Of a DNA stretch of 64,000 bases, positions 1 to 64,000 are shown piece after piece. The stretch comes from Ancylobacter aquaticus. Lineage in GTDB: Bacteria > Pseudomonadota > Alphaproteobacteria > Rhizobiales > Xanthobacteraceae. Numbering within the stretch: position 1 is the first letter of the stretch; each line of letters begins with the position of its first letter. The translations under genes and the position numbers were made by a program. The stretch covers positions 868,001-932,000 of the forward strand of contig NZ_SMFY01000001.1 of assembly GCF_004339465.1 (NCBI RefSeq), written 5' to 3'. Below the pieces are notes generated by a model, which saw only the letters and a list, made by a program, of their open reading frames with translations, did no database searches and had not been told where the DNA came from.

Positions 1-855
1 GCGCTCCACCAGATCTTCCAGATGCGCCAGCGTGGAGAGCCCCGCCGCACCGGCAAGGCGCGGGTCGAGGCCGAAATAGATCGCCCGCACGATGTCCGGT
101 ATCGAGCGCGGCCCGCGTTCCAGCGCCCGCAGGATGGCCGTTTCGCGCGCTTGGCGGTGGCGCAGGAACCGCTCCACGAAGGCCGGCCCCTGCGCGATCA
201 CGCCGCCATGGCCGGGAAAATACAGCGCCTCCGGCCGCTCCCCGAGCCGGCGGAGCGATTCCATGTAGTCGTTCATCGAGCCGTCTGGCGGTGCCACCAC
301 GGTGGTGGACCAGCCCATCACATGGTCGCCCACGAAGATGGCGCCTTCCTGCGCCAGCACGAAGGCCATGTGGTTGGCGGTATGGCCGGGGGTTGCCAAT
401 GCCTCAAGCGCCCATCCCGCGCCCTCCACCTGGGCGCCGTCGGCAAGCGCGACGTCCGGCAGGAACGCGCGGTCGCCGGCCGAATCGAGCGTGTTGACCT
501 CCTGCGCATGCAGCGGGCGGGCGGCGCGGTGGGGGCCTTCGGCATAGGTGGGCGCGCCCGTTGCCGCCTGCAGCGCCGCCAACGCGCCGCTATGGTCGCG
601 GTGGGTGTGGGTGAGGATGAGGTGCGTCACCTTCTCGCCGCGCACCGCCGCCAGCACGGCGGCGACATGCGAGGCGTCGTCCGGTCCCGGGTCGATGATC
701 GCGACCTCGCCGCGCCCGACGATGTAGGTGCAGGTGCCGGTAAAGGTGAACGGTCCCGGATTGGGGGCCAGCACCCGGCGCACACCCGGCGCGACCTCCT
801 CGGCAATGCCCGCCACGGCGTCGAAGCGCCGCTCGAAAGGAATGTCTTCCGCCAT
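1..855 (-). CDS. MBL-fold metallo-hydrolase (3' end outside window)
   Basis: A metallo-beta-lactamase-fold hydrolase that probably cleaves thioesters, esters or similar small molecules in the cytoplasm; the substrate cannot be read from sequence. The frame opens at ATG 855 and stays open to base 1, giving 285 codons without a stop, so the C-terminus lies outside the window. The zinc-binding motif THTHRDH is clear about a third of the way in, a later GHTANH supplies another ligand, and GDHVMGW the Asp-containing one. The last part resembles the winged-helix tail of LACTB2-like family members, so only a few residues are probably missing. It is divergent from the carbonic anhydrase gene across a 110-bp gap. 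No signal peptide is seen. Confidence 0.85.
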   Translation of the reverse strand, partial: MAEDIPFERRFDAVAGIAEEVAPGVRRVLAPNPGPFTFTGTCTYIVGRGEVAIIDPGPDDASHVAAVLAAVRGEKVTHLILTHTHRDHSGALAALQAATGAPTYAEGPHRAARPLHAQEVNTLDSAGDRAFLPDVALADGAQVEGAGWALEALATPGHTANHMAFVLAQEGAIFVGDHVMGWSTTVVAPPDGSMNDYMESLRRLGERPEALYFPGHGGVIAQGPAFVERFLRHRQARETAILRALERGPRSIPDIVRAIYFGLDPRLAGAAGLSTLAHLEDLVER

Positions 856-965
856 CAAGTGCCTCCCGCCGTCAAAGCCCCGTCCGCCAGCTATGACCCG
901 TTTGCGCGCCGGCTCCGGCACGTTTATTCAGCTATTGCGCGGCCTGCCTATCGCAAGGATGAGGG

Positions 966-1580
966 ATGGACAAACTGCTCGACGGCTATCGCCGCTTTCG
1001 CGCCACCGCGTGGCCGGAACGCAAGGCGCTTTTTGAACAACTGGCATCTCTGGGGCAGAAGCCGCAGACGCTGGTCATCGCCTGTTCTGACAGCCGCGTC
1101 GATCCGACGACGATCTTCGACGCGGGGCCGGGCGAGCTTTTCGTCGTGCGCAACGTGGCCAATCTGGTGCCGCCCTACACCATCCCCGATCACCTGCACC
1201 ACGGCACCAGCGCGGCCATCGAGTTTGCCGTGCGGGTCCTTGAGGTGCGTGAAATCGTGGTGCTCGGCCATGCGCTGTGCGGCGGTGCGGGCGCGCTTGT
1301 CGACGGCGCTCCGCCGCAGGCGCAGGACTTCCTGCCCGACTGGATCCGCATCGGCGGCCCGGCGCGTGATATCGCGCTCAAGCTCAGCGACGATCCCGCC
1401 GAGCGACGGACCATTCTCGAATACCAGTGCGTCAAGCTCTCGCTGCGCAATCTCGAAACCTTCCCCTGGATACGCGAGAGGATCGAGGACGGCCGGCTCA
1501 CCTTGCAGGGCGCCTATTTCGCCGTGGCGACCGGCGTGCTCGAACGGCTGCGCCCGGACGGGACCTTCACCCCGGCCTAA
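966..1580 (+). CDS. Beta-class carbonic anhydrase
   Basis: Reversible hydration of CO2 to bicarbonate with a single zinc. At 204 residues it has the usual length of the family. The zinc and catalytic motif CSDSRVDP gives Cys40, Asp42 and Arg44, and the second zinc site GHALCGG gives His102 and Cys105 with the expected H-x2-C spacing. No signal peptide, so cytoplasmic. The ATG at 966 follows a GGATGAGGG purine stretch that can serve as ribosome binding site. It stands alone, divergent from the metallo-hydrolase and 97 bp ahead of the DUF892 gene. Role in bicarbonate supply for biosynthesis is general family knowledge. Confidence 0.95.
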   Translation: MDKLLDGYRRFRATAWPERKALFEQLASLGQKPQTLVIACSDSRVDPTTIFDAGPGELFVVRNVANLVPPYTIPDHLHHGTSAAIEFAVRVLEVREIVVLGHALCGGAGALVDGAPPQAQDFLPDWIRIGGPARDIALKLSDDPAERRTILEYQCVKLSLRNLETFPWIRERIEDGRLTLQGAYFAVATGVLERLRPDGTFTPA

Positions 1581-1677
1581 TACTTTCGGCCCATCGGCAT
1601 GGAACCCGGCTGGCTCGCCACGCGTTTCGCGGATGGCCGGGTTGTTCCGACCTTCAGTTACGGCGGGAGGATATGCC

Positions 1678-2223
1678 ATGGGACTGCTGTCGAAAGATAT
1701 CCGGTCACTCGATGACCTCCTCGTCCAGGGCCTGGGCGAGCTTCTCTATACCGAGCGCCGGATTGCCAAGACGCTGGCGATTATGGCCGGCAAGACGTCG
1801 GACATGGCCTTGAGCCGGGCGCTGGAGGCGTGCGCGAGCGCCGGCACTGCCAATGTTGCCCAGATCGAGCAAGTTTGTCGTCGGCGCGATTGCCGGCCGC
1901 AGGTGGCGGAAAGCCCGGCCATAGACGGCATCTTCATCAGTGCGGAGGAACTCTCCGGCGAGATCGACGATTGCCGCGTGCTCGACACGGCCGTTGCGGG
2001 GGCCGTGCAGTCAGCCGCAGCCTATACATCGGGGCGTTATGCCACACTGATGAGCTTGCTCGACGCTGTCGGCCGCACCGATTGTGCGCGGCTGCTGCAG
2101 GTCGGGCTGGTCCACCACCAGCGGACAGCGGAGAGCATGCGCCAACTGGCCGAGAAGCGCCTGAATCCCCGTGCGCTCGGGAAAGGCGAACACGGGGCGA
2201 TGGTCGTGGCGATCGCCAGCTGA
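1678..2223 (+). CDS. DUF892 (YciF-like) ferritin-like protein
   Basis: A 181-residue helical protein of the DUF892/YciF ferritin-like family, whose members are often stress induced; their biochemical role is not settled. The start at ATG 1678 is chosen because the DUF892 pattern begins at once (SLDDLLVQGLGELLYTERRI) and a GGCGGGAGG ribosome binding site lies just upstream. The open frame continues far upstream only because the region is GC rich. Four helices are expected; the acidic and His residues that could bind metal are only partly conserved, for instance GLVHHQRT near residue 150. Divergent from the family core, so the family call is moderate. Confidence 0.75.
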   Translation: MGLLSKDIRSLDDLLVQGLGELLYTERRIAKTLAIMAGKTSDMALSRALEACASAGTANVAQIEQVCRRRDCRPQVAESPAIDGIFISAEELSGEIDDCRVLDTAVAGAVQSAAAYTSGRYATLMSLLDAVGRTDCARLLQVGLVHHQRTAESMRQLAEKRLNPRALGKGEHGAMVVAIAS

Positions 2224-2241
2224 GGGCCTGCGGCTGGCCGT

Positions 2242-3144
2242 CTATGCACCGACCTGCCGGCACGCCTCGGCGAGCCGGTCCGGATCGGCGGCGAGCGCCT
2301 CGACCGCGACCCAGCGATTCCAGTCTGCGGCCAGACTCCAGCCGGCCCGGCCGACATAGGCCAAGGGCAACCGGTAATGAAACACGGCGCGGGGCTTCAC
2401 CTTGCCGCGAATGCGCGGGCCGACCTGCTCGGGAAACAGCTGCAGGAAAAGCGGCAGCAGATCGAGCGAACGCTTGCGCGTCGGATTGGCCGCCAGATAG
2501 TCGGCGCAGAGTTCCGCGAGGTCGGGGCGGTAGGCGGACGATAGTGTGCGCCTGACATAGCTCGTGGGATAGGGCGGCGGCGCGTGGAAGCGCATCAGCG
2601 CGCTGGGCAGGCTCTCTGCCCGTATGCGGGGCTCCAGCAATAGATAGGCCTGCAGCAGTCGCAGCAGCGTGGCTGCATCGGTCGCCACGGGCATGATGTT
2701 GAAGTGCAGGCCGAGAGAATCGGTCAGGATCGCCCCTTCGCCGCCCGCCCCCGCCTCGCGCAGCGCCTGCGTGACGATATCGAGCTCGCCGAGCCGTTCC
2801 GGGTCCAGTGGCCCGGTAATCATCTCGCGCGGCACGAAGGGTTGCACTGCGGCCCCGAGCCAAGAGGCAAGCGGAGGCCCCAGCGAGCGTCCCGGCCCGT
2901 CGCGCCGGGGGTGGACATGGCGCATGTCCAACTCGACGCCGATATCGCCGAGCCGCGAGCGCGCGAGCCGGAAGGCGTAGGGGTCCTCTTCCTCGACCGT
3001 GCCGCCAAGCACGTCCTGCAGGCATTCCGCCGCCTTGCGTTCGGACAGATGGACGAACTCGATCTCGACGCCGACGAGCCGCCGGCGACCGTCCAGGGTC
3101 AATGGCGACGGCAACGGGTGAAAAGGCGTAGAGGGCGCGCTCAC
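2242..3144 (-). CDS. Putative amidoligase
   Basis: A 300-residue protein of the bacterial amidoligase family, an ATP-grasp/COOH-NH2 ligase group predicted to join amino groups to carboxylates; substrates are unknown. The N-terminal [17 protein letters not shown] with the paired glutamates, the later [11 protein letters not shown] and the LHFNIMP segment fit the family's acidic metal-binding positions. The start is GTG at 3144; no stronger ATG lies ahead of the conserved VGVEIEF. It is convergent with the DUF892 gene across 18 bp. Family members are commonly encoded beside a glutamine-amidotransferase-like gene; none is present here, so it looks like an orphan. No signal peptide. Confidence 0.75.
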
Positions 3145-3283
3145 GCGAGGAACCGAGGGGGCTGCTTCATCTGCCGGATATGGGGAGGGCGCGCGCCTTG
3201 TCCAGACAGTACGCGCGCCGCCGCCACCGCCCCGAGGGGCGGTGGGTCGTCTCGGCAGAAACGTGGATAGTCTCGGGAAAGTG

Positions 3284-3360
3284 TGGTCGGAGTGGCAGGA
3301 TTTGAACCTGCGACCCCCTCGTCCCGAACGAGGTGCGCTACCAGGCTGCGCTACACTCCG
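3284..3360 (-). tRNA. tRNA-Pro (anticodon CGG)
   Basis: A full cloverleaf on the minus strand. The acceptor arms CGGAGTG and CACTCCG pair, the anticodon stem CCTCG/CGAGG encloses TTCGGGA with anticodon CGG, and the T arm is GCAGG-TTCAAAT-CCTGC. CCA is encoded at 3284-3286. It reads proline codon CCG, common in a GC-rich genome. Confidence 0.96.
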
Positions 3361-3536
3361 CCGCGGCGCGAGCCTCTAGCATGCGAATGAGCCGGCCGGC
3401 AAGGGGCCTGCCGCCACTTGCGCAGCGATCGGTGGATAAGCTGCCTGTGGCCCGCGCAAGCGTCGAGGTTGAAAGCGGCGGCAAGCTGTGGCTATCTCCG
3501 CGCCCACGGAACGCGGCCGGCCCGGCCGCGACCCGT

Positions 3537-3611
3537 TGGGGCGTCGCCAAGCGGTAAGGCAGGGGATTTTGATTCCCCCATGCGGAGGTTCGAATCCTCC
3601 CGCCCCAGCCA
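3537..3611 (+). tRNA. tRNA-Gln (anticodon TTG)
   Basis: Plus-strand cloverleaf with acceptor TGGGGCG paired to CGCCCCA. The anticodon stem GGGGA/TCCCC holds loop TTTTGAT, so the anticodon is TTG (glutamine). The T arm is GGAGG-TTCGAAT-CCTCC, and GCCA ends the gene at 3611. The 176-bp gap to the divergent tRNA-Pro holds no other recognisable feature, and the 214 bp after it no gene. Confidence 0.96.
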
Positions 3612-3825
3612 TTTTCTCCTTCTTTCAAGAAAGCGAGCCTCCTCTGGGCTCCGGCCCGGCATGGGGGTCTTCACCTCCAACACCCGTCCACCTGTCAGGC
3701 AGGTCTCCGGGGTGCCGCGCGAGACGGCGGCAGAGCGTCCCGGACGGCAGTGGCCGGCGTTCCCCCGGCGGGCCCGAGCGTGCTAGAAAAAGGGCTGCGG
3801 ATTCTCCTATCGACGGGCCTTTCCA

Positions 3826-4566
3826 GTGCGCATTCATCTCGTCAATCCGAACACCACCCGCTCCATGACCGAGAAAATCGCGGCGGCGGCGCGGGCGGTG
3901 GCGGCGCCGGGGACGGAGATTGTCGAGGCGACGTCGACCATGGGGCCGGCGTCGATCGAAGGTCATTACGACGATGCCCTCGCCTTGCCCGGCCTGCTGG
4001 CGGCCATTGCGCAGGCCGAGGCCCTGGGCGTCAATGCCCACATCATCGCCTGTTTCGACGATACCGGGCTGGACGCGGCCCGCAGCCTCGCCCGCGCCCC
4101 GGTGGTCGGCATCGGCGAGGCTGGGTTCCATTTCGCCAGCCTCATTGCCCATCGCTTCAGCGTGGTGACGACACTGTCGTGCTCCGTGCCCGTCATCGAG
4201 GCCAATCTCCTGCGCTCGGGGCTCGACCGGCGCTGCGCCCGTGTGCGGGCCTCGGAGGTGGCGGTGCTGGAGCTGGAGGACGTGGGCTCGGATGCGCGGG
4301 CCCGCATCTCGAATGAGATCGGCCGCGCCGTGCGCGAGGACCGGGCGGAGGCCATCGTGCTCGGCTGCGCCGGCATGGCGGATCTCGCCCGCGCACTGGG
4401 CGAGACGCATGGCGTGCCGGTGATCGACGGCGTGGCGAGCGCGGTGGCGCTGGCCGAGGGGCTCGTGCGGGTCGGGCTCGCGACCTCCAAGAGCGGGGCC
4501 TATGCCGCGCCGCGCGCCAAGGCCTATAGCGGGCGGCTGGCCGATTTCGCGCCTTCCGGCGGCTGA
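3826..4566 (+). CDS. Asp/Glu/hydantoin racemase family protein
   Basis: A 246-residue enzyme of the aspartate/glutamate racemase superfamily, nearest in pattern to hydantoin racemases (HyuE-like). It probably inverts an alpha carbon without a cofactor, using two cysteines. The two active-site cysteines lie in ACFDDTGLDAAR (about residue 81) and LGCAGM (about residue 184), and the family N-terminus IHLVNPNTT is present. The start is GTG at 3826. It is convergent with the MarR gene across 6 bp, and beyond that lies a Liv-type importer running the same way as MarR. A link between the enzyme and imported amino acids or hydantoins is inference only. Confidence 0.85.
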   Translation: MRIHLVNPNTTRSMTEKIAAAARAVAAPGTEIVEATSTMGPASIEGHYDDALALPGLLAAIAQAEALGVNAHIIACFDDTGLDAARSLARAPVVGIGEAGFHFASLIAHRFSVVTTLSCSVPVIEANLLRSGLDRRCARVRASEVAVLELEDVGSDARARISNEIGRAVREDRAEAIVLGCAGMADLARALGETHGVPVIDGVASAVALAEGLVRVGLATSKSGAYAAPRAKAYSGRLADFAPSGG

Positions 4567-4572
4567 GCCGCC

Positions 4573-5046
4573 TCAGCCGAGCTTGCGCAGCAGCCGCACC
4601 GCCTGCTCGCGTTCGGTGGGGGTGAGCGGTTCGAGCGTCGCGGCGGAGATTTCCCCAGCGACAAGAACAGCAGCGTCGGCAACTTCACGGCCACGAACGG
4701 ACAGGTCGACGGCGCGGCGGCGGCGATCGAGGGGGTCGTCGCCGATGACCAGCAGGTCGCGCGCCTGCAGCCGGTCGACGACGCCCTTGATGGTGGCGGC
4801 GTCGAGATGGACCAGCCGGCCCAGGTGGTTCTGCGAGCAGGGGCCGATTTCGCGCAGCCGGGCCAGGGTGGCGAATTGCGGCGGCGTCAATCCCTCGATC
4901 ATGCGCGCGGCGAAAAGGGCGGTGTGGCGCTGACTGGCGACGCGCATGAGAAAGCCGACCTGGTCGTCGAGCCGATAGGCGGCGTCGCCCCCGGCGCTGC
5001 GTCCGCTCCCGGCGCCGCCCGGCTGGTCCGGACCGCCCCTGTTCAT
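4573..5046 (-). CDS. MarR family transcriptional regulator
   Basis: A 157-residue winged-helix repressor of the MarR family. The core runs LTPPQFATLARLREIGPCSQ, then the recognition region HLDAATIKGVVDRLQARDL and the wing DDPLDRRRRAVDLS, in the usual order. The frame is open well upstream, but the extra N-terminus would overlap the neighbouring gene and is not MarR-like. ATG 5046 has a run of seven G about 9 bp ahead; ATG 5055 is the alternative. It lies 68 bp downstream of livF on the same strand, so it may be cotranscribed with the importer. The ligand is unknown. Confidence 0.88.
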   Translation of the reverse strand: MNRGGPDQPGGAGSGRSAGGDAAYRLDDQVGFLMRVASQRHTALFAARMIEGLTPPQFATLARLREIGPCSQNHLGRLVHLDAATIKGVVDRLQARDLLVIGDDPLDRRRRAVDLSVRGREVADAAVLVAGEISAATLEPLTPTEREQAVRLLRKLG

Positions 5047-5114
5047 GACCGCCATCCCCCCCAGTACCACCAGGCTAACAGAGCACAGCGCGGCCGGCTC
5101 GCAAATGCAAATTG

Positions 5115-5855
5115 TCAGAGCGTCGGTGCCGTCGACGGCGACAGGGGTGCGCCCGGCGAAACGTCCGCTGCCAGCGTGGCCATCGGGCCGTGCCCGCGCA
5201 GTTCCCCCTGCTCGATCCGGTATGCCCGGTCGCAGATCGCCGCGCACAGATCCGAACTCTGTTCGGAGATCAGCAGGGAAAGGCCGCCCGCCTTCAGCCG
5301 GACGAGGGCGCGGGTCATGTGCTCGACGATGATCGGCGCCACGCCTTCCGAGGGCTCGTCCAGCAGCAGCAACGTCGGGTTGCCGACGAGGGCGCGGGCC
5401 ACCGCCAGCATCTGCTGCTCGCCGCCGGACATCTGTCCGCCGAGGCGGGCGCGCATGTCGGCGAGCTGGGGGAAGAGGTCGAACACCGCGTCCATCGACC
5501 AGCCCGGCAAGCTCGCGCCGGGCGGGCGCGGGCGGCGGCCGAGATCGAGATTTTCCCGCACGGTGAGCTCGGCAAAGATGCGGCGATCCTCCGGCACATA
5601 GCCGACGCCGAGGCGGGCGATGGCATGGGTCGGCAGGGCCGAGAGGTCGGCGCCCCGCAGGGTCAGCCGGCGCGCCTTGCGCCGGACAAGGCCGATGATC
5701 GCCTTCATCGTCGTCGATTTGCCGGCGCCGTTGCGGCCGACCAGTGCGACGGCCTCGCCCGCTGCGACCTGAAGCGACAGGCCGAACAGGATCTGCGCCT
5801 CGCCATACCAGGCGTCGAGGCCTTCGATCTGAAGCAAGGGAGTGGTGGTGCTCAT
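5115..5855 (-). CDS. livF: Branched-chain-type ABC transporter ATPase (LivF)
   Basis: One of two ATPases energising a Liv-family importer at the inner membrane. At 246 residues it has family length. Walker A is GRNGAGKST at residues 40-48, the ABC signature is MSGGEQQ and Walker B is LLLLDEPSEG, and the LivF hallmark GVGYVPEDRRIF follows the Q-loop region. ATG 5855 overlaps the livG stop by four bases (ATGA), a sign of translational coupling. The open frame runs on upstream through livG, so the coupling site decides the start. Actual substrate could be amino acids, amides, urea or aromatic acids. Confidence 0.93.
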   Translation of the reverse strand: MSTTTPLLQIEGLDAWYGEAQILFGLSLQVAAGEAVALVGRNGAGKSTTMKAIIGLVRRKARRLTLRGADLSALPTHAIARLGVGYVPEDRRIFAELTVRENLDLGRRPRPPGASLPGWSMDAVFDLFPQLADMRARLGGQMSGGEQQMLAVARALVGNPTLLLLDEPSEGVAPIIVEHMTRALVRLKAGGLSLLISEQSSDLCAAICDRAYRIEQGELRGHGPMATLAADVSPGAPLSPSTAPTL

Positions 5856-6622
5856 GGTGTCTGGCTCAGGGTGATGGAGGCGCCGCCGAGATAGACCGCG
5901 CGCACCGCCGGATCGTCGCGCACCGCCTCGACGCTGCCGTCGGCGATGAGCCGGCCGCGCGCCAGCACCACTACCCGGTCGGCATGGCCGAAGACCACGT
6001 CCATCGCATGCTCGGTGAACAGCACGGCGAGGCCGCGCGCGCGGGTGAGCTGGCGCACCAGCGCGATCATCGCCTGCCGCTCGTCTGACGACATGCCGGC
6101 CGTGGGTTCGTCCATCAGCAGCAATGCGGGATCGCCGGCCAGCGCCATGGCGAGTTCCAGCCGCTTCACGTCGCCATAGGCGAGGGTGGCGGCGGGTCGC
6201 GCGGCAAACGCCGCCAAGCCGGTCTGCTCCAGTAAGGCGAGCGCGTCCCCGTGCCCCCTGTGGCGCGCTGCCGTCCACAGCCCGAAGACCTGCCCGCGCG
6301 CGGCGATGAGCGCCATCTGCACATTCTCCAGCACCGTCATCGAGGCGAAGACGGTGGCGACCTGGAAGGTGCGCCCCACCCCCAGCCGGGCGATGTGGCG
6401 CGGTGCAAGGCCGGTGATATCGCGCCCGGCGAGGCGGACGCGGCCGGAATCGGGGCGGATCTGGCCGTTGACGATGTTGAAGCAGGTGGATTTGCCGGCG
6501 CCGTTCGGGCCGATGAGGGCCAGCAACTCGCCGCGCGCGATCGAAAAGCTCACGCCGTCGAGCGCGTGCACGCCGCCATAATGCTTGGTCAGGGCCGAGA
6601 CTTCCAGCACGGGTGAACTCAT
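5852..6622 (-). CDS. livG: Branched-chain-type ABC transporter ATPase (LivG)
   Basis: The second ATPase of the importer, 256 residues. Walker A is GPNGAGKST (residues 38-46); the signature region has the LivG variant LAYGDVKRLE in place of LSGGQ, and Walker B is LLLMDEPTAG. GRTFQVATVF and LFTEHAMDVV are LivG hallmarks. ATG 6622 overlaps the stop of the permease gene by four bases. The frame stays open into the permease gene upstream, which is a GC-rich artefact. Works with LivF as a heterodimer on the fused permease encoded just before it. Confidence 0.93.
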   Translation of the reverse strand: MSSPVLEVSALTKHYGGVHALDGVSFSIARGELLALIGPNGAGKSTCFNIVNGQIRPDSGRVRLAGRDITGLAPRHIARLGVGRTFQVATVFASMTVLENVQMALIAARGQVFGLWTAARHRGHGDALALLEQTGLAAFAARPAATLAYGDVKRLELAMALAGDPALLLMDEPTAGMSSDERQAMIALVRQLTRARGLAVLFTEHAMDVVFGHADRVVVLARGRLIADGSVEAVRDDPAVRAVYLGGASITLSQTP

Positions 6623-8505
6623 GAGGTGCGCCTCATCCGGCGCAGCCCGCCGGCGAGGCCGGACGGGAACAGCAACACGATGGCGAGAATCAGCAGGCCG
6701 AGCAGGCCGCGCCAATAGGGGCTCTCGCGCATCACCATGTCCTGCAGCAGGGTGAGCCCGCCGGCGCCGATGAGCGGTCCCATCAGGCTGTGCACGCCGC
6801 CCAGAAGCACCATCACCAGCCCGTCGATGGAGCGGCCGACCGAAATCGCTTCCGGCGAGATCGAGCCCTTGGCGAAGGCGAACAGCCCGCCCGCCGCGCC
6901 GCACAGCAGGCCGGCCAGCGCGAAGGCAAGCCAGCGCACCTTTTCCACCGCGATACCGGAGGCTTCTGCCCGCAGGCGTGAATCCCGGGAGGCGCGCAAG
7001 GCGAGGCCGAAGGGGGAGAACACCAGCCGGCGGATCAGCACCACTCCGATCACCGTGATCGCCAGCGCGGCGAGATAGAGCCCGTTGGCGCTGTCGAAGG
7101 GCGGGTCGGGCCAGACCCCGAACAGCCCGTTCGAGCCGCCTGTGACCTCTTCCGATTGATGCGCGATCGACCACACGATCTGCGCGAAAGCCAGTGTGAG
7201 CATGGCGAAATAGACGCCCTCCAGCCGCACGCAGAACCAGCCGAAAAGCATCGCCCCGGCAGCGGCCGTTGCGATTCCGACGGCGAGGGCGAGCGGTGTC
7301 GGCAGGCCGAGCACGGTCGCGGCATAGGCGGTGCCATAGGCACCGAGGCCGAAATAGGCGGCGTGGCCGAAGGAGGCGAGGCCGCCCGGACCCATGAGAA
7401 GGTGCAGCGAGGCGGCGAACAGCGCGGCGATCAGCATGTCGAGCGCCAGCACCGGCGCGTAGCTGATGAAGGCGCCCAGCAGCGGCACGCCGGCGAAAAA
7501 CACGAGCACCGCCAGCGCGATCAGGCGGCCCCGTCGGTCCAGCGGCATCAGCGGCGCCTCGGCTTCCCCGCGCCGGGCCTGCACCGGCTGCGGCCGGCCG
7601 AACAGGCCATGCGGGCGGACCACAAGCACCACCGCCATGACGAGGAACTCCGCCACCAGGGTCAGCCGCGACATGTTGAAGGCATAGCCGCCGATTTCCA
7701 CCAGACCGAGCGCGGTGCACAACGCTTTCACTTCCGCCACCAGCAGGGCCGCGAGATAGGCCCCGCGGATCGAGCCCATGCCGCCGACCACGACGACCAC
7801 GAACGCGTCGCCCAGCACGGAGAGGTCGAGCGCGAGATTGGCCGGCTCGCGCGCCATCTGCAGCGCGCCGCCGAAGCCGGCAATGCCGGTGCCGAGCGCA
7901 AACACGGCGGTGAACAGCGCTGCCTCGTTGATGCCCAGCGCGGCAACCATTTCCCGGTCCTGCGTCGCGGCCCGCACCAGCCGGCCGAAGCGGGTGCGCG
8001 TCAGGATGAGGTGCAGCGCGAGCAGCACGAGAGGGCCGATCACGGCGAGGAAGATGTCGTATTCCGGCAGCCGCCGACCGAGCAACTCCACCGAGCCCGA
8101 CAGCCCCGGCGCGCGCGGCCCGAGAATATCCTCCGGCCCCCAGAAATAAAGGGCCGCGTCGTTGATGATGAGCAGCAGGGCGAAAGTGGCGAGCAGCTGG
8201 TAGAGCTCGGGCGCGGCATAGATACGCCGCAGCAGCACGATTTCGACCAGCGCGCCGAGCGCCGCCGTCACCAGCGCGGCACCGAAAATGCCGCCCCAGA
8301 AACCCAACGCGCCGCCGAACACCTCGCCCAGCAGCGGGGCCAGCGTGACCGCGAGGTAGAGCCCCAGCATGTAGAAGGAGCCGTGCGCCATGTTCACGAT
8401 GCGGGTGACGCCGAAGATGATCGACAGTCCCGCCGCGACAAGGAACAGGCCGGAGGCCGAGGCGAAGCCGTTGACCGCCTGAAACAGCAGCGATTCAAAC
8501 GACAT
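6619..8505 (-). CDS. Fused LivH-LivM permease of ABC importer
   Basis: A 628-residue membrane protein that unites the two permease subunits of a Liv importer. Residues about 1-295 match LivH (GLSIIFGVTRIVNMAHGSFY near the start and GGMGSIRGAYLAAL later). Residues about 320-628 match LivM (GPGGLASFGHAAYFGLGAYG, and a C-terminal LLGGVHSLMGPLIGAGGL). The two halves are joined by a short polar linker near PQPVQARRGEAEAPL. Each half holds roughly 8-9 hydrophobic segments. There is no stop or start signal at the join, so this is one reading frame and not two overlapping genes. It is 39 bp downstream of the binding-protein gene and coupled to livG. Confidence 0.9.
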   Translation of the reverse strand: MSFESLLFQAVNGFASASGLFLVAAGLSIIFGVTRIVNMAHGSFYMLGLYLAVTLAPLLGEVFGGALGFWGGIFGAALVTAALGALVEIVLLRRIYAAPELYQLLATFALLLIINDAALYFWGPEDILGPRAPGLSGSVELLGRRLPEYDIFLAVIGPLVLLALHLILTRTRFGRLVRAATQDREMVAALGINEAALFTAVFALGTGIAGFGGALQMAREPANLALDLSVLGDAFVVVVVGGMGSIRGAYLAALLVAEVKALCTALGLVEIGGYAFNMSRLTLVAEFLVMAVVLVVRPHGLFGRPQPVQARRGEAEAPLMPLDRRGRLIALAVLVFFAGVPLLGAFISYAPVLALDMLIAALFAASLHLLMGPGGLASFGHAAYFGLGAYGTAYAATVLGLPTPLALAVGIATAAAGAMLFGWFCVRLEGVYFAMLTLAFAQIVWSIAHQSEEVTGGSNGLFGVWPDPPFDSANGLYLAALAITVIGVVLIRRLVFSPFGLALRASRDSRLRAEASGIAVEKVRWLAFALAGLLCGAAGGLFAFAKGSISPEAISVGRSIDGLVMVLLGGVHSLMGPLIGAGGLTLLQDMVMRESPYWRGLLGLLILAIVLLFPSGLAGGLRRMRRTS

Positions 8506-8544
8506 CGCGACTTCCTGCTTTCCGTTCGCCGCCGCGTGCCGGGC

Positions 8545-9774
8545 TCAGTCCGCCGCCGGGCGCAGCTTTGCCGCCTCGGCGTCGGAGGGCAGCACGCTGG
8601 CACCCTCGACATAGACGGGATCGACCATGACCCCCCGCCCGTCCTTCACCGCCAGCGTGCCGACAAAGGCGCCGAGCGTCGCCTGGTGGTCGCTGGCGCG
8701 GTAGACGAACGGGCCCAAGGGCCCATCCACCTCCAGGCCCTCGAAGGCGTCCACCAGCTTCTCCGTCTGCGTGCTGCCGGCTTTGGCGATGCCGGCGGCA
8801 AGCGACTTGATGGTGGCGTAGCCGACGATGGAGCCGAGGCGCGGATAATCGTCATAGGCGGCGCGATAGGCGTCGAGGAATTTCTGGTGCTCGGGAATCG
8901 TGATCGCGTACCAGGGGTAGCCGGTGACGACCCAGCCGGTCGGCGCCTCTTCCTTCAGCGGGTCGAGATATTCCGGCTCCCCCGACAGAAGGCTGACGAC
9001 GAACGTGCCTTCCAGCGCGCGGCGGGTATTGGCCTCGCGCACGAAGCGGGCGAGGTCGGCGGCGAACAGCACGTTGAACACGGCATCGGGCTTGGCGTCG
9101 GCGATGGCCTGCGCCACCGGGCCGGCGTCGATCTTGCCGAGGGGGGTGGCCTGCTCGGCGACGAATTCGACATCCGGCTGCGCCGCCTTGAGCAGCCGCT
9201 TGAAGGTCTCGGCGGCGGACTGGCCATACTCGTAATTGGGATAGACGATGGCCCAGCGCTTGCGGTTGGCCTTCACCGCCTCCGGCATCAGCATCGCCAC
9301 CTGCATGTAGGTGGAGGGGCGCAGGCGGAAGGTGTAGCGGTTGCCGTCCGACCAGGTGAGCTTGTCGGTCAGCGGCTCGGCGGCAAGGAAGAACACTTTG
9401 CGCCGCTTGGCGAGCTCCGACACCGCCAGCCCGACATGGGAGAGGAAGGTGCCGGTGAGAAGGTCGACCTTGTCGCGCGTCAGCAATTCGGTGGCGACGC
9501 GCACCGCGTCTCCGGGATTGCCGCCATCGTCGCGCGAGACGAGTTCGAGAGGGCGCCCGATGACGCCGCCGCTAGCGTTGATCTCCTTCAGCGCCAGCTC
9601 CATGCCCTTGCGATAGGGATCGAGAAAGGCGGCCTGTGCCTTGTAGCTGTTGAGCTCGCCGATGCGGATCGGCTCGGCCGCGCCCGCCGGGGCGGTGAAA
9701 GCCGGCAGGGCGAGGGCGGCAGCGAGGGCTGCGGCGGTGAACAGGGCCGCGCGCAGGCGCTGGGTCGGGCGCAT
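8545..9774 (-). CDS. ABC transporter substrate-binding protein (Peripla_BP_6 type)
   Basis: The periplasmic ligand-binding protein of the importer, about 409 residues. A signal peptide covers residues 1-33: a positive start MRPTQRLR, an Ala/Leu-rich core and a cleavage site near PAGAA-EPIRIG. The mature part has the type I periplasmic fold pattern of LivK-like proteins: IGELNSYK, GMELALKEINASGG, and VVSLLSGEPEYL in the hinge half. ATG 9774 is preferred because it puts the signal peptide at the N-terminus; an ATG nine codons upstream is possible. It is first in the operon and transcribed toward the fused permease. Sequence does not name the ligand. Confidence 0.9.
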   Translation of the reverse strand: MRPTQRLRAALFTAAALAAALALPAFTAPAGAAEPIRIGELNSYKAQAAFLDPYRKGMELALKEINASGGVIGRPLELVSRDDGGNPGDAVRVATELLTRDKVDLLTGTFLSHVGLAVSELAKRRKVFFLAAEPLTDKLTWSDGNRYTFRLRPSTYMQVAMLMPEAVKANRKRWAIVYPNYEYGQSAAETFKRLLKAAQPDVEFVAEQATPLGKIDAGPVAQAIADAKPDAVFNVLFAADLARFVREANTRRALEGTFVVSLLSGEPEYLDPLKEEAPTGWVVTGYPWYAITIPEHQKFLDAYRAAYDDYPRLGSIVGYATIKSLAAGIAKAGSTQTEKLVDAFEGLEVDGPLGPFVYRASDHQATLGAFVGTLAVKDGRGVMVDPVYVEGASVLPSDAEAAKLRPAAD

Positions 9775-9878
9775 CGCAGAACTCCGGGTGGATCGACGCA
9801 AGGGGCATCGTGGGGGACGATTCCGCGCCTAAACTATCGTCTTGCGGCGCAGGGTCCAGCCCTGCGCCAACGGCGGGC

Positions 9879-10793
9879 TCACGGCCCGATCTCGACTTCC
9901 GCCTCCCGCACCTTGCGGCGCCCCGAGGCGAGGAGCGCGCCGCCGGCGATGAGGGCGGCACCCGCCAGCGTGCTCGGCGCCGGGATCTCGTTGAAGGCGA
10001 ACAGGCCGATGGCGAGCGCCCAGACGAAGGCGGTGTACTCGAACACGCCGAGCCGGCTGGCATCTGCCCGCGCATAGGCCCACGCCATGCACAGATGGCC
10101 CGCCGTACCGAGCAGGCCGATGCCGCAGAACAGCAGCAGCGCGGCCCCGGTCGGCGGGGTCCATTGCAGCACGGCGAGCGGGGACACCAGCACGCAGGAG
10201 AAAACGTTCTGCAGCAGCACGATGGTCGGGGCGGGGTCGCGCGCCGCCCGGCTCTTCAGCGTCACCATGGCGAGCGCATAGGTCACGGCCGCCACCAGCG
10301 CGGCGGCGATGCCCGGCCCGCTGGCGAGGCTGCCGCCGGCGCTCACATCCAGTTCGTTCCACAGCACCACCAGCACGCCGGCAAAGCCGAGCCCGAGGGC
10401 GAGGAGAATGGACCGGCCCGGCCGCTCGCCAAGGAAAAGCGCGGCGAACAGGGCGATGAACAAGGGCGAGGTGAAGGACAGCGCCAGCGCTACGGCGAGT
10501 TGCAGCACGGAGAGCGAATAAAAGAAGGTGACGGCGGTGATCGACACCAGCACCGAGCGCCACAGATGCGGGCGCAGCGTCGCGCCGGCGGGTAGCGGCG
10601 TGCGGGTGGCAAAGAACACCGCTGCGGCCGCCAGCGACCCGAACGCATAGCGCAGCATCGCGATCTGGCCGGCGCCATGCTCCATGGTGACGTATTTGAT
10701 CATGCCATCCATGATCGACAGCAGGCCGATCGCCGTGATGGTGACGAGCGCGGGGCCGGCGAGGCGGTGGCCGCGCCTGAGGAAGGGGACCAT
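9879..10793 (-). CDS. EamA/DMT-family transporter
   Basis: A 304-residue inner-membrane protein of the drug/metabolite transporter superfamily with two EamA repeats and about ten hydrophobic helices. The first repeat holds MLRYAFGSLAAAAV and TFFYSLSVLQLAVALALSF, and the second ends with FNEIPAPSTLAGAALIAGG, a typical DMT pattern. It probably exports a small polar metabolite. It lies 6 bp after the GNAT gene on the same strand, so the two are likely cotranscribed, and 104 bp before the importer's binding-protein gene. Confidence 0.88.
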   Translation of the reverse strand: MVPFLRRGHRLAGPALVTITAIGLLSIMDGMIKYVTMEHGAGQIAMLRYAFGSLAAAAVFFATRTPLPAGATLRPHLWRSVLVSITAVTFFYSLSVLQLAVALALSFTSPLFIALFAALFLGERPGRSILLALGLGFAGVLVVLWNELDVSAGGSLASGPGIAAALVAAVTYALAMVTLKSRAARDPAPTIVLLQNVFSCVLVSPLAVLQWTPPTGAALLLFCGIGLLGTAGHLCMAWAYARADASRLGVFEYTAFVWALAIGLFAFNEIPAPSTLAGAALIAGGALLASGRRKVREAEVEIGP

Positions 10794-10799
10794 GGGGGT

Positions 10800-11345
10800 T
10801 CAGCCTTGCGGGTGGCCGGCGGCCCCGAGGGGCAGGCGGTAGAGATATTCCCAGGTGGCGGAAAGGTCGTGGCACTCCCGCGCTGGCCCCTCGCGGGTGA
10901 AGCCGCAGCGCTCATAAAAGCGGTGCGCGTCGGCGAAGCGGGTGTCCGTCCACAACCGGATTTCCGGGGCGCCGGCGGCGCGGGCCGCGTCGAGCGCGGT
11001 GTCGAACAGTGCGCGGGCGACGCCGCGCCGGCGGGCGGCCTGCGCCACATAAACCTTGAAGATCTCCAGCCCTCCCGCGGGGGCATCCTCGTCCTTGGCC
11101 GGCGCCAGCGCCATGGAGCCGATCACGCTGTCGTCCGCCTCGGCGACCCAGATGGTGCCGCCGCGCGCGGAAAAATGGCTGGCGATGGCGTCGAGTTCGG
11201 GGAATTCGGCGGCGCGGTCGAACACGCAGCCCTCATATTCGGAAAAGGCGGCGGCGATCAGCGCGGCGATGGCATCGCCATCCGCGTCTGTTGCCGGCCG
11301 GATCGGGATATTGGTCACGTCGGTCACTCCCGCCCGGCGGTCCAT
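10800..11345 (-). CDS. GNAT family N-acetyltransferase
   Basis: Acetyl-CoA-dependent acyltransferase of unknown acceptor, up to 181 residues. The acetyl-CoA loop appears as VAQAARRRGVARALFDTAL (Q/RxxGxG/A region), preceded by the beta strand GLEIFKVYV and followed by FADAHRFYERCGF. The start is uncertain: the frame begins at ATG 11345, but GTG 11327 or GTG 11318 give more usual N-termini, and the GGGAG at about 11328-11332 would suit the inner GTG 11318. Upstream and probably cotranscribed with the EamA exporter, which could handle the acetylated product (inference). Confidence 0.85.
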   Translation of the reverse strand: MDRRAGVTDVTNIPIRPATDADGDAIAALIAAAFSEYEGCVFDRAAEFPELDAIASHFSARGGTIWVAEADDSVIGSMALAPAKDEDAPAGGLEIFKVYVAQAARRRGVARALFDTALDAARAAGAPEIRLWTDTRFADAHRFYERCGFTREGPARECHDLSATWEYLYRLPLGAAGHPQG

Positions 11346-11520
11346 TTTCTCACCGGGAAGGCTGGGAGAGTTCGACGGCGGGGCGCGGGCGGACTATGTT
11401 CGGCTGGTCTTCTGGCGTAAAGACCATTCATTATGCCCGATACATGGATCTGAAATGGCAGGCTCGCGCTTGATCCTTGACTGCCCGCCCGCCCGCCAGC
11501 CTTCCGTTCCGGAGTGCTCA

Positions 11521-11997
11521 ATGAACGTGTCTCGCTGTGTTGCCCGCCTGGCGTTTGTCGCCACCCTTGCCGCCGTGCTTGCCGGCTGCGCCTCCCCGCC
11601 GCCGCCCGGGCCGATCGAGCCGGCGCGGCCCCAGTTCACCTCGCCGATCTCGGCGCAGCAGGTGATGGGCAAATGGGGCCTTGCCGCCTATCACCGGCCG
11701 GAGGACGCCGCCCGCACCGAGGCGCAGGCGCGCCAGGGCTGTCGCCAGCCCTACGTTATCAATGCCGGCCCTTCCGGCGGCTTCATGATGTATCTTGCCG
11801 ATGACGCGCAGCCTTCCGAGGTGGTGTCGAAGCAGGTGATGGGCGGCCCGATCTATATCGGCCTGCCGGACGAGCCGCCGGGCGCGCGCTCGGACCGCGA
11901 GGTCGTGCGCTTCGACGGGCAGGTGCTGGTGCTCAAATGGATGGACCCGGAAGTCTCCGGCCGCTACGGCACCATGGTCTATGTCCGCTGCCCCTGA
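11521..11997 (+). CDS. Conserved lipoprotein of unknown function
   Basis: A 158-residue exported protein. The N-terminus is a lipoprotein signal with lipobox LAGC and the acylated Cys at residue 23, followed by a Pro-rich spacer (PPPPGPIEPARP). The mature domain has two further cysteines (QGCRQPY and the C-terminal VRCP) that could form a disulfide. GKWGLAAYHRPED and VLVLKWMDPEVSGRYGTMVY suggest a small beta-barrel or inhibitor-like fold, but I cannot assign a family. Position 12-24 lacks a +2 Asp, so outer-membrane sorting is likely by the usual rule. Confidence 0.75.
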   Translation: MNVSRCVARLAFVATLAAVLAGCASPPPPGPIEPARPQFTSPISAQQVMGKWGLAAYHRPEDAARTEAQARQGCRQPYVINAGPSGGFMMYLADDAQPSEVVSKQVMGGPIYIGLPDEPPGARSDREVVRFDGQVLVLKWMDPEVSGRYGTMVYVRCP

Positions 11998-12021
11998 GCG
12001 GGCGGGACTGATTCGGACCGG

Positions 12022-12051
12022 GACGCGCGCGCGGGCATAACGCCGCGCGTC
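12022..12051 (+). terminator. Hairpin after lipoprotein gene, weak terminator candidate
   Basis: An 8-bp perfect stem GACGCGCG/CGCGCGTC encloses a 14-base loop 24 bp after the lipoprotein stop. There is no T-run after it, so intrinsic termination is uncertain; it separates the lipoprotein gene from ubiE. Confidence 0.35.
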
Positions 12052-12188
12052 ATAGGATCGAGAGTGCGCGGGGATGGCGTCGCGCGCATGGCTGGGTCGC
12101 TCCCAGCCTCCCCCCGGCGGCTTGGAGGCGCGCAGCCTCTCCGCTATGGTCCGGCCCGAATTCGGATCGAACGCGGGAGCCGCGACCC

Positions 12189-12968
12189 ATGGTTGGCGAC
12201 ACACAGGATATGGGCGCCAGCGCCGACACCCATTTCGGCTTCCGCACCGTGCCGATCGGCGACAAACAGCGCATGGTCGACGAGGTGTTCCACTCGGTGG
12301 CGCGTCGCTATGACCTGATGAACGACCTGATGTCGCTCGGCCTGCACCGGGTGTGGAAGGACCTTCTGGTCTCGCGCCTGCGCCCGCCCAAGAGCGCGCG
12401 CGCCTTCCGCCTGCTGGATGTGGCCGGCGGCACCGGCGACGTCTCCTTCCGCACCGTGGAAGCCGGCGGGCCGGGCACAAGCGCTGTCGTCGCCGACATC
12501 AATGGCGGCATGCTCGGCGTCGGCCGCGAGCGCGCCGCCGCCCTCGGCCTTGCCGAGCGGGTGGAGTTCGTCGAGGCCAATGCCGAGGAACTGCCCTTCG
12601 CCGACAAGAGTTTCGATGCCGCCACCGTCGCCTTCGGCATCCGCAACGTGCCGCGCATGGACAAGGCGCTTTCCGAGATGCGCCGCGTGCTCAAGCCAGG
12701 CGGCACCTGCTTCGTGCTGGAGTTCTCCCGCGTCGACGTGCCCGGCCTCGATGCCATCTACGACGCCTATTCGTTCAAGCTGATTCCCGGCATGGGCAAG
12801 CTGGTGACGGGCGACGCGGAGTCCTACCAGTACCTCGTCGAATCGATCCGCAAGTTCCCCCCGCCGGAGGCCTTCGCCGAGCTGATGCGCGAGGCAGGGT
12901 TGAAGCGCGTGGCGTGGCAGCCGCTCACCGGCGGCATCGTGGCGCTGCATTCCGGCGTGCGGATCTAA
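12189..12968 (+). CDS. ubiE: Ubiquinone biosynthesis C-methyltransferase UbiE
   Basis: SAM-dependent C-methylation of the benzoquinol ring in ubiquinone (and, where made, menaquinone) synthesis. 259 residues, family length. The family start [19 protein letters not shown] is followed by [13 protein letters not shown]. The SAM motif I is [10 protein letters not shown] at residues 75-84, and the UbiE signature [13 protein letters not shown] and [13 protein letters not shown] follow. It ends 4 bp before ubiB, so the two are cotranscribed. Confidence 0.97.
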
Positions 12969-12972
12969 CGCC

Positions 12973-14541
12973 GTGGCCACGCCTCTCGGTGATTATCTGC
13001 GCCTCGCCCGTGCCGGCTTCGTGATGGCGCGCGAGGGCGTCGCCTCGCGCATCGACCCCGGCGTGCGCCCGCCCGGCTCCGAGCCGCTCTTCGCGCTCGC
13101 CGCCCTGATCGAGCGGCGCGGACCCGCCTCAAGCGCCGCCCGGCTCGGCGCGGCGCTGTCGCGGCTCGGGCCGTCCTATGTGAAGCTCGGCCAGTTCCTC
13201 GCGACCCGTCCCGACGTGGTCGGTCCGCAGCTCGCCCGCGACCTGGAGCTGTTGCAGGACCGCATGCCGCCCTTCCCGCAGGAGGTGGCGGAGGCGACCA
13301 TCGCGCGAACCTTCGACCGGCCGGTAAGCGCGGTCTATGCACGGCTCGACCTGCCGCTGGCCGCCGCCTCGATTGCGCAGGTACACCAGGGCGAGGTGAT
13401 CGAGGCCGACGGCACGGCGCGCCGGGTGGCGGTGAAGGTGCTGCGTCCGGACGTGCAGCGGCGCTTCCGCATTGACCTCTCCTCCTTCTACCGCGCTGCC
13501 CGGCTGGGCGAGAGCAGCTCTCCGGAGGGCAAGCGGCTGCGGCTGGTGGCGGTGGTCGACACGCTGGCGCGCTCCGTCTCGATGGAGATGGACCTGCGGC
13601 TGGAAGCGGCCGCCATGTCCGAACTGGCGCAAAACACCGCGGAGGACCCCGATTTCCGCGTGCCTGCGGTGGATTGGGACCGCACCGGGCGCGAGGTGCT
13701 GACGACCGAATGGGTCGACGGCATCAAGCTCAACAATCTGGAGGCGCTGCGCGACGCCGGACACGATTTGCCGCAGCTCGGGCGCATCGTGATGCAGTCC
13801 TTCCTGCGCCACGCGCTGCGCGACGGCTTCTTCCACGCCGACATGCACCCCGGCAATCTGTTTATCGCTCCGGACGGCAAGCTGGTGGCGGTGGATTGCG
13901 GCATCATGGGGCGACTCGGCCACAAGGAGCGGCGCTTCCTCGCCGAAATCCTGTTCGGCTTCATCACCCGCGACTGGCTGCGCACGGCGCAGGTGCATTT
14001 CGAGGCCGGCTATGTGCCGCCGCACCATTCGGTGGAAGATTTTGCCCAGGCGATCCGCGCCATCGGCGAGCCGATCTATTCGCGCCGCGCCGACCAGATC
14101 TCGATGGCCAAGCTGCTGACGCTGCTGTTCGAGGTCACGGCGCTGTTCGACATGCAGACCCGGCCCGAACTGTTGCTGCTGCAGAAGACGATGGTGGTAG
14201 TGGAAGGCGTCGCCCGCAATCTCGATCCCCAGCTCGACATGTGGAAGACAGCCGAGCCGGTGGTGCGGGCCTGGATCGAGCGCAATCTCGGCCCCGCCGG
14301 CCGGATCGAGGAGGTGGCGACCGGCATCGGTGCGGTGGGCCGCTCGCTGCAGACGCTGCCCGAACTGATTGCCCATGGTCAGCGCATCGCCGCCCAGCTC
14401 GACGCGGCGACCCGCGACGGGCTCACCCTCTCGCCGCAGACCACCGAGGCCATCGGCCGCGCCGAAGGGCGGGGCAATCGCTGGGTGGCGCTCGCGCTGT
14501 GGGCCATCGCCGGGCTGATGCTGGTGCAGGTGTTGCTCTAA
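12973..14541 (+). CDS. ubiB: Ubiquinone biosynthesis protein UbiB
   Basis: An atypical ADCK/ABC1-family kinase-like ATPase needed for ubiquinone synthesis. 522 residues. The family KxGQ motif is KLGQFLATRP at 71-80, and the Ala-rich replacement of the P-loop is AAASIAQVHQGE. VAVKVLRPDVQRRF holds the ATP Lys, HADMHPGNLF is the catalytic loop and VDCGIMGRL the metal-binding Asp region. The C-terminus has the expected hydrophobic membrane segment (WVALALWAIAGLMLVQVLL). Start is GTG 12973, 4 bp after ubiE. Confidence 0.96.
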   Translation: MATPLGDYLRLARAGFVMAREGVASRIDPGVRPPGSEPLFALAALIERRGPASSAARLGAALSRLGPSYVKLGQFLATRPDVVGPQLARDLELLQDRMPPFPQEVAEATIARTFDRPVSAVYARLDLPLAAASIAQVHQGEVIEADGTARRVAVKVLRPDVQRRFRIDLSSFYRAARLGESSSPEGKRLRLVAVVDTLARSVSMEMDLRLEAAAMSELAQNTAEDPDFRVPAVDWDRTGREVLTTEWVDGIKLNNLEALRDAGHDLPQLGRIVMQSFLRHALRDGFFHADMHPGNLFIAPDGKLVAVDCGIMGRLGHKERRFLAEILFGFITRDWLRTAQVHFEAGYVPPHHSVEDFAQAIRAIGEPIYSRRADQISMAKLLTLLFEVTALFDMQTRPELLLLQKTMVVVEGVARNLDPQLDMWKTAEPVVRAWIERNLGPAGRIEEVATGIGAVGRSLQTLPELIAHGQRIAAQLDAATRDGLTLSPQTTEAIGRAEGRGNRWVALALWAIAGLMLVQVLL

Positions 14542-14651
14542 ACAAAGCCGCCATCGAGAGTTGTATTTTTAGATTAGAACAATCTAAAGGTGAGATTCGG
14601 CTCCAAGTGGTGTAATGATACTCAGGCAACCACATTGCGGGGGGAACGACG
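14542..14651 (+). promoter_or_regulatory. AT-rich promoter region with 8-bp inverted repeat
   Basis: The gap between ubiB and the monoheme protein gene is far more AT-rich than its surroundings. A perfect inverted repeat TTTAGATT-AGAAC-AATCTAAA lies at 14568-14588, with TTGTAT just before it. It could be an operator for an unknown repressor or, less likely, a terminator for ubiB (the downstream side lacks a T-run). GGGGGGAA at 14639-14646 is a strong ribosome binding site for ATG 14652. Confidence 0.55.
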
Positions 14652-16208
14652 ATGCGTGCCACCACCATGCTGTGCCTCGCCGGAGCGGTCGGCCTGATAA
14701 GCGGGGCCGCACAATACGCCTACAGCCAGTCGCCCTATGTCCCGGCGGCGGTGTTCTGCGCGGCCGGCGGGCCGACGCCCTGTGCCACCCTTCCCGCCTA
14801 TATCGGCGCCGACCCGATGCTGGGCAATGCCATCGGCTATAACGGCATTGTCGCCGCGCCGCCGACGAGCGCGGCCACCGATTCCCAGACGCCGTTCGAC
14901 AACATGTCGTGGCAGAGCTTCGTCGGGCTGAACTGGATGTCGGGGGCGGAATCGGCGCCCGCCGCGAAGGGGCTCGCGCTCGGCGGCTCCCGTGTCTGGC
15001 AAGGCTGGGCGAAGGTGAACCAGGTGTTTGGCAACGCCCCGGTGCAGGCGTCCTGTGCCAACCCCTCCGGGCTGCCGGTCATTTCCATCGGCAGCGACGG
15101 CAACGGCAACCCTTCGCAGAAGAATGACGATTATTACCAGGCCTCCACGGACGTGCCGCTGATCGACATCAACGGTAACTGGACCCTGTTCGAGCGGCGA
15201 CTGAACGTCGCCGAGATCGCCTACCTTGCCGCGCCGGGCGGCAACCCGCTTAATACGCTGCTGACCGTCGCGGGCCAGAACCGCTTTGTGCAGGGCGGCG
15301 GGACGGTCGCCTTCGCCGCCTCCTCCACCGACCCGTTGGGCGCGCGCGGGGCGATGGAGCTCAAGATCGCCTGGCGCATTCTCGGCGCCACCGACACGGC
15401 CGCCCGGTACATCACCGAGAACGCGCTGCTCACCGTGGCGCCAGACTTGGTGAGCGGCAACCAGCCGATCTGTGCCGCCGTGACACTGGGCATGGTCGGC
15501 ATGCACATCATTCAGCGCAACCCCGACTACGCCCCCAATGCCGCGCTTAAGCCGGAATGGATATGGTCGACCTTCGAGCACACCGGCAACGCGCCGCTCG
15601 CGGCAAGCGCCTGCGACCCGGCAGCGCCCGTCGGCTGCGTCAACCTGAACCAGCCCTCCTGTGGCGCGGCGGCGGCGGGGGCGGCGGCGTCCTCCTATTT
15701 CACCCCGGCTTCCAGCGCCGCCACCAACACGGCGCCCACCGCCTCCACCACCGGCCCCGGCTTTATCTGGAACCCGAGCCCGCCTTACGCCAAGGCCTAT
15801 GTCCAGCCGATGACCGTGGCCGGCCAGACCGTCTATGTCGGGCCGCAAGTGGTGCGCTGCTGGCAGATCTACGGTCTCACCGCGCAGCTGAACGCCCAAT
15901 GGCAGGCCGCGCTGGCGACGGCGGGGTCGCCCCTGGCCAATTATGTGCTGATCGGCACGCAGTGGGGCGCCAGTCTCGACGGACGCACGGCTCCCTATCC
16001 CAACGATGCCGTTCCCGGCCTGCTCTCCAATGCCACGCTGGAGACCTATATCCAGAACAACGCCCAGCCGACGGCCTCGGGCGGGGTGGGTTCCTGCATC
16101 GGCTGCCACAGCGCGGCGACGCTCGCGGATGGCACGACGCCGTCCGATTTCAGCTTTCTTCCCGGCCTTGCATCGCCGTCGCCGGCGCGGCTGGACTTCG
16201 CCCGGTGA
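14652..16208 (+). CDS. Secreted monoheme c-type protein of unknown function
   Basis: A 518-residue exported protein. A signal peptide covers about residues 1-26 (cleavage near AYSQ-SP). A single c-type heme motif CIGCH lies at 482-486 close to the C-terminus, followed by SDFSFLPG. The body has recurring features of a poorly described family: MSWQSFVGLNW near residue 91, GAMELKIAWRIL near 235 and GMVGMHIIQRNPDY near 280, then IWSTFEHTGNAP. About six further cysteines may pair. Catalytic role unknown; a periplasmic redox or electron-transfer function is inferred from the heme motif alone. It lies between ubiB and coaBC with its own AT-rich leader, suggesting later insertion into a conserved cluster. 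Confidence 0.75.
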   Translation: MRATTMLCLAGAVGLISGAAQYAYSQSPYVPAAVFCAAGGPTPCATLPAYIGADPMLGNAIGYNGIVAAPPTSAATDSQTPFDNMSWQSFVGLNWMSGAESAPAAKGLALGGSRVWQGWAKVNQVFGNAPVQASCANPSGLPVISIGSDGNGNPSQKNDDYYQASTDVPLIDINGNWTLFERRLNVAEIAYLAAPGGNPLNTLLTVAGQNRFVQGGGTVAFAASSTDPLGARGAMELKIAWRILGATDTAARYITENALLTVAPDLVSGNQPICAAVTLGMVGMHIIQRNPDYAPNAALKPEWIWSTFEHTGNAPLAASACDPAAPVGCVNLNQPSCGAAAAGAAASSYFTPASSAATNTAPTASTTGPGFIWNPSPPYAKAYVQPMTVAGQTVYVGPQVVRCWQIYGLTAQLNAQWQAALATAGSPLANYVLIGTQWGASLDGRTAPYPNDAVPGLLSNATLETYIQNNAQPTASGGVGSCIGCHSAATLADGTTPSDFSFLPGLASPSPARLDFAR

Positions 16209-16340
16209 ACGGCCCTGCGCTGCCGCCGGCTTTCTTTGTGGTCGGCGGCGGCATTCAGCATGTTCGCGCTTGCCCGTCGGCGGAATCGGCTTTTGGCTGT
16301 ATGAACGGCCGACGAACCCGATCCGGCCCTAGGGAGCGCC

Positions 16341-17570
16341 ATGCTTGCCAACAAGCGCCTTCTGCTGATCATCGGCGGTGGCATCGCCGCCTATAAGAGC
16401 CTCGACCTGATCCGCCGGTGCAAGGAGCGCGGGGCGTCGGTGCGCGTGGTGATGACCGGCGCCGCGCAGCACTTCGTGACGCCGCTGGCTGCAGGGGCGC
16501 TTTCGCATGACCACGTGTTCACCGAGCTGTTCGACCGCGAGGCGGAGCAGGATATTGGCCATGTCCGGCTGTCGCGCGAGGCCGACCTGATCATCGTCGC
16601 GCCGGCCACCGCCGACCTGATGGCCAAGATGGCGCATGGTCTCGCCGACGACCTCGCCTCCGCCGTGCTGCTGGCGAACACGCGGCCGGTCCTCCTCGCC
16701 CCGGCGATGAACCCGGCGATGTGGGCCAACCCCGCCACGCGCCGCAACGCTGCGCAACTCGCCGCCGACGGCGTTGCCTTTGTCGGACCGAATGCAGGGG
16801 CCATGGCCGAGCGCGGCGAGGACGGGGCGGGGCGCATGGCCGAGCCGCTGGAAATCGTCGCCGCCATGGAGCGGATGCTGGCCGCAGGCGGCCCGCTCAC
16901 GGGGCGGCATGTGCTGGTCACATCTGGCCCGACGCATGAGCCGATTGACCCGGTGCGCTACATCGCCAACCGTTCCTCCGGCAAGCAGGGCCATGCCATC
17001 GCCGCTGCTGCCGCCCGTGCCGGGGCGCGGGTGACGCTGGTGAGCGGGCCGGTGACCCTGCCTGATCCGCCCGACGTCGATATGCGCCGGGTGGAAAGCG
17101 CGCGCGACATGCTGGCTGCGGTGGAGGCCGCGCTGCCGGCCGATGTCGCCATCTTCGCCGCCGCCGTAGCCGACTGGCGCGCCGCCGATGAGGCCCCGGA
17201 GAAGATGAAGAAGGACGGAAATGCCCCGCCGCCGCTGGCGCTGACCGAGAATCCCGACATCCTCGCCACCATCGCCCATAGGACGGGCGGCCGTCCGCGC
17301 CTCGTCATCGGCTTCGCGGCGGAGACGCAGAATGTCGTGGCGTATGCCCAGGCCAAGCGCGCCCGCAAGGGCTGCGACTGGATCCTCGCCAATGACGTCT
17401 CTGCCCAGAGCGGCATTCCCGGCGGGGTGATGGGCGGTGATACCAACGAAGTGCATTTCCTCACTGCCGAGGGGGCCGAAGCGTGGCCGCCCGCCTCCAA
17501 GACCGAGGTCGCGGAGCAGTTGATCGCCCGCATCGTGGCCGCGCTGGGGCCACTGGAGATCCAGTCATGA
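16341..17570 (+). CDS. coaBC: Bifunctional phosphopantothenoylcysteine decarboxylase/synthetase CoaBC
   Basis: Two successive steps of coenzyme A synthesis: ligation of cysteine to 4'-phosphopantothenate and FMN-dependent decarboxylation. 409 residues. The CoaC half begins [15 protein letters not shown], has the catalytic His in [10 protein letters not shown] (His74) and the substrate motif [11 protein letters not shown]. The CoaB half starts at [19 protein letters not shown], with NRSSGKQG and AAAVADWR. The loop that holds the catalytic Cys in the E. coli enzyme reads [13 protein letters not shown] here and contains no Cys (residues 154-166). Overlaps dut by four bases. Confidence 0.96.
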
Positions 17571-18040
17571 GCATCGAGGTTGCTGTCCGTGTGCTGCCGC
17601 ATGGTGAGGGCCTGCCGCTTCCCGCCTATGCCACGTCAGGCTCGGCCGGGCTCGACCTGATGGCGGCGCTGGCGGAGGGCGAGACGCTGGAGCTCGCCCC
17701 GCTCGCCCGCGCGGCGGTGCCGACCGGGCTGGCGCTGGCGCTGCCACCGGGCTTCGAGGCGCAGGTGCGTCCCCGCTCCGGGCTGGCGCTCAAGCAGGGG
17801 GTGACGGTGCTGAACGCGCCGGGGACCGTCGATTCCGATTATCGCGGCGAGGTGAAGGTGCTGCTGGTCAATCTTGGCACTGAACCGTTGGTGCTGGAGC
17901 GCGGGCAGCGGATCGCCCAGATGGTGGTGGCGCCGGTGACACGCATTCATCTGGTCGAGGTCAGTAATTTAGACGAAACAACGCGCGGAGATGGTGGATT
18001 TGGTTCCACAGGGCTCGACGGCCGGCAAATATCGCGCTAG
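17567..18040 (+). CDS. dut: dUTP diphosphatase
   Basis: Trimeric dUTPase that hydrolyses dUTP to dUMP and keeps uracil out of DNA. 157 residues. The five motifs are visible: [35 protein letters not shown] with the catalytic Asp, [10 protein letters not shown], and the C-terminal P-loop-like [13 protein letters not shown] 17567 overlaps the coaBC stop (ATGA), so translation is coupled; the frame upstream within coaBC is not dUTPase-like. Confidence 0.97.
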
Positions 18041-18049
18041 CCAAGAACC

Positions 18050-18493
18050 ATGCCGCGCCTCTCCGATAAAAGCCTTCTCGCCATCGCCGCCGTCGTCGAC
18101 GTCGCGCTGCACGCCCGTGGCATGCCGGTGGCGGCCAAGGCGCTCGCCGCGCGCCACGAATTGCCGCCCCGCCACCTTGAGCCGGTGCTGCAAGCGCTGG
18201 TTCATGCCGGTGTGCTGAAGGGCGTGCGCGGCCCGCGCGGGGGCTATGAGCTGGCGCGCGAGCGGCGGCGGATCACCGTTGCCGAGGTCGTCCGCGTGGT
18301 CGAGGCGGAGAGCGAGGAGGCGCTGGACGCCTTTCCCCCGATCGTTCGCGATATCGTGCAGCCGGCCGTCGCCGAGGCGGAGCGAGCCTTCGAGGCCGCG
18401 CTCGACGCGGTGACGGTGGAAGACCTCTGCCGCGCCGCCGCACAGAACACGCTGCGCAAAGGAATGCCGGAAGGCATAGATTTCACAATATAA
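18050..18493 (+). CDS. Rrf2 family transcriptional regulator
   Basis: A 147-residue winged-helix regulator of the Rrf2 family. The HTH is VAAKALAARHELPPRHLEPV and the wing region LKGVRGPRGGYELARERR is the family hallmark. IscR-type members bind an iron-sulfur cluster through three cysteines in the C-terminal part; here only one Cys is seen (EDLCRAA), so cluster binding is unlikely. It lies 9 bp after dut and just upstream of cysK on the same strand. Rrf2 proteins such as CymR control cysteine synthesis in other bacteria, so control of cysK is a reasonable inference. Confidence 0.88.
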   Translation: MPRLSDKSLLAIAAVVDVALHARGMPVAAKALAARHELPPRHLEPVLQALVHAGVLKGVRGPRGGYELARERRRITVAEVVRVVEAESEEALDAFPPIVRDIVQPAVAEAERAFEAALDAVTVEDLCRAAAQNTLRKGMPEGIDFTI

Positions 18494-18639
18494 TTTTGTT
18501 TATAACTTGTTTTCTCGACTTGGCGTCGTGAATATGTTAGCGCTTCCGGCGAAAGCAGGTTGTTGAATAACAATCCGCTCAAAAACAATTCGCCAATGAC
18601 GGGCCGCGCCCAATGCCGGTCCGCCTGCTGGAGGCACCC
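18485..18639 (+). promoter_or_regulatory. Candidate operator/promoter region of cysK
   Basis: An AT-rich leader follows the Rrf2 gene. It holds a near-palindrome ACAATATAATTTTGT at 18485-18499 (overlapping the Rrf2 stop) and a perfect TTGTT-GAAT-AACAA inverted repeat at 18560-18573. Either could be an Rrf2 operator. CTGGAGG at 18628-18634 is the ribosome binding site that selects ATG 18640 for cysK. Confidence 0.5.
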
Positions 18640-19620
<981 letters not shown>

Positions 19621-19641
19621 GCCATAGGCGCGTCGGTCGTC

Positions 19642-19661
19642 GCCCGGCTTTGACGCCGGGC
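19642..19661 (+). terminator. Hairpin between cysK and DUF5990 gene
   Basis: A 7-bp perfect stem GCCCGGC/GCCGGGC with a 6-base loop lies 21 bp after the cysK stop between two convergent genes. No T-run follows, so termination strength is unclear. Confidence 0.4.
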
Positions 19662-19677
19662 CGCGGCCGGGTGGCTT

Positions 19678-20109
19678 TCAGGGCCCGGCGATGCGCCGCC
19701 CCGTGGGGCGCACGGTGGCGCAGCTTGGCGTGCCATCCTTGGCAGTGCCGATGACGGTTGTTTCGATGACCCCGCCGCTGGTGGCGGCGTCATCCAGCAG
19801 GTCGGTCCCGATGTCGTGGATGTCGATCTTCATTCGCCGCGCCCATGGCGAGGCGGGGTCGCCGGCGAGCTGGCCGATGCGAATATAGACAAATCTCCGC
19901 ACGGGCCCTTCGCGGCGCACCTGATCGCCAAGCAATGTCGGCCCCGGCCCGGTGCGGACCTGAAAATCGAACAGGAGCGGCTCGCCCGCGCGCGAAGATT
20001 TGGCGTCGAGGGGCGATTCATCGCGCGCCTGGAGGCTGTAGGGAACGCCGACGACCGGCTGGTCGATGACGATCCTGAAATTGATCACCTTCTGATCAGT
20101 CTTTGCCAT
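19678..20109 (-). CDS. DUF5990 family protein
   Basis: A 143-residue cytoplasmic protein matching the DUF5990 pattern: VINFRIVIDQPVVGVPYSLQ at the N-terminus, LLFDFQVR in the middle and RRFVYIRIGQLAGD, with a C-terminal CATVRPTGRRI. The family has no known function. It is convergent with cysK and divergent from the divL-like gene; the 178 bp between it and the divL-like start hold both promoters but no clear motif. Confidence 0.7.
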   Translation of the reverse strand: MAKTDQKVINFRIVIDQPVVGVPYSLQARDESPLDAKSSRAGEPLLFDFQVRTGPGPTLLGDQVRREGPVRRFVYIRIGQLAGDPASPWARRMKIDIHDIGTDLLDDAATSGGVIETTVIGTAKDGTPSCATVRPTGRRIAGP

Positions 20110-20287
20110 GCGCGTTTATAGCTCAGCGCGACGGCGCCCTGTACCCCCGAGCCAGCGTTGAGACCGAGACGCGGCTCGCGGCCCTTCTAGTGCGACTCCG
20201 GCTTCGATAAAGTCTCGGTGATTCGGCGCCTCACGAACGGTGGGGTGCCTGCGCAGGGCGACAGTCGGCAAGGGGAGGCGGGCGCGG

Positions 20288-22840
20288 ATGGCGCATCCGG
20301 CCGGCAAGGGCGGGACGGAAGATGGCTGGCGCCGGCACACGCGTGCCGGCAGTGCCTCGCGCTCAGCTCCGAATTTGGCTCCTCGCCTTTCTGTCGCAGG
20401 GGCCGCCGGTCCGGCGAGTGTCGCGTGGCTGGCCGGCCTTGGCCTTGCCGTCCACAGCCTTCCCGCGCACGCTGAGCCCCCCGACGACGGGCTCTTCGCC
20501 GTGCTGGCGGTGCAGGACCCGAGCGCGCTGATCGGCCTTGCCCTCGTTGTCGGGCTCATCGTCTTCGCGGCAACCACCGCCATCGTGCATCTGCGCTACC
20601 GCCGGCAGTCGCTACGCCGCGAGGCGGAAGCCTTTGGCGAGATCGCCCGGCTGGAGGCGCAGATCGACGAGGCGCGTGCATTGCTGATGGCCGAGCCGCA
20701 AATCGTGGTGGTGTGGCGCGATCCCGCCGCCGAGCCGGAGATCATCGGCAATACCCCCGCCTTCACCGGCGTCGCCGCCCCTGCCCGTATCCTCGCTTTC
20801 GGCGCCTGGCTGGCGCCGGCCTCGGCGGGCGAGATCGAGGCGGCGGTGGACCGGCTGCGGGCACGCGGCGCGCCGTTCACGGCCACGCTGGGCACGCAGG
20901 ATGGCCGTTTCATCGAGGCGGAGGGGCGTCCGGTCGGCTCGGCCGTGGTGCTGCGCCTGCGCGACATCACCGGCGTGCGCCTCGACCAGGCCCGCCTGCA
21001 GGAAGCCTATCGCGCGCTTGACGACGAGACCTCGGCGCTGCGGGCGCTGCTGGAGGCGCTGCCCGCCCCGGTCTGGGTCGGCGGCGAGGACGGGCGGCTG
21101 CGCTGGAGCAATGCCGCCTATGCCCATGCGGTGGAAGCCCGCGACGGCGGCGACGCGGCGGCCCGCGATCTGTGGCTGTTGGACCAGCAGAGCCGCAGCC
21201 GGGCGCAGGCGCTGCATGCCACGAGCCTGCCTTTCAAGGCCCGCCTGCCGGTGGTGATCGCCGGCATGCGGCAGGTGCGCGACGTGCTGGAGGTGCCGGT
21301 CGGCGGTGGCGCCGCCGGCATCGCGCTCGACGCCACCGAAGCCGAGACGGTGCGGGCGGAACTCGCCCATGTCGTCGGCGCCCATCGCCGCACGCTGGAT
21401 CAACTGGCCACGGCGGTCGCGATTTTCGGCAAGGACCAGCGGCTGGTTTTCCACAACGCCGCCTATGCCAGCCTGTTTGAACTCGACGCCGCCTTCCTCG
21501 ACGACCGGCCGACCGACGGCGCGGTGCTCGACCGGCTGCGGGCGGCGCGGCGCCTGCCCGAGCAGGCCGATTTCCGCGTCTGGCGCGAGGACCTGCATGC
21601 CGCCTACCGTGCCATCGAGCCGCGTGAACATTGGTGGCATCTGCCGGGCGGGCGCACGCTGCGCGTCGTCACCGCCCCCAACCCGGAAGGCGGCGTCACC
21701 TATCTGTTCGACGAGGTGACGGAGCGCCTCGCGCTGGAAAGCCGCTTCAACTCGCTCACCCGCATCCAGAGCGAGACGCTAGACGCGCTGGCTGAGGCGG
21801 TGGCGGTGTTCGGCAGCGACGGACGGCTGGGCCTGTCCAATTCCGCTTTCCGCCAGCTGTGGAATCTCGACAAGGCTGCGCTCGGCGCCCATCCCCATAT
21901 CGACGCCGTGGCCGAGGCCTGCCGGCGGTTGACCGCCGATGGGGAGGTGTGGCCGAAGCTGCGCGCCGCCGTCACCGGCATCGAGGCCCGCGTGCCGACC
22001 GAGTTCCGCATGGAGCGCAGCGACGGCATCATTCTCGACGGTTCCACCCAGCCGCTGCCGGACGGTGGCACGCTGGTGACGCTTCGCGACATCACCGACA
22101 GCGTCCAGGTGGAGCGCGCGCTGGTGGAGCGCAACGAGGCGCTGGTCGCCGCCGACCACCTCAAGAGCACCTTTGTCGGCCATGTCTCCTATGAGCTGCG
22201 CTCGCCGCTGACGACGATCATCGGCTTCGCCCAATTGCTCGACGACACCGGCATCGGCCCGCTCAATCTCAAGCAGCGCGCCTATGTGAACCACATCACC
22301 GAGAGCAGCGCGGCGCTGCTGGCCATCATCAACGATATTCTCGACCTCGCCACCATCGACGCCGGGGCTATGACGCTGGACCTCGCCGAGGTAGAGCTGC
22401 GCGCCACGATGGAAGCGGCGGCGGAAGGCGTGCGAGACCGCCTCGCCGAGGGCGGCATCCGCCTGTCGATCGAGCTGCCGAACGCTGCAGGAACCTTCCG
22501 CGCCGACGGCAAGCGGGTGCGGCAGGTTCTCTATAACCTGCTCTCCAATGCCGTCGGTTTCGCCCCCGAGGGGTCCACCATCACCCTCTCGGCCGAACGG
22601 CGGGACGACAAGGTGGTGTTCCGCGTGCGCGACACGGGGCCGGGCATCCCGCCGGAAATCGGCGCGCGGGTGTTCGATCGCTTCGAGAGCCATACCGCCG
22701 GCTCGCGCCATCGCGGCGTCGGACTCGGCCTTTCCATCGTGCGCTCGCTGGTGGCGCTGCATGGCGGTACAGTGAACCTGAGCGCGGCGCCGGGCGGGGG
22801 CACGCTCGTCACCTGCACCTTCCCCAACGCGGCGGAGTAG
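20288..22840 (+). CDS. divL: DivL-like PAS sensor pseudo-kinase (Tyr in H-box)
   Basis: An 850-residue membrane-anchored histidine-kinase-like protein. Order: N-terminal hydrophobic segments (about residues 35-90), a coiled-coil-like stretch, three to four PAS-like blocks (about 100-600), a dimerisation/H-box helix, and an ATPase domain. The H-box reads VGHVSYELRSPL: the phospho-acceptor His is Tyr635, with a His at 632. The same Tyr change defines DivL of Caulobacter (Tyr550), a cell-polarity and cell-cycle regulator acting on CckA and DivK. The ATP lid is intact: NLLSNAVGFAP, DTGPGIPPE, GVGLGLSIVRS. Followed by tsaE 4 bp on, a neighbourhood I recall for alphaproteobacterial divL. Start ATG 20288 follows GGGGAGG. 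Confidence 0.85.
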   Translation: MAHPAGKGGTEDGWRRHTRAGSASRSAPNLAPRLSVAGAAGPASVAWLAGLGLAVHSLPAHAEPPDDGLFAVLAVQDPSALIGLALVVGLIVFAATTAIVHLRYRRQSLRREAEAFGEIARLEAQIDEARALLMAEPQIVVVWRDPAAEPEIIGNTPAFTGVAAPARILAFGAWLAPASAGEIEAAVDRLRARGAPFTATLGTQDGRFIEAEGRPVGSAVVLRLRDITGVRLDQARLQEAYRALDDETSALRALLEALPAPVWVGGEDGRLRWSNAAYAHAVEARDGGDAAARDLWLLDQQSRSRAQALHATSLPFKARLPVVIAGMRQVRDVLEVPVGGGAAGIALDATEAETVRAELAHVVGAHRRTLDQLATAVAIFGKDQRLVFHNAAYASLFELDAAFLDDRPTDGAVLDRLRAARRLPEQADFRVWREDLHAAYRAIEPREHWWHLPGGRTLRVVTAPNPEGGVTYLFDEVTERLALESRFNSLTRIQSETLDALAEAVAVFGSDGRLGLSNSAFRQLWNLDKAALGAHPHIDAVAEACRRLTADGEVWPKLRAAVTGIEARVPTEFRMERSDGIILDGSTQPLPDGGTLVTLRDITDSVQVERALVERNEALVAADHLKSTFVGHVSYELRSPLTTIIGFAQLLDDTGIGPLNLKQRAYVNHITESSAALLAIINDILDLATIDAGAMTLDLAEVELRATMEAAAEGVRDRLAEGGIRLSIELPNAAGTFRADGKRVRQVLYNLLSNAVGFAPEGSTITLSAERRDDKVVFRVRDTGPGIPPEIGARVFDRFESHTAGSRHRGVGLGLSIVRSLVALHGGTVNLSAAPGGGTLVTCTFPNAAE

Positions 22841-22844
22841 GGCC

Positions 22845-24527
22845 ATGGTCGACAACCGCAGCACAGGTGCCGTCCCGACCTCGCCGGTCGCGCATTGGGA
22901 CGTCGTTCTGCCCGACGAGACCGCCACCGGGCGGCTCGCCATGGACCTCGCCGCCCTGCTGCGACCGGGCGATCTGGTCACGCTGGGGGGCGACCTCGGC
23001 GCCGGCAAGACCACGCTGGCGCGGGCGATGATCCGCGAACTGGCCGGCGATGAGACGCTTGAGGTGCCGAGCCCCACCTTCACCCTCATGCAGGTCTATG
23101 ACCTGCCGCGCCATCGCGTGGTGCACGCCGATCTCTACCGCCTCGGCGACCCGTCCGAGCTCGACGAGCTCGGTTGGAGCGAACAGACCGACGGGGCGGT
23201 GACGCTGGTGGAATGGGCCGAGCGGGCCGAGGGCGCCGTGCTGCGGCCGGACCGGATGGAAGTGCACATCACCCTGCCCACCGAGGGCGCCGAGAAGATG
23301 CGCCGGGTGCGCCTGTTCGGCTATGGCCGGATGGCGGGCGGACTCTACCGCATGAAGGCGATCCGGGCGCTGATCGACCAGGTAGGCTTCGGCCCGGCCC
23401 AGCGCCGGCATCTCCAGGGTGACGCTTCCTCGCGCAGCTATGAGCGGCTCATCGGCACCAAGCGCAACGCCGTGCTGATGAACGCGCCGCGCCGTGCCGA
23501 CGGCCCGCCGGTGCGCGGCGGCAAGCCCTACAGCGCCATCGCCCATCTCGCCGAGGACGTGAAGCCCTTCGTCGCCATGGCGCGGGCGTTGCGGGCACGC
23601 GGCTTCTCGGCTCCGGCCATTTATGGCGGGGATCTCGACGCTGGCCTGCTGGTGATCGAGGATCTCGGCCATCAGGGCGTGCTGGACGGCACCCCGCCGG
23701 CGCCGGTGCCGGAGCGCTACGAACTCGCCGTCGACGTGCTGGCGGCGCTGCACGGGCAGGACCTGCCGGCGACGGTTCCCGTCACCACCGGCCTCGATCA
23801 CCATTTGCCGCCCTACGATCTCGACGCCTTGATGATCGAGGTCGAATTGCTGCTCGACTGGTACCTGCCCCATGTCGGCAGCCGGCTGGCGGCCGACGCC
23901 CAGCGCTCCTTCCGCCAGCTCTGGGCGGCGGCGCTGGCGCCCTCGCTGGCGCAGAAGCCGGTCTGGGTGATGCGCGACTATCATTCGCCGAACCTGATGT
24001 GGCTGCCCGAGCGCGCTGGGCTGGCGCGGGTCGGCCTGCTGGACTTCCAGGATGCGGTGATGGGCCCGGCCGCCTATGACCTCGTCTCGCTGGCGCAGGA
24101 TGCGCGGGTGGATGTGCCCGAAGCTCTCGAACTCGCGCTGCTCACCCGCTATGTGAAGGCGCGCCGGGCGGGCGATGCCGCCTTCGACACCAAGGCCTTT
24201 GCCGCCTCCTATGCGGTGATGGGCGCCCAGCGCGCTACCAAGATCCTCGGCATCTTTGCCCGGCTGAACCAGCGCGACCGCAAGCCGGTCTACCTCGCCC
24301 ACCTGCCCCGCATCTGGGGCTATCTCCAGCGCTGTCTTTCCTTCCCCGATCTCGGGGGGCTGTCGAGCTGGTACAAGGACCATGTGCCGGCCCCGGGCGC
24401 GTCGCGGCCGCCACCCGGCGCGCGGCCCGCCCCCTCTGCCTCCGCCGCCCCGCCCGCGACGACACCGCCTTCGCCGTCCCCGGCGTCGCCCGCTTCCGCA
24501 ACGCCGAACGAACCCGGCCGTTCATGA
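22845..24527 (+). CDS. TsaE-AmgK fusion: t6A ATPase and amino-sugar kinase
   Basis: A 560-residue two-domain protein. Residues 1-165 are TsaE, the ATPase of the tRNA t6A37 threonylcarbamoyl complex: Walker A GDLGAGKT at 49-56, then VPSPTFTLMQVYD and HADLYRLGD. Residues about 170-510 are an aminoglycoside-phosphotransferase-fold kinase like AmgK, which phosphorylates N-acetylmuramate and GlcNAc at the anomeric carbon during peptidoglycan recycling: GDASSRSYERL, catalytic MRDYHSPNLMW (Asp378, Asn383) and LLDFQDAVMGPAAYDL. The last 45 residues are a Pro/Ala/Ser-rich tail that looks disordered. It overlaps murU by four bases, which supports the AmgK role. The fusion is known in Hyphomicrobiales. 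Confidence 0.92.
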   Translation: MVDNRSTGAVPTSPVAHWDVVLPDETATGRLAMDLAALLRPGDLVTLGGDLGAGKTTLARAMIRELAGDETLEVPSPTFTLMQVYDLPRHRVVHADLYRLGDPSELDELGWSEQTDGAVTLVEWAERAEGAVLRPDRMEVHITLPTEGAEKMRRVRLFGYGRMAGGLYRMKAIRALIDQVGFGPAQRRHLQGDASSRSYERLIGTKRNAVLMNAPRRADGPPVRGGKPYSAIAHLAEDVKPFVAMARALRARGFSAPAIYGGDLDAGLLVIEDLGHQGVLDGTPPAPVPERYELAVDVLAALHGQDLPATVPVTTGLDHHLPPYDLDALMIEVELLLDWYLPHVGSRLAADAQRSFRQLWAAALAPSLAQKPVWVMRDYHSPNLMWLPERAGLARVGLLDFQDAVMGPAAYDLVSLAQDARVDVPEALELALLTRYVKARRAGDAAFDTKAFAASYAVMGAQRATKILGIFARLNQRDRKPVYLAHLPRIWGYLQRCLSFPDLGGLSSWYKDHVPAPGASRPPPGARPAPSASAAPPATTPPSPSPASPASATPNEPGRS

Positions 24528-25243
24528 CCGCCATCACCACTGCCATGGTGCTCGCCGCCGGCCTAGGCACGCGCATGCGCCCGATCACTGATCGTCTCCC
24601 CAAGCCGATGGTCGAGGTCAATGGAAGAACCCTTATCGACGTGGCGCTCGACCGGCTGGACGAGGCCGGCGTGGCGCGGGCCGTGGTGAACCTGCACGCC
24701 CATGCCGACCTGCTGGAGCGCCATCTCGCGGGGCGCACCCGCCCGCGCATTCTCCTGTCCGACGAGCGGGGCGAATTGCTGGAAACCGGGGGTGGCATTC
24801 GCCGGGCGCTGCCGTTGCTCGGCCCCGACCCGTTCTTCGTGATGAATGCTGACACGATCTGGATTGAGGGCATCCGCCCGAACCTTGCGACGCTCGCCGC
24901 CCGGTTCGACCCGCAGATTATGGACATCTGCCTGCTGCTGGCGCCGGCCGTGACCTCCATCGGCTATGATGGGCGCGGCGATTTCCTGATGGACGGGGAG
25001 GGGCGGCTGACGCCCCGGCCGGAACGGCTCACCGTGCCCTTCGTCTATGCTGGCGCGGCGGTGATCACACCCGTTATCTTCGCGGACGCGCCGGAGGGCT
25101 CGTTCTCGCTGAGCCGGCTGTTTCGCCGCGCGGCAGAGGCCGGCCGGCTTTATGGCCAGCGCATGGAAGGGGTGTGGATGCATGTCGGCACGCCCGAAGC
25201 GATCGCCGAGGCCGAAGAAGCCATACGGCGCTCCAAGGATTGA
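24524..25243 (+). CDS. murU: MurU-like nucleotidyltransferase
   Basis: A 239-residue sugar-1-phosphate nucleotidyltransferase. MurU makes UDP-MurNAc from MurNAc-1-phosphate, the step after AmgK in cell-wall recycling. The signature AMVLAAGLGTRMRPITDRLPKP is at the N-terminus, followed by ETGGGI, the metal-binding MNADTIW and WMHVGTPEAIAEA near the end. The start overlaps the stop of the TsaE-AmgK gene, so the two are translationally coupled. Confidence 0.92.
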   Translation: MTAITTAMVLAAGLGTRMRPITDRLPKPMVEVNGRTLIDVALDRLDEAGVARAVVNLHAHADLLERHLAGRTRPRILLSDERGELLETGGGIRRALPLLGPDPFFVMNADTIWIEGIRPNLATLAARFDPQIMDICLLLAPAVTSIGYDGRGDFLMDGEGRLTPRPERLTVPFVYAGAAVITPVIFADAPEGSFSLSRLFRRAAEAGRLYGQRMEGVWMHVGTPEAIAEAEEAIRRSKD

Positions 25244-25281
25244 CGCGGTGGTCACCCCTCGATGCCTCGCGGAGCGCGCGC

Positions 25282-28200
25282 ATGACGCCTGAAGCGCAGC
25301 GGCGTGGCCCACGGCTTTTCTCCATCCCGCCCTCCGCCGCCTTCGTGGCGACGCTGGCCGATGCGCTGCTCGATGGCGTGCTGGTGGAGGGCTTCGCCCC
25401 GCGCGGCAATCCGCTGTTGCTGGCGACCGCCACCGTGTTCCTGCCGACCCGCCGCGCCGGGCGCCTGCTGGCCGAGGCGCTGCGCCAGCGCATGGGTTCC
25501 GGGGTAACGCTGCTGCCGCGCATCGTGCCAGTCGGCGATGTCGACGAGGACGCGCTGGCCTTCGCCGAAAGCTACACCGACCCGCCGCGCCAAGTGCCAC
25601 CGACGACGCGGCGGCTGGCGTTGGCCAGCCTCATCCGGGCGTGGCGCCGGGCGCTGGCGGGGCAGGACGGCCGGGTGGCCGTCGCCGCCGGGCCGGGGGC
25701 CGAATTCGCGCTGGCGGACGAACTGGCGCGGCTGATCGACGAGATGGCGGCGCAGGAAGTGCCGTGGGAACGGCTTGACGCGCTGGTGCCGGGCGAGCAC
25801 GACCGCTACTGGGACATGGCGCTCGACTTCCTCAAGATCGCCCGCGACTTCTGGCCCGCCTTCCTGGAGGCGGAGGGCTGCGTCGACGCCAGCGTGCGCC
25901 GCGACCAGTTGATCGCCGCCGAATCCGAGCGGCTGGCGAGCCTGCCGGAGGGCGGCCCCGTCATCGCGGCCGGCTCCACCGGCTCGATGCCGGCCACCGC
26001 CCGGCTGCTCGCCACAATTGCCCATCTGCCCCGCGGCGCCGTCGTGCTGCCGGGGCTCGATTTCGCGCTCGATGAGCGCTCATGGGAGGCGCTGACGGAC
26101 GCGCAGGACAGCGCGCCGAGCCACCCGCAATACGGCCTCGCGCTGCTGCTCCAGCGCCATATGCGGGTCGACCGCGCCGCCGTGCGCGAGCTGGCGCCGC
26201 CGGGCGCCCATGGGCGCGAGAGGCTGCTTTCCGAGGCGCTGCGGCCGGTCGCTTCCACCGAGCAATGGGCGAGCCTTTCCGACCGGCTCGACCCTGCCGC
26301 CATCGACGCGGCGCTGGCGCAGGTGAGCGTCATCGAGGCACAGGATGCGCGCGAGGAGGCGCTCGCCATCGCGCTGGCCCTGCGCGAGGTGCTGGAGGTG
26401 CCCGGCCGCACCGGCGCGCTCATCACCCCCGACCGCGACCTCGCCCGGCGGGTAGCGGCGGAGTTGCTGCGCTTCGAGGTCGCTATCGACGATTCCGCCG
26501 GCGAGCCTTTGTCGGAGAGCGGGCCGGGCCGTTTTGCCCGGCTGGTGGCCGATGCCTGCCGCGAGGACCTGGCGCCGCTGCCGCTTTCCGCCCTGCTGCG
26601 CCATCCGCTGGTTCGCTTCGGGCTGGACCGTGCCACCCTCGATGAAAGCGCGGACGCGCTGGAGATGACGGTGCTGCGCGGCCCGCGCCCGGCGGCGGGG
26701 GCGCAGGGGCTGACCGAGGCGGCGGCAGGTTTCAACCCGAAGGATTTTCACCCGCGCGATCCGCGGGCGTCTATCGGCGAGGGCCGCCGCGCCCTTGCCG
26801 ACGCGCTGGCGCGCCGGATTTCCGAGGCCCTCGCCCCGTTGCTGGCGCTGGGCGAGGGCGAGCACGCCTTCGCCACGCTGCTGGAAGCCCACCGTGCGGC
26901 GGTGCAGGCAGCGTGGAGTGGCCCGGATGCCGGCTCGCCTCACGACGAGACGGCGCTGGCCGAACTTGCCCACGCCTTCGAGATGCTGGCGGAAGGCGCC
27001 CCACACGCCCCTGTCATGACGCTCGCGGACTATGCCGCCGCGCTGGTGCTGCTGCTGGCCAGCCAGCCGGTGCGCCCGCCGCTTTTGCCCGGCGCGCGGC
27101 TGCGGATTCTCGGTCCGCTCGAAGCGCGGCTTGTCGGCGTCGACCGGGTGGTGCTGGCGGGGTTGGTCGAGGGAACCTGGCCGAACGCGGTGCGCGCCGA
27201 CCCCTGGCTCAGCCGGCCGATGCGGGCGGCGCTGGGGCTGGAGGCGCCGGAACGGCGGATCGGCCTTTCTGCCCACGATTTCGCGCAGGGCTGCGGCGCG
27301 CCGGAGCTGGTGCTGTCCTATCCGCGCAAGCTGGGCGGGGCGCCGACCGTGCCCTCGCGCTTTCTCCAGCGCCTCGCGGCGGTGAGCGGGGAGGCGCGCT
27401 GGCGGGCCGCGATCGCGCGCGGCGACCGCTTCCGCCGCCTCGGCGCCTTCATCGAGGAAGAGAAGCCGGCCGCCCGCATCGGGCGCCCCGAGCCGGCGCC
27501 GCCGCTGACGCTGCGGCCGAAGCAGCTCAGCGTCACCGAGATCGAGACCTGGCTGCGCGACCCCTACACGATCTATGCCCGCCACGTGCTGCGCCTCGCC
27601 CCGCTCGACGGGCTGGACGAGGCGCCCGGTGCCGGCGAGCGCGGCAGCGCGATCCACGACGCGCTCGGCACTTTCGCGCAGGCCTTTCCCGAGGCATTGC
27701 CTGAGGGGGCCGAGGCGGTGCTGCTGCACTATGGGCGGCGGGCTTTCGCGCCGCTGGAACAGTTTCCCGCCGAGCACGCCCTGTGGTGGGCGCGCTTCGA
27801 GCGGCTCGTGCCGCGCGTTATCGGCTGGGAACGCGCCCGTCGCACGCGGACCCGCCGCGTGCTGGCCGAGCAATATGGAAGGCTGCCATTGGCCGGCGGG
27901 CGCTTCACCCTGACCGGGCGTGCCGACCGCATCGAGCAATTGGCGCAGGGCGGGCTGGCGATCCTCGACTTCAAGACCGGCGCCGTGCCGACCGCGAAAC
28001 AGACGGCGGTGCATTATTCCCCGCAGCTGCCGCTGGAGGCGGCGATGGCGGCGGCGGGGTGCTTTCCCGATGTGCCGGGTGAGGAGGCGGCCGGGCTGGT
28101 TTATGTCCGGCTGGGCACGGCAGAGGTGAAGGAAATCAGCGCGGTGGACAAGGACAGCACCGCCGCCGGCCTCGCCACCGATACGCTGGCGCGGTTGCAG

Positions 28201-28338
28201 ACGCTGATCGCCGCCTTCGAGAACCCCTCGCGCGGCTATGCCTCGCTGGCCCGGCCGATGTTCGGCGGGCGCTATGGCGATTATGACCATCTGGCGCGGG
28301 CGAAGGAATGGTCGACCGGCGGGGAGGGCGAGGAATGA
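25282..28338 (+). CDS. addB: Double-strand break repair protein AddB
   Basis: Subunit of the AddAB helicase-nuclease that processes double-strand breaks for RecA recombination. About 1018 residues, normal for alphaproteobacteria. The N-terminal helicase-like domain has a degenerate Walker region (VFLPTRRAGRLL). The C-terminal PD-(D/E)xK nuclease has GERGSAIHDAL and ILDFKTGAVPTAKQ with the catalytic Asp and Lys. ATG 25282 is chosen over an upstream extension because of GGAG at 25271-25274 and its position 38 bp after murU. It overlaps addA by four bases. Confidence 0.95.
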   Translation: MTPEAQRRGPRLFSIPPSAAFVATLADALLDGVLVEGFAPRGNPLLLATATVFLPTRRAGRLLAEALRQRMGSGVTLLPRIVPVGDVDEDALAFAESYTDPPRQVPPTTRRLALASLIRAWRRALAGQDGRVAVAAGPGAEFALADELARLIDEMAAQEVPWERLDALVPGEHDRYWDMALDFLKIARDFWPAFLEAEGCVDASVRRDQLIAAESERLASLPEGGPVIAAGSTGSMPATARLLATIAHLPRGAVVLPGLDFALDERSWEALTDAQDSAPSHPQYGLALLLQRHMRVDRAAVRELAPPGAHGRERLLSEALRPVASTEQWASLSDRLDPAAIDAALAQVSVIEAQDAREEALAIALALREVLEVPGRTGALITPDRDLARRVAAELLRFEVAIDDSAGEPLSESGPGRFARLVADACREDLAPLPLSALLRHPLVRFGLDRATLDESADALEMTVLRGPRPAAGAQGLTEAAAGFNPKDFHPRDPRASIGEGRRALADALARRISEALAPLLALGEGEHAFATLLEAHRAAVQAAWSGPDAGSPHDETALAELAHAFEMLAEGAPHAPVMTLADYAAALVLLLASQPVRPPLLPGARLRILGPLEARLVGVDRVVLAGLVEGTWPNAVRADPWLSRPMRAALGLEAPERRIGLSAHDFAQGCGAPELVLSYPRKLGGAPTVPSRFLQRLAAVSGEARWRAAIARGDRFRRLGAFIEEEKPAARIGRPEPAPPLTLRPKQLSVTEIETWLRDPYTIYARHVLRLAPLDGLDEAPGAGERGSAIHDALGTFAQAFPEALPEGAEAVLLHYGRRAFAPLEQFPAEHALWWARFERLVPRVIGWERARRTRTRRVLAEQYGRLPLAGGRFTLTGRADRIEQLAQGGLAILDFKTGAVPTAKQTAVHYSPQLPLEAAMAAAGCFPDVPGEEAAGLVYVRLGTAEVKEISAVDKDSTAAGLATDTLARLQTLIAAFENPSRGYASLARPMFGGRYGDYDHLARAKEWSTGGEGEE

Positions 28339-31300
28339 GCGAGCCCACCGACCTCGCCCCCGGCGCGCTGCGGGCGGCGACCGTGCTGCAGACTTCCGCC
28401 TCCGACCCGATGGTCTCGGCCTGGGTTTCCGCCAATGCCGGCTCGGGCAAGACCCATGTGCTGGCGCGGCGGGTGATCCGCCTGCTCATGCGCGGTGTGC
28501 CGCCCGGTCGCATCCTGTGCCTCACCTACACCAAGGCGGCGGCCGCCAACATGGCCAACCGGGTGCTGGGCGAACTGCGCCGCTGGACCACGCTGGACGA
28601 TGAGGAACTCGACAAGGAGATTCTCAAGACCGATGGCGGCGCAGCCGGCGGTGAGCGGCGGGCGCAGGCGCGGCGCCTGTTCGCGCAGGCGCTGGAAACG
28701 CCTGGCGGGCTGAAGATCCAGACCATCCACGCCTTTTGCGGCGCGCTGCTGCACGCCTTCCCCTTCGAGGCCGGCGTGCCGGCGGGCTTCGGCGAGCTGG
28801 AGGAAGCCGCGCGGCTGGAACTGCTGGCGCGGGTGCGGGCCGAAGTGGTGCTGCAGGCGTCGGGTGCCCCCGAGAGCGAACTCGGCCGGGCGCTGGCGCT
28901 GATCGTCGGGATCACCTCCGACACCGGCATCAATGATCTGCTCAAGGAACTGGTGGCGGACGCGCCGGCCTTGGCGGCGAGCGACGAGGATCTCGCGCGC
29001 GCCGTCGGACTCGAAGGGCCGGTGGCCTCCGTCGACATCGAGCGGGCCATCATCGAGGCGGCGCTGATCCCGCGCGGCGCGTGGATCGGGCTGGCCGACG
29101 CGCTGATGCTTGAAGGCGGCAATTGCGCCAAGCGCGGCCAATCCCTGCGCGCGGCGGCGCTGGCGCCGGAAGAGGCGGTGGCGGAGGCCTATGCCGGCGT
29201 GTTCCTGAAGGAGGACGGCGAGCCGTATTCCGACGGCCAGTTCGGCAATGCGGCGGCGCGTGCGAAATATCCTCAGCTTCTGGCCGAGCGCGACCGCGTC
29301 GCCCCGCTGGCGCGCGAGCTCATCGCCGCCCGCGCCTTTGAGCGCAGCCGGGCGGTGCTCATTCTGGGACGCGAGGCGGCGCGGCGCTATGTCAGGGCCA
29401 AGGTGGCGCGCGGCGTGCTGGATTTCTCCGATCTGGTCGACGCGGCGCGGCAGCTTCTGGCCTCGGGCGCCTCGGCCTGGGTGCATTACAAGCTCGACCA
29501 GGGCATCGACCATGTGCTGCTGGACGAGGCGCAGGACACCAGCCCTGACCAGTGGGAGGTCATCCGTCCGCTGGTGGCCGAGTTCTTCGCCGGCATGGGG
29601 GCCCGCGAGACGCGGCTGCCGCGCACGCTGTTCGTGGTCGGCGACGAGAAGCAGTCGATCTTTTCCTTCCAGGGCGCCGACCCGCGCCGCTTCGACACGG
29701 TGCGGCGCGAGTTCGAGGCGGCGGGCGGCACCGGCTTCGTGCATGTGGAACTGCAGCACTCGTTCCGCTCGGCGCCGGGCATATTGGAGGCGGTGGACGC
29801 TGTGTTCGGCCGCGAGGCCTCCTATCGCGGCCTTTCCGCCGAGGCCAAGCCGCCGGTGCACGCGCCGATCCACGCCGCGCTGCCCGCGTTGGTGGAGATT
29901 TGGGAGCCGGAGGCGCCGAGCGAGAAGGTGGATGTCGACGCCTGGCAGCGCCCGCTCGACGCGCCCAGTGCCGACGACCCCAAGGGACGGCTGGCCAAGA
30001 AGATCGCCGCCCATATCGCCGCGCGCATCAAGGAGGGCTTCCCCGTCACCGGGCGGTACGGCACGCGCCCCGCCCGACCGGGCGACTTCCTCATTCTGGT
30101 GCGGCGGCGCGACGGGCTGTTCACCTCGATCATCCGCGAGCTGAAGCAGGCGCGCGTCGATGTGGCGGGGGCTGACCGGCTGGTGGTGGCTGAGCATATC
30201 GCCGTGATGGATTTGATGGCGCTGGGCGACGCGCTGCTGGCGCGCGACGACGAACTGGCGCTGGCCAGCGTGCTCAAGAGCCCGCTCTTCGGCCTCGACG
30301 ACCATGATTTGATGACGCTGGCGCCCGGCCGCGAGAGCCTGCTGGAAGACACGCTGGCCGCCCGCGCCGGGGAGAACCCGAAATGGCACGCGGCGGCGAC
30401 GCGGCTGGCACGGCTGCGCGAGGAGGCGCGGCAGCTGCGGCCGTTCGATTTCTACACCCGCGTGCTCGGGCGCGAGCGCGGCCGCTCCGCCATGCTGGCG
30501 CGCCTCGGGCCGGAAGCCGCCGACGCGCTGGACGAGATGCTGGCGCTGGCGCGGGCCTATGAGAGCCTGGAAGCGCCCTCGCTGGCAGGATTTCTCGCCT
30601 TCCTGCGGCGCGGCGGGGCCGAGGCCAAGCGCGACATGGAGGCCGGGCGCGACGAGGTGCGGGTGATGACGGTGCACGGCGCCAAGGGGCTGGAGGCGCC
30701 CTATGTCATCCTCGCCGACACCACCTCCGGCCCGATGACCCGCCGCACTGCCGGGCTGTTGCGGGTCGAACTGCCGGACGGGCGGCGCGTCGCCCTGCAC
30801 GCGCCGGCGAAGAAGGGCGACACGCCGGCCATGGCGGGCGCCCGCCAGCGCGGCGACGACGCGCAGCAGGACGAATATCGGCGCCTGCTCTATGTCGCGC
30901 TCACCCGTGCCGAGACCGCGCTGGTGCTGTGCGGCGCCGATGGCGCGAAGCAGCGTCCGGCCGAATGCTGGTACGACCTTGTGCGCGGGGCGCTGGAGCC
31001 GGAAGCGGTGGAGCGTCCCGCCATCGGCTTTGCCGGCACGGTGCTGCGCTGGCGCGGCGGCGGCGATGCGGCTCCCGTGGCGGCGCTGCCGGCCTGTGTC
31101 GCGCCCCCCGCCGAGGCAGAGGAGCGGGCGCTGGCGCGGGCACTGGCGCGGCCGGTGATCGAGCCGGTGGCGCGGGCAAGCCTGCGTCCCTCCGGCGCCG
31201 ATGTCTTCGCCCCGCTGCCCACCGGCGACGCCGCGCGGGCGTTGGAGCGCGGCGACCTGCTGCACCGGCTGATGGCGGCGCTGGCTTCCCTGCCGGGCGA

Positions 31301-31745
31301 GGCGCGGGCGGATCCGGGCCGGCGGCTGCTGGCCTCAACCACCGACTGGCCGGAGGAAGCCCGCGAGGAACTGCTGGCCGAGGCGCTGGGCACGCTTGCC
31401 CTGCCCGAACTCGCCGGCCTCTTCGCGCCCGGCAGCCTCGGCGAGGTGCCGCTGGCGGGCGAACTGGACGATGGCACGGCGATCTCCGGGCGCATCGACC
31501 GGCTGAGCGTGAGCGAGGGGCGCGTGCTGATCGCCGATTTCAAGACCGATCGCCATGTGCCGCGGGCCGGGTCTGCCCTGCCTCCCGCGCATGTCCGGCA
31601 GGTTGCGCTTTACGCGCGGCTGCTGGCCCGGCTGTTCCCGGGCAAGGAAATGCGGGCCTTGCTGGTCTATACCGCCGGCCCGCTTGTCCACACGCTGGAA
31701 GGGTCGGCGCTGGAGCGCGCGGTGGAAAGCGTCACGTTGGGGTGA
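28335..31745 (+). CDS. addA: Double-strand break repair helicase AddA
   Basis: UvrD-type ATPase and nuclease subunit of AddAB, about 1136 residues. Helicase motifs run in order: Walker A ANAGSGKTHVLARR near the N-terminus, LCLTYTKAAAANMANR (motif Ia), LLDEAQDTSPDQW (motif II), VGDEKQSIFSFQGA (motif III), TVHGAKGLEAPYVI and LLYVALTRAETALV (motifs V and VI). The C-terminal nuclease has ISGRIDRLSV and LIADFKTDR. The ATG overlaps the addB stop. Confidence 0.96.
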   Translation: MSEPTDLAPGALRAATVLQTSASDPMVSAWVSANAGSGKTHVLARRVIRLLMRGVPPGRILCLTYTKAAAANMANRVLGELRRWTTLDDEELDKEILKTDGGAAGGERRAQARRLFAQALETPGGLKIQTIHAFCGALLHAFPFEAGVPAGFGELEEAARLELLARVRAEVVLQASGAPESELGRALALIVGITSDTGINDLLKELVADAPALAASDEDLARAVGLEGPVASVDIERAIIEAALIPRGAWIGLADALMLEGGNCAKRGQSLRAAALAPEEAVAEAYAGVFLKEDGEPYSDGQFGNAAARAKYPQLLAERDRVAPLARELIAARAFERSRAVLILGREAARRYVRAKVARGVLDFSDLVDAARQLLASGASAWVHYKLDQGIDHVLLDEAQDTSPDQWEVIRPLVAEFFAGMGARETRLPRTLFVVGDEKQSIFSFQGADPRRFDTVRREFEAAGGTGFVHVELQHSFRSAPGILEAVDAVFGREASYRGLSAEAKPPVHAPIHAALPALVEIWEPEAPSEKVDVDAWQRPLDAPSADDPKGRLAKKIAAHIAARIKEGFPVTGRYGTRPARPGDFLILVRRRDGLFTSIIRELKQARVDVAGADRLVVAEHIAVMDLMALGDALLARDDELALASVLKSPLFGLDDHDLMTLAPGRESLLEDTLAARAGENPKWHAAATRLARLREEARQLRPFDFYTRVLGRERGRSAMLARLGPEAADALDEMLALARAYESLEAPSLAGFLAFLRRGGAEAKRDMEAGRDEVRVMTVHGAKGLEAPYVILADTTSGPMTRRTAGLLRVELPDGRRVALHAPAKKGDTPAMAGARQRGDDAQQDEYRRLLYVALTRAETALVLCGADGAKQRPAECWYDLVRGALEPEAVERPAIGFAGTVLRWRGGGDAAPVAALPACVAPPAEAEERALARALARPVIEPVARASLRPSGADVFAPLPTGDAARALERGDLLHRLMAALASLPGEARADPGRRLLASTTDWPEEAREELLAEALGTLALPELAGLFAPGSLGEVPLAGELDDGTAISGRIDRLSVSEGRVLIADFKTDRHVPRAGSALPPAHVRQVALYARLLARLFPGKEMRALLVYTAGPLVHTLEGSALERAVESVTLG

Positions 31746-31826
31746 CGGCGCCTTGACGCATGGGGGGGCGGCTACCTACCTTCACGCCAACTTCCTGATT
31801 TTTCTAGATTCGTGAAAGGTGTCCAA

Positions 31827-32147
31827 ATGGGCGTCGAAAAGGTTTCGGACCAGAGCTTCGAGTCCGACGTGCTGAATTCCTCCGCTCCGGTGATCGTCGA
31901 TTTCTGGGCCGAATGGTGCGGCCCCTGCCGCATGGTCGCCCCCGTTCTCGACGAGATGGCCGGCGAACTCGGCGACAAGGTGAAGATCGTAAAGCTGAAC
32001 GTCGACGAGAACCCGGCGACGGCGTCGAAGTACGGCATCATGTCGATCCCCACGCTGCTGCTGTTCAAGGACGGCCAGCTCGCCTCGCGCCAGGTCGGCG
32101 CGGCGCCTAAGGCCAAGATGCTGCAATGGGTCAACAGCGCGATCTGA
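31827..32147 (+). CDS. trxA: Thioredoxin
   Basis: A 106-residue thioredoxin, a general cytoplasmic disulfide reductant. The active site WCGPC gives Cys31 and Cys34, with the buried Asp in VIVDFWAEW, the cis-Pro loop [10 protein letters not shown] and the C-terminal helix. ATG 31827 is preceded by GAAAGG at a good distance; a GTG at 31812 would add five residues. It is 81 bp after addA and its own AT-rich leader (31785-31815) may carry a promoter. A strong terminator follows. Confidence 0.96.
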
Positions 32148-32173
32148 GCGCGGTACTTCCCCCATACGATCAA

Positions 32174-32204
32174 CCCCGGCCGGTCCTCCGCGCCGGGGTT
32201 TTTA
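32174..32204 (+). terminator. Intrinsic terminator after trxA
   Basis: A 7-bp perfect stem CCCCGGC/GCCGGGG with an 11-base loop is followed at once by TTTTTA. It ends the divL-to-trxA run. Confidence 0.9.
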
Positions 32205-32288
32205 TTTCCGGCCGCCCGCTTCCGGGTGATGCACGACAAGGATATCGTGCGCGATCTTATCCTGTTCGCTCGATTTTGGAGACCTTCC

Positions 32289-32795
32289 ATGTCGCTTTCG
32301 ATGTATGACGCTTCCGTTCCAGTCTTCCAGCGCGCCCTGGGCAATCTCGACGCCCTTCTGCGCAAGGGCGAGGAGCACGCTGCTACTAGCGGTCTCGACC
32401 TCTCTGAGCTTGCCGCCGCCCGGCTCGCGCCAGACATGTTTCCGCTGACCGGCCAGATCCAGAGCGCCTGCGATTCCGCCAAGTTCGCCGCCGCGCGCCT
32501 GACCGGCACCACCGGGCCGAGCTTTGCCGACACCGAGACGAGCTTCGAGGAGCTGCACCAGCGCATCGCCGCGACGCTGGACTATCTCGCCAGCGTCAAC
32601 GCGGCCGACTTCGAGGGTAGCGAGACGCGCGAAATCGTGCAGAAGTCGCGGCGCGGCGAGCGGCATTTCGTCGGCACCAGCTATCTCTTGACCTTCGCGC
32701 TGCCGAACTTCTTCTTCCACGTCACCACCGCCTACGACATCCTGCGCCACAAGGGCGTGCCGGTCGGCAAGTCGGACTATCTCGGGGCGTTCTGA
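32289..32795 (+). CDS. DUF1993 family protein
   Basis: A 168-residue cytoplasmic helical protein with the DUF1993 pattern: MSLSMYDASVPVFQRALGNL, then LAPDMFPLTGQIQSACDSAK, and a C-terminal FFHVTTAYDILRHKGVPVGK with His residues that resemble the DinB-like four-helix metal-binding fold. The family function is unknown. ATG 32289 starts the conserved sequence; the open frame ahead is not conserved-looking. Convergent with the next gene across 24 bp. Confidence 0.85.
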   Translation: MSLSMYDASVPVFQRALGNLDALLRKGEEHAATSGLDLSELAAARLAPDMFPLTGQIQSACDSAKFAAARLTGTTGPSFADTETSFEELHQRIAATLDYLASVNAADFEGSETREIVQKSRRGERHFVGTSYLLTFALPNFFFHVTTAYDILRHKGVPVGKSDYLGAF

Positions 32796-32819
32796 CGCGC
32801 CACGCCGCCCCGTTACGGG

Positions 32820-33515
32820 TCAGTGGGGCGGCGGGAAGGCGAGCACCTGCCGCGTGTAGCTCTCCACCAGCGCGCTGAACGGCGTGCCGTCCGGAAGGGT
32901 CAGCACGGCGCGGTGCTCCAGCAGGAAGGCGGGGAATTCCAGCGCGCCGGGGCCTGCCGGCGGCAGCGGGGTGCCCATGGCCCAGCCTTCCGGCAGGGGC
33001 TGCCACAGCAGCCGCGATGCCAGCGTGGTGCGGCGGAAGTCGAGCGGCTTCACCACGCGCCCGAAGGAGGTGTCGGTGGTTTCCAGCGTCTCGTTCATCG
33101 CCGGCGTCAGCCGGTCCGGCAGATACCAGTTGTCGGCTTCCGACAGCACCCTTTCGCCGCAGGTGAGCCGCACCCGGCGGTAGCGCACGGGCTCGTTGGC
33201 ATCGACGTTGAGCAACGCGCGGATCTCCGCGTCAGCCGGCTTGTCCTGCCCGCGCACCCGGTCGGCGACGATGACCGGCTGTGCGGCGAGGCGATGCGCG
33301 GCGCACCAGCGGTCCAGCGTCAGCGTCGCACTGGCATTGGCGAGCAGGTCGGCGTTTAGCGTCTGCACCAGCGCCAGTGCCGCGAGGCGGCTGAACGCGG
33401 TGTCCGGCCAGCGCGGAGCCTCGTCGGCGCGGGCTGGCAGGCTGGCGAAAGCGAGGCTCGCCACGAGGCCGGCGGCGAGCAGGGGGAGGGCGCGCGCCCT
33501 GATGCGAAGCGGCAC
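32820..33515 (-). CDS. Exported protein with UTRA/chorismate-lyase-like pattern
   Basis: A protein of about 231 residues with an N-terminal signal peptide (RIRARALPLLAAGLVASLAF, cleavage near PARA-DE). The mature part has DRWCAAHRLAAQP, VRYRRVRLTCGERVLSEAD and NWYLPDRLTPAMN; this recalls the effector-binding UTRA/chorismate lyase fold, but I am not sure, and an exported member would be unusual. Two cysteines are present. The start is uncertain: GTG 33515 puts the signal at the N-terminus, while ATG 33641 or 33686 would add a basic extension. It lies 180 bp downstream of the LLM monooxygenase gene. Confidence 0.55.
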   Translation of the reverse strand: MPLRIRARALPLLAAGLVASLAFASLPARADEAPRWPDTAFSRLAALALVQTLNADLLANASATLTLDRWCAAHRLAAQPVIVADRVRGQDKPADAEIRALLNVDANEPVRYRRVRLTCGERVLSEADNWYLPDRLTPAMNETLETTDTSFGRVVKPLDFRRTTLASRLLWQPLPEGWAMGTPLPPAGPGALEFPAFLLEHRAVLTLPDGTPFSALVESYTRQVLAFPPPH

Positions 33516-33695
33516 CGTGGTGATGGCGTGAAGTCCCAAAGGCGCCTCCGGCCTGCCGGCACCCGTTCGATGCCGAAGCAGGCAATGGCGCAAAGCGGAC
33601 CGCTTGTCGAGACGGCGTCGCCCGCGGGAAGCACCACCCATGGAATCCGCGCGCGAGGGGCCGGGCCTGTTCGCTCCGGCCCCCATATGCCGGCC

Positions 33696-35024
33696 TCAAT
33701 GCTCCAGCAGGTTCTCGCGCAGCGTCGCGCCCTGGTAGCGGGTCCGCATACGGCCGCGCCGCTGCAATTCCGGCACGACGAGATCGACAAACTCCTCGAA
33801 GCAGCCCGGCGTGTAGGTGGCGGCCAGCATGAAGCCGTCGGCGCCGCCTTCGTCCATATAGTGCTCGATCTGGTCGGCAATGTCGGCCGCCGTGCCCACC
33901 GCGACCGGCATGCCCATGCCCTGCGCATAGATCATCGCGGCCTCCTTCACCGTGACCGGCGCGCCGCCCTTGGCATAGATGATGGAATCGAACAGGCCCT
34001 GAATGCCGGGAACCTCGATGTTCTGAACGATGGCGTCGGGCGCGAACTTGGAGAAGTCCAGCCCGAAATGGCCGGACATCCAGGCCAGCGCGCCCTCGGG
34101 GGGGATGCAGGCGCGGATGCGCTCATATTTTTCCTGCGCCTCGCTGCGGGTTTCCGCCACCACGGTCTGCAGCCCGTAGATCAGCTTCACCGAGCCCGGC
34201 GCGCGGTTGTAGGTGCCGGACAGCCGTTCGTTCAGGTCGGCGGCGTAGCCCTTCATCCGCTCGACATTCGGATGCACGGCGAAGATCGCCTCGGCATGCT
34301 TGGCGGCGAAGTCACGCCCCTGTCCCGATGAGCCGGCCTGCCACAGCACCGGACGGCCCTGCGGCGAGGGGGCACAGAAATGGCGGCCGTTGCACTTGTA
34401 GTATTTGCCCTCGTGGGAGACGACCTTGACCTTGTCGGGGTCGGCATAGATGCCGGATTCCTTGTCGGCGATGATGGCGCCAGGCTCCCAGGAGTCCCAA
34501 AGCTTGTAGCAAAGCTCCATATACTCTTCGAGCCGCTCGTAGCGGCCGCTGCGGTCGGTCATCGGCTGGCCATAGGCGTCCCATTCGCTCTTGGAGTAGG
34601 ACGAGACGATGTTCCACGCCACCCGGCCGGAGGAGAGGTGATCGAGGCTGGAGAGGCGGCGGCACATCGAATAGGGGTGCTCGAAAGCGGTCGACAGCGT
34701 GACGCCGACGCCAAGGTGCTTGGTGGCGCCGGTGATGATTGGCACGATGGTGGAGGGCTCGTGGGTCGGGCACTGCACGGCCCATTTCACGATGGCGTCG
34801 GAACTGTCCTCATGGGTGTTGTAGGGCGCGAGTTCGTCGGCGATGAACATCGCGTCGAACAGGCCGCGCTCCATGGTCCGCGCCATGTGCTGCCAGTATT
34901 CCGGGCGCGCGAAGTTCCACTCGACCTTGTCGCGCGCATGCCGCCACATGCCGGTGGCGTGGCTGTTCACGCCGTGCTGGATGAAGCCGAGGAGATGGGC
35001 GTGCTTCTTGGTCGCTGTCGTCAT
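33696..35024 (-). CDS. NtaA/SnaA/DszA-family flavin-dependent monooxygenase
   Basis: A 442-residue luciferase-like (LLM) monooxygenase that needs reduced FMN from a partner reductase. Known relatives attack nitrilotriacetate, EDTA, dibenzothiophene sulfone and dimethyl sulfide. Hallmarks: GLFDAMFIADELAPYN, GVGVTLSTAFEHPYSMCRRL, LDHLSSGRVAWNIVSSY, GRYERLEEYMELCYKLWDSW, and HFCAPSPQGRPVLWQAGSS. ATG 35024 is preferred; the frame upstream overlaps the small membrane gene's region and is not LLM-like. It is last of a five-gene leftward cluster with its own GAGG ribosome binding site. Substrate not determined. Confidence 0.9.
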   Translation of the reverse strand: MTTATKKHAHLLGFIQHGVNSHATGMWRHARDKVEWNFARPEYWQHMARTMERGLFDAMFIADELAPYNTHEDSSDAIVKWAVQCPTHEPSTIVPIITGATKHLGVGVTLSTAFEHPYSMCRRLSSLDHLSSGRVAWNIVSSYSKSEWDAYGQPMTDRSGRYERLEEYMELCYKLWDSWEPGAIIADKESGIYADPDKVKVVSHEGKYYKCNGRHFCAPSPQGRPVLWQAGSSGQGRDFAAKHAEAIFAVHPNVERMKGYAADLNERLSGTYNRAPGSVKLIYGLQTVVAETRSEAQEKYERIRACIPPEGALAWMSGHFGLDFSKFAPDAIVQNIEVPGIQGLFDSIIYAKGGAPVTVKEAAMIYAQGMGMPVAVGTAADIADQIEHYMDEGGADGFMLAATYTPGCFEEFVDLVVPELQRRGRMRTRYQGATLRENLLEH

Positions 35025-35118
35025 GGTCGGGCCTCGCGCCTGGAAGGTCATGAAACGGGCATGGCCGTGGGTGACGGCCATGCGTAGTGTTCGGAGGGAG
35101 ACGGCCGAAGGGCCCGGC

Positions 35119-35409
35119 TCAGACGCTCGGGCGCTCGACGAAGAAGGCAATGCCGATGCCGGCAGCGGTGCCAAGCACCAGCAGCGGCCCGGCATAGATC
35201 CACATCGGGGCGACGCCGGCGAGGGCGATGAAACTGGCCGACAGCACCACCGAGACCGCTGCCATGCCGACATAGTTGTAGGGCGGCACGTCGTTTGGCT
35301 CGGCCTTGCCGCGCCTGTATTCAACAACCGCGTTGCGCACGCCACGCGAAAAGCCTGCGAGGAAGAGGAGGGCCGCCGCGATACCGAGGACGACAATGAG
35401 TGTGTACAT
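35119..35409 (-). CDS. Small three-helix membrane protein next to symporter
   Basis: A 96-residue inner-membrane protein of no family I can name. Hydrophobic segments lie at about residues 3-22, 47-68 and 72-91, with a basic loop GVRNAVVEYRRGKAEPND between the first two. ATG 35409 has GGAAGGA six bases upstream. It begins 37 bp after the symporter gene on the same strand. Other SSS symporters are paired with small membrane partners (for example DUF3311 or DUF485 proteins), so an accessory-subunit role is an inference. Confidence 0.65.
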   Translation of the reverse strand: MYTLIVVLGIAAALLFLAGFSRGVRNAVVEYRRGKAEPNDVPPYNYVGMAAVSVVLSASFIALAGVAPMWIYAGPLLVLGTAAGIGIAFFVERPSV

Positions 35410-35446
35410 GTTCAATCCTTCCGAAAGATGAGGTGACGACGTTGCT

Positions 35447-36946
35447 TCACTCGGCTCCGGGAACCGGGCTGGCGATCTCGTCGCTCACGCGGCGCAGGCT
35501 GGTGACGTCGAAATCCTTGCCGCCCAGCATCCCGCTCACGAACACGGTGAGGCCGCCGATGGCGACGATGGAGAGCGTGCCCGCCAGTTCCCCGACCCAT
35601 TCGTAGATCGGCATGCCGATGGCGATGGAGGCGACGATGCCGCCGACGAAGCCGAGCGTGTTGGTCCGCGGCCACAGGATGGCGAAGACGAGAGGCAGCA
35701 GGATCGAGGTCTTCAGCGCGTAGGTCGTGAGCACCAGCGTGGTGAAGTCGACGCCCGACAGCACGATGATGGTGGCGACAAGCCCGCCGAGCAGCACCGA
35801 GATCTTGGTGATCGGGAACAGCAGGCGCTCCGAGACGCTCGGGAAATAGCGCTTCACGATGTCCACCGCGACGATCGACGACAGGGCCGAGGAGGCGCCG
35901 TCAATGGTGGAGTAGCAGGCGGCGAGGATCACCAGCACATAGAGCAGCACGAGGGTGAGCGGCAGCCCGATATGCGAGACGATGTAAGGGCCGACCGCCG
36001 CGATGTCGCCGCCGAAATCGGCCGGCGTCAGGCCATAGGCGATGCCGACGAGGCCGAGCATGCCGAGGCAGATCGGGATCGGGTAGAACAGCGCGCCGGC
36101 CCACAGGAAGGTGCGGCCGACATCCTTGCTTTTGATCGCCCACACCTTCTGCCAGAAGGTCTGGTCGGAAACCGTGGCCGCCAGCAGGCCGAAGGCGAGG
36201 GTGATGCCAAAGCCCGCCGCCGCCTCGGGCCGAAGCACCGAGAGATATTCCGGCCCGGCGGTCTCGACCGCGCCGAACACCGCGTCGGCCCCGCCGGGGA
36301 TCGCCGCGAACACCGCCGCGACGACGATCGCCGCCGGCACGGTGATCATCAACGTGTTGAGCGTGCCGGTCATCACGCTGGTCCACAGCCCGCCGAAATA
36401 GGAATAGGTGAGCACGCAGACGATGCCGACCACGGTCGCCACCCGCCAGTCGATGCCGAACACGGTGGAGACGACGAGCGAGGTGCCCTTCAGGTTGATG
36501 AGGATCTCCAGGACGATGCCGAAGATCATCGTCAGCGTGACGATGCCGGTCGCGACCTTCGATTTCGAGAAGCGGTACTGGATGAACTCCGAGATGGTGT
36601 AGCCCTCGGGCATGTTCTTGCGCAGTACCCGCGCGAACGGGATCATCGCCATGACCGCGAGGCCGTTCGGCACCACGAACCAGAACAGGCCTGAAAGGCC
36701 CCACTGGAAGGTCATGGCCGAACTCATCATCACCGCCATCGCCCAGGTCCATACCGAGATGACGGAGGCGACGCCAAAGCCGAAGCCGACGCGGCGGTCG
36801 GCGATGATGAAGTCGTGCGTGTTGCGCACGAGCAGCAGTTTCACCGCATAGGAAAGCGCCAGCGAGAACAGCCCCAGCCCGATCATCGAGGCGAAGCCGA
36901 GCGTCGGCGTGAGACTCGGCATAGACGCAAATACTGATTTGTCCAT
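35447..36946 (-). CDS. Sodium:solute symporter (SSS family)
   Basis: A 499-residue inner-membrane protein with about 13 hydrophobic helices. SSS hallmarks: the ADRRVGFGFGVASVISVWTW region, GYTISEFIQYRF after helix 3, SYFGGLWTSVMTGTLNTLM, SDQTFWQKVWAIKS, and ACYSTIDGASSALSSIVAVD in the Na2 region. Likely imports an organic acid or other small substrate with sodium. ATG 36946 has GGAG eight bases ahead. It starts 19 bp after the flavin reductase gene, so transport and oxidation are probably coexpressed. Confidence 0.92.
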   Translation of the reverse strand: MDKSVFASMPSLTPTLGFASMIGLGLFSLALSYAVKLLLVRNTHDFIIADRRVGFGFGVASVISVWTWAMAVMMSSAMTFQWGLSGLFWFVVPNGLAVMAMIPFARVLRKNMPEGYTISEFIQYRFSKSKVATGIVTLTMIFGIVLEILINLKGTSLVVSTVFGIDWRVATVVGIVCVLTYSYFGGLWTSVMTGTLNTLMITVPAAIVVAAVFAAIPGGADAVFGAVETAGPEYLSVLRPEAAAGFGITLAFGLLAATVSDQTFWQKVWAIKSKDVGRTFLWAGALFYPIPICLGMLGLVGIAYGLTPADFGGDIAAVGPYIVSHIGLPLTLVLLYVLVILAACYSTIDGASSALSSIVAVDIVKRYFPSVSERLLFPITKISVLLGGLVATIIVLSGVDFTTLVLTTYALKTSILLPLVFAILWPRTNTLGFVGGIVASIAIGMPIYEWVGELAGTLSIVAIGGLTVFVSGMLGGKDFDVTSLRRVSDEIASPVPGAE

Positions 36947-36965
36947 TGCGATATTCTCCGCAGGG

Positions 36966-37466
36966 TTAAAGGCTGTGGTGAAGTCTGTGGTAGTTTCTCT
37001 TGCAGTAAAGGAGTGGCTCGCCATCGCTGGATGCTTGCGCGTGCGTGACGTCGCACAGCACGATGGAGTGGTCGCCGGAGGGAATGATCTCGACCACGGT
37101 CGCCGCAATCTGTCCGATGGCGCCATCGAGAACCGGAGCGTGGCGGATAAGCTGGGAAAGACGCACGTCCGCGTAGCCAGTGCCCTCGCCCACGCGCCGG
37201 GCGAAGCGCTCGGACAGCACCTGCTGCTCGGCGTGGAGCACCGAGATGCCGACTGGCAGCCCCGGCCGCAGACTGGAATGGCTCTCGCTGGCGCGCGACA
37301 GGCAGAACAGCACCCGCAGCGGCGCGAGCGACACCGAGGTCACGGATGTCGCGGTGAACCCGTGAACGCTCTCGCCGCGCCAGAACGAGACGACGCACAC
37401 GCCGGAGGCGAGCCGGCTGAAGACATCCTTGAAGCCGCGTGTGATGTCGTGGGGATGTTCGGTCAT
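36966..37466 (-). CDS. Flavin reductase family protein
   Basis: A 166-residue NAD(P)H:flavin oxidoreductase that would supply FMNH2 to the two LLM monooxygenases. The flavin-reductase-like split barrel is seen in FSRLASGVCVVSF, GFTATSVTSVSLAPLRVLF, SVLHAEQQVLSERFA, and SGDHSIVLCDVTHAQ near the end, then LLYCKRNYHRL. ATG 37466 begins the conserved region; the frame runs upstream into AT-rich, non-family sequence. Confidence 0.9.
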   Translation of the reverse strand: MTEHPHDITRGFKDVFSRLASGVCVVSFWRGESVHGFTATSVTSVSLAPLRVLFCLSRASESHSSLRPGLPVGISVLHAEQQVLSERFARRVGEGTGYADVRLSQLIRHAPVLDGAIGQIAATVVEIIPSGDHSIVLCDVTHAQASSDGEPLLYCKRNYHRLHHSL

Positions 37467-37580
37467 CGTGCAGTCGCCTCGACACGGAGCGGCACCGTCG
37501 CACTGCAAAGGCAGGAAAGGGCTCGTCCGGGAGGCAGGCTGGGGCGGGTAAAGGTGAGGAGCATGGGGGGTACTCAGGTG

Positions 37581-37614
37581 ATTGTATATATTGTTTATAG
37601 AAAATATTGAAAAC
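37581..37614 (-). promoter_or_regulatory. AT-rich promoter candidate ahead of the flavin reductase gene
   Basis: A block almost free of G and C lies about 115 bp upstream of the flavin reductase start, at the 3' end of the second LLM gene. On the minus strand it reads as TTTTCA, 17 bases, then TATATA. It may start an internal transcript for reductase, symporter, small membrane protein and monooxygenase. The match is by eye only. Confidence 0.4.
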
Positions 37615-37615
37615 T

Positions 37616-38674
37616 TCAACTCTCGGCAACTTCGAGCGTCCGTGCCGCGCGCAGCGGGCGGATGACGTGCTTCATGAAGGGGCCGGCATCCCGCATCGGG
37701 TCGTCGAACTGGCAGACGATGCGGTTGACGCCGAGTGCTTCAAGCCTTGGAATGCGTTGGCGGATGTCCTCGAACGAGCCAATCAACCCGAGTTCAAAGC
37801 CGGCATTGGAATCGACCATCTGGTCTTCGCTGAGCGAGGCCCACGCGGCCGCGCCCGAGGCGCCGATCACCTCGCGGAAAAAGGCAATGGTGTCCGGGTT
37901 GCGGCGCGCGACCACCGATTTCCACCGCTGCCGCGCCTGTTCCGTCGTGTCGGTGGCGATGACATAGGCATTGGCCGCGATCCGCAGTTCCCGGCCCCAG
38001 CGGTTGGCCTCCTGGCGGGCATTGTCGATGTGCCGCTTGAGGTCGTCGTCGCCCATGCCGTTGAGAAACAGGCAGTGTCCCCACTCCGCCGCCATGCGGA
38101 TGGCGCGATCCGAATGGCCGGCGATCCACACTTCCGGCAGGGCCGCGGGGTCGAGGCCGTAGTTCGGCGGCTCGCCAATGTCAGTTTCACCCACGCCGGT
38201 GGCCGCGCTTGCCTCGGCGGGCGGGTTGAACAGCCCGTGCAGCGAGCGCAGGAACTCGGCCGCCCGGTCATAGCGGCCGTCATGGTCGAGCCAGTCGACG
38301 CCGGAGAGATCGAACTCCTCCCGCCACCAGCCACAGACGATGTTCATGCCGAGCCGCCGCTCGGAGATGCGGGTCAGGGTGTCGAGCATGCGGGCGACCA
38401 GGAAGGGCGAGCGGAAGCCCGGCTTTACCGCGCCGCATAGCCCGACCTTGTGGGTCACGGCGGCGATGGCGGCAAGGATGGTCCAGGCGTCGGCGACGCT
38501 TTCGCGGGGGCCGTGGATGCAGTTGAGCAAATTCTCGGAGGCGTAGAGAAAGTCGAAGCCCAGCGCCTCGGCCTGCTGCGCGATGGCGAGGCAGGCGGCC
38601 ACGTCCGGCCCGGTGGGTGCGTCCTGCGAGCGCAGCCATCCGCCATAGACCGGAAGCCAGATGCCGATTTCCAT
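37616..38674 (-). CDS. SsuD-like LLM flavin-dependent monooxygenase
   Basis: A 352-residue luciferase-like monooxygenase close in pattern to alkanesulfonate (SsuD) and dimethyl sulfone (SfnG) monooxygenases. IGIWLPVYGGWL starts the barrel, then AQQAEALGFDFLYAS, VTHKVGLCGAVKPGFRSP, ISERRLGMNIVCGWWREEF and GHSDRAIRMAAEWGHCLF. ATG 38674 follows AGGTGA at about eight bases; GTG 38686 would add four residues. It is first in the leftward cluster and divergent from a LysR gene. Confidence 0.88.
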   Translation of the reverse strand: MEIGIWLPVYGGWLRSQDAPTGPDVAACLAIAQQAEALGFDFLYASENLLNCIHGPRESVADAWTILAAIAAVTHKVGLCGAVKPGFRSPFLVARMLDTLTRISERRLGMNIVCGWWREEFDLSGVDWLDHDGRYDRAAEFLRSLHGLFNPPAEASAATGVGETDIGEPPNYGLDPAALPEVWIAGHSDRAIRMAAEWGHCLFLNGMGDDDLKRHIDNARQEANRWGRELRIAANAYVIATDTTEQARQRWKSVVARRNPDTIAFFREVIGASGAAAWASLSEDQMVDSNAGFELGLIGSFEDIRQRIPRLEALGVNRIVCQFDDPMRDAGPFMKHVIRPLRAARTLEVAES

Positions 38675-39110
38675 GTGTCCACTCACCTGTTCACCCTGCG
38701 ACGCGAGCGCCCGGCGCGGTGGAAGCGACGAACCCGGTCTGTCCGCTTCCCTCGCGTTGCTACGCTCGGCCTTTCAATGGCAAGCGGTGCGCCAAGAAAT
38801 CGAGACCGGCGCAGAAATAATGAAATGCTTCAAATTTAGGCGATAATGCGCGAAAATAGTCAGTAATATGATCAACTTGAGTGCAGAATGGGCGATGTCA
38901 TATATTCAGTTCATGAGGCCGGAATAGTATTAATGGAAAGGCGTCGACATCATCGTTCCGGCTGGGGAAGATGAGCCGGGTTCATCATGCGGCGGGGGGC
39001 TGATCGATTTGGCAGCACCGGCGTTTGCGGTGTGGCCCGAATTTGAACGCGGCCGCCGCGCCCCGGGGGCGGGGCTCCGGTGGATGGACGGCCGGCGAGG
39101 GAGACCTAGC
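38675..39110 (+). promoter_or_regulatory. Divergent LLM/LysR intergenic region
   Basis: A 436-bp gap between the divergent LLM gene cluster and the LysR gene. The block 38815-38960 is strongly AT-rich and holds several T-N11-A arrangements, as expected for LysR binding, for example around ATGATCAACTTGAG (38871-38884) and ATGTCATATATTCAG (38894-38908). No gene is convincing here. GAGGGAG at about 39098-39104 is the LysR ribosome binding site. Confidence 0.5.
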
Positions 39111-39977
39111 GTGACCTTCGAGCAAATGAAGATCTTCCTGGAGGCGGCGCACTACGGCAGCTTCACCCATGCCGCCGAGCAGCTTGGCATCACCCAGTCG
39201 GCAGTCAGTGTCTGCATCAAGAAGCTGGAGGAAAAGCACGACGTCGCTCTGTTCGATCGCACGGGGCGGCGGCTGGTGCTCACCGAGGCGGGACAGGTGC
39301 TGCTGAGCGAGGCGGAACGCATCCTGCGCGACGTCGAACTGACCATCCTGCGCATCGAGAGCCGGCGCCCGTTGGAGGCCTTCGCCATCGCGGCCTGTAC
39401 CGGCCATGCCTATGATCACTGGATGCCGGAGATGGCGGTGGCGGGCCGCGAGGGCTTACCCGGCCTGCGGCTGGTGCGCGCCGAGGTTGACGATGTCACC
39501 GCCCTGGTGATGCGGGGAAGCGCAGATGCCGGCATCACCAATGTGATGCCGAGCCACCCGCAGTTCCGCCTCACCCGCGTGTTTACCGACACGCTGATCG
39601 TCTGCGCCCACCCGGCCCTTGCCCGGCGCCTGCCGGCGGATATCGGCTGGCGCGAGCTTGCCGATCACGCGCCGCTGGTCTGGGAGCAGAGCGACCTGAC
39701 GCCCACCATCACGGCCGGCCTGATGGCGCAGCGGCTGGACCCGGGGCGGCTTCTCGACCCGAAGCTGCGGCTCGCCTCCAGTATGGCGGTGCTGTCTCTG
39801 CTCAGGGCGGGACGCCACCTTGCCCTGCTGCCCGAGCGGGCGGTGAGCGCCCATCTGGAGGCGGGACGGGTGGAGCGCATCGGCACCCTGGCCATTGCGC
39901 TGCCCTACTGGCTGTTTGCCCTGCGCGAGCGCGACATGGACACGCTGGCCACCGAGATCGCCCGCTTTGCCGGCTGA
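39111..39977 (+). CDS. LysR family transcriptional regulator
   Basis: A 288-residue LysR regulator: winged HTH at residues 1-60 (FLEAAHYGSFTHAAEQLGIT, AVSVCIKKLEEKHDVALFDR), then the effector-binding domain (LRLVRAEVDDVTALVMRGSA, ALLPERAVSAHL). The start is GTG 39111, immediately before the conserved TFEQMKIFLEAA. The pairing with the divergent LLM-symporter cluster makes it the likely regulator of that cluster. It is convergent with the AraC gene, 3 bp apart. Confidence 0.92.
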   Translation: MTFEQMKIFLEAAHYGSFTHAAEQLGITQSAVSVCIKKLEEKHDVALFDRTGRRLVLTEAGQVLLSEAERILRDVELTILRIESRRPLEAFAIAACTGHAYDHWMPEMAVAGREGLPGLRLVRAEVDDVTALVMRGSADAGITNVMPSHPQFRLTRVFTDTLIVCAHPALARRLPADIGWRELADHAPLVWEQSDLTPTITAGLMAQRLDPGRLLDPKLRLASSMAVLSLLRAGRHLALLPERAVSAHLEAGRVERIGTLAIALPYWLFALRERDMDTLATEIARFAG

Positions 39978-39980
39978 CGC

Positions 39981-40901
39981 TCACGCCGGGGCGGCACTCT
40001 GCCGGACGGGTCCGAACTCGCGCTTGAGCGTGGCGCGCAGAGTTGCCGCATCGTTGCTGGGCGTCAGGTTGAACAGGCGCCGGTAGTCCCGGTTGAACTG
40101 CGAGATGCTCTCATAGCCGACCTCATAGGCCACGGCCGATATGGTGGAGGCCCCAGACAGCGTTCGGCGCGCCTCCTGCAGCCGCACCCGTTTCTGGAAC
40201 TGGACCGGGGTCATCGAGGTCACGGCCTTGAAATGCCGGTGGAAGCTCGGCACGCTCATATTCGCCTGCGCCGCGAGATCGGGAATGGACAGCGGCGCGG
40301 CGAAATTCTCCCGCAGCCAGGCCGTCGTCCGCCCGATGCGGGCGGCATGGCCATTGGCGAAAGCGAGCTGGCTCAGCATCGGACCGTGCGCGCCATGCAG
40401 CAGCTTCCACACGATTTCCCGCCGGACCAGCGGCGCCAGAACCGGAATGTCCTGTGGCCGCTCCAGCAGGGAGATCAGGCGGATGAGGGGGTCGAACAGG
40501 TCCGGGTCCAACGGGTGTTTGGCGGCGACCAGCGTGTCCGGTGCCTTGGGCGTATCGCCCGCCGCCTCGAGCAGGAGGTCGGCGACGATGGCGGGGTCCA
40601 GCTCCAGATGCACCGCGAGATAAGGCTCCGACGGGCTTGCCACTGTCACCTGCGAGGTGACGGGCACGTCGGCGGCGCACAGAAGGGATTCCCCGGCCGC
40701 ATAGTGAAAAGGGATTTCGCCGACCATCAGTTCCTTAACGCCGCGCCCGACAAAGCCGAAGGATGGCTGGTAGATGGAGTGCCCCACCTCCGAGGGAACA
40801 TCGGTACGGCCGACCTTCAGCCCCTCGATCGGGGTCACGTAATCGTAGCGGGCATGGCGCTCGATGACACTCAGCAGGTCGGAAAACTGTGGTTTCATCA
40901 T
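39981..40901 (-). CDS. AraC family transcriptional regulator
   Basis: A 306-residue regulator with an AraC-type N-terminal sensor domain (GHSIYQPSFGFVGRGVKELM, LELDPAIVADLLLEA) and a C-terminal pair of HTHs (PDLAAQANMSVPSFHRHFKA, TPVQFQKRVRLQEARRTL, AYEVGYESISQFNRDYRRLF). It is divergent from the Gfo/Idh/MocA and aldo/keto reductase pair, which it probably activates. Such regulators beside small oxidoreductase genes are common. Confidence 0.92.
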   Translation of the reverse strand: MMKPQFSDLLSVIERHARYDYVTPIEGLKVGRTDVPSEVGHSIYQPSFGFVGRGVKELMVGEIPFHYAAGESLLCAADVPVTSQVTVASPSEPYLAVHLELDPAIVADLLLEAAGDTPKAPDTLVAAKHPLDPDLFDPLIRLISLLERPQDIPVLAPLVRREIVWKLLHGAHGPMLSQLAFANGHAARIGRTTAWLRENFAAPLSIPDLAAQANMSVPSFHRHFKAVTSMTPVQFQKRVRLQEARRTLSGASTISAVAYEVGYESISQFNRDYRRLFNLTPSNDAATLRATLKREFGPVRQSAAPA

Positions 40902-41239
40902 GTGGGAGCGTTCCCTTGCAGGCGGTTGATCTGCCCGCCGATTGGTTCGACACCGCCTCGGCCGGCAGCGTGAAGCCTTCTCGATTGGCTCGGCATCCGC
41001 GCGAGGGGCCTTCGCCCTTACTTCACCTGCGCAGGTGGTCAGGCACTATGCATATTCTATCAAGAGCGCGCCCGATCCTCTCAAACGGTGCGGCCAGGCG
41101 ATCACATTTTGCGGCGCGCGCGGGCACTGAGAGGAACGGGCCGGACTGTGATCGCCAATGCGTAGAGGCGCGCGCGCTCGCCATGCTCTCTGCACCCCCG
41201 TCCATCGACGGCGCGGTGCAGGCCAAAGGAGCAGCAGAC
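40902..41239 (+). promoter_or_regulatory. AraC/oxidoreductase divergent intergenic region
   Basis: A 338-bp gap with no convincing gene. The segment 41040-41070 is locally AT-rich (around TATGCATATTCTATC) and is the best promoter candidate for the rightward genes. AAGGAG at 41226-41231 is the ribosome binding site for ATG 41240. Confidence 0.45.
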
Positions 41240-42343
41240 ATGACGGCGGAGAAATTTCGTGTGGGGATCATCGGGGCGGATACGAGCGCGAGCTGGGCCG
41301 GGGCCTCGCATATCCCGGCGCTGCACGCGCAACCCGGCCTTATGCTCGCGGCGGTGGCCACCCGTCGCGAGGAAACCGCGAAGGCGGCGGCCGCGGCGTT
41401 CGGCGCCGAGCGCTGGTTCGCCGATCCCTACGCGCTGATCCACGACGCGAGCATCGATCTCGTCACGGTCGCCGTGAAGGTGCCGGCACATCGGCCGCTG
41501 GTGCTGGCGGCGCTGGCGGCTGGCAAGGCGGTCTATTGCGAATCCCCGCTCGGGGCGAGTCTGGCCGAGACCGAGGAGATGGCCGCCGCAGCAGGCTCCC
41601 TCCACACGGCGATCGGCCTGCAGGGGCGGCATAATCCCGCCGTGCGCCGGGCGGCCGAGCTCGTGGCGTCCGGAAGGCTTGGCCGGATTCTGTCGGCACG
41701 GGTCGGCGCGACGACCTTCGGCTTCGGCCCGCAATCGCCGAGCGCCTATGACTATTTCAACAAGGCGGCCTCCGGCGCGAGCTTCCTCACCATCACGACC
41801 GCCCATGTGCTCGACATTGTCGAGGCGGTGCTTGGAAATATCGGGGAAGTCGATGCGCGTACCGAGCTTCTGTGGCCGGAGATCGAGATTGTCGATACGG
41901 GGGAGACCTCACGTCGGGAGATTGCCGACCATGTCGACGTGATCGCCCGCACCGCCAGCGGCGCGCCGGTATCTGTTCAGGTACTCGCCGGTGTGCCGGC
42001 GGAAGAGGCGCATTTTAGCTTCGAGATTCGGGGCTTGGCCGGCTGGCTGAAGCTTTCCGGCAACCATCTCGCCGGCGTGCAGGTGGGCGATCTCACCTTG
42101 TCGGCCAGCATTGATTTTATCGCGCCGGACGCACCGATCGCCACCGGTGTCGGTCCGACCGCCGCCGGATTCTGGGCGGGCGCCTCGATCAATGTGGGCG
42201 AGGTCTATGGCTCCCTCGGTCGCGATCTGGCGAAGGGAAGCCATGCAACGCCCGGCTTCGCCCATGCGCTGCACAATAGTCGCCTCATTGCTGCGGTCGA
42301 GCGCGCGGCGCGCACTGGCGCGCGGCAGCGGCTCGTTGCCTGA
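41240..42343 (+). CDS. Gfo/Idh/MocA family oxidoreductase
   Basis: A 367-residue NAD(P)-dependent oxidoreductase-like protein. The Rossmann start is RVGIIGADTSASWAGASHIP, and the C-terminal domain includes GASFLTITTAHVLDIVEAVLG. The usual catalytic EKP motif is replaced: the position reads YCESPLG, with Ser102 where Lys is expected, as in Gal80-like proteins where the motif is also changed. It may therefore be a non-canonical or regulatory member. ATG 41240 follows AGGAG. Next gene, an aldo/keto reductase, starts 53 bp on. Confidence 0.88.
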   Translation: MTAEKFRVGIIGADTSASWAGASHIPALHAQPGLMLAAVATRREETAKAAAAAFGAERWFADPYALIHDASIDLVTVAVKVPAHRPLVLAALAAGKAVYCESPLGASLAETEEMAAAAGSLHTAIGLQGRHNPAVRRAAELVASGRLGRILSARVGATTFGFGPQSPSAYDYFNKAASGASFLTITTAHVLDIVEAVLGNIGEVDARTELLWPEIEIVDTGETSRREIADHVDVIARTASGAPVSVQVLAGVPAEEAHFSFEIRGLAGWLKLSGNHLAGVQVGDLTLSASIDFIAPDAPIATGVGPTAAGFWAGASINVGEVYGSLGRDLAKGSHATPGFAHALHNSRLIAAVERAARTGARQRLVA

Positions 42344-42396
42344 CGACGAAGCCCGGCGCGGTCGCTGGTGTTGAGAGCAGTCTGAGGAGAAGCGCG

Positions 42397-43395
42397 ATGC
42401 GGATGCGAAGGCTTGGCGGCAGTGGCCTGTTCGTCTCGGAATTGGCCTTCGGGGCCATGACCTTTGGCGGCACGGACGGCCTGTGGGGGCAGGTCGGCCA
42501 GCTGGGACAGGAGGAGGCTGACGCCGTGGTCGGCGCCGCGCTCGATGCGGGGATCAACCTCTTCGACACCGCGAATGTCTACGCCCATGGACGTAGCGAG
42601 GAAATCCTCGGGCAATCCTTGCGCAACCTCGGTGTCCCACGCGACCAGGTGGTGATCGCCACCAAGGTCGGCTCGGCCATGGGGGCGGGTCCGAACGACC
42701 GGGGCGCCTCGCGTCGGCACATCCTCGCCCAGTGCCGCGCCAGCCTCGCCCGCCTGAGGCTGGGCCATGTCGACCTCTACCAGATCCACGCCTTCGACCC
42801 CGCGACCCCGATGGAGGAAACGCTGGAGGCGCTCGACACGCTCGTGCGCGCCGGTGATGTCCGCTATGTCGGGCTGTCGAACTGGGCGGCGTGGCAGGTC
42901 ATGAAGGCCATCGGCCTCACGGAGGCCCGGCGCCTCGCGCCGATCACTTCGCTTCAAGCCTATTATTCGCTGGTGGGGCGCGACGTGGAGCGCGAGATCG
43001 TACCGCTGCTCGCCTCGGAGCGCGTGGGGCTGATGGTCTGGAGCCCGCTCGCCGGAGGCTATCTCACCGGCAAATATTCCGGCGCCGACGAGGGTGATGG
43101 CGGCCGGCAGACGACGCTGGACTTCCCGCCCATCGACCGCGTGCGCGGCGAGCCGCTGATCGAGGTACTGCGGGCGGTGGCACGCAAGCATGGCTGCCTT
43201 CCGGCGCAGATCGCCATCGCCTGGCTGCTGCGCCAGCCGGCCGTCTCCACGGTCCTCATCGGCGCGAAGCGGGTTGAACAGCTGCACGCGAATGTGCGGG
43301 CGGCGGCCATCGTGCTGGAGGAGGAGGATCTGGCCGAGCTCGACACCGCCAGCCACCTGCCGAGCGAATATCCGGGGTGGCTGCTTCGGGCTTGA
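42397..43395 (+). CDS. Aldo/keto reductase
   Basis: A 332-residue NADPH-dependent (beta/alpha)8 reductase. The catalytic tetrad is visible: Asp and Tyr in FDTANVYAHG, Lys in VVIATKVGSAMG, His in YQIHAFDP. The cofactor region near the C-terminus reads TVLIGAKRVEQLHANV. Substrate unknown. Coexpressed with the Gfo/Idh/MocA gene, and resembles the second aldo/keto reductase at 49.4 kb in the segments YYSLVGR and VWSPL. Confidence 0.92.
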   Translation: MRMRRLGGSGLFVSELAFGAMTFGGTDGLWGQVGQLGQEEADAVVGAALDAGINLFDTANVYAHGRSEEILGQSLRNLGVPRDQVVIATKVGSAMGAGPNDRGASRRHILAQCRASLARLRLGHVDLYQIHAFDPATPMEETLEALDTLVRAGDVRYVGLSNWAAWQVMKAIGLTEARRLAPITSLQAYYSLVGRDVEREIVPLLASERVGLMVWSPLAGGYLTGKYSGADEGDGGRQTTLDFPPIDRVRGEPLIEVLRAVARKHGCLPAQIAIAWLLRQPAVSTVLIGAKRVEQLHANVRAAAIVLEEEDLAELDTASHLPSEYPGWLLRA

Positions 43396-43469
43396 AGGCT
43401 TTGGCTCCCCCCTTGGGACCGTCATCCCGACGGCTGCCGAGGCGGCGACCCGAGCGCCCGCCGCCCGTC

Positions 43470-44252
43470 TTATCTGTGCCAGTCCCGCACCACGACGCGG
43501 GTACGGCTCCCCGCCGACTCTACGCCTCTGGCGAACGCATCCCGCTCGCTGACGCGTTCATAGTGGAAGGGGTAGGCGAAATCGGGTGTGAAGGACTGGA
43601 CGGCGGAGACGCCGCGTTCCGGCGTCAGTGTCCAGCGCGAAATCGCCAGGAAGGCGATGTGAATATCCTTCAGCGCCCGCAGTTCGGGCGTAGCGTCGGT
43701 GTCGCCCGAGATATAGATGCGGCGGCCGTCGACGGTGAGCACATAGCCATTGTCGCGGCCGCGCGGGTGATAGGAGGTGAAGGCGGGCACGGTATGGTAG
43801 GCGGGAATCGCCTCGATCCGCACCGCGCCGACCGTCACCGTCTCGCCATTGGCCAACGCCGTCGCCCTTGCCTGGAATTCGGGCGGCAACAGCGGCATCG
43901 TGGCGGGATTGACCACGAGCCTCGTCGCCGGGCCGACGACCTCCCGCAGCGTCGCCAGGTCGAAATGATCGACATGCTCGTGGCAGATCAGCACTAGGTC
44001 GGGCACGGGCTGCCCCTCGAAGAGGGCGGCACCGCCGGCTGGATCGTTGTAGATCACCATGCCAGACATTTTCAGGACGAAGCTCGCCTCCCGGATCGGC
44101 ACCACGGTGATCGCGCCGCTGTCGGTGGGGTAGCGGTCGCCCTGCTCCTCGGCCTGCCCCGCGAAAGGGGTGAGGCCGACAAGCGGGGGCCCCGCAAGGC
44201 TGGCGAGCGCGAACCGCAGCGCATGGCGCCGCGTCAGGTGTAGTCCCGTCAT
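43470..44252 (-). CDS. Tat-exported MBL-fold metallo-hydrolase (UlaG-like)
   Basis: A 260-residue metallo-beta-lactamase-fold protein. The N-terminus carries a twin-arginine signal (LTRRHALRFALASL) followed by a hydrophobic stretch, so it is probably folded and cofactored before export to the periplasm. The metal motif is ICHEHVDHFD, with later ligands in PAYHTVP and SGDTDATPEL; this resembles the UlaG/L-ascorbate-lactonase-like branch. ATG 44252 has GAAGGAA upstream. It lies 55 bp downstream of the molybdo-oxidoreductase large subunit and may be cotranscribed. Confidence 0.85.
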   Translation of the reverse strand: MTGLHLTRRHALRFALASLAGPPLVGLTPFAGQAEEQGDRYPTDSGAITVVPIREASFVLKMSGMVIYNDPAGGAALFEGQPVPDLVLICHEHVDHFDLATLREVVGPATRLVVNPATMPLLPPEFQARATALANGETVTVGAVRIEAIPAYHTVPAFTSYHPRGRDNGYVLTVDGRRIYISGDTDATPELRALKDIHIAFLAISRWTLTPERGVSAVQSFTPDFAYPFHYERVSERDAFARGVESAGSRTRVVVRDWHR

Positions 44253-44307
44253 CTGCGTTCCTTCACAGGGTTGCCGGGGCCCTGCGTCCCACGGCGAAAG
44301 CGCGGGC

Positions 44308-46500
44308 TCACATGAGGTGTTCCAGCCGGATCGGCAGGTCGCGCAGGCGTTGGCCGGTGGCATGGAACACGGCGTTGGAAATGGCGGCGGCGACGCCGAC
44401 CACGCCGATCTCCCCCACCCCCTTCACCCCGGCGCGGTTCACCAGCGGGTCCTCCTCCTCAACCATGAGGGCCTCGACATCGACGATGTCGGCATTCACC
44501 GGCAGGAGATAGTCGGCGAGGTTGGCGTTGATGTAGCTGCCGTTGCGGGGGTCGATCTCGGTGTGCTCGTGCAGGGCGGAACTGATGCCCCAGATCATGC
44601 CGCCGACCAACTGGCCATGGGCGGTGCGCGGGTTGATGATGCGGCCGGCGGCGAAGGCGCCCACCGCCCGGGGCACCCGGATTTCATGGGTGCGCGCGTG
44701 GACGCGGACCTCGACCAACTGCGCGCCGAGAGCAAACTGGACCCGGTCGGGCAGGTGGACGCCGCCCGAGGGGACGGCCTTGCCGCGATAAAGGCCGGCG
44801 ATGCTGTCCACGCCATGGGCACGGACTTCGGCCAATTCCTCGACCACCCCCCTGCCGGAGGCCTTCATTGCCGGCATGATTTCCGAGGGGGAGGCCCCCT
44901 CGATGCCAAGCCGGCGGCGGATGGCGTCGCAGGCGGCCATGATGGCGGGGGCGACGCTGGCGGTGGAGGAAGACCCGCCGGCGACCACGGCCGGGGGTAG
45001 GTCGGAATCGCCGAGCGACACCGTCACCTGCTCGAACGGCACGCCCAATTGCTCGGCGGCGACCTGCGCCATCATCGTGTACATGCCCTGGCCCAGTTCA
45101 TGGCCGGCGCTCGACACATGGACGCGCCCATCCGCGCTCAGCCGCACCCGGGCCGAGGCGTTGCCGGCATAGGCAGGATAAAAGGCGGTGGCGCAGCCCC
45201 AGCCGATACGCCAGTCGCCCTCGCGCATCGAACCCGGCGGCTTCGTCCGCTCCCCCCATCGGAACCGCGCCGCCGCCTCGTCGAAGCAGCGCATCAGCGA
45301 GCGGCTGGTATAGGGCAGGCCGCCAATCGGTTCGGTCCGGGTGTCGTTGATGCGGCGAAGCTCGATAGGGTCCATGTCGAGCGCAGTGGCGAGTTCGTCG
45401 AGTGCCGTCTCCAGCGCGAATCCATAGGGCACCTCGCCGGGACCGCGCATGAAGCCGGGCGTCGAGCGGTCGGCGGACACCGTGTTCACTCGCACCGAGA
45501 CGTTCGGGCAGGCATAAAGCCGGGCGGTCATCGAGGCCGCGCCCATGGCGACGGAATCGGCGCGCGAGGTCAGCTCCCATCCCTCCTGCCGCAGGGCGAC
45601 AAGGCGGCCGTCCCGAGTAGCGGCGAGCTGCACCCGGTGGCGTGTCTCGGCGCGATAGCCGGAGACGGTGAAGCCCTGCTCGCGTGTGGCCACCAGCTTG
45701 ACCGGCCGGCCGAGCCGCTTGGCCGCGATCGCCACGAGCGCCGTGCGCTGGGTGAGGAACCCCTTGGAACCGAAGGCGCCGCCGACATAAGGACTGACGA
45801 CGCGGATGCGTTCAGGTTCGATGCCAAGTTGCTCGGCCAGCCCGAACTTGACGTTGTTCACATATTGGCTCGGTTCATGGACTGTCAGCCGGTCGCCCTC
45901 CCACACGCACTGGGTGGCGAAGAGCTCGATCGGGTTCTGGTGCTGGGTGGGGGTGGAGTAGTCGGCGTCGATCCTGACCGGCGCAGCCGCATAGGCGACC
46001 TCGAAATTCCCGACCGCCAGATTCATCGGCTCCAGCGCCTGCGTGACGGCGCCCTCCGATCCCATGTCGGCGGAAGGCGCGGGGTGCGGGTGATAGGTCA
46101 CATTGATCCGGTTCGAGGCCTCGCGCGCGGCCTCGAATGTCTCGGCAACGACCATGGCGAGGGGCTGGCCCCAATAGGCGACCTCCGCCGAGCCGAGCGG
46201 GCGCACGGAATCGGAGATGTAGCCGCCTTGGTACATCGCCGGGGTCTGGCGGATATCCTCGCCGAGGGTCTCATGGGTCAGAATGTCGATGACGCCGGGA
46301 ACGGCGCGGGCCTGCGCGAGGTCGAAGGACCGGATAGTGCCCCGGCCGATCCGGCTCACATGGAGATAGGCGTGGGCGGTGCGGGGAAGCCTGACATCGC
46401 TGGGATAATGCGCCTCGCCCGTGACCTTGGCGCGCCCCTCATAGCGTTGGGGCGTCCGGTCTGACGCGGCATCGGGGGCGGGAGTGAGCGACTTGGTCAT
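44308..46500 (-). CDS. paoC: Aldehyde oxidoreductase molybdenum-binding subunit (PaoC-like)
   Basis: A 730-residue large subunit of the xanthine dehydrogenase family that binds molybdopterin cytosine dinucleotide and oxidises aldehydes or N-heterocycles. Motifs: GRAKVTGEAHYPSDV at the start, GGAFGSKGF, MRGPGEVPYGFALE, SAGHELGQGMYTMMAQ, and the catalytic Glu in KGVGEIG near residue 692. No signal peptide of its own; it would cross the membrane with the Tat-tagged small subunit. Its ATG overlaps the stop of the FAD subunit gene. The symbol is by resemblance to the E. coli PaoABC arrangement. Confidence 0.88.
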   Translation of the reverse strand: MTKSLTPAPDAASDRTPQRYEGRAKVTGEAHYPSDVRLPRTAHAYLHVSRIGRGTIRSFDLAQARAVPGVIDILTHETLGEDIRQTPAMYQGGYISDSVRPLGSAEVAYWGQPLAMVVAETFEAAREASNRINVTYHPHPAPSADMGSEGAVTQALEPMNLAVGNFEVAYAAAPVRIDADYSTPTQHQNPIELFATQCVWEGDRLTVHEPSQYVNNVKFGLAEQLGIEPERIRVVSPYVGGAFGSKGFLTQRTALVAIAAKRLGRPVKLVATREQGFTVSGYRAETRHRVQLAATRDGRLVALRQEGWELTSRADSVAMGAASMTARLYACPNVSVRVNTVSADRSTPGFMRGPGEVPYGFALETALDELATALDMDPIELRRINDTRTEPIGGLPYTSRSLMRCFDEAAARFRWGERTKPPGSMREGDWRIGWGCATAFYPAYAGNASARVRLSADGRVHVSSAGHELGQGMYTMMAQVAAEQLGVPFEQVTVSLGDSDLPPAVVAGGSSSTASVAPAIMAACDAIRRRLGIEGASPSEIMPAMKASGRGVVEELAEVRAHGVDSIAGLYRGKAVPSGGVHLPDRVQFALGAQLVEVRVHARTHEIRVPRAVGAFAAGRIINPRTAHGQLVGGMIWGISSALHEHTEIDPRNGSYINANLADYLLPVNADIVDVEALMVEEEDPLVNRAGVKGVGEIGVVGVAAAISNAVFHATGQRLRDLPIRLEHLM

Positions 46501-47516
46501 GGTGCGGGCTCCATCGAGGCGACCTGCAGCAGTGCGCGCACCAGCGTCGATTGACCGAGCGCGACCTTGAAGGCGTTGTGGGCATGGGGCGTGGCGTCGG
46601 CAAAGGCGGCTGCGGCGGCCGTGCGCGCGCTCTCATCGGACAGCGGGAGGCCCTGAAGCGCCGCTTCGGCCTCGCCCGCCCGCCACGGCACACTCGCCAC
46701 GCCGCCAAGCGCGATGCGCGCTTCCCGCACCGTGCCGCCGTCGATATCCAGCGCCACCGCGACGGAGGCGACTGCGAACTCATAGGATTGCCGGTCGCGT
46801 ATCTTCAGATACAGCGAGCGCCGCGCCCAGGGGGCTGCGGGAACGATGAACTCGGCGATGATCTCGCCCGGGTGCAGGTGCGTTTCCAGATGCGGGGTCG
46901 TGCCGGGTAGCCGATGAAGCGCGGCGAAGGGGAGCGTGCGGCTGCCGCGCGGCCCGACGACGACGATCGTGGCATCGAGGGCGAGGAGGGCCTGCGCGAA
47001 ATCGCCGGGATAGGTGGCGATGCAGTGCGCGCTGGTGCCGAGCACCGCATGGGCGCGATTGGCGCCCTCCAGCGCGGCGCAGCCACTCCCCGGCACCCGC
47101 TTGTTGCAGGCACCCCATGACGGGTCGCGGAAATAAGCGCAGCGCGTGCGCTGAAGCACATTGCCGCCAAGGCTGGCCATGTTGCGCAGCTGCGCGCTGG
47201 CGGCGAGCGACAGGCTCTGCGCGATTACCGGAACGTGGGCGATGATGTCGGGATGGGCCGCGACCTCCGCCATGCTGGCGAAGGCCCCCAGCTGGAAGCT
47301 GGCACCGTCCCGTCTGATGTACCCGAACTCCTGGCGCAGCGCGGTCAGGTCGATCACCCGGCTCGGCTGCATGACCTCCAGCTTCATCAGATCCAGCACC
47401 GTCGTGCCGCCGGCGAGGAAAGTGGCGGAGGCGTGCGGGTCGGCGGCGAGAACGTCGCGCATTTCAACCACGGCCTCGACCATTGAGGGAGGGCGCGAAT
47501 AGTGGAAGGGGCGCAT
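46497..47516 (-). CDS. paoB: Aldehyde oxidoreductase FAD-binding subunit (PaoB-like)
   Basis: A 339-residue FAD subunit. FAD motifs are FLAGGTTVLDLMKL and ASLGGNVLQRTRC. Between about residues 126 and 148 a Cys-rich insert (TRCAYFRDPSWGACNKR and VPGSGCAALEG) corresponds to the extra [4Fe-4S] cluster site of PaoB. The C-terminal CO-dehydrogenase-type domain ends with ALGQSTLVRALL. ATG 47516 starts 2 bp after the paoA stop; the longer upstream frame lies within paoA and is not real. Confidence 0.9.
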   Translation of the reverse strand: MRPFHYSRPPSMVEAVVEMRDVLAADPHASATFLAGGTTVLDLMKLEVMQPSRVIDLTALRQEFGYIRRDGASFQLGAFASMAEVAAHPDIIAHVPVIAQSLSLAASAQLRNMASLGGNVLQRTRCAYFRDPSWGACNKRVPGSGCAALEGANRAHAVLGTSAHCIATYPGDFAQALLALDATIVVVGPRGSRTLPFAALHRLPGTTPHLETHLHPGEIIAEFIVPAAPWARRSLYLKIRDRQSYEFAVASVAVALDIDGGTVREARIALGGVASVPWRAGEAEAALQGLPLSDESARTAAAAAFADATPHAHNAFKVALGQSTLVRALLQVASMEPAP

Positions 47517-47518
47517 GG

Positions 47519-48136
47519 TCAGCCCCCTTTCATCTGATCGCGGGCCTCGATCACGGCGGCCACGATGTTGGGATAGGCGGCGCAGCGGCAGATATTGCCG
47601 CTCATATATTCGCGGATGTCCGTCGGTGTTTCGGCATGGCCCTCCCACACGCAGCCGATGGCCGAGAGGATCTGCCCCGGCGTGCAGTAGCCGCACTGGA
47701 AGGCGTCGTGATCGATGAAGGCCTGCTGCATCGGATGCAGCGCGCCATCCGGGCCCGCCACGCCTTCGATCGTCGCCACCTCGCTCTGCTGATTGGCCAC
47801 GGCGAGGGAGAGGCAGGAAAGCGTGCGCCGGCCGTCGAGAAGGACGGTGCAGGCGCCGCATTGCCCGTGGTCGCACCCCTTCTTCGATCCGGTGAGCCCG
47901 ATGTGCTCGCGCAGCGCGTCGAGCAGGGAGGTGCGGGCGTCGATCTCCAGCGCGTGGCGGCGGCCGTTCACCCTCAGGGCGACGCGAACGGGCGCGGGGC
48001 CTTCAGGCGCCGGCGGTGTCGCCTGCGCCCCGGCCTCGCCGGGCAGCAATGGGAGGGCGCCCGTGAGAGCCGACCCGATGAGAAAACGGCGGCGATTGCT
48101 GGAATGGCCGTCCGTTCCGTCTCTTGGCTTATCCAT
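47519..48136 (-). CDS. paoA: Aldehyde oxidoreductase [2Fe-2S] subunit (PaoA-like), Tat signal
   Basis: A 205-residue small subunit with two [2Fe-2S] clusters. The twin-arginine signal NRRRFLIGSALTGAL (residues 14-28) targets the folded complex to the periplasm. Plant-type ferredoxin cluster ligands are in GCDHGQCGACTVLLDG and LSCLSLA; the second cluster is in QCGYCTPGQIL and NICRCAAYPN. First of the three-gene operon. No paoD/xdhC chaperone gene is in the window. Confidence 0.93.
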   Translation of the reverse strand: MDKPRDGTDGHSSNRRRFLIGSALTGALPLLPGEAGAQATPPAPEGPAPVRVALRVNGRRHALEIDARTSLLDALREHIGLTGSKKGCDHGQCGACTVLLDGRRTLSCLSLAVANQQSEVATIEGVAGPDGALHPMQQAFIDHDAFQCGYCTPGQILSAIGCVWEGHAETPTDIREYMSGNICRCAAYPNIVAAVIEARDQMKGG

Positions 48137-48351
48137 CGCTTATCCAGACATGAAGCTGTGCGCCAGGCTCGATCCCCTTTGCGCCGGCTGATGGCCCGCG
48201 CGCGGCCGAAGCAGGGATCGTCGCCTTGAGGGCGGCCGGGGTCGCGTTGACTGGCCCAACATCACCATGCCGTTGCGGCAGAGGGATATGCAGATCCGAT
48301 CAGAGTGCGGCCCGATTCGCTCAATCGGGGCACGCGGGCGGCCCGGTGGGG

Positions 48352-49248
48352 TCAGCGCAGTCTTGCGGCCAGAAAGTCCACGAAGACGCGAACCCGCGCC
48401 GGCATGTTCGCGCCACCGACGAACACGGCATGGATCGGCTCGACATCGCCGGGATTGAACGGCTCCAGCAACGGCACGAGACGGCCGGCGGCGAGGTCAT
48501 CGACGACCCCGAAATTGCCGACCCGGGCAATCCCCACCCCGTCCGCCGCGAGCTGTCCCAGCGTCTCGCCATTATTGGCCTCGATGGTCCCGGTCACGGT
48601 CATCGCATAGTCGCGCCCGTCGCGGCGGAACGGCCATACCGGCTCGGCGCGGCGGAAATTGAAGTTCAGGCAGTTGTGCCGGAGCAGGTCCTCGGGCACC
48701 TGCGGCGTGCCGTGCCGCTGGAGATAGCTCGGCGAGGCCACGACGGCCCGACCGTTCTCGCCGAGCCGTCGCGCGGTCAACGCACTGTCCGCCAACGGCC
48801 CGAACCGGATCGCCACATCCGCCTGTCCCGCCGCCACGTCGACGACGGCATCGGTCAGGCTGATATCGATGAGAATATGCGGGTAGCGACGCACGAAATC
48901 GCCCAGAAGCGGCACGATGCATAGCCGGCCATGCGAGAACGCCGCGCTGACCCGCAGCCTTCCGCGCGGGGCGCCCTGGTCGGCGATCACCCGCTCCGCC
49001 TCGTCGAGATCGGCCAGAATGCGCCGGGCGGCGGCGAGATAGCTCTGCCCCTCCGCCGTGAGGGTGAGCGCGCGGGTGGTGCGGATCAGCAGCCGCACGC
49101 CGAGGCGTGCCTCGATGCGGTCGATGGTCCGGCTGACCGCCGAAGGAGTGAGGCCCAGCACGCGGCCGGCGGCGGAGAAACTGCCGGTGCGCGCAACCGT
49201 CGAGAAGACGTCGAGTTCCCGCGCGCGGTCGGTGCCCTCCATAGCCAT
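48352..49248 (-). CDS. LysR family transcriptional regulator
   Basis: A 298-residue LysR regulator. The HTH is VFSTVARTGSFSAAGRVLGL with SAVSRTIDRIEARLGVRLL; the effector domain has GRLRVSAAFSHGR and RHNCLNFNFRRAEPVWPF, typical of the LysR subgroup found next to aldo/keto reductase and transporter genes. It is divergent from the aldo/keto reductase-MFS pair, its likely targets. The 215 bp between it and paoA hold no clear feature. Confidence 0.93.
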   Translation of the reverse strand: MAMEGTDRARELDVFSTVARTGSFSAAGRVLGLTPSAVSRTIDRIEARLGVRLLIRTTRALTLTAEGQSYLAAARRILADLDEAERVIADQGAPRGRLRVSAAFSHGRLCIVPLLGDFVRRYPHILIDISLTDAVVDVAAGQADVAIRFGPLADSALTARRLGENGRAVVASPSYLQRHGTPQVPEDLLRHNCLNFNFRRAEPVWPFRRDGRDYAMTVTGTIEANNGETLGQLAADGVGIARVGNFGVVDDLAAGRLVPLLEPFNPGDVEPIHAVFVGGANMPARVRVFVDFLAARLR

Positions 49249-49352
49249 CTTTGCGTTCCATTCAAAAATGCTTGGCCTGCACGAGGCCTACTCCCGCAAG
49301 AGGCAGCCGTCCATCTGTGCGAGGAAACATGATCGCGCTTTTGGAGGCCATC

Positions 49353-50387
49353 TTGGAATACAGGCAGTTGGGATCGTCGGGCCTGCGGGTGCCCGTTCTC
49401 AGTTTCGGTGCAGGAACGTTTGGCGGTACGGGACCGCTGTTTGGCGCCTGGGGTCAGAGCGACGCCAATGAGGCGCGCCGTCTGGTCGATATTTGCCTGG
49501 AGGCCGGGGTCAACCTGTTCGACACGGCGGATGTCTATTCCGACGGTGCCTCGGAGCGGGTGCTGGGCGAGGCCATCAAGGGCCGTCGCGACGCGGTGCT
49601 GATTTCCACCAAGACCGGCCTGCCGACCGGCGAGGGGCCCGGCGACTGGGGTGTCTCGCGCAGCCGGCTGATCCGCCAGGTGGAGGCGGCGCTGCGCCGG
49701 CTCGGCACCGACTATATCGACCTGCTGCAGCTTCACGCATTCGATGCGTCGACCCCGGCGGAGGAACTGCTCGCCACGCTGGAGACCCTCGTTGCGTCGG
49801 GCAAGGTCCGCTACACCGGCGTGTCGAATTATCCGGGCTGGCAATTGATGAAGTCGCTGGCGGCGGCGGATCGCGACGGGCGCCCGCGTTTTGTCGCGCA
49901 TCAGGTGTACTACTCGCTGGTCGGCCGGGCCTATGAGGCCGATCTGATGCCGCTCGGCGCGGACCAGGGTGTCGGCGCGCTGGTGTGGAGCCCGCTGGGC
50001 TGGGGCCGGCTGACCGGAAAAATCCGGCGCGGCGCGCCTATTCCCGAGGGCAGCCGCCTGCACGAGACCGCCGCCTTCGCCCCGCCGGTGGAGGACGCGC
50101 ACCTCTACCGCGTGGTCGATGCGCTGGACGCGGTCGCCGGGGAAACTGGAAAGAGCGTGCCGCAGATCGCGATCAACTGGCTGCTGCAACGCCCGACGGT
50201 CGCCTCCATCATCATCGGCGCGCGCAACGAGGAACAGCTGCGCCAGAATCTTGGCGCCATCGGCTGGTCGCTCACCCCCGCGCAGATGGCGGCCCTGGAT
50301 GCCGCCAGTGATGTGCTGCCGCCTTATCCCCACACGCCCTATCGCCAGCAGGAAGGGTTCGCCCGCCTGAATCCGCCGCTCGTCTGA
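49353..50387 (+). CDS. Aldo/keto reductase
   Basis: A reductase of about 344 residues. Catalytic residues: FDTADVY (Asp, Tyr), ISTKTGLPTG (Lys) and LLQLHAFDA (His); the NADPH loop is SIIIGARNEEQLRQNL. The start is judged to be TTG 49353, because GGAGG lies five bases ahead and the family N-terminus (EYRQLGSSGLRVPVLSFG) begins there; ATG 49329, eight codons earlier, also has a GAGG and cannot be excluded. Followed 15 bp later by an MFS gene on the same strand. Confidence 0.9.
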   Translation: MEYRQLGSSGLRVPVLSFGAGTFGGTGPLFGAWGQSDANEARRLVDICLEAGVNLFDTADVYSDGASERVLGEAIKGRRDAVLISTKTGLPTGEGPGDWGVSRSRLIRQVEAALRRLGTDYIDLLQLHAFDASTPAEELLATLETLVASGKVRYTGVSNYPGWQLMKSLAAADRDGRPRFVAHQVYYSLVGRAYEADLMPLGADQGVGALVWSPLGWGRLTGKIRRGAPIPEGSRLHETAAFAPPVEDAHLYRVVDALDAVAGETGKSVPQIAINWLLQRPTVASIIIGARNEEQLRQNLGAIGWSLTPAQMAALDAASDVLPPYPHTPYRQQEGFARLNPPLV

Positions 50388-50402
50388 ACCGGAAGCCTCG
50401 TC

Positions 50403-51572
50403 ATGAAACTGAACCCTCCGCTTCTCGCGCTGGCGGCCGGCGCCTTCGGCATCGGCGTCACCGAGTTCGCGCCCATGGGGCTGCTGCCAGTGATCGCCAA
50501 CGATCTCGGCGTCTCCATCCCGAGCGCCGGCCTGCTGATCAGCGCCTACGCTCTCGGCGTCATGCTGGGTGCGCCGCTGATGACGCTCACCACCGGCCGG
50601 GTGCCGCGCCGGGCCTTGCTCATCGGCCTGATGGCGATCTTCACCCTTGGCAATTTGATGGCGGCGCTGTCGACCAGCTATGAGATGCTGCTGGCGGCGC
50701 GGCTGGTGACGTCGCTCAACCATGGCGCCTTCTTCGGCGTCGGTTCACTCGTGGCGGCCAGCCTCGTGCCGGAAAACCGGCGCGCCGGCGCCGTGGCGGC
50801 GATGTTCATGGGCCTCACCATCGCCAATGTCGTCGGCGTGCCGCTGGCGACCTGGGCTGGCGATGTGGTCGGCTGGCGCGCCGCCTTCTGGGGCATCGCC
50901 GTGCTCGGCCTCATTGCGATGGCGGCGCTGCGCGCAACGCTGCCGGATGTGGCGGCCGATACCGGCGGGGACATGGTGTCCGAGCTGAAGGTGCTGGGCC
51001 GCGGGCCGGTGCTGCTGGCGCTCGCGCTGACCGTTATCAGTTCAACCGCCATGTTCACCGTCTTCACCTATATCGCGCCGATTCTGCAGCAGGAGACCGG
51101 CGCGTCGATCGGCTTCGTCACGGCGATGCTGGTGACCTACGGCGTCGGCCTCACCGTCGGCAACTGGCTGGGCGGCCGCTTCGCCGACCGTTCGGTCGAC
51201 CGCACGCTGATCGTCACGCTGGCGGCGTTGACCTTGCTTCTCGTCGGGTTCGTGCTGGCGATGCCGTTCGCCGTGCCGACCGTGGTGGTGATCTTCCTCT
51301 GGGGCGTGGCGAGCTTCGCGCTCGTGCCGCCCTTGCAGATGCGGGTGATGGAAGCCGCCTCGGACGCGCCGAACCTTGCCTCGGCGGTGAATATCGGCGC
51401 CTTCAACCTCGGCAATGCCATCGGCGCGGCGCTGGGCGGCGCGGTGATCGCTGGCGGGCTGGGCTATCCCGCCGTGGCGCTGGCCGGTGCGGCGGCGGCG
51501 GCCTCCGGCCTCGCGCTGGTGCTGGCAATGGTTCGGCGCCGCCGGACTGTCATGGCCTGCGGGCTGCCCTGA
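50403..51572 (+). CDS. MFS transporter (AraJ/YdhP-like)
   Basis: A 389-residue, 12-helix major facilitator protein, probably a drug or sugar effluxer. Hallmarks: GVTEFAPMGLLPVIANDLGV at helix 1, APLMTLTTGRVPRRALL in the loop between helices 2 and 3, and GWRAAFWGIAVLG in the middle. The last ten residues (RRRTVMACGLP) overlap the 3' end of a truncated integrase gene on the other strand, so the C-terminus may have been altered at an element boundary. Confidence 0.9.
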   Translation: MKLNPPLLALAAGAFGIGVTEFAPMGLLPVIANDLGVSIPSAGLLISAYALGVMLGAPLMTLTTGRVPRRALLIGLMAIFTLGNLMAALSTSYEMLLAARLVTSLNHGAFFGVGSLVAASLVPENRRAGAVAAMFMGLTIANVVGVPLATWAGDVVGWRAAFWGIAVLGLIAMAALRATLPDVAADTGGDMVSELKVLGRGPVLLALALTVISSTAMFTVFTYIAPILQQETGASIGFVTAMLVTYGVGLTVGNWLGGRFADRSVDRTLIVTLAALTLLLVGFVLAMPFAVPTVVVIFLWGVASFALVPPLQMRVMEAASDAPNLASAVNIGAFNLGNAIGAALGGAVIAGGLGYPAVALAGAAAAASGLALVLAMVRRRRTVMACGLP

Positions 51573-52287
51573 CCGGAGCCACCGGCTGGGCTGTCGGTGC
51601 GTACGGTGCTCCGAACCTGTCGGCTTTGGGGTCGGGGCTGTAGTCGCCGCCTGCGTTATTGGAGAGCCGGACGGTCGCCTGATTGTAGGCGAGGCCGACT
51701 TGGAAGAGCAGTTCAGCGCGGCTCTTCTCGTCGACGACAAGGCCGTTGCGGGCGAGAACCTGATCGGCAACCACTCCGAAACGCTGCTCCAGGGCGCGCA
51801 GCCGCCGCTCCTCCTTCGTCTCGATGCGGAGAGGCCAGTCCCGTCCGAGGGGCTGACCGGCCAACGCCGTGGCGTTCACGATCATGGCCACGTCCCACGG
51901 CTCGATGGGGCCAGGATCGTCCTCATGCTTTTCCACAAGCATCCGGTAGGCCTCCCCAGCCAGCGCAAGGGTCTGCTTGTGTGTCAGGGTGGTGAGGGTG
52001 CCGCTTCTGAGGGCGCTGAATACCCGCTCCAGGTGCGCCACCGCGACGGCCTGCCGCTGTTTGGCTTCCGTGGGCTCCGATGTGCCCAAAGAAAAGCGGA
52101 TGGACTGGGTCTTCTCGCTGACCTTGATGGAGACGAAGGCGTCCCCACGGGGCACCTCAAGGGTCATTCCCGCGAGGCGGGTCTTGAGGTCCTTGGGGAT
52201 GCGCAGGACAAACTGAGGATTTCGGGTGTCGCTGCGACGCACCGGACGAACCAGCCGGAAGAGCATTGTTACACGGTCCTGTATCAC
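51550..52287 (-). pseudogene. Truncated DUF6538-type phage integrase
   Basis: A 245-codon frame that matches only the N-terminal half of integrases with a DUF6538 domain: NPQFVLRIPKDLKTRL and IRFSLGTSEPTEAKQRQAVA, then a helical middle and the linker-like GGDYSPDPKADRFGAP. The catalytic tyrosine-recombinase domain (Arg, HxxR, Tyr) is absent; the frame ends inside the 3' end of the MFS gene. Full-length relatives are much longer. It is therefore a remnant of an earlier element just outside the left end of the present island. Confidence 0.75.
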
Positions 52288-52353
52288 GGGCCGGTAAGCG
52301 CAACTCTCTGATGGGGCTCAACTTCTTGCGCCATAAGGGCAAGAGGAGAGCAG

Positions 52354-52374
52354 TGGTGCCAGGAGAGGACTCGA
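52354..52374. repeat. attL: displaced tRNA-Leu 3' end copy
   Basis: Twenty-one bases that match 60142-60163 except for one missing C in the CCC run (GGTGCCAGGAGAGGACTCGA here). Same orientation as the tRNA copy. The single-base loss suggests the left site has drifted since integration. Confidence 0.8.
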
Positions 52375-52427
52375 CTGAAACGAGTAATGCCTTGGAGAAT
52401 AACGAAAAAATTCAGGAAATTTTAGTA

Positions 52428-52450
52428 GATGCCCCCAAAAATACCCCCAA
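52428..52450. repeat. Left arm-type integrase site candidate
   Basis: Two CCCCC blocks around an A-rich centre (GCCCCCAAAAATACCCCC core). It matches 60008-60030 in 22 of 23 bases, same orientation. Such repeats just inside both ends suit arm sites bound by the integrase N-terminal domain. The surrounding 52375-52501 is AT-rich. Confidence 0.65.
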
Positions 52451-52501
52451 GCGATTGACCCTTCCTCGATAATCTTGAGCGGCAGTCAGTCAATGCGGGC
52501 T

Positions 52502-55500
52502 TCAATCCTCGTCATCTTCGCCGCCGTCGTCTGCCTCGTCATCTATTCCCATCATCTCCAAGAGGCCCCCAGCCGTGCTGACTTTTCCAGGAGCTAGCCG
52601 CTCTTCCGGCTTGGGCGTCGGCAATTCGGCAGCTGTAAAGCACGGGCCGGCTACGACCTCGTCGAGCACCTTTTCGAGCTCCGGCTCCATTGCAAGCGTC
52701 GCCTCCAGAACCCATAGCAGTTCGAGAAGTTCGTCGCTCATTCGCGCTGTCCAGCGTTCGGGGCGGATTTCATCCAGTGGCGAGGATTTCTTGCCGGCCC
52801 GCTTCTTCATCCGGTAGTCGAGCCATGACTGAACGACCTTGAGGCCTGAGACTTCGAATTCCCACACCTGAGGCGCCACGGGGCCAAAACGGCCATCGCC
52901 GACGAGGATTTCCTGCGCCTTATCATCGTATTCATTCTTTTCGGGGTAGTTTGCAGGACCGTCCGACACGCCCTTGATAATCTTGGCCGTGCCGGGAGGG
53001 ATTTCGTCGCCGCGCCCATCGCCTTGAAACCGTTCGGCGTAGGTTTGCAGCCAAATAAGCTTCCGGCCGAGTTTGGCAGCTTTGATAAAGGTCGCGCCGT
53101 CCTTGGTTATAGGTATCCTAGTGCCAGGTATTTCGAGCTCGTTCCAGAACCGATGAGTATAGGATTGCCCGCCGAGAACGGCATAGACATAAGCCGCAAG
53201 GTCCTCTGCCGTGGGTACAGTGCCAAAGCCCCTGCCAAGCGCGTCCAGTAGGCCAGCGGTGATGTTCGGGCTGGTAGCGGCGGCATCGCGATATAGGGGT
53301 ATTACGTCTTTTCCACCGAAAGAGCCCCGGAAGTGATGTAGGTCAGGCACAGAGCCTGAGGCAATAATACCTTGCCCAGAACCGAGCGCTTCGGTTGCGA
53401 GTGCGGTCAGGTAAAGCTGTTTGGATCCCTGCAAGCGCCACAGAACCTCGCCCATCCGGTCATTGAATCGAATGTCTTCAATTGCATAATGCCGGTCGAA
53501 AGATCGAAACGCATAGGGCGAAATCTTTGGCACCAACGCGCCCGGCTTCAAGCTGGAAATAATCGGCAAGGCCAGTCCTGATTCGTGGTCTCGGTACTGG
53601 CGTTCAATCTTCCGATACTTGTTGTTTTTGAAATGCTTTGCGCGTGAATCGCCCGTTTCGCCGAGCAGTTTGGCCCACCGCCGACCGATCAGTTCCTGTG
53701 TCTCGGCGATCGGCCAGGGCCTACCGAACTTCGATCCGCTTCTCTGATAGGGGAACAGATCTATGAGCATCGGCCACTGGAAGAAGTCCCCCTTTCCAAG
53801 CGGCAGAAACGGTTTTTGCCAATCATTCGGGCACTCGCGCCACGAGATACCCGCAAAGGACGCGATGCCGTCTAACTGCTTTAACTTGTTCTCGCGAGTC
53901 GCGCCGTCGATCTTCGCATAACGGACCTTGGCGGGCGTGTCGGGCGTGGGTTTGGCGCCGCGAACGCCTATGGCAATGGCGACGGGCGTCTGTATGTTGA
54001 AGACATTCGGGGTCTTGCGGGTCCCGAGGTTGTCGCCGCCCAGGTCGATGATCCAGATTTCATCGAAAGTGCGCCGCATCACCTCGCGCACGCCCACGAA
54101 CCCCGGACCGGCCAGATAGCTCGACGCGGTGATGAAGGTGACGATTCCGCCGCATGTCTGCTGCTCGAACAGCCGCCAAAGAGCCCAGCGCCAGAAATAA
54201 ACATAGTCATTGTAGAGGTTCTTGAGGTGAACCCCTGCGCCGGCCTTCGTAGCGGGTTCGGTGAAGTCGACAAGAATAGGCCTCTGCCGGATGTTTTCCA
54301 ATGCATCGGTGCCAGGCAAAAATCGACCTTGCGCGCCTTGATCCCCGAAGCGGACCCAGCCTCCCTTCCGCTGAGTGGTCGTGTCGCCTTCTTCGATGTT
54401 CTGCCGATCATAGGGCGGGTTGCCTAGACAGACGAGAATATCGCCCTCCTGCTTCACCTTCCGCGCCGCCTCGTGTTCCTGCGTCAGTGCCTTGTGTGTC
54501 AGGTCCAGGCCGCCCGGTGGCGCCTTGTTGGGGCTTTCCAGCGTATCCGCTAGATAGATTTTCAACCTCTGAGCAAGTTTTTCCTCGGGCTCACCAGCGG
54601 CGGCTTTCGCGTCGTTCATCGCGCCTTCGAGCGCTTGCGTAAGCCGCAGATGCGCGACGGCATAAGGTCCGACTAGGACCTCAAAGCCGTACATGTTTTC
54701 GGCCATCTGACGGGCGCGGGCTGCCACCGCGCCGGGACCGGAACGGGCGCGGACTTTCTCCAAACCGTGTTTGACTGCCGCAACGGGATAAGTGCCGGTG
54801 CCCACTGCGGGGTCGAGAAACACAACGCCGTCGTCGGCGAAGCCCAGCTTCTTGCCGAACCGCTTTTCCAGCAGCTCCGAGGCCAAGCGGACCTGTAATT
54901 CAACCACCTCGCGCGGGGTGTAATAGACCCCGTAATCCTTGCGCAGCTTCGGGTCGTAGGCTGCGAGAAAATCTTCGTAAAAATAGAGCCAAAGATCAGG
55001 TTTGGATTTTAGGAAATCGTGCGGATCGAGGGCTTCAAGCGAGCGTTGCAGCAACTCAAACCCAACAGCCAGCTCCTCGCGCGCCGCTTTCTGGCCAAGC
55101 AATTCCAGCGTTCTAGCCAACAGGCCGTTGTTCGTATCCAGCGTTTTGGCGGCTTCCACAGGGTCCAGTTTGGCCGCGCCGGAAAGGCGGGCCAGTAGCA
55201 TGGCATAGGTCACGGTTTGGGCGTAGGCATCCGCAAACTTCGCATCATCGGATTCGGGAAAGAAGAACTGCCGCCATTCGTTGGCGAGAAGCTCGACGGC
55301 TGATCCTTTGAGGAGGAGAGAAGCCTCGACCTCCGTGCGCAGGAAGCGCGTCAGTGGGGCAAGATAGTTGGCCAGGCCTGAAGGGTTGTGCGGGACAATC
55401 GGCTTCCAACTGAGAAAGGAGCGAAACAAGCGCTCCAGCGCCTCGGCATCGGCCTTCGTCGTGGCTGCTTTTCCCTTTTGGGTCGGGTCGTCGTGCAGCC

Positions 55501-55897
55501 GCACGATCGGTTGTCCGTCCACGCGTTCGCCTGCACGATAGAGCGCCCAGTCGCGCCCGTCTGTGTAGATCAGGTTCGGCAGCCCCTTGAGCTTTTCCCA
55601 CTGTTCCTTGTTGTGCTTTCCGGTCAAGCGGGGCGCATCGGCGCCAAGACCCGGAGCCTTCAATTCGATATAGCCACAGATCAGCCCACCCACATAAACC
55701 GCAATATCGGGCCGAACCTTGTGTTCCGAAAGGTGGGTTTCTGTCCGGGTCTCTACGGTGATCCCGTAGGATGTACCGGCGGATTTCAGCAGTTCAGCGA
55801 CGACGGGCTTAAGCTGGTCTTCAGGTGACGCAGAGCCAGGAAGGGCGAATTTGGCCTTCAGGGCATCGGCAAATTGCTCAAGAGTCACCAGTTTCAT
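52502..55897 (-). CDS. Single-chain type ISP/IIG-like restriction-modification enzyme
   Basis: About 1131 residues. Residues 1-100 look like a PD-(D/E)xK nuclease (RPDIAVYVGG, Asp64; GYIELKAPG, Glu78 and Lys80). Residues about 320-620 are an N6-adenine methyltransferase with SAM motif LDPAVGTGTYPV (from Asp362), YYTPREVVELQV ahead of it and catalytic NPPY at 493-496. The rest holds a target-recognition part and a C-terminal segment (AYVYAVLGGQSYTHRFWNEL, GRKLIWLQTYAERF) like the type ISP specificity domain. There is no helicase/translocase domain, unlike true type ISP enzymes. ATG 55897 starts the conserved region. It ends with an acidic tail (DDEADDGGEDDED). Likely methylates and cuts DNA as island-borne defence. 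Confidence 0.82.
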   Translation of the reverse strand: MKLVTLEQFADALKAKFALPGSASPEDQLKPVVAELLKSAGTSYGITVETRTETHLSEHKVRPDIAVYVGGLICGYIELKAPGLGADAPRLTGKHNKEQWEKLKGLPNLIYTDGRDWALYRAGERVDGQPIVRLHDDPTQKGKAATTKADAEALERLFRSFLSWKPIVPHNPSGLANYLAPLTRFLRTEVEASLLLKGSAVELLANEWRQFFFPESDDAKFADAYAQTVTYAMLLARLSGAAKLDPVEAAKTLDTNNGLLARTLELLGQKAAREELAVGFELLQRSLEALDPHDFLKSKPDLWLYFYEDFLAAYDPKLRKDYGVYYTPREVVELQVRLASELLEKRFGKKLGFADDGVVFLDPAVGTGTYPVAAVKHGLEKVRARSGPGAVAARARQMAENMYGFEVLVGPYAVAHLRLTQALEGAMNDAKAAAGEPEEKLAQRLKIYLADTLESPNKAPPGGLDLTHKALTQEHEAARKVKQEGDILVCLGNPPYDRQNIEEGDTTTQRKGGWVRFGDQGAQGRFLPGTDALENIRQRPILVDFTEPATKAGAGVHLKNLYNDYVYFWRWALWRLFEQQTCGGIVTFITASSYLAGPGFVGVREVMRRTFDEIWIIDLGGDNLGTRKTPNVFNIQTPVAIAIGVRGAKPTPDTPAKVRYAKIDGATRENKLKQLDGIASFAGISWRECPNDWQKPFLPLGKGDFFQWPMLIDLFPYQRSGSKFGRPWPIAETQELIGRRWAKLLGETGDSRAKHFKNNKYRKIERQYRDHESGLALPIISSLKPGALVPKISPYAFRSFDRHYAIEDIRFNDRMGEVLWRLQGSKQLYLTALATEALGSGQGIIASGSVPDLHHFRGSFGGKDVIPLYRDAAATSPNITAGLLDALGRGFGTVPTAEDLAAYVYAVLGGQSYTHRFWNELEIPGTRIPITKDGATFIKAAKLGRKLIWLQTYAERFQGDGRGDEIPPGTAKIIKGVSDGPANYPEKNEYDDKAQEILVGDGRFGPVAPQVWEFEVSGLKVVQSWLDYRMKKRAGKKSSPLDEIRPERWTARMSDELLELLWVLEATLAMEPELEKVLDEVVAGPCFTAAELPTPKPEERLAPGKVSTAGGLLEMMGIDDEADDGGEDDED

Positions 55898-56030
55898 TTC
55901 CGCCCCCGATACCGCCTGCACGAATCCAAGCAATATCAGCAGGGCGGGCGGCGAGGAATTTTTTCGTTCGATCGGTAAGTTGGCGACATGGTTAAGAAAC
56001 GTCAACCCGGCTGTGGGCATGGCTCCAGGT

Positions 56031-57134
56031 TCAGCCTGTGGTCAACGCACCATGCCGCGCCAGCAGCGCCGCCATTTCCCGCGCCAGCGCCTCGCCCTGC
56101 GGCCTTTCCCCAGCCATTGCCCCGATCACCTCGCCCTGCCGGTGCGGGTCGATCCGACCGTAGCTGTTGAGGGTGGTGGCGATGTTGTCGTGGCCGAAAT
56201 TCTGGCTCCAGGCGCGCAGTTCCTCCGGCGTGCGGCACATGGTCTGCGCGAGGTGGCCAAGCGTGTGGCGGAAGGAGTGTGGGGGAAAATAGGGCAGGCC
56301 GGCGCGGGTGAAGGCCTGCTTAAAGATCGCGCGTATCGGCGAGGCGTCGCTCCAGTGCGCCCGGTCGATGCCCTGCGGCGCGAAGGCGAGGTTCGCGCCC
56401 TGTCCGATGCGGGTGCGTGGAAAGAGCGGATCGGTCGGGCCGAACAGATGCACCTCGCGCAGTTCGCGCACCCAATCCGCCACGGTGGCGGCGAGGTCGT
56501 CGCCGACGGGGAAGAAATAGGTGGCGATGGCCTTGGCGAATTTGGTCTCGACCGTGTTCGGGTCCTGCCGCACCAGCGGCGGCGATTTGGCGAGGTCGAG
56601 GTCGCGCAGGGAGAGCGAGGCCATGGCGCGGTCGCGCATGCCGGAGAGAATGGCGAAGGCGAGGAGCGCGCGGTTGCGGCGGTCCATGGCCGTCTCTTCC
56701 GGCATGGCGGCGATGGTCGCGCGAATCTGCTCCAGGCTCGGATAGTCGCGCAGCTTCGGCGCCTTCGCCTTGGCGGCGTCCTTCCGCGAGGGGTTGAGAT
56801 AGTCGATATCAGGAAGATGCAGCCGCGACTTGAAGCCGGGGCGCCAGGCGAGCCAGAGGAAGAATTCCTTCACGGCCGTGAGCGTGGCCGTCTGCGTCGC
56901 CGCACTCAGGGGCTCGCCGCTGCGCGCGCCTGCCGTCTCGGCGAGGCGCTGCTTGAAAGCAATGGCTTGCTCGCGCCGGAAGGTTTTGAAGTCGCGCCAG
57001 CCGGTGCTGGTCTCGAAACGCAAAAGCGCCTTGCGCACCATGTCGAGGCTCGCCTCGCTCTTGCCCTTCGCTTCCTTCAGATAATGGATATACTCACGTT
57101 TCAGCCGCTCATTGCCGGCATTGATCCGAGCCAT
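56031..57134 (-). CDS. Tyrosine recombinase
   Basis: A 367-residue site-specific recombinase. The N-terminal SAM-like core-binding domain (residues about 8-115) is followed by the catalytic domain: first Arg in LSGMRDRAMASL, HxxR in PPHSFRHTLGHL, and the nucleophile Tyr in ATTLNSYGRI with FGHDN ahead of it. No arm-binding domain of the P4 type, so it is a different class from the integrase at 58.8 kb. It lies 3 bp after the HTH gene and 133 bp ahead of the restriction gene. Confidence 0.9.
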   Translation of the reverse strand: MARINAGNERLKREYIHYLKEAKGKSEASLDMVRKALLRFETSTGWRDFKTFRREQAIAFKQRLAETAGARSGEPLSAATQTATLTAVKEFFLWLAWRPGFKSRLHLPDIDYLNPSRKDAAKAKAPKLRDYPSLEQIRATIAAMPEETAMDRRNRALLAFAILSGMRDRAMASLSLRDLDLAKSPPLVRQDPNTVETKFAKAIATYFFPVGDDLAATVADWVRELREVHLFGPTDPLFPRTRIGQGANLAFAPQGIDRAHWSDASPIRAIFKQAFTRAGLPYFPPHSFRHTLGHLAQTMCRTPEELRAWSQNFGHDNIATTLNSYGRIDPHRQGEVIGAMAGERPQGEALAREMAALLARHGALTTG

Positions 57135-57137
57135 CTT

Positions 57138-57617
57138 CTACTCTCCTTTCAGATCACCATTCAGACTGGGGGCGGTACACCCGTTCAGTCTTTCCGGTGC
57201 TAGCGTCTGAAGGTCGTAGCTTTCCGCCAGCGCCGGCAGCGCCGTGCGGCGTACCGTCCGGTGCATGGGCGTGCCGCAGGTGGCGCACAGGCCGGTGAGG
57301 GCGGCGACCGTCGCCGTGCGGTGGCGCACGTCCACCATGCCGGCCGCCGCCCGTCGCGGGGCGCGGCAGCGGAAGCAGAAGAACTCGTCCGGCGCGCAGG
57401 CATTGCGCCGTGCCTTCCGCCGCTTGGTCAGGAAGGCCTTCAGCTCGGACCCGTGAACGACGATGGGGCGCACATCGTCGAGGGGCTGGAGCCCATCCTT
57501 CAGCCACCGCCGCACCGTGTTGCGGTGGGTGCCGAGGAGCTTGGCCATTTCGGCGACGTCATAGGTTGCGGCCTGCTTCACCCGTTGCACGGGAAGGCGC
57601 CGCTGCGGCCGTTTCAT
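57138..57617 (-). CDS. HTH protein with zinc-ribbon-like cysteines
   Basis: A protein of about 159 residues. It begins with a MerR/excisionase-like HTH (TYDVAEMAKLLGTHRNTVRR, WLKDGLQPLDD) that could bind recombination sites. The second half has two CxxC pairs (FFCFRCRAP and LCATCGTP) that could bind zinc. Start is ATG 57617 or ATG 57629; the longer frame overlaps the AlpA-like gene. Directly upstream of the recombinase (3-bp gap), so probably its directionality or targeting partner (inference). Confidence 0.75.
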   Translation of the reverse strand: MKRPQRRLPVQRVKQAATYDVAEMAKLLGTHRNTVRRWLKDGLQPLDDVRPIVVHGSELKAFLTKRRKARRNACAPDEFFCFRCRAPRRAAAGMVDVRHRTATVAALTGLCATCGTPMHRTVRRTALPALAESYDLQTLAPERLNGCTAPSLNGDLKGE

Positions 57618-57633
57618 CCCTGCCGGCATGCGC

Positions 57634-57861
57634 TCAGGCGCTCCGGTGGCTGGCAATGCGTCCGGCAATCCAGGCGTCGATCTCGCCCTCGATCCAGGCA
57701 ACGCGGCGGTCAGAGAGGGCGATGGGTTCGGGAAAGCGGCCCTCGCGCATATAGGCATAGATAGTGCTGCGGCTGAGGCAGGTGCGGGCCTTGACCTGAT
57801 CGAGGCGAATGAGGATGGCGCGGCCGGTGGTCGCGGTCGTCTCAGTCTTAATGGCGCTCAT
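57634..57861 (-). CDS. AlpA-like regulator/excisionase
   Basis: A 75-residue protein of the AlpA/excisionase type: ILIRLDQVKARTCLSRSTIY, then YMREGRFPEPIALSDRRVAW and EGEIDAWIAGRI. These small winged-HTH proteins activate integrase genes or direct excision in P4-like elements. ATG 57861 has GGAGACGG ahead; an upstream ATG at 57888 lacks a binding site. Confidence 0.85.
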   Translation of the reverse strand: MSAIKTETTATTGRAILIRLDQVKARTCLSRSTIYAYMREGRFPEPIALSDRRVAWIEGEIDAWIAGRIASHRSA

Positions 57862-57994
57862 GGCGTCCGTCTCCGTTCGTTGGAACATAGACGGAACAAT
57901 GAGCGGATGCGCCAGGCGAAAATAGCCGGGCGGATTGCAGAAAACCCTGCCACTTCAACGGCTAGCTGCATGGGGTGAGTTATAGCGAACAAGG

Positions 57995-58684
57995 TTAGAA
58001 GGGTATTTCGTCCTCCTCCCCCCATGTGATGGCCGTCAGGGGAGCGTTCTCGACAACCTTACCCGTGGTTTGCCCGAAGGCGGGGGAGGGTTGCGCCGAA
58101 ACGGTAGGGGTAGCGGGCGCGCCGCCCTTCTGATTCCAGTTCGCTACCTTGGCGATTTCCTCTATTCCGGTCTTATTCGGCGAGCCGTCCTTGTTGACGA
58201 GACCGTATTCGGCGGCGTGCTCCGTGAGCCACGTCTCCAGCGCCTGCTTGGGTGACTTGCCGCGCCGGAGAGCGGAATCTGACACCACCGCTTCCCAGGC
58301 GGCATTTCCGGCCGCCAGCTTCGGCGCGTAGAATTTGCTGAATTGCTGCGAAGGGCTCTTCTTGGTCGGCGAATAGGGCCCGAAGACCGTTTGCTTCATG
58401 CCGCGAATCCAGAACCATGATTTGATCGACGTAATGTCAAACAGGGTTAGTACCCAGTCGCGATCTCCCAATTCATCGAAGGCGGCGATGCGCGGCCACA
58501 GGTCTTCAGTACGAACAGCATTCTTGATGCCAACGACGTGAACCGTCGTTCTGTCCTGCAATTCTTGCGGAAGGCCCTGATAGCCAAGGCGCTCCAGAGG
58601 TGCGGGGTCGATACCCTCCAGCAGGAGCGCAATCTGGAAGACATTCAGTGCTTCAGCTTTAATCCAGTGATCGAGTGTAGCCAT
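57995..58684 (-). CDS. Unknown protein with SSB-like acidic C-terminal tip
   Basis: A 229-residue protein I cannot place in a family. The body (residues 1-170) is mixed alpha/beta with LDHWIKAEALNVFQIALLLE at the start and FGPYSPTKKSPSQQFSKFY in the middle. A Pro/Gln/Ala-rich linker (about 185-215) leads to the last residues WGEEDEIPF. This matches the linker plus acidic DDDIPF-type tip of bacterial single-strand DNA-binding protein, which docks RecG, PriA, RecQ, exonuclease I and others. No OB-fold is recognisable. It may use host SSB partners or act at replication forks; this is inference. Lower GC than the flanks. Confidence 0.6.
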   Translation of the reverse strand: MATLDHWIKAEALNVFQIALLLEGIDPAPLERLGYQGLPQELQDRTTVHVVGIKNAVRTEDLWPRIAAFDELGDRDWVLTLFDITSIKSWFWIRGMKQTVFGPYSPTKKSPSQQFSKFYAPKLAAGNAAWEAVVSDSALRRGKSPKQALETWLTEHAAEYGLVNKDGSPNKTGIEEIAKVANWNQKGGAPATPTVSAQPSPAFGQTTGKVVENAPLTAITWGEEDEIPF

Positions 58685-58775
58685 GGTGCCTGCCGATCAT
58701 TTGAATCCGAGAAGGCATTATATCGGCAAACAAGGTCCAGTGGCATTCGAGGAGCGTCTGTCCACCAATCCGATT

Positions 58776-59978
58776 TCAGGGCTCTTTTTTGGTCGTCTTT
58801 TTTATCTGGTCGAGATAGTCCGCCCACCAGTTCATCATACGGGTGCGCTCATCCCAGTGTTCGCCGCGCGTATAGGCGCGCCGCACTTCGTTGCGCTCGG
58901 CGTGGGCGAGCTGGCGCTCGATGGCGTCGGGATTCCAGAGGCCGCTCTCGTTCAACAGGGTCGAGGCGGTGGCGCGGAAGCCGTGGGCGGTGGCAACGTC
59001 ACAGGTGAAGCCCAGCCGGCGCAGCGCGCCATTCAAGGTGTTTTCGCTGATAGGCCTATGTCCCGCGCCGATGGCCGGAAAGACAAAGGGCTGGTTGCCG
59101 GTCAGGCGGTGCAGGTCGCGCAGGATCGCCAAGGCCTGTGGCGGCAGCGGGACGCGATGCGGGCGACGCATCTTCATGCGTTCAGGCGGAATCGACCATA
59201 TCCCCTTGTCGAGGTCGAACTCCGGCCACGTCGCCAGCCGTAGCTCGCCCGGCCGGGGGAAAAGCAGAGGCATCAGGCGCAGTGCCGCCGTGCTCGCCGG
59301 TTGCCCTGTGTAACCGTCGATCGCCCGAAGCAGCGCGCCAAACTCTTTCGGCGTGGTGACGGCCGCGCGGTGCGTCACCTTCGGGGTTGTCAGAGCGTCG
59401 CGCAGGGCGAAGGTGGGGTCGTTCTCGGCGCGTGCGGTGGCGATGGCATAGCGGAACACGGCGCCGAGCGCAGCGCGCATCCGGCGCGCGGTTTCGTGCC
59501 GGCCGGTCTCCTCCACCGCCCGCAGGACTTCCAGCAATTCCTTTGCCGTGATCGTGGCGACGTCGCGCTCGCCGAGCACGGGATACGCGAAGCCCAAGAG
59601 CCACCGTCGCTTGTTCAGTGTGATATCGGCGAGGCCTTCGCGCTCCAGTTTCGCCACATGCTCTTCAGCAATCGAGCGGAACGTGTTCGCCACCGCCGCC
59701 TTGACCTTTTGCCGGGCTTCCTTCTTGACGGCGGAAGGGTCGAGGCCTTCGGCGAGTTGCCGGCGTGCCTCGGTGCGACGCTCGCGGGCTTTGGCAAGCG
59801 GGATGTCGGGATAGGCGCCGATGGCCAGCACTTTTTCGCGCCCGCCGATTCGGTATTTCAGGCGCCAGAGCCGCGAGCCGGTTGGGCTCACCAGAAGATA
59901 AAGCCCGCCGCCATCCGCCAGCTTAAAGGGCTTGGCGATCGGCTTGGCGCTGCGGATGGCCATTTCCGTGAGAGGCAA
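58776..59978 (-). CDS. P4-type integrase
   Basis: A 400-residue tyrosine integrase of the P4/DUF4102 kind. The N-terminal arm-binding domain begins LTEMAIRSAKPIAKPFKLAD with GGGLYLLVSPTGSRLWRLKY. The catalytic domain has LLFPRPGELRLATW (Arg), HGFRATASTLLNE (HxxR) and RRAYTRGEHW (Tyr). It lies 163 bp from the tRNA-Leu 3' end, so it is the enzyme most likely to have inserted this element there. Confidence 0.95.
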   Translation of the reverse strand: MPLTEMAIRSAKPIAKPFKLADGGGLYLLVSPTGSRLWRLKYRIGGREKVLAIGAYPDIPLAKARERRTEARRQLAEGLDPSAVKKEARQKVKAAVANTFRSIAEEHVAKLEREGLADITLNKRRWLLGFAYPVLGERDVATITAKELLEVLRAVEETGRHETARRMRAALGAVFRYAIATARAENDPTFALRDALTTPKVTHRAAVTTPKEFGALLRAIDGYTGQPASTAALRLMPLLFPRPGELRLATWPEFDLDKGIWSIPPERMKMRRPHRVPLPPQALAILRDLHRLTGNQPFVFPAIGAGHRPISENTLNGALRRLGFTCDVATAHGFRATASTLLNESGLWNPDAIERQLAHAERNEVRRAYTRGEHWDERTRMMNWWADYLDQIKKTTKKEP

Positions 59979-60007
59979 GGCGGCGGCCTCAGTTGGGGTT
60001 TATCTAC

Positions 60008-60030
60008 GATGCCCCCAGAAATACCCCCAA
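60008..60030. repeat. Right arm-type integrase site candidate
   Basis: Partner of 52428-52450, differing at one base (G for A in the centre). It lies between the integrase start and the tRNA, and may also overlap the integrase promoter. A 7-bp hairpin CCGGCTT/AAGCCGG follows at 60036-60059. Confidence 0.65.
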
Positions 60031-60141
60031 TTGCGCCGGCTTCCAACGGAAAAAGCCGGACCCTCCCGGAACCTATTGGCTCGGGAAGTCCAGCATTTTC
60101 AACGTTTTTCGGAAGTCTTCGGACCTTCTAAAAAGGCCTGA

Positions 60142-60163
60142 TGGTGCCCAGGAGAGGACTCGA
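60142..60163. repeat. attR core within tRNA-Leu 3' end
   Basis: The 3' terminal 22 bases of tRNA-Leu, repeated with a one-base gap at 52354-52374. The tRNA is left intact at this end, the normal outcome of P4-type integration. Confidence 0.8.
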
Positions 60164-60226
60164 ACCTCCACGGTGTTACCCACACGGACCTGAACCGTGC
60201 GCGTCTACCAATTCCGCCACCTGGGC
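60142..60226 (-). tRNA. tRNA-Leu (anticodon CAG)
   Basis: An 85-base class II tRNA with acceptor GCCCAGG/CCTGGGC, anticodon stem around TTCAGGT giving anticodon CAG, a long variable arm, T arm GGAGG-TTCGAGT-CCTCT, and encoded CCA at 60142-60144. Reads leucine codon CUG. It is the attachment site of the island on its left. Confidence 0.95.
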
Positions 60227-60665
60227 ATGTGCCTTGCGGCACGGCGGCGAGAGATAGTCGTGTGGACTCCCTCTTGTCAACGCACCATTCGCGCGAGGGG
60301 CAATCAAGCGGTGGAAATCTCTTCGTCCTTCGGCCGGGCCGCTGAGGATTGCGGGCGCTGCTGCACCATCAAGCTGCAGGGTCCGCTGCGGGGTGCAGCG
60401 TGCGCGGGCGATGGCGGGCGCCGTGGGAGGCCGCCGGCGGATCTCGCGCTGCCCGCCTTCCTCGTCAGCGTTCCGCGCCCGCCTCGGTCCCCGGTCTCGC
60501 CCAAGCCTCGCCCGCCTCCCGGGCCGGCCTCTCGCCCGGTCCTTGCGCTGGCATAAGGGGATCGTCGGCGCGGACGCTGCGTCGCAGGGCTGCGCGGACG
60601 CTGGACGCTGCGGCGGCGGCGCGCTAATCGTCGTGGCATGCCAATGCCGGGCCGGGAGACGTCAC
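60227..60665. other. Gene-free stretch between tRNA-Leu and NDUFA9-like gene
   Basis: 439 bp with open frames on both strands, but none has a recognisable protein pattern; the translations are rich in Arg, Pro and Ala, as expected of chance frames in GC-rich DNA. The region should hold the promoter of tRNA-Leu and of the gene at 60666, but no clear boxes are seen. GGGAG at 60654-60658 is the binding site for ATG 60666. Confidence 0.6.
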
Positions 60666-61688
60666 ATGGTCGACACCACAAACGAATTGCCGCTGGAGAG
60701 CGAGGCCGCGCTGGTCCGGCGCGCCGCGCCGATGGAGCGGCTGGTGACGGTTTATGGCGGCTCGGGCTTTGTCGGCCGCCATGTGGTGCGGGCGCTGGCG
60801 CGGCTCGGCTGGCGGGTGCGCGTCGCGGTGCGCCGGCCGGACCTTGCCGGCCATCTCCAGCCGCTGGGCGCGGTGGGGCAGATCGTCCCTGTGCAGGCCA
60901 ATCTGCGCTACCCCGCCTCGGTGCTGCGGGCCGCGGAAGGGGCGGAGGTGGTGATCAACCTCGTCGGCGTGCTGCATGAGAGCGGCCGCCAGAGTTTTGA
61001 AGCGGTGCACGCCTTCGGCGCGCGGCAGGTGGCGCTGGCGGCGAAAGAGGTCGGCGCGCGGCTGATCCACGCCTCCGCCATCGGCGCCAGCGCCGATTCG
61101 GAAGCCTTCTACGCCCGCAGCAAGGCGGCGGGCGAGGCGGCGGCGCTGGAGACGGTGCCGGGCGCCGTAGTCATGCGCCCCTCCATCGTGTTCGGGCCGG
61201 AGGATGATTTCTTCAACCGCTTCGCCTCCATGGCACGGTTGTCCCCGGCGCTGCCGCTGATCGGCGGGGGGACAACCCGCTTCCAGCCGGTCTTCGTCGG
61301 TGATGTCGCCGAGGCCTTCGCCAAGGCGGTGGACGGAACTGCGGCACCCGGCACCGTTTATGAACTCGGCGGGCCGGAAGTGATGACCTTCAAGCAGCTG
61401 ATGGAGCTGTTGCTGGCCGAGATCGACCGCAAGCGCCTGCTGGTGCCCATGCCGGCCGGGCTCGCCTCGTTCAACGCCCGTCTGCTCGAAATGCTGCCGA
61501 ACCCGCTGCTGACCCGCGATCAGGTGCGCTTGCTCGGCTACGACAATGTTGTTTCGGAGGCTGCCAAGGCGGAAGGGCGCACGCTGGAGGGGCTCGGCAT
61601 CGCGCCCACCGCTCTCGGCGCTATCCTGCCCGGCTATCTCTGGCGCTATCGCAAGGCCGGCCAGTTCTCCCGGCCGGAAGCCGCCTGA
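60666..61688 (+). CDS. NDUFA9-like complex I assembly NAD(P)-binding protein
   Basis: A 340-residue atypical short-chain dehydrogenase fold of the NDUFA9 type, related to the NADPH-binding accessory subunit of complex I. The nucleotide loop is VYGGSGFVGRHVVRAL (residues 29-44), followed by VVINLVGVLHESGRQSFEAVH, the YARSKAAGE segment and VMRPSIVFGPEDDFFNRF. The C-terminus holds LLTRDQVRLLGYDNVVS, common to this family. ATG 60666 precedes the conserved region; the frame open further upstream is not conserved. Ends at a strong bidirectional terminator. Confidence 0.9.
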   Translation: MVDTTNELPLESEAALVRRAAPMERLVTVYGGSGFVGRHVVRALARLGWRVRVAVRRPDLAGHLQPLGAVGQIVPVQANLRYPASVLRAAEGAEVVINLVGVLHESGRQSFEAVHAFGARQVALAAKEVGARLIHASAIGASADSEAFYARSKAAGEAAALETVPGAVVMRPSIVFGPEDDFFNRFASMARLSPALPLIGGGTTRFQPVFVGDVAEAFAKAVDGTAAPGTVYELGGPEVMTFKQLMELLLAEIDRKRLLVPMPAGLASFNARLLEMLPNPLLTRDQVRLLGYDNVVSEAAKAEGRTLEGLGIAPTALGAILPGYLWRYRKAGQFSRPEAA

Positions 61689-61709
61689 CCGCTTGACGCT
61701 TGCCAAAAG

Positions 61710-61745
61710 AAAAGCCGCCGACGCGCCCGCGCCGGCGGCTTTTTC
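61710..61745 (+). terminator. Bidirectional intrinsic terminator
   Basis: An 8-bp stem AGCCGCCG/CGGCGGCT with a 12-base loop is flanked by an A-run on the left and a T-run on the right, so it can stop both the NDUFA9-like gene and the convergent uppP gene. Confidence 0.92.
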
Positions 61746-61756
61746 ATGCGGTCGGG

Positions 61757-62563
61757 CTATCCCACCAGCGCCAGCGCCACCAGCCCGGCACCGCCCACGC
61801 CGATGCGCCACCAGCCGAACGGCGCAAAACCGTGTCGCGAGACGAAGGCGATGAGGCTGCGCACCACCGCCAGCGCGGCGATGAAGGCGGCAACGAAGCC
61901 GACCACGATGAGGGCGGTGTCATCGGCGTTCAGCGCGTCGTGGTTCTTGTAGAGGTCATAGGCGAAGGCGCCGGTCATCGTCGGCAAGGCGAGGAAGAAC
62001 GAGAATTCCGCCGCTGCCGGCTTGCTGGCGCCCAGCAGCAGGCCGCCGACAATGGTGGAGCCCGAGCGCGACACGCCAGGGATCATGGCGAGGCACTGGA
62101 TGAAGCCGATCTTCAGCGCCAGCTTCGGCGGGAAGGCCATGGCGTCCTCATGCACCGGCTTTATCTTCAGCGTGTCGACCCACAACAGGACGATGCCGCC
62201 GAGAATCAGCATCACGCAGATCAGCGAGGGCGTTTCGAACAGCACCTCCTTGATGAAGCCGTGGGCGAAGGCGCCGATCACCGCCGCCGGCAGGAAAGCG
62301 ATGAGAATGCCGACGACGAAATTGCGCGAGCGCGGGCTCGACGGCAGCGTCAGCAGAACCTTCAGAAACCGCTGGAAATAGACCACGACCAGCGCGAGGA
62401 TCGCGCCGAGCTGGATGACGACCTCGAACACCTTGCCTTCGCTCTCGAAGCCGAGGAAATGGCCGGCCAGCAGGATGTGGCCGGTGGAGGAAACGGGCAG
62501 GAACTCGGTAAAGCCTTCCAGCAGGCCGAGGAAGAAGGCTTCGAGCAAGGTGCCGAATGACAT
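61757..62563 (-). CDS. uppP: Undecaprenyl-diphosphatase
   Basis: A 268-residue inner-membrane phosphatase (BacA/UppP) that recycles undecaprenyl pyrophosphate for cell-wall synthesis; extra copies confer bacitracin tolerance. Motifs: [20 protein letters not shown] near the N-terminus (Glu-rich motif and SSTGH), and [18 protein letters not shown] later. About eight helices. ATG 62563 begins the family sequence; the upstream open frame is Arg/Pro-rich and not real. Confidence 0.95.
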
Positions 62564-62884
62564 GAGGGCGGATTCCGTGGGAAGAGATGGCCGAAGCGAC
62601 GCGCGCCGCCCCAGGCAGGAGCGCGCGCATCCTGTCCGCTTCGCCCCGCCCGCGCAACGTGACGCTATGTCAGGCCACGGGGCAGGACAGGGGATGGACC
62701 ACGGGGCGGGTGCTTGCGGGAATGCCGGTGACAGCGGTGCGCGCAGCGCTTTTGCCCGCCTTGGCAGCGAAAAACGCCGATGCCGGGGAGGGGGCTCCAT
62801 TTCCGACATGAATCCGCCTCAACTGAGAGGTCCATTTCGAGCCGGTCGGCGTTGTCAGCAAACGGCAGCGTTTGGGAGTTTTCA
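62564..62884. promoter_or_regulatory. Divergent uppP/SH3-protein intergenic region
   Basis: 321 bp with no convincing gene. It must hold both promoters. The only clear element is GGGAG (62874-62878) six bases before ATG 62885. Confidence 0.4.
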
Positions 62885-64000
62885 ATGAAAAGTCTGGTTG
62901 CGGGCGTCCTGCTGTCGCTGGCGCTTTGCGGTGCCGCGTTCGCGCAGGAACGCGGATTTGTGACAACGAACGTCAATTTGCGGGCCGGGCCCGGCACGGA
63001 TTATCCCGTTGTCGTGGTGCTGGGCGAGGGCGCTCCGCTCGCCATTTTCGGCTGCCTCGACGACTATAGCTGGTGCGACGTGGCCGTGGACGACATGCGC
63101 GGCTGGGTGGCGGCGGCTTATATAGAGGCCGATTATCGCGGCCGTCGGGTCGAGTTCTACGATTATGCGCCGTCGTTCGGCGTGCCCATCGTTGCCTTCA
63201 GCTTCAACGATTACTGGGGTCGCTATTACCGCGGCCGGCCCTGGTACGCGACGAATGACCGCTGGTATCGGCCGCGTCCGCCGGGCCCACGCCCGGGCTG
63301 GCGCCCGCCGCCTCCGGGCGGGTGGGGGCCCGGTGGTCCGGTCTGGAATGGTCCAGGGCGACCCGGTGGTCCCGGCGGCCCCGGCTGGGGTGGTCCGGGT
63401 CGGCCGGGTGGTCCCGGCGGCCCCGGCGGCCCGGGATGGGGTGGTCCCGGCAGGCCCGGTGGTCCCGGCGGGCCGGGTAATCCCGGTGGTCCTGGCCGGC
63501 CGGGCGGTCCCGGCGGTCCGGGTTGGGATGGCCCGGGCAGGCCGGGTGGCCCCGGTGGCCCCGGTGGCCCCGGTGGGCCGGGTAATCCCGGTCGTCCGGG
63601 CGGTCCCGGTAATCCGGGTGGTCCCGGATGGGGTGGTCCCGGGGGCCCGGGCGGTCCCAATGCCGGCCGTCCTCCGGGTGGTGGCCGTCCCGAGCAGGGT
63701 CGTCCTCCCGGCGGTGGCCGTCCCGAGCAGGGTCGTCCCCCCGGCGGTGGTCGTCCCGAGCAGGGTCGTCCTCCCGGTGGCGGCCGTCCCGAGCAGGGCC
63801 GTCCTCCCGGTGGCGGCCGTCCCGAGCAGGGTCGTCCCCCCGGTGGTGGTCGTCCCGAGCAGGGCCGTCCTCCCGGCGGTGGCCGTCCCGAGCAGGGTCG
63901 TCCCCCCGGTGGTGGCCGTCCCGAGCAGGGTCGTCCGCCGCAGGGCCAGCGTCCGCAGCAGGGGCGTGGCCAGTGCATGCCGGGCGCTCCCGGCTGCAAT
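62885..64000 (+). CDS. Secreted SH3-domain protein with collagen-like repeats (3' end outside window)
   Basis: The first 372 codons of an exported protein. Signal peptide residues 1-20 (cleavage near AAFA-QE). A bacterial SH3 domain spans about 22-85 ([38 protein letters not shown]), a fold that binds peptidoglycan or other envelope ligands. A Tyr/Trp/Arg-rich linker follows ([17 protein letters not shown]). Residues about 144-260 are Gly-Pro-rich with many GPG/GRPGGP triplets like collagen Gly-X-Y. Residues 262-349 are eight copies of an 11-residue unit ([11 protein letters not shown]). Then Gln/Pro-rich and Cys-containing [11 protein letters not shown] at the window edge. Function unknown; likely cell-surface or periplasmic. 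Confidence 0.82.
63668..63931 (+). repeat. Eight tandem 33-bp repeats in SH3-protein gene
   Basis: Eight in-frame units of 33 bp, each coding the same 11 residues, differing only at a few wobble positions. The high DNA identity points to recent expansion by slippage or unequal crossover, so copy number may vary between strains. Confidence 0.95.

Follow-up and report, generated by a model that had tools for sequence, protein, structure and literature searches.

The 64,000-nucleotide stretch of Ancylobacter aquaticus DNA analysed here (the window) contains an integrative element in a tRNA-Leu gene, and the 229-aa ORF that concerns us lies within it (Table 1). The two attachment repeats place the element at 52354–60163, giving it a length of about 7.8 kb. 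The module genes follow the order integrase, ORF, AlpA, Cys-pair helix–turn–helix protein and second tyrosine recombinase, and the cargo is a restriction enzyme–methyltransferase. A 23-bp direct repeat lies just inside both element ends and is a possible arm site for the integrase. All of the features of an integrase–AlpA defence element integrated at a tRNA gene were found in the window, namely a tyrosine integrase at the tRNA, repeats, AlpA and defence cargo. Just outside the distal attachment repeat is a gene for a DUF6538 protein (51550–52287), possibly the remnant of another element.

Table 1. Features of the tRNA-Leu element and of the 229-aa ORF (window coordinates; residue numbers for the protein domains).
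Feature	Position	Strand	Details
229-aa ORF of unnamed family	57995–58684	−	Ends ...KVVENAPLTAITWGEEDEIPF / ...AITWGEEDEIPF
ORF domain layout	residues 1–104; 105–190; 191–220; 221–229		N-terminal domain; C-terminal domain; disordered linker; SSB-Ct-like tip WGEEDEIPF
Codons for tip WGEEDEIPF and stop	57995–58024	−	Last five residues are those of the host SSB C-terminus
Tyrosine integrase with arm-binding domain (INT1)	58776–59978	−	Directly upstream of ORF; PF13356, PF22022, PF00589
AlpA-type excisionase/regulator	57634–57888	−	PF05930, E=1.1e-19; PHROG excisionase
Helix–turn–helix protein with Cys pairs (HTH_17)	57138–57758	−	Conserved module gene
Second tyrosine recombinase (INT2)	56031–57134	−	Conserved module gene; PF00589
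Cargo: type ISP/IIG restriction enzyme–methyltransferase	52502–56020	−	PF18135, E=6e-67; PADLOC REase_MTase_IIG, E=0
Attachment repeat, integrase side	60142–60163		TGGTGCCCAGGAGAGGACTCGA; 3′ end of tRNA-Leu(CAG), 60142–60226 (−)
Attachment repeat, distal side	52354–52374		TGGTGCCAGGAGAGGACTCGA; one C shorter than the tRNA-end copy
23-bp near-terminal direct repeat	60008–60030 and 52428–52450		96% identical; GATGCCCCCARAAATACCCCCAA

The integrase–ORF–AlpA order is kept in most loci, and in nearly all of those long enough to cover it; the complete five-gene set is present in about twenty. Where sister loci have enough flanking sequence, most show a tRNA or tmRNA gene just in front of the integrase. 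Most of the cargo in these elements is for defence, with restriction-modification genes of type I, IIG or III, or Cas9, in the sisters; L012 carries an efflux gene instead. The Cas9 gene (L024:8487-11639) directly follows the second recombinase of its element. The ORF is part of the integrase–AlpA mobility module and not of the cargo. Elements of this general kind are already known: the I23, I44 and I55 islands, in the available part of their description, combine an integrase at a tRNA/tmRNA gene with AlpA, direct repeats and phage-defence cargo, no transfer genes being seen, and share all of this with the window element (PMC12595487). Unlike the latter, these islands have an 18-kb region in common, with different core genes encoding YqaJ, RadC and Gp2-like proteins, and in the same part of that source no mention was found of the 229-aa protein, the HTH-Cys protein or the second recombinase (PMC12595487).

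We gauged the rarity of the ORF ending with a six-frame pattern search of the nearly complete 4.83-Mb host genome. The pattern [DE][DE]IPF-stop occurs in two places, the 229-aa ORF and the host SSB (...GGGDLDDEIPF), and the same pattern written backwards has 0 occurrences. Among ORFs of at least 50 aa in about 600 kb of fetched DNA, acidic-[IVLFP]PF ends belong only to members of the ORF's family and the host SSB. This genome-wide rarity rules against a chance match as the source of the tip, and the original prediction that WGEEDEIPF copies the SSB tip is borne out, since its five last residues match the host SSB and the ending is otherwise absent from the host genome. The final codons are ATA CCC TTC TAA in the ORF and ATC CCG TTC TGA in ssb, so the tip was not recently copied from the ssb end. 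The linker, which had been called Pro/Gln-rich, fits that description loosely; its composition is really 71% P/G/Q/S/T/A/N. The host also encodes a second, short SSB-domain protein (G000:C5:63054-63350, L053) without the acidic IPF tip.

The body in front of this tail was compared with known families and folds. Searches of Pfam, NCBIfam, PHROGs and PADLOC left the family unmatched, so that it is undescribed in these libraries; neither SSB (PF00436) nor any other Pfam domain was matched, and one NCBIfam match, phasin at E=0.09, is not meaningful. A search of solved structures by sequence likewise gave nothing meaningful. We built an AlphaFold model on a 45-sequence alignment, leaving out the row from the plasmid record. 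The model has a mean pLDDT of 85, with the body mostly above 90, and shows two confident, mostly helical domains (residues ~1–104 and ~105–190). Residues 181–229, the tail, are predicted to be disordered and without regular structure (pLDDT 50–66). The predicted structure contains no OB-fold or β-barrel. Thus, the expectation that the body would lack an OB-fold held, there being no PF00436 match and a mostly helical model, and a divergent SSB is rejected on the same two grounds. Foldseek returned nothing below E=1e-3, either against the PDB with the whole model and the C-terminal domain alone or against viral structures with the whole model. By VIA-align, residues 9–98 are weakly MerR-like (Z about 4) and residues 103–186 weakly winged-helix-like (Z up to 4.6); the C-terminal domain alone had its best Z, 3.7, to a designed protein, with no improvement on the whole-model matches. 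In the window protein the C-terminal domain is basic (pI 9.5), the N-terminal domain acidic (pI about 5) and the tail acidic (pI 4.1). A DNA-binding role for the body is suggested at most, given the weak fold matches, the acidic N-terminal domain and a family-median pI of 6.5 for the C-terminal domain.

To see how the tail behaves across the family, we collected homologues from whole genomes, a species collection and one plasmid record. They are of two kinds. Some end within about 10 residues of a strongly conserved NWxxxGGAPKTP motif; others continue into an unalignable linker, mostly of 20–45 aa, that closes with an acidic-IPF tip. The tips vary (DLDDDIPF, DLDDEIPF, DLDEDIPF, DDDDDIPF, YEDDDIPF, EVEDDPPF, SQDEDFPF, ETEEYIPF and others), and in L067 the tip comes almost directly after GGAP with nearly no linker (GGAPRQMGENSIPF). 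The homologues agree with the predicted conservation of the tip, as 18 of the 22 long-tailed homologues end in PF after acidic residues, though many homologues are without the whole tail. The count was not motif-selected: it includes all homologues whose tail is 20 aa or longer and whose end is intact, irrespective of the final letters. L049, among the 18, is a fragment of an ORF. The remaining four comprise one that ends in PPFL and three that have lost the tip, and the tip-less ends read DDDLTL, DDHRL and GSDV. The tip-bearing set was selected by the motif; within it the Phe and Pro never vary, acidic residues make up 89–100% at positions −4 to −6, and pairwise identity drops to 0.04–0.14 at positions −9 to −25. 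The tail is, to judge from these sequences, a selected module, its tip retained while the linkers diverged beyond alignment.

On a tree of the body columns, presence of the tip takes 8–9 changes, at least 4 of them on well-supported branches; by this measure the tail is evidently optional, a module with several gains or losses. All tip-bearing rows are from Alphaproteobacteria: the tip is present in 17 of the 30 rows of that class and in none of the 13 rows from elsewhere (Fisher p = 4e-4, a value that ignores relatedness and takes the class of metagenome rows from record titles). Since many homologues in similar modules, including all of the non-alphaproteobacterial ones, have no tail, the tail is dispensable for the core role. 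A substitute tip was looked for on the other module proteins of tail-less elements and none was found. In eight further genomes with tip-bearing homologues, [DE][DE]IPF-stop matches mainly SSB and the homologue of the ORF. A tblastn search of annotated phages with the ORF gave no match, and the one related viral contig (L054) is without the tail; a phage origin is rejected on these two results. Three proteins in the same integrase–AlpA slot (L062:1102-1899, L063:1159-2103 and L064:1456-2112) are homologous in the N-terminal domain only, have a different C-terminal domain (GGRPxxYDWDSF...SKIY) and have no tail.

Genome maintenance in bacteria uses the C-terminal tip of SSB (SSB-Ct) as its main docking signal. 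In partners of SSB, the terminal Phe occupies a hydrophobic pocket, a basic lip holds its carboxylate and a basic ridge accommodates the acidic residues; binding is weakened or abolished when the Phe is lost or the Pro changed (PMC10164576). Recognition of SSB-Ct by such enzymes thus depends on a Phe at the end, a Pro before it and acidic residues (PMC10164576), and the tips of the ORF's family keep these. The SSB tail likewise joins a poorly conserved disordered linker to an acidic IPF tip (PMC10164576), and the DEIPF of the ORF is that of its own host's SSB. The two proteins differ in that the SSB body is an OB-fold, whereas the ORF has two unrelated helical domains and belongs to an integrative element's mobility module.

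On this basis, we propose that the ORF encodes an accessory mobility protein whose tip mimics SSB-Ct to dock host SSB-interacting enzymes for recruitment, a reading to which we give a probability of about 0.55. In this picture the two folded domains would, most probably, bring the protein to the DNA of the element or to the integrase complex, and the tip on its flexible linker would enter the SSB-Ct pocket of host SSB-interacting proteins. PriA, RecG, RecQ, RecO, DnaG and the clamp-loader chi subunit are candidate partners, and the docked enzymes may be brought to the element during its excision, circularisation or copying. Docking onto such enzymes, as originally predicted, is supported, within the limits of sequence evidence, by the conserved tip and the lack of an OB-fold, and these back no named partner or purpose. 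The partners put forward at that time fared unevenly: genes for PriA, RecG and RecQ were found in the host genome, but a search of the host for the exonuclease I family found none, and exonuclease I is rejected as a partner. Also in its favour are the position of the gene between integrase and AlpA, the disordered tail on an ordered body, the recurrence of the ending on SSB and this protein in other host genomes, and the independent tip of a phage SF2 helicase family described below. Several results count against docking, namely the dispensability of the tail, the weak fold matches of the body (best Z 4.6), its acidic N-terminal domain and the losses of the tip.

A docking tip could also serve obstruction. 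The protein might act as a decoy that fills the SSB-Ct pockets of host helicases and nucleases, or displaces SSB from them, and so keeps them from processing the excised element or a competing phage. The tip sequence speaks for this as much as for recruitment, and the element is a defence vehicle. However, a position in the integrase–AlpA module would suggest low, regulated expression, which would be poor for titration against abundant SSB, and a decoy would have no need of two conserved folded domains. We regard the decoy as unlikely. The location of the gene in the mobility module favours transactions on the element's own DNA over a free-standing anti-defence factor. With the tail borne on a conserved folded body as well, it seems more probable that the protein recruits enzymes to the DNA of the element or to the recombination complex than that it is a free decoy.

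Other readings do without a host partner of this kind. SSB and Hfq reportedly have acidic tails that fold back and compete with DNA, and the tail of the window protein could regulate its own basic C-terminal domain in this way, the pI values of 4.1 and 9.5 being suited to it. Across the family that domain has a median pI of only 6.5, charge would suffice without the exact IPF ending of the host SSB, and the tail is predicted at low confidence without regular structure, so autoinhibition is a less likely rival, and we consider it improbable. Less likely too is a protease signal, in which ClpX recognizes the tip and gives the mobility protein a short lifetime. The SSB tail can double as a ClpXP signal in E. 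coli; however, it is not obvious why a degron would require a long linker or have to match the host SSB, and mycobacteria do not degrade SSB itself. We hold a degron to be quite improbable. That the tip is functionless, a by-product of descent or chance, would suit the family members without it, but the tip was kept although the linkers diverged past alignment, its ending is rare genome-wide and it was repeatedly gained or lost across the tree, which together make this very improbable indeed.

Docking by the ORF, if true, would show directly by what means small integrative elements that have no replication genes could enlist fork-restart or repair enzymes of the host, a poorly understood step. 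We found no report in the open-access literature searched of natural SSB-Ct mimicry by a mobile-element protein, and for a mobility protein such mimicry appears to be unreported there. The closest engineered case, in the available part of its description, is the chimera PriB-SSBc, which like the ORF carries the SSB tail on a protein normally without it, but is an OB-fold protein, whereas the ORF is natural and has a non-OB body (PMC8509808). Other mobile-element or defence proteins that tap the SSB hub could be sought with a simple key: a protein that lacks an OB-fold yet ends in acidic-IPF.

Further proteins with such endings were seen in the relatives. A Shedu (SduA) nuclease (L069:421-1518) ends in SDFEEEIPF and a CAP12/Pycsar TIR-domain effector (L091:685-1518) in TFDDEIPF; either could be a chance match, because the reversed control pattern also matches a few times across 21 relatives. 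It is possible, and we offer it tentatively, that alphaproteobacterial mobile elements and phages repeatedly append the host SSB tip to unrelated proteins, in this case a protein of the mobility module and, separately, an SF2 helicase of phages, and so hijack the SSB interaction hub, which would be a general and as yet unnamed route for mobile DNA to connect with replication and repair in the host. Among the remaining IPF endings of related genomes, the strongest case is an SF2 helicase (L099:1-1518) that ends in ...WTGDLDDEIPF. Its relatives on viral contigs (L111–L128) have 12 complete ends, 11 of which are IPF after at least one acidic residue, the twelfth being DDDIQF. The sequences indicate that this phage SF2 helicase family carries a tip of the same kind independently. 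Like the ORF product, these are non-OB proteins of mobile elements with SSB-like tips; they differ in being helicases, phage-borne and unrelated in the body, and tips in their family read DLDDEIPF, DLDDDIPF and WDDIPF.
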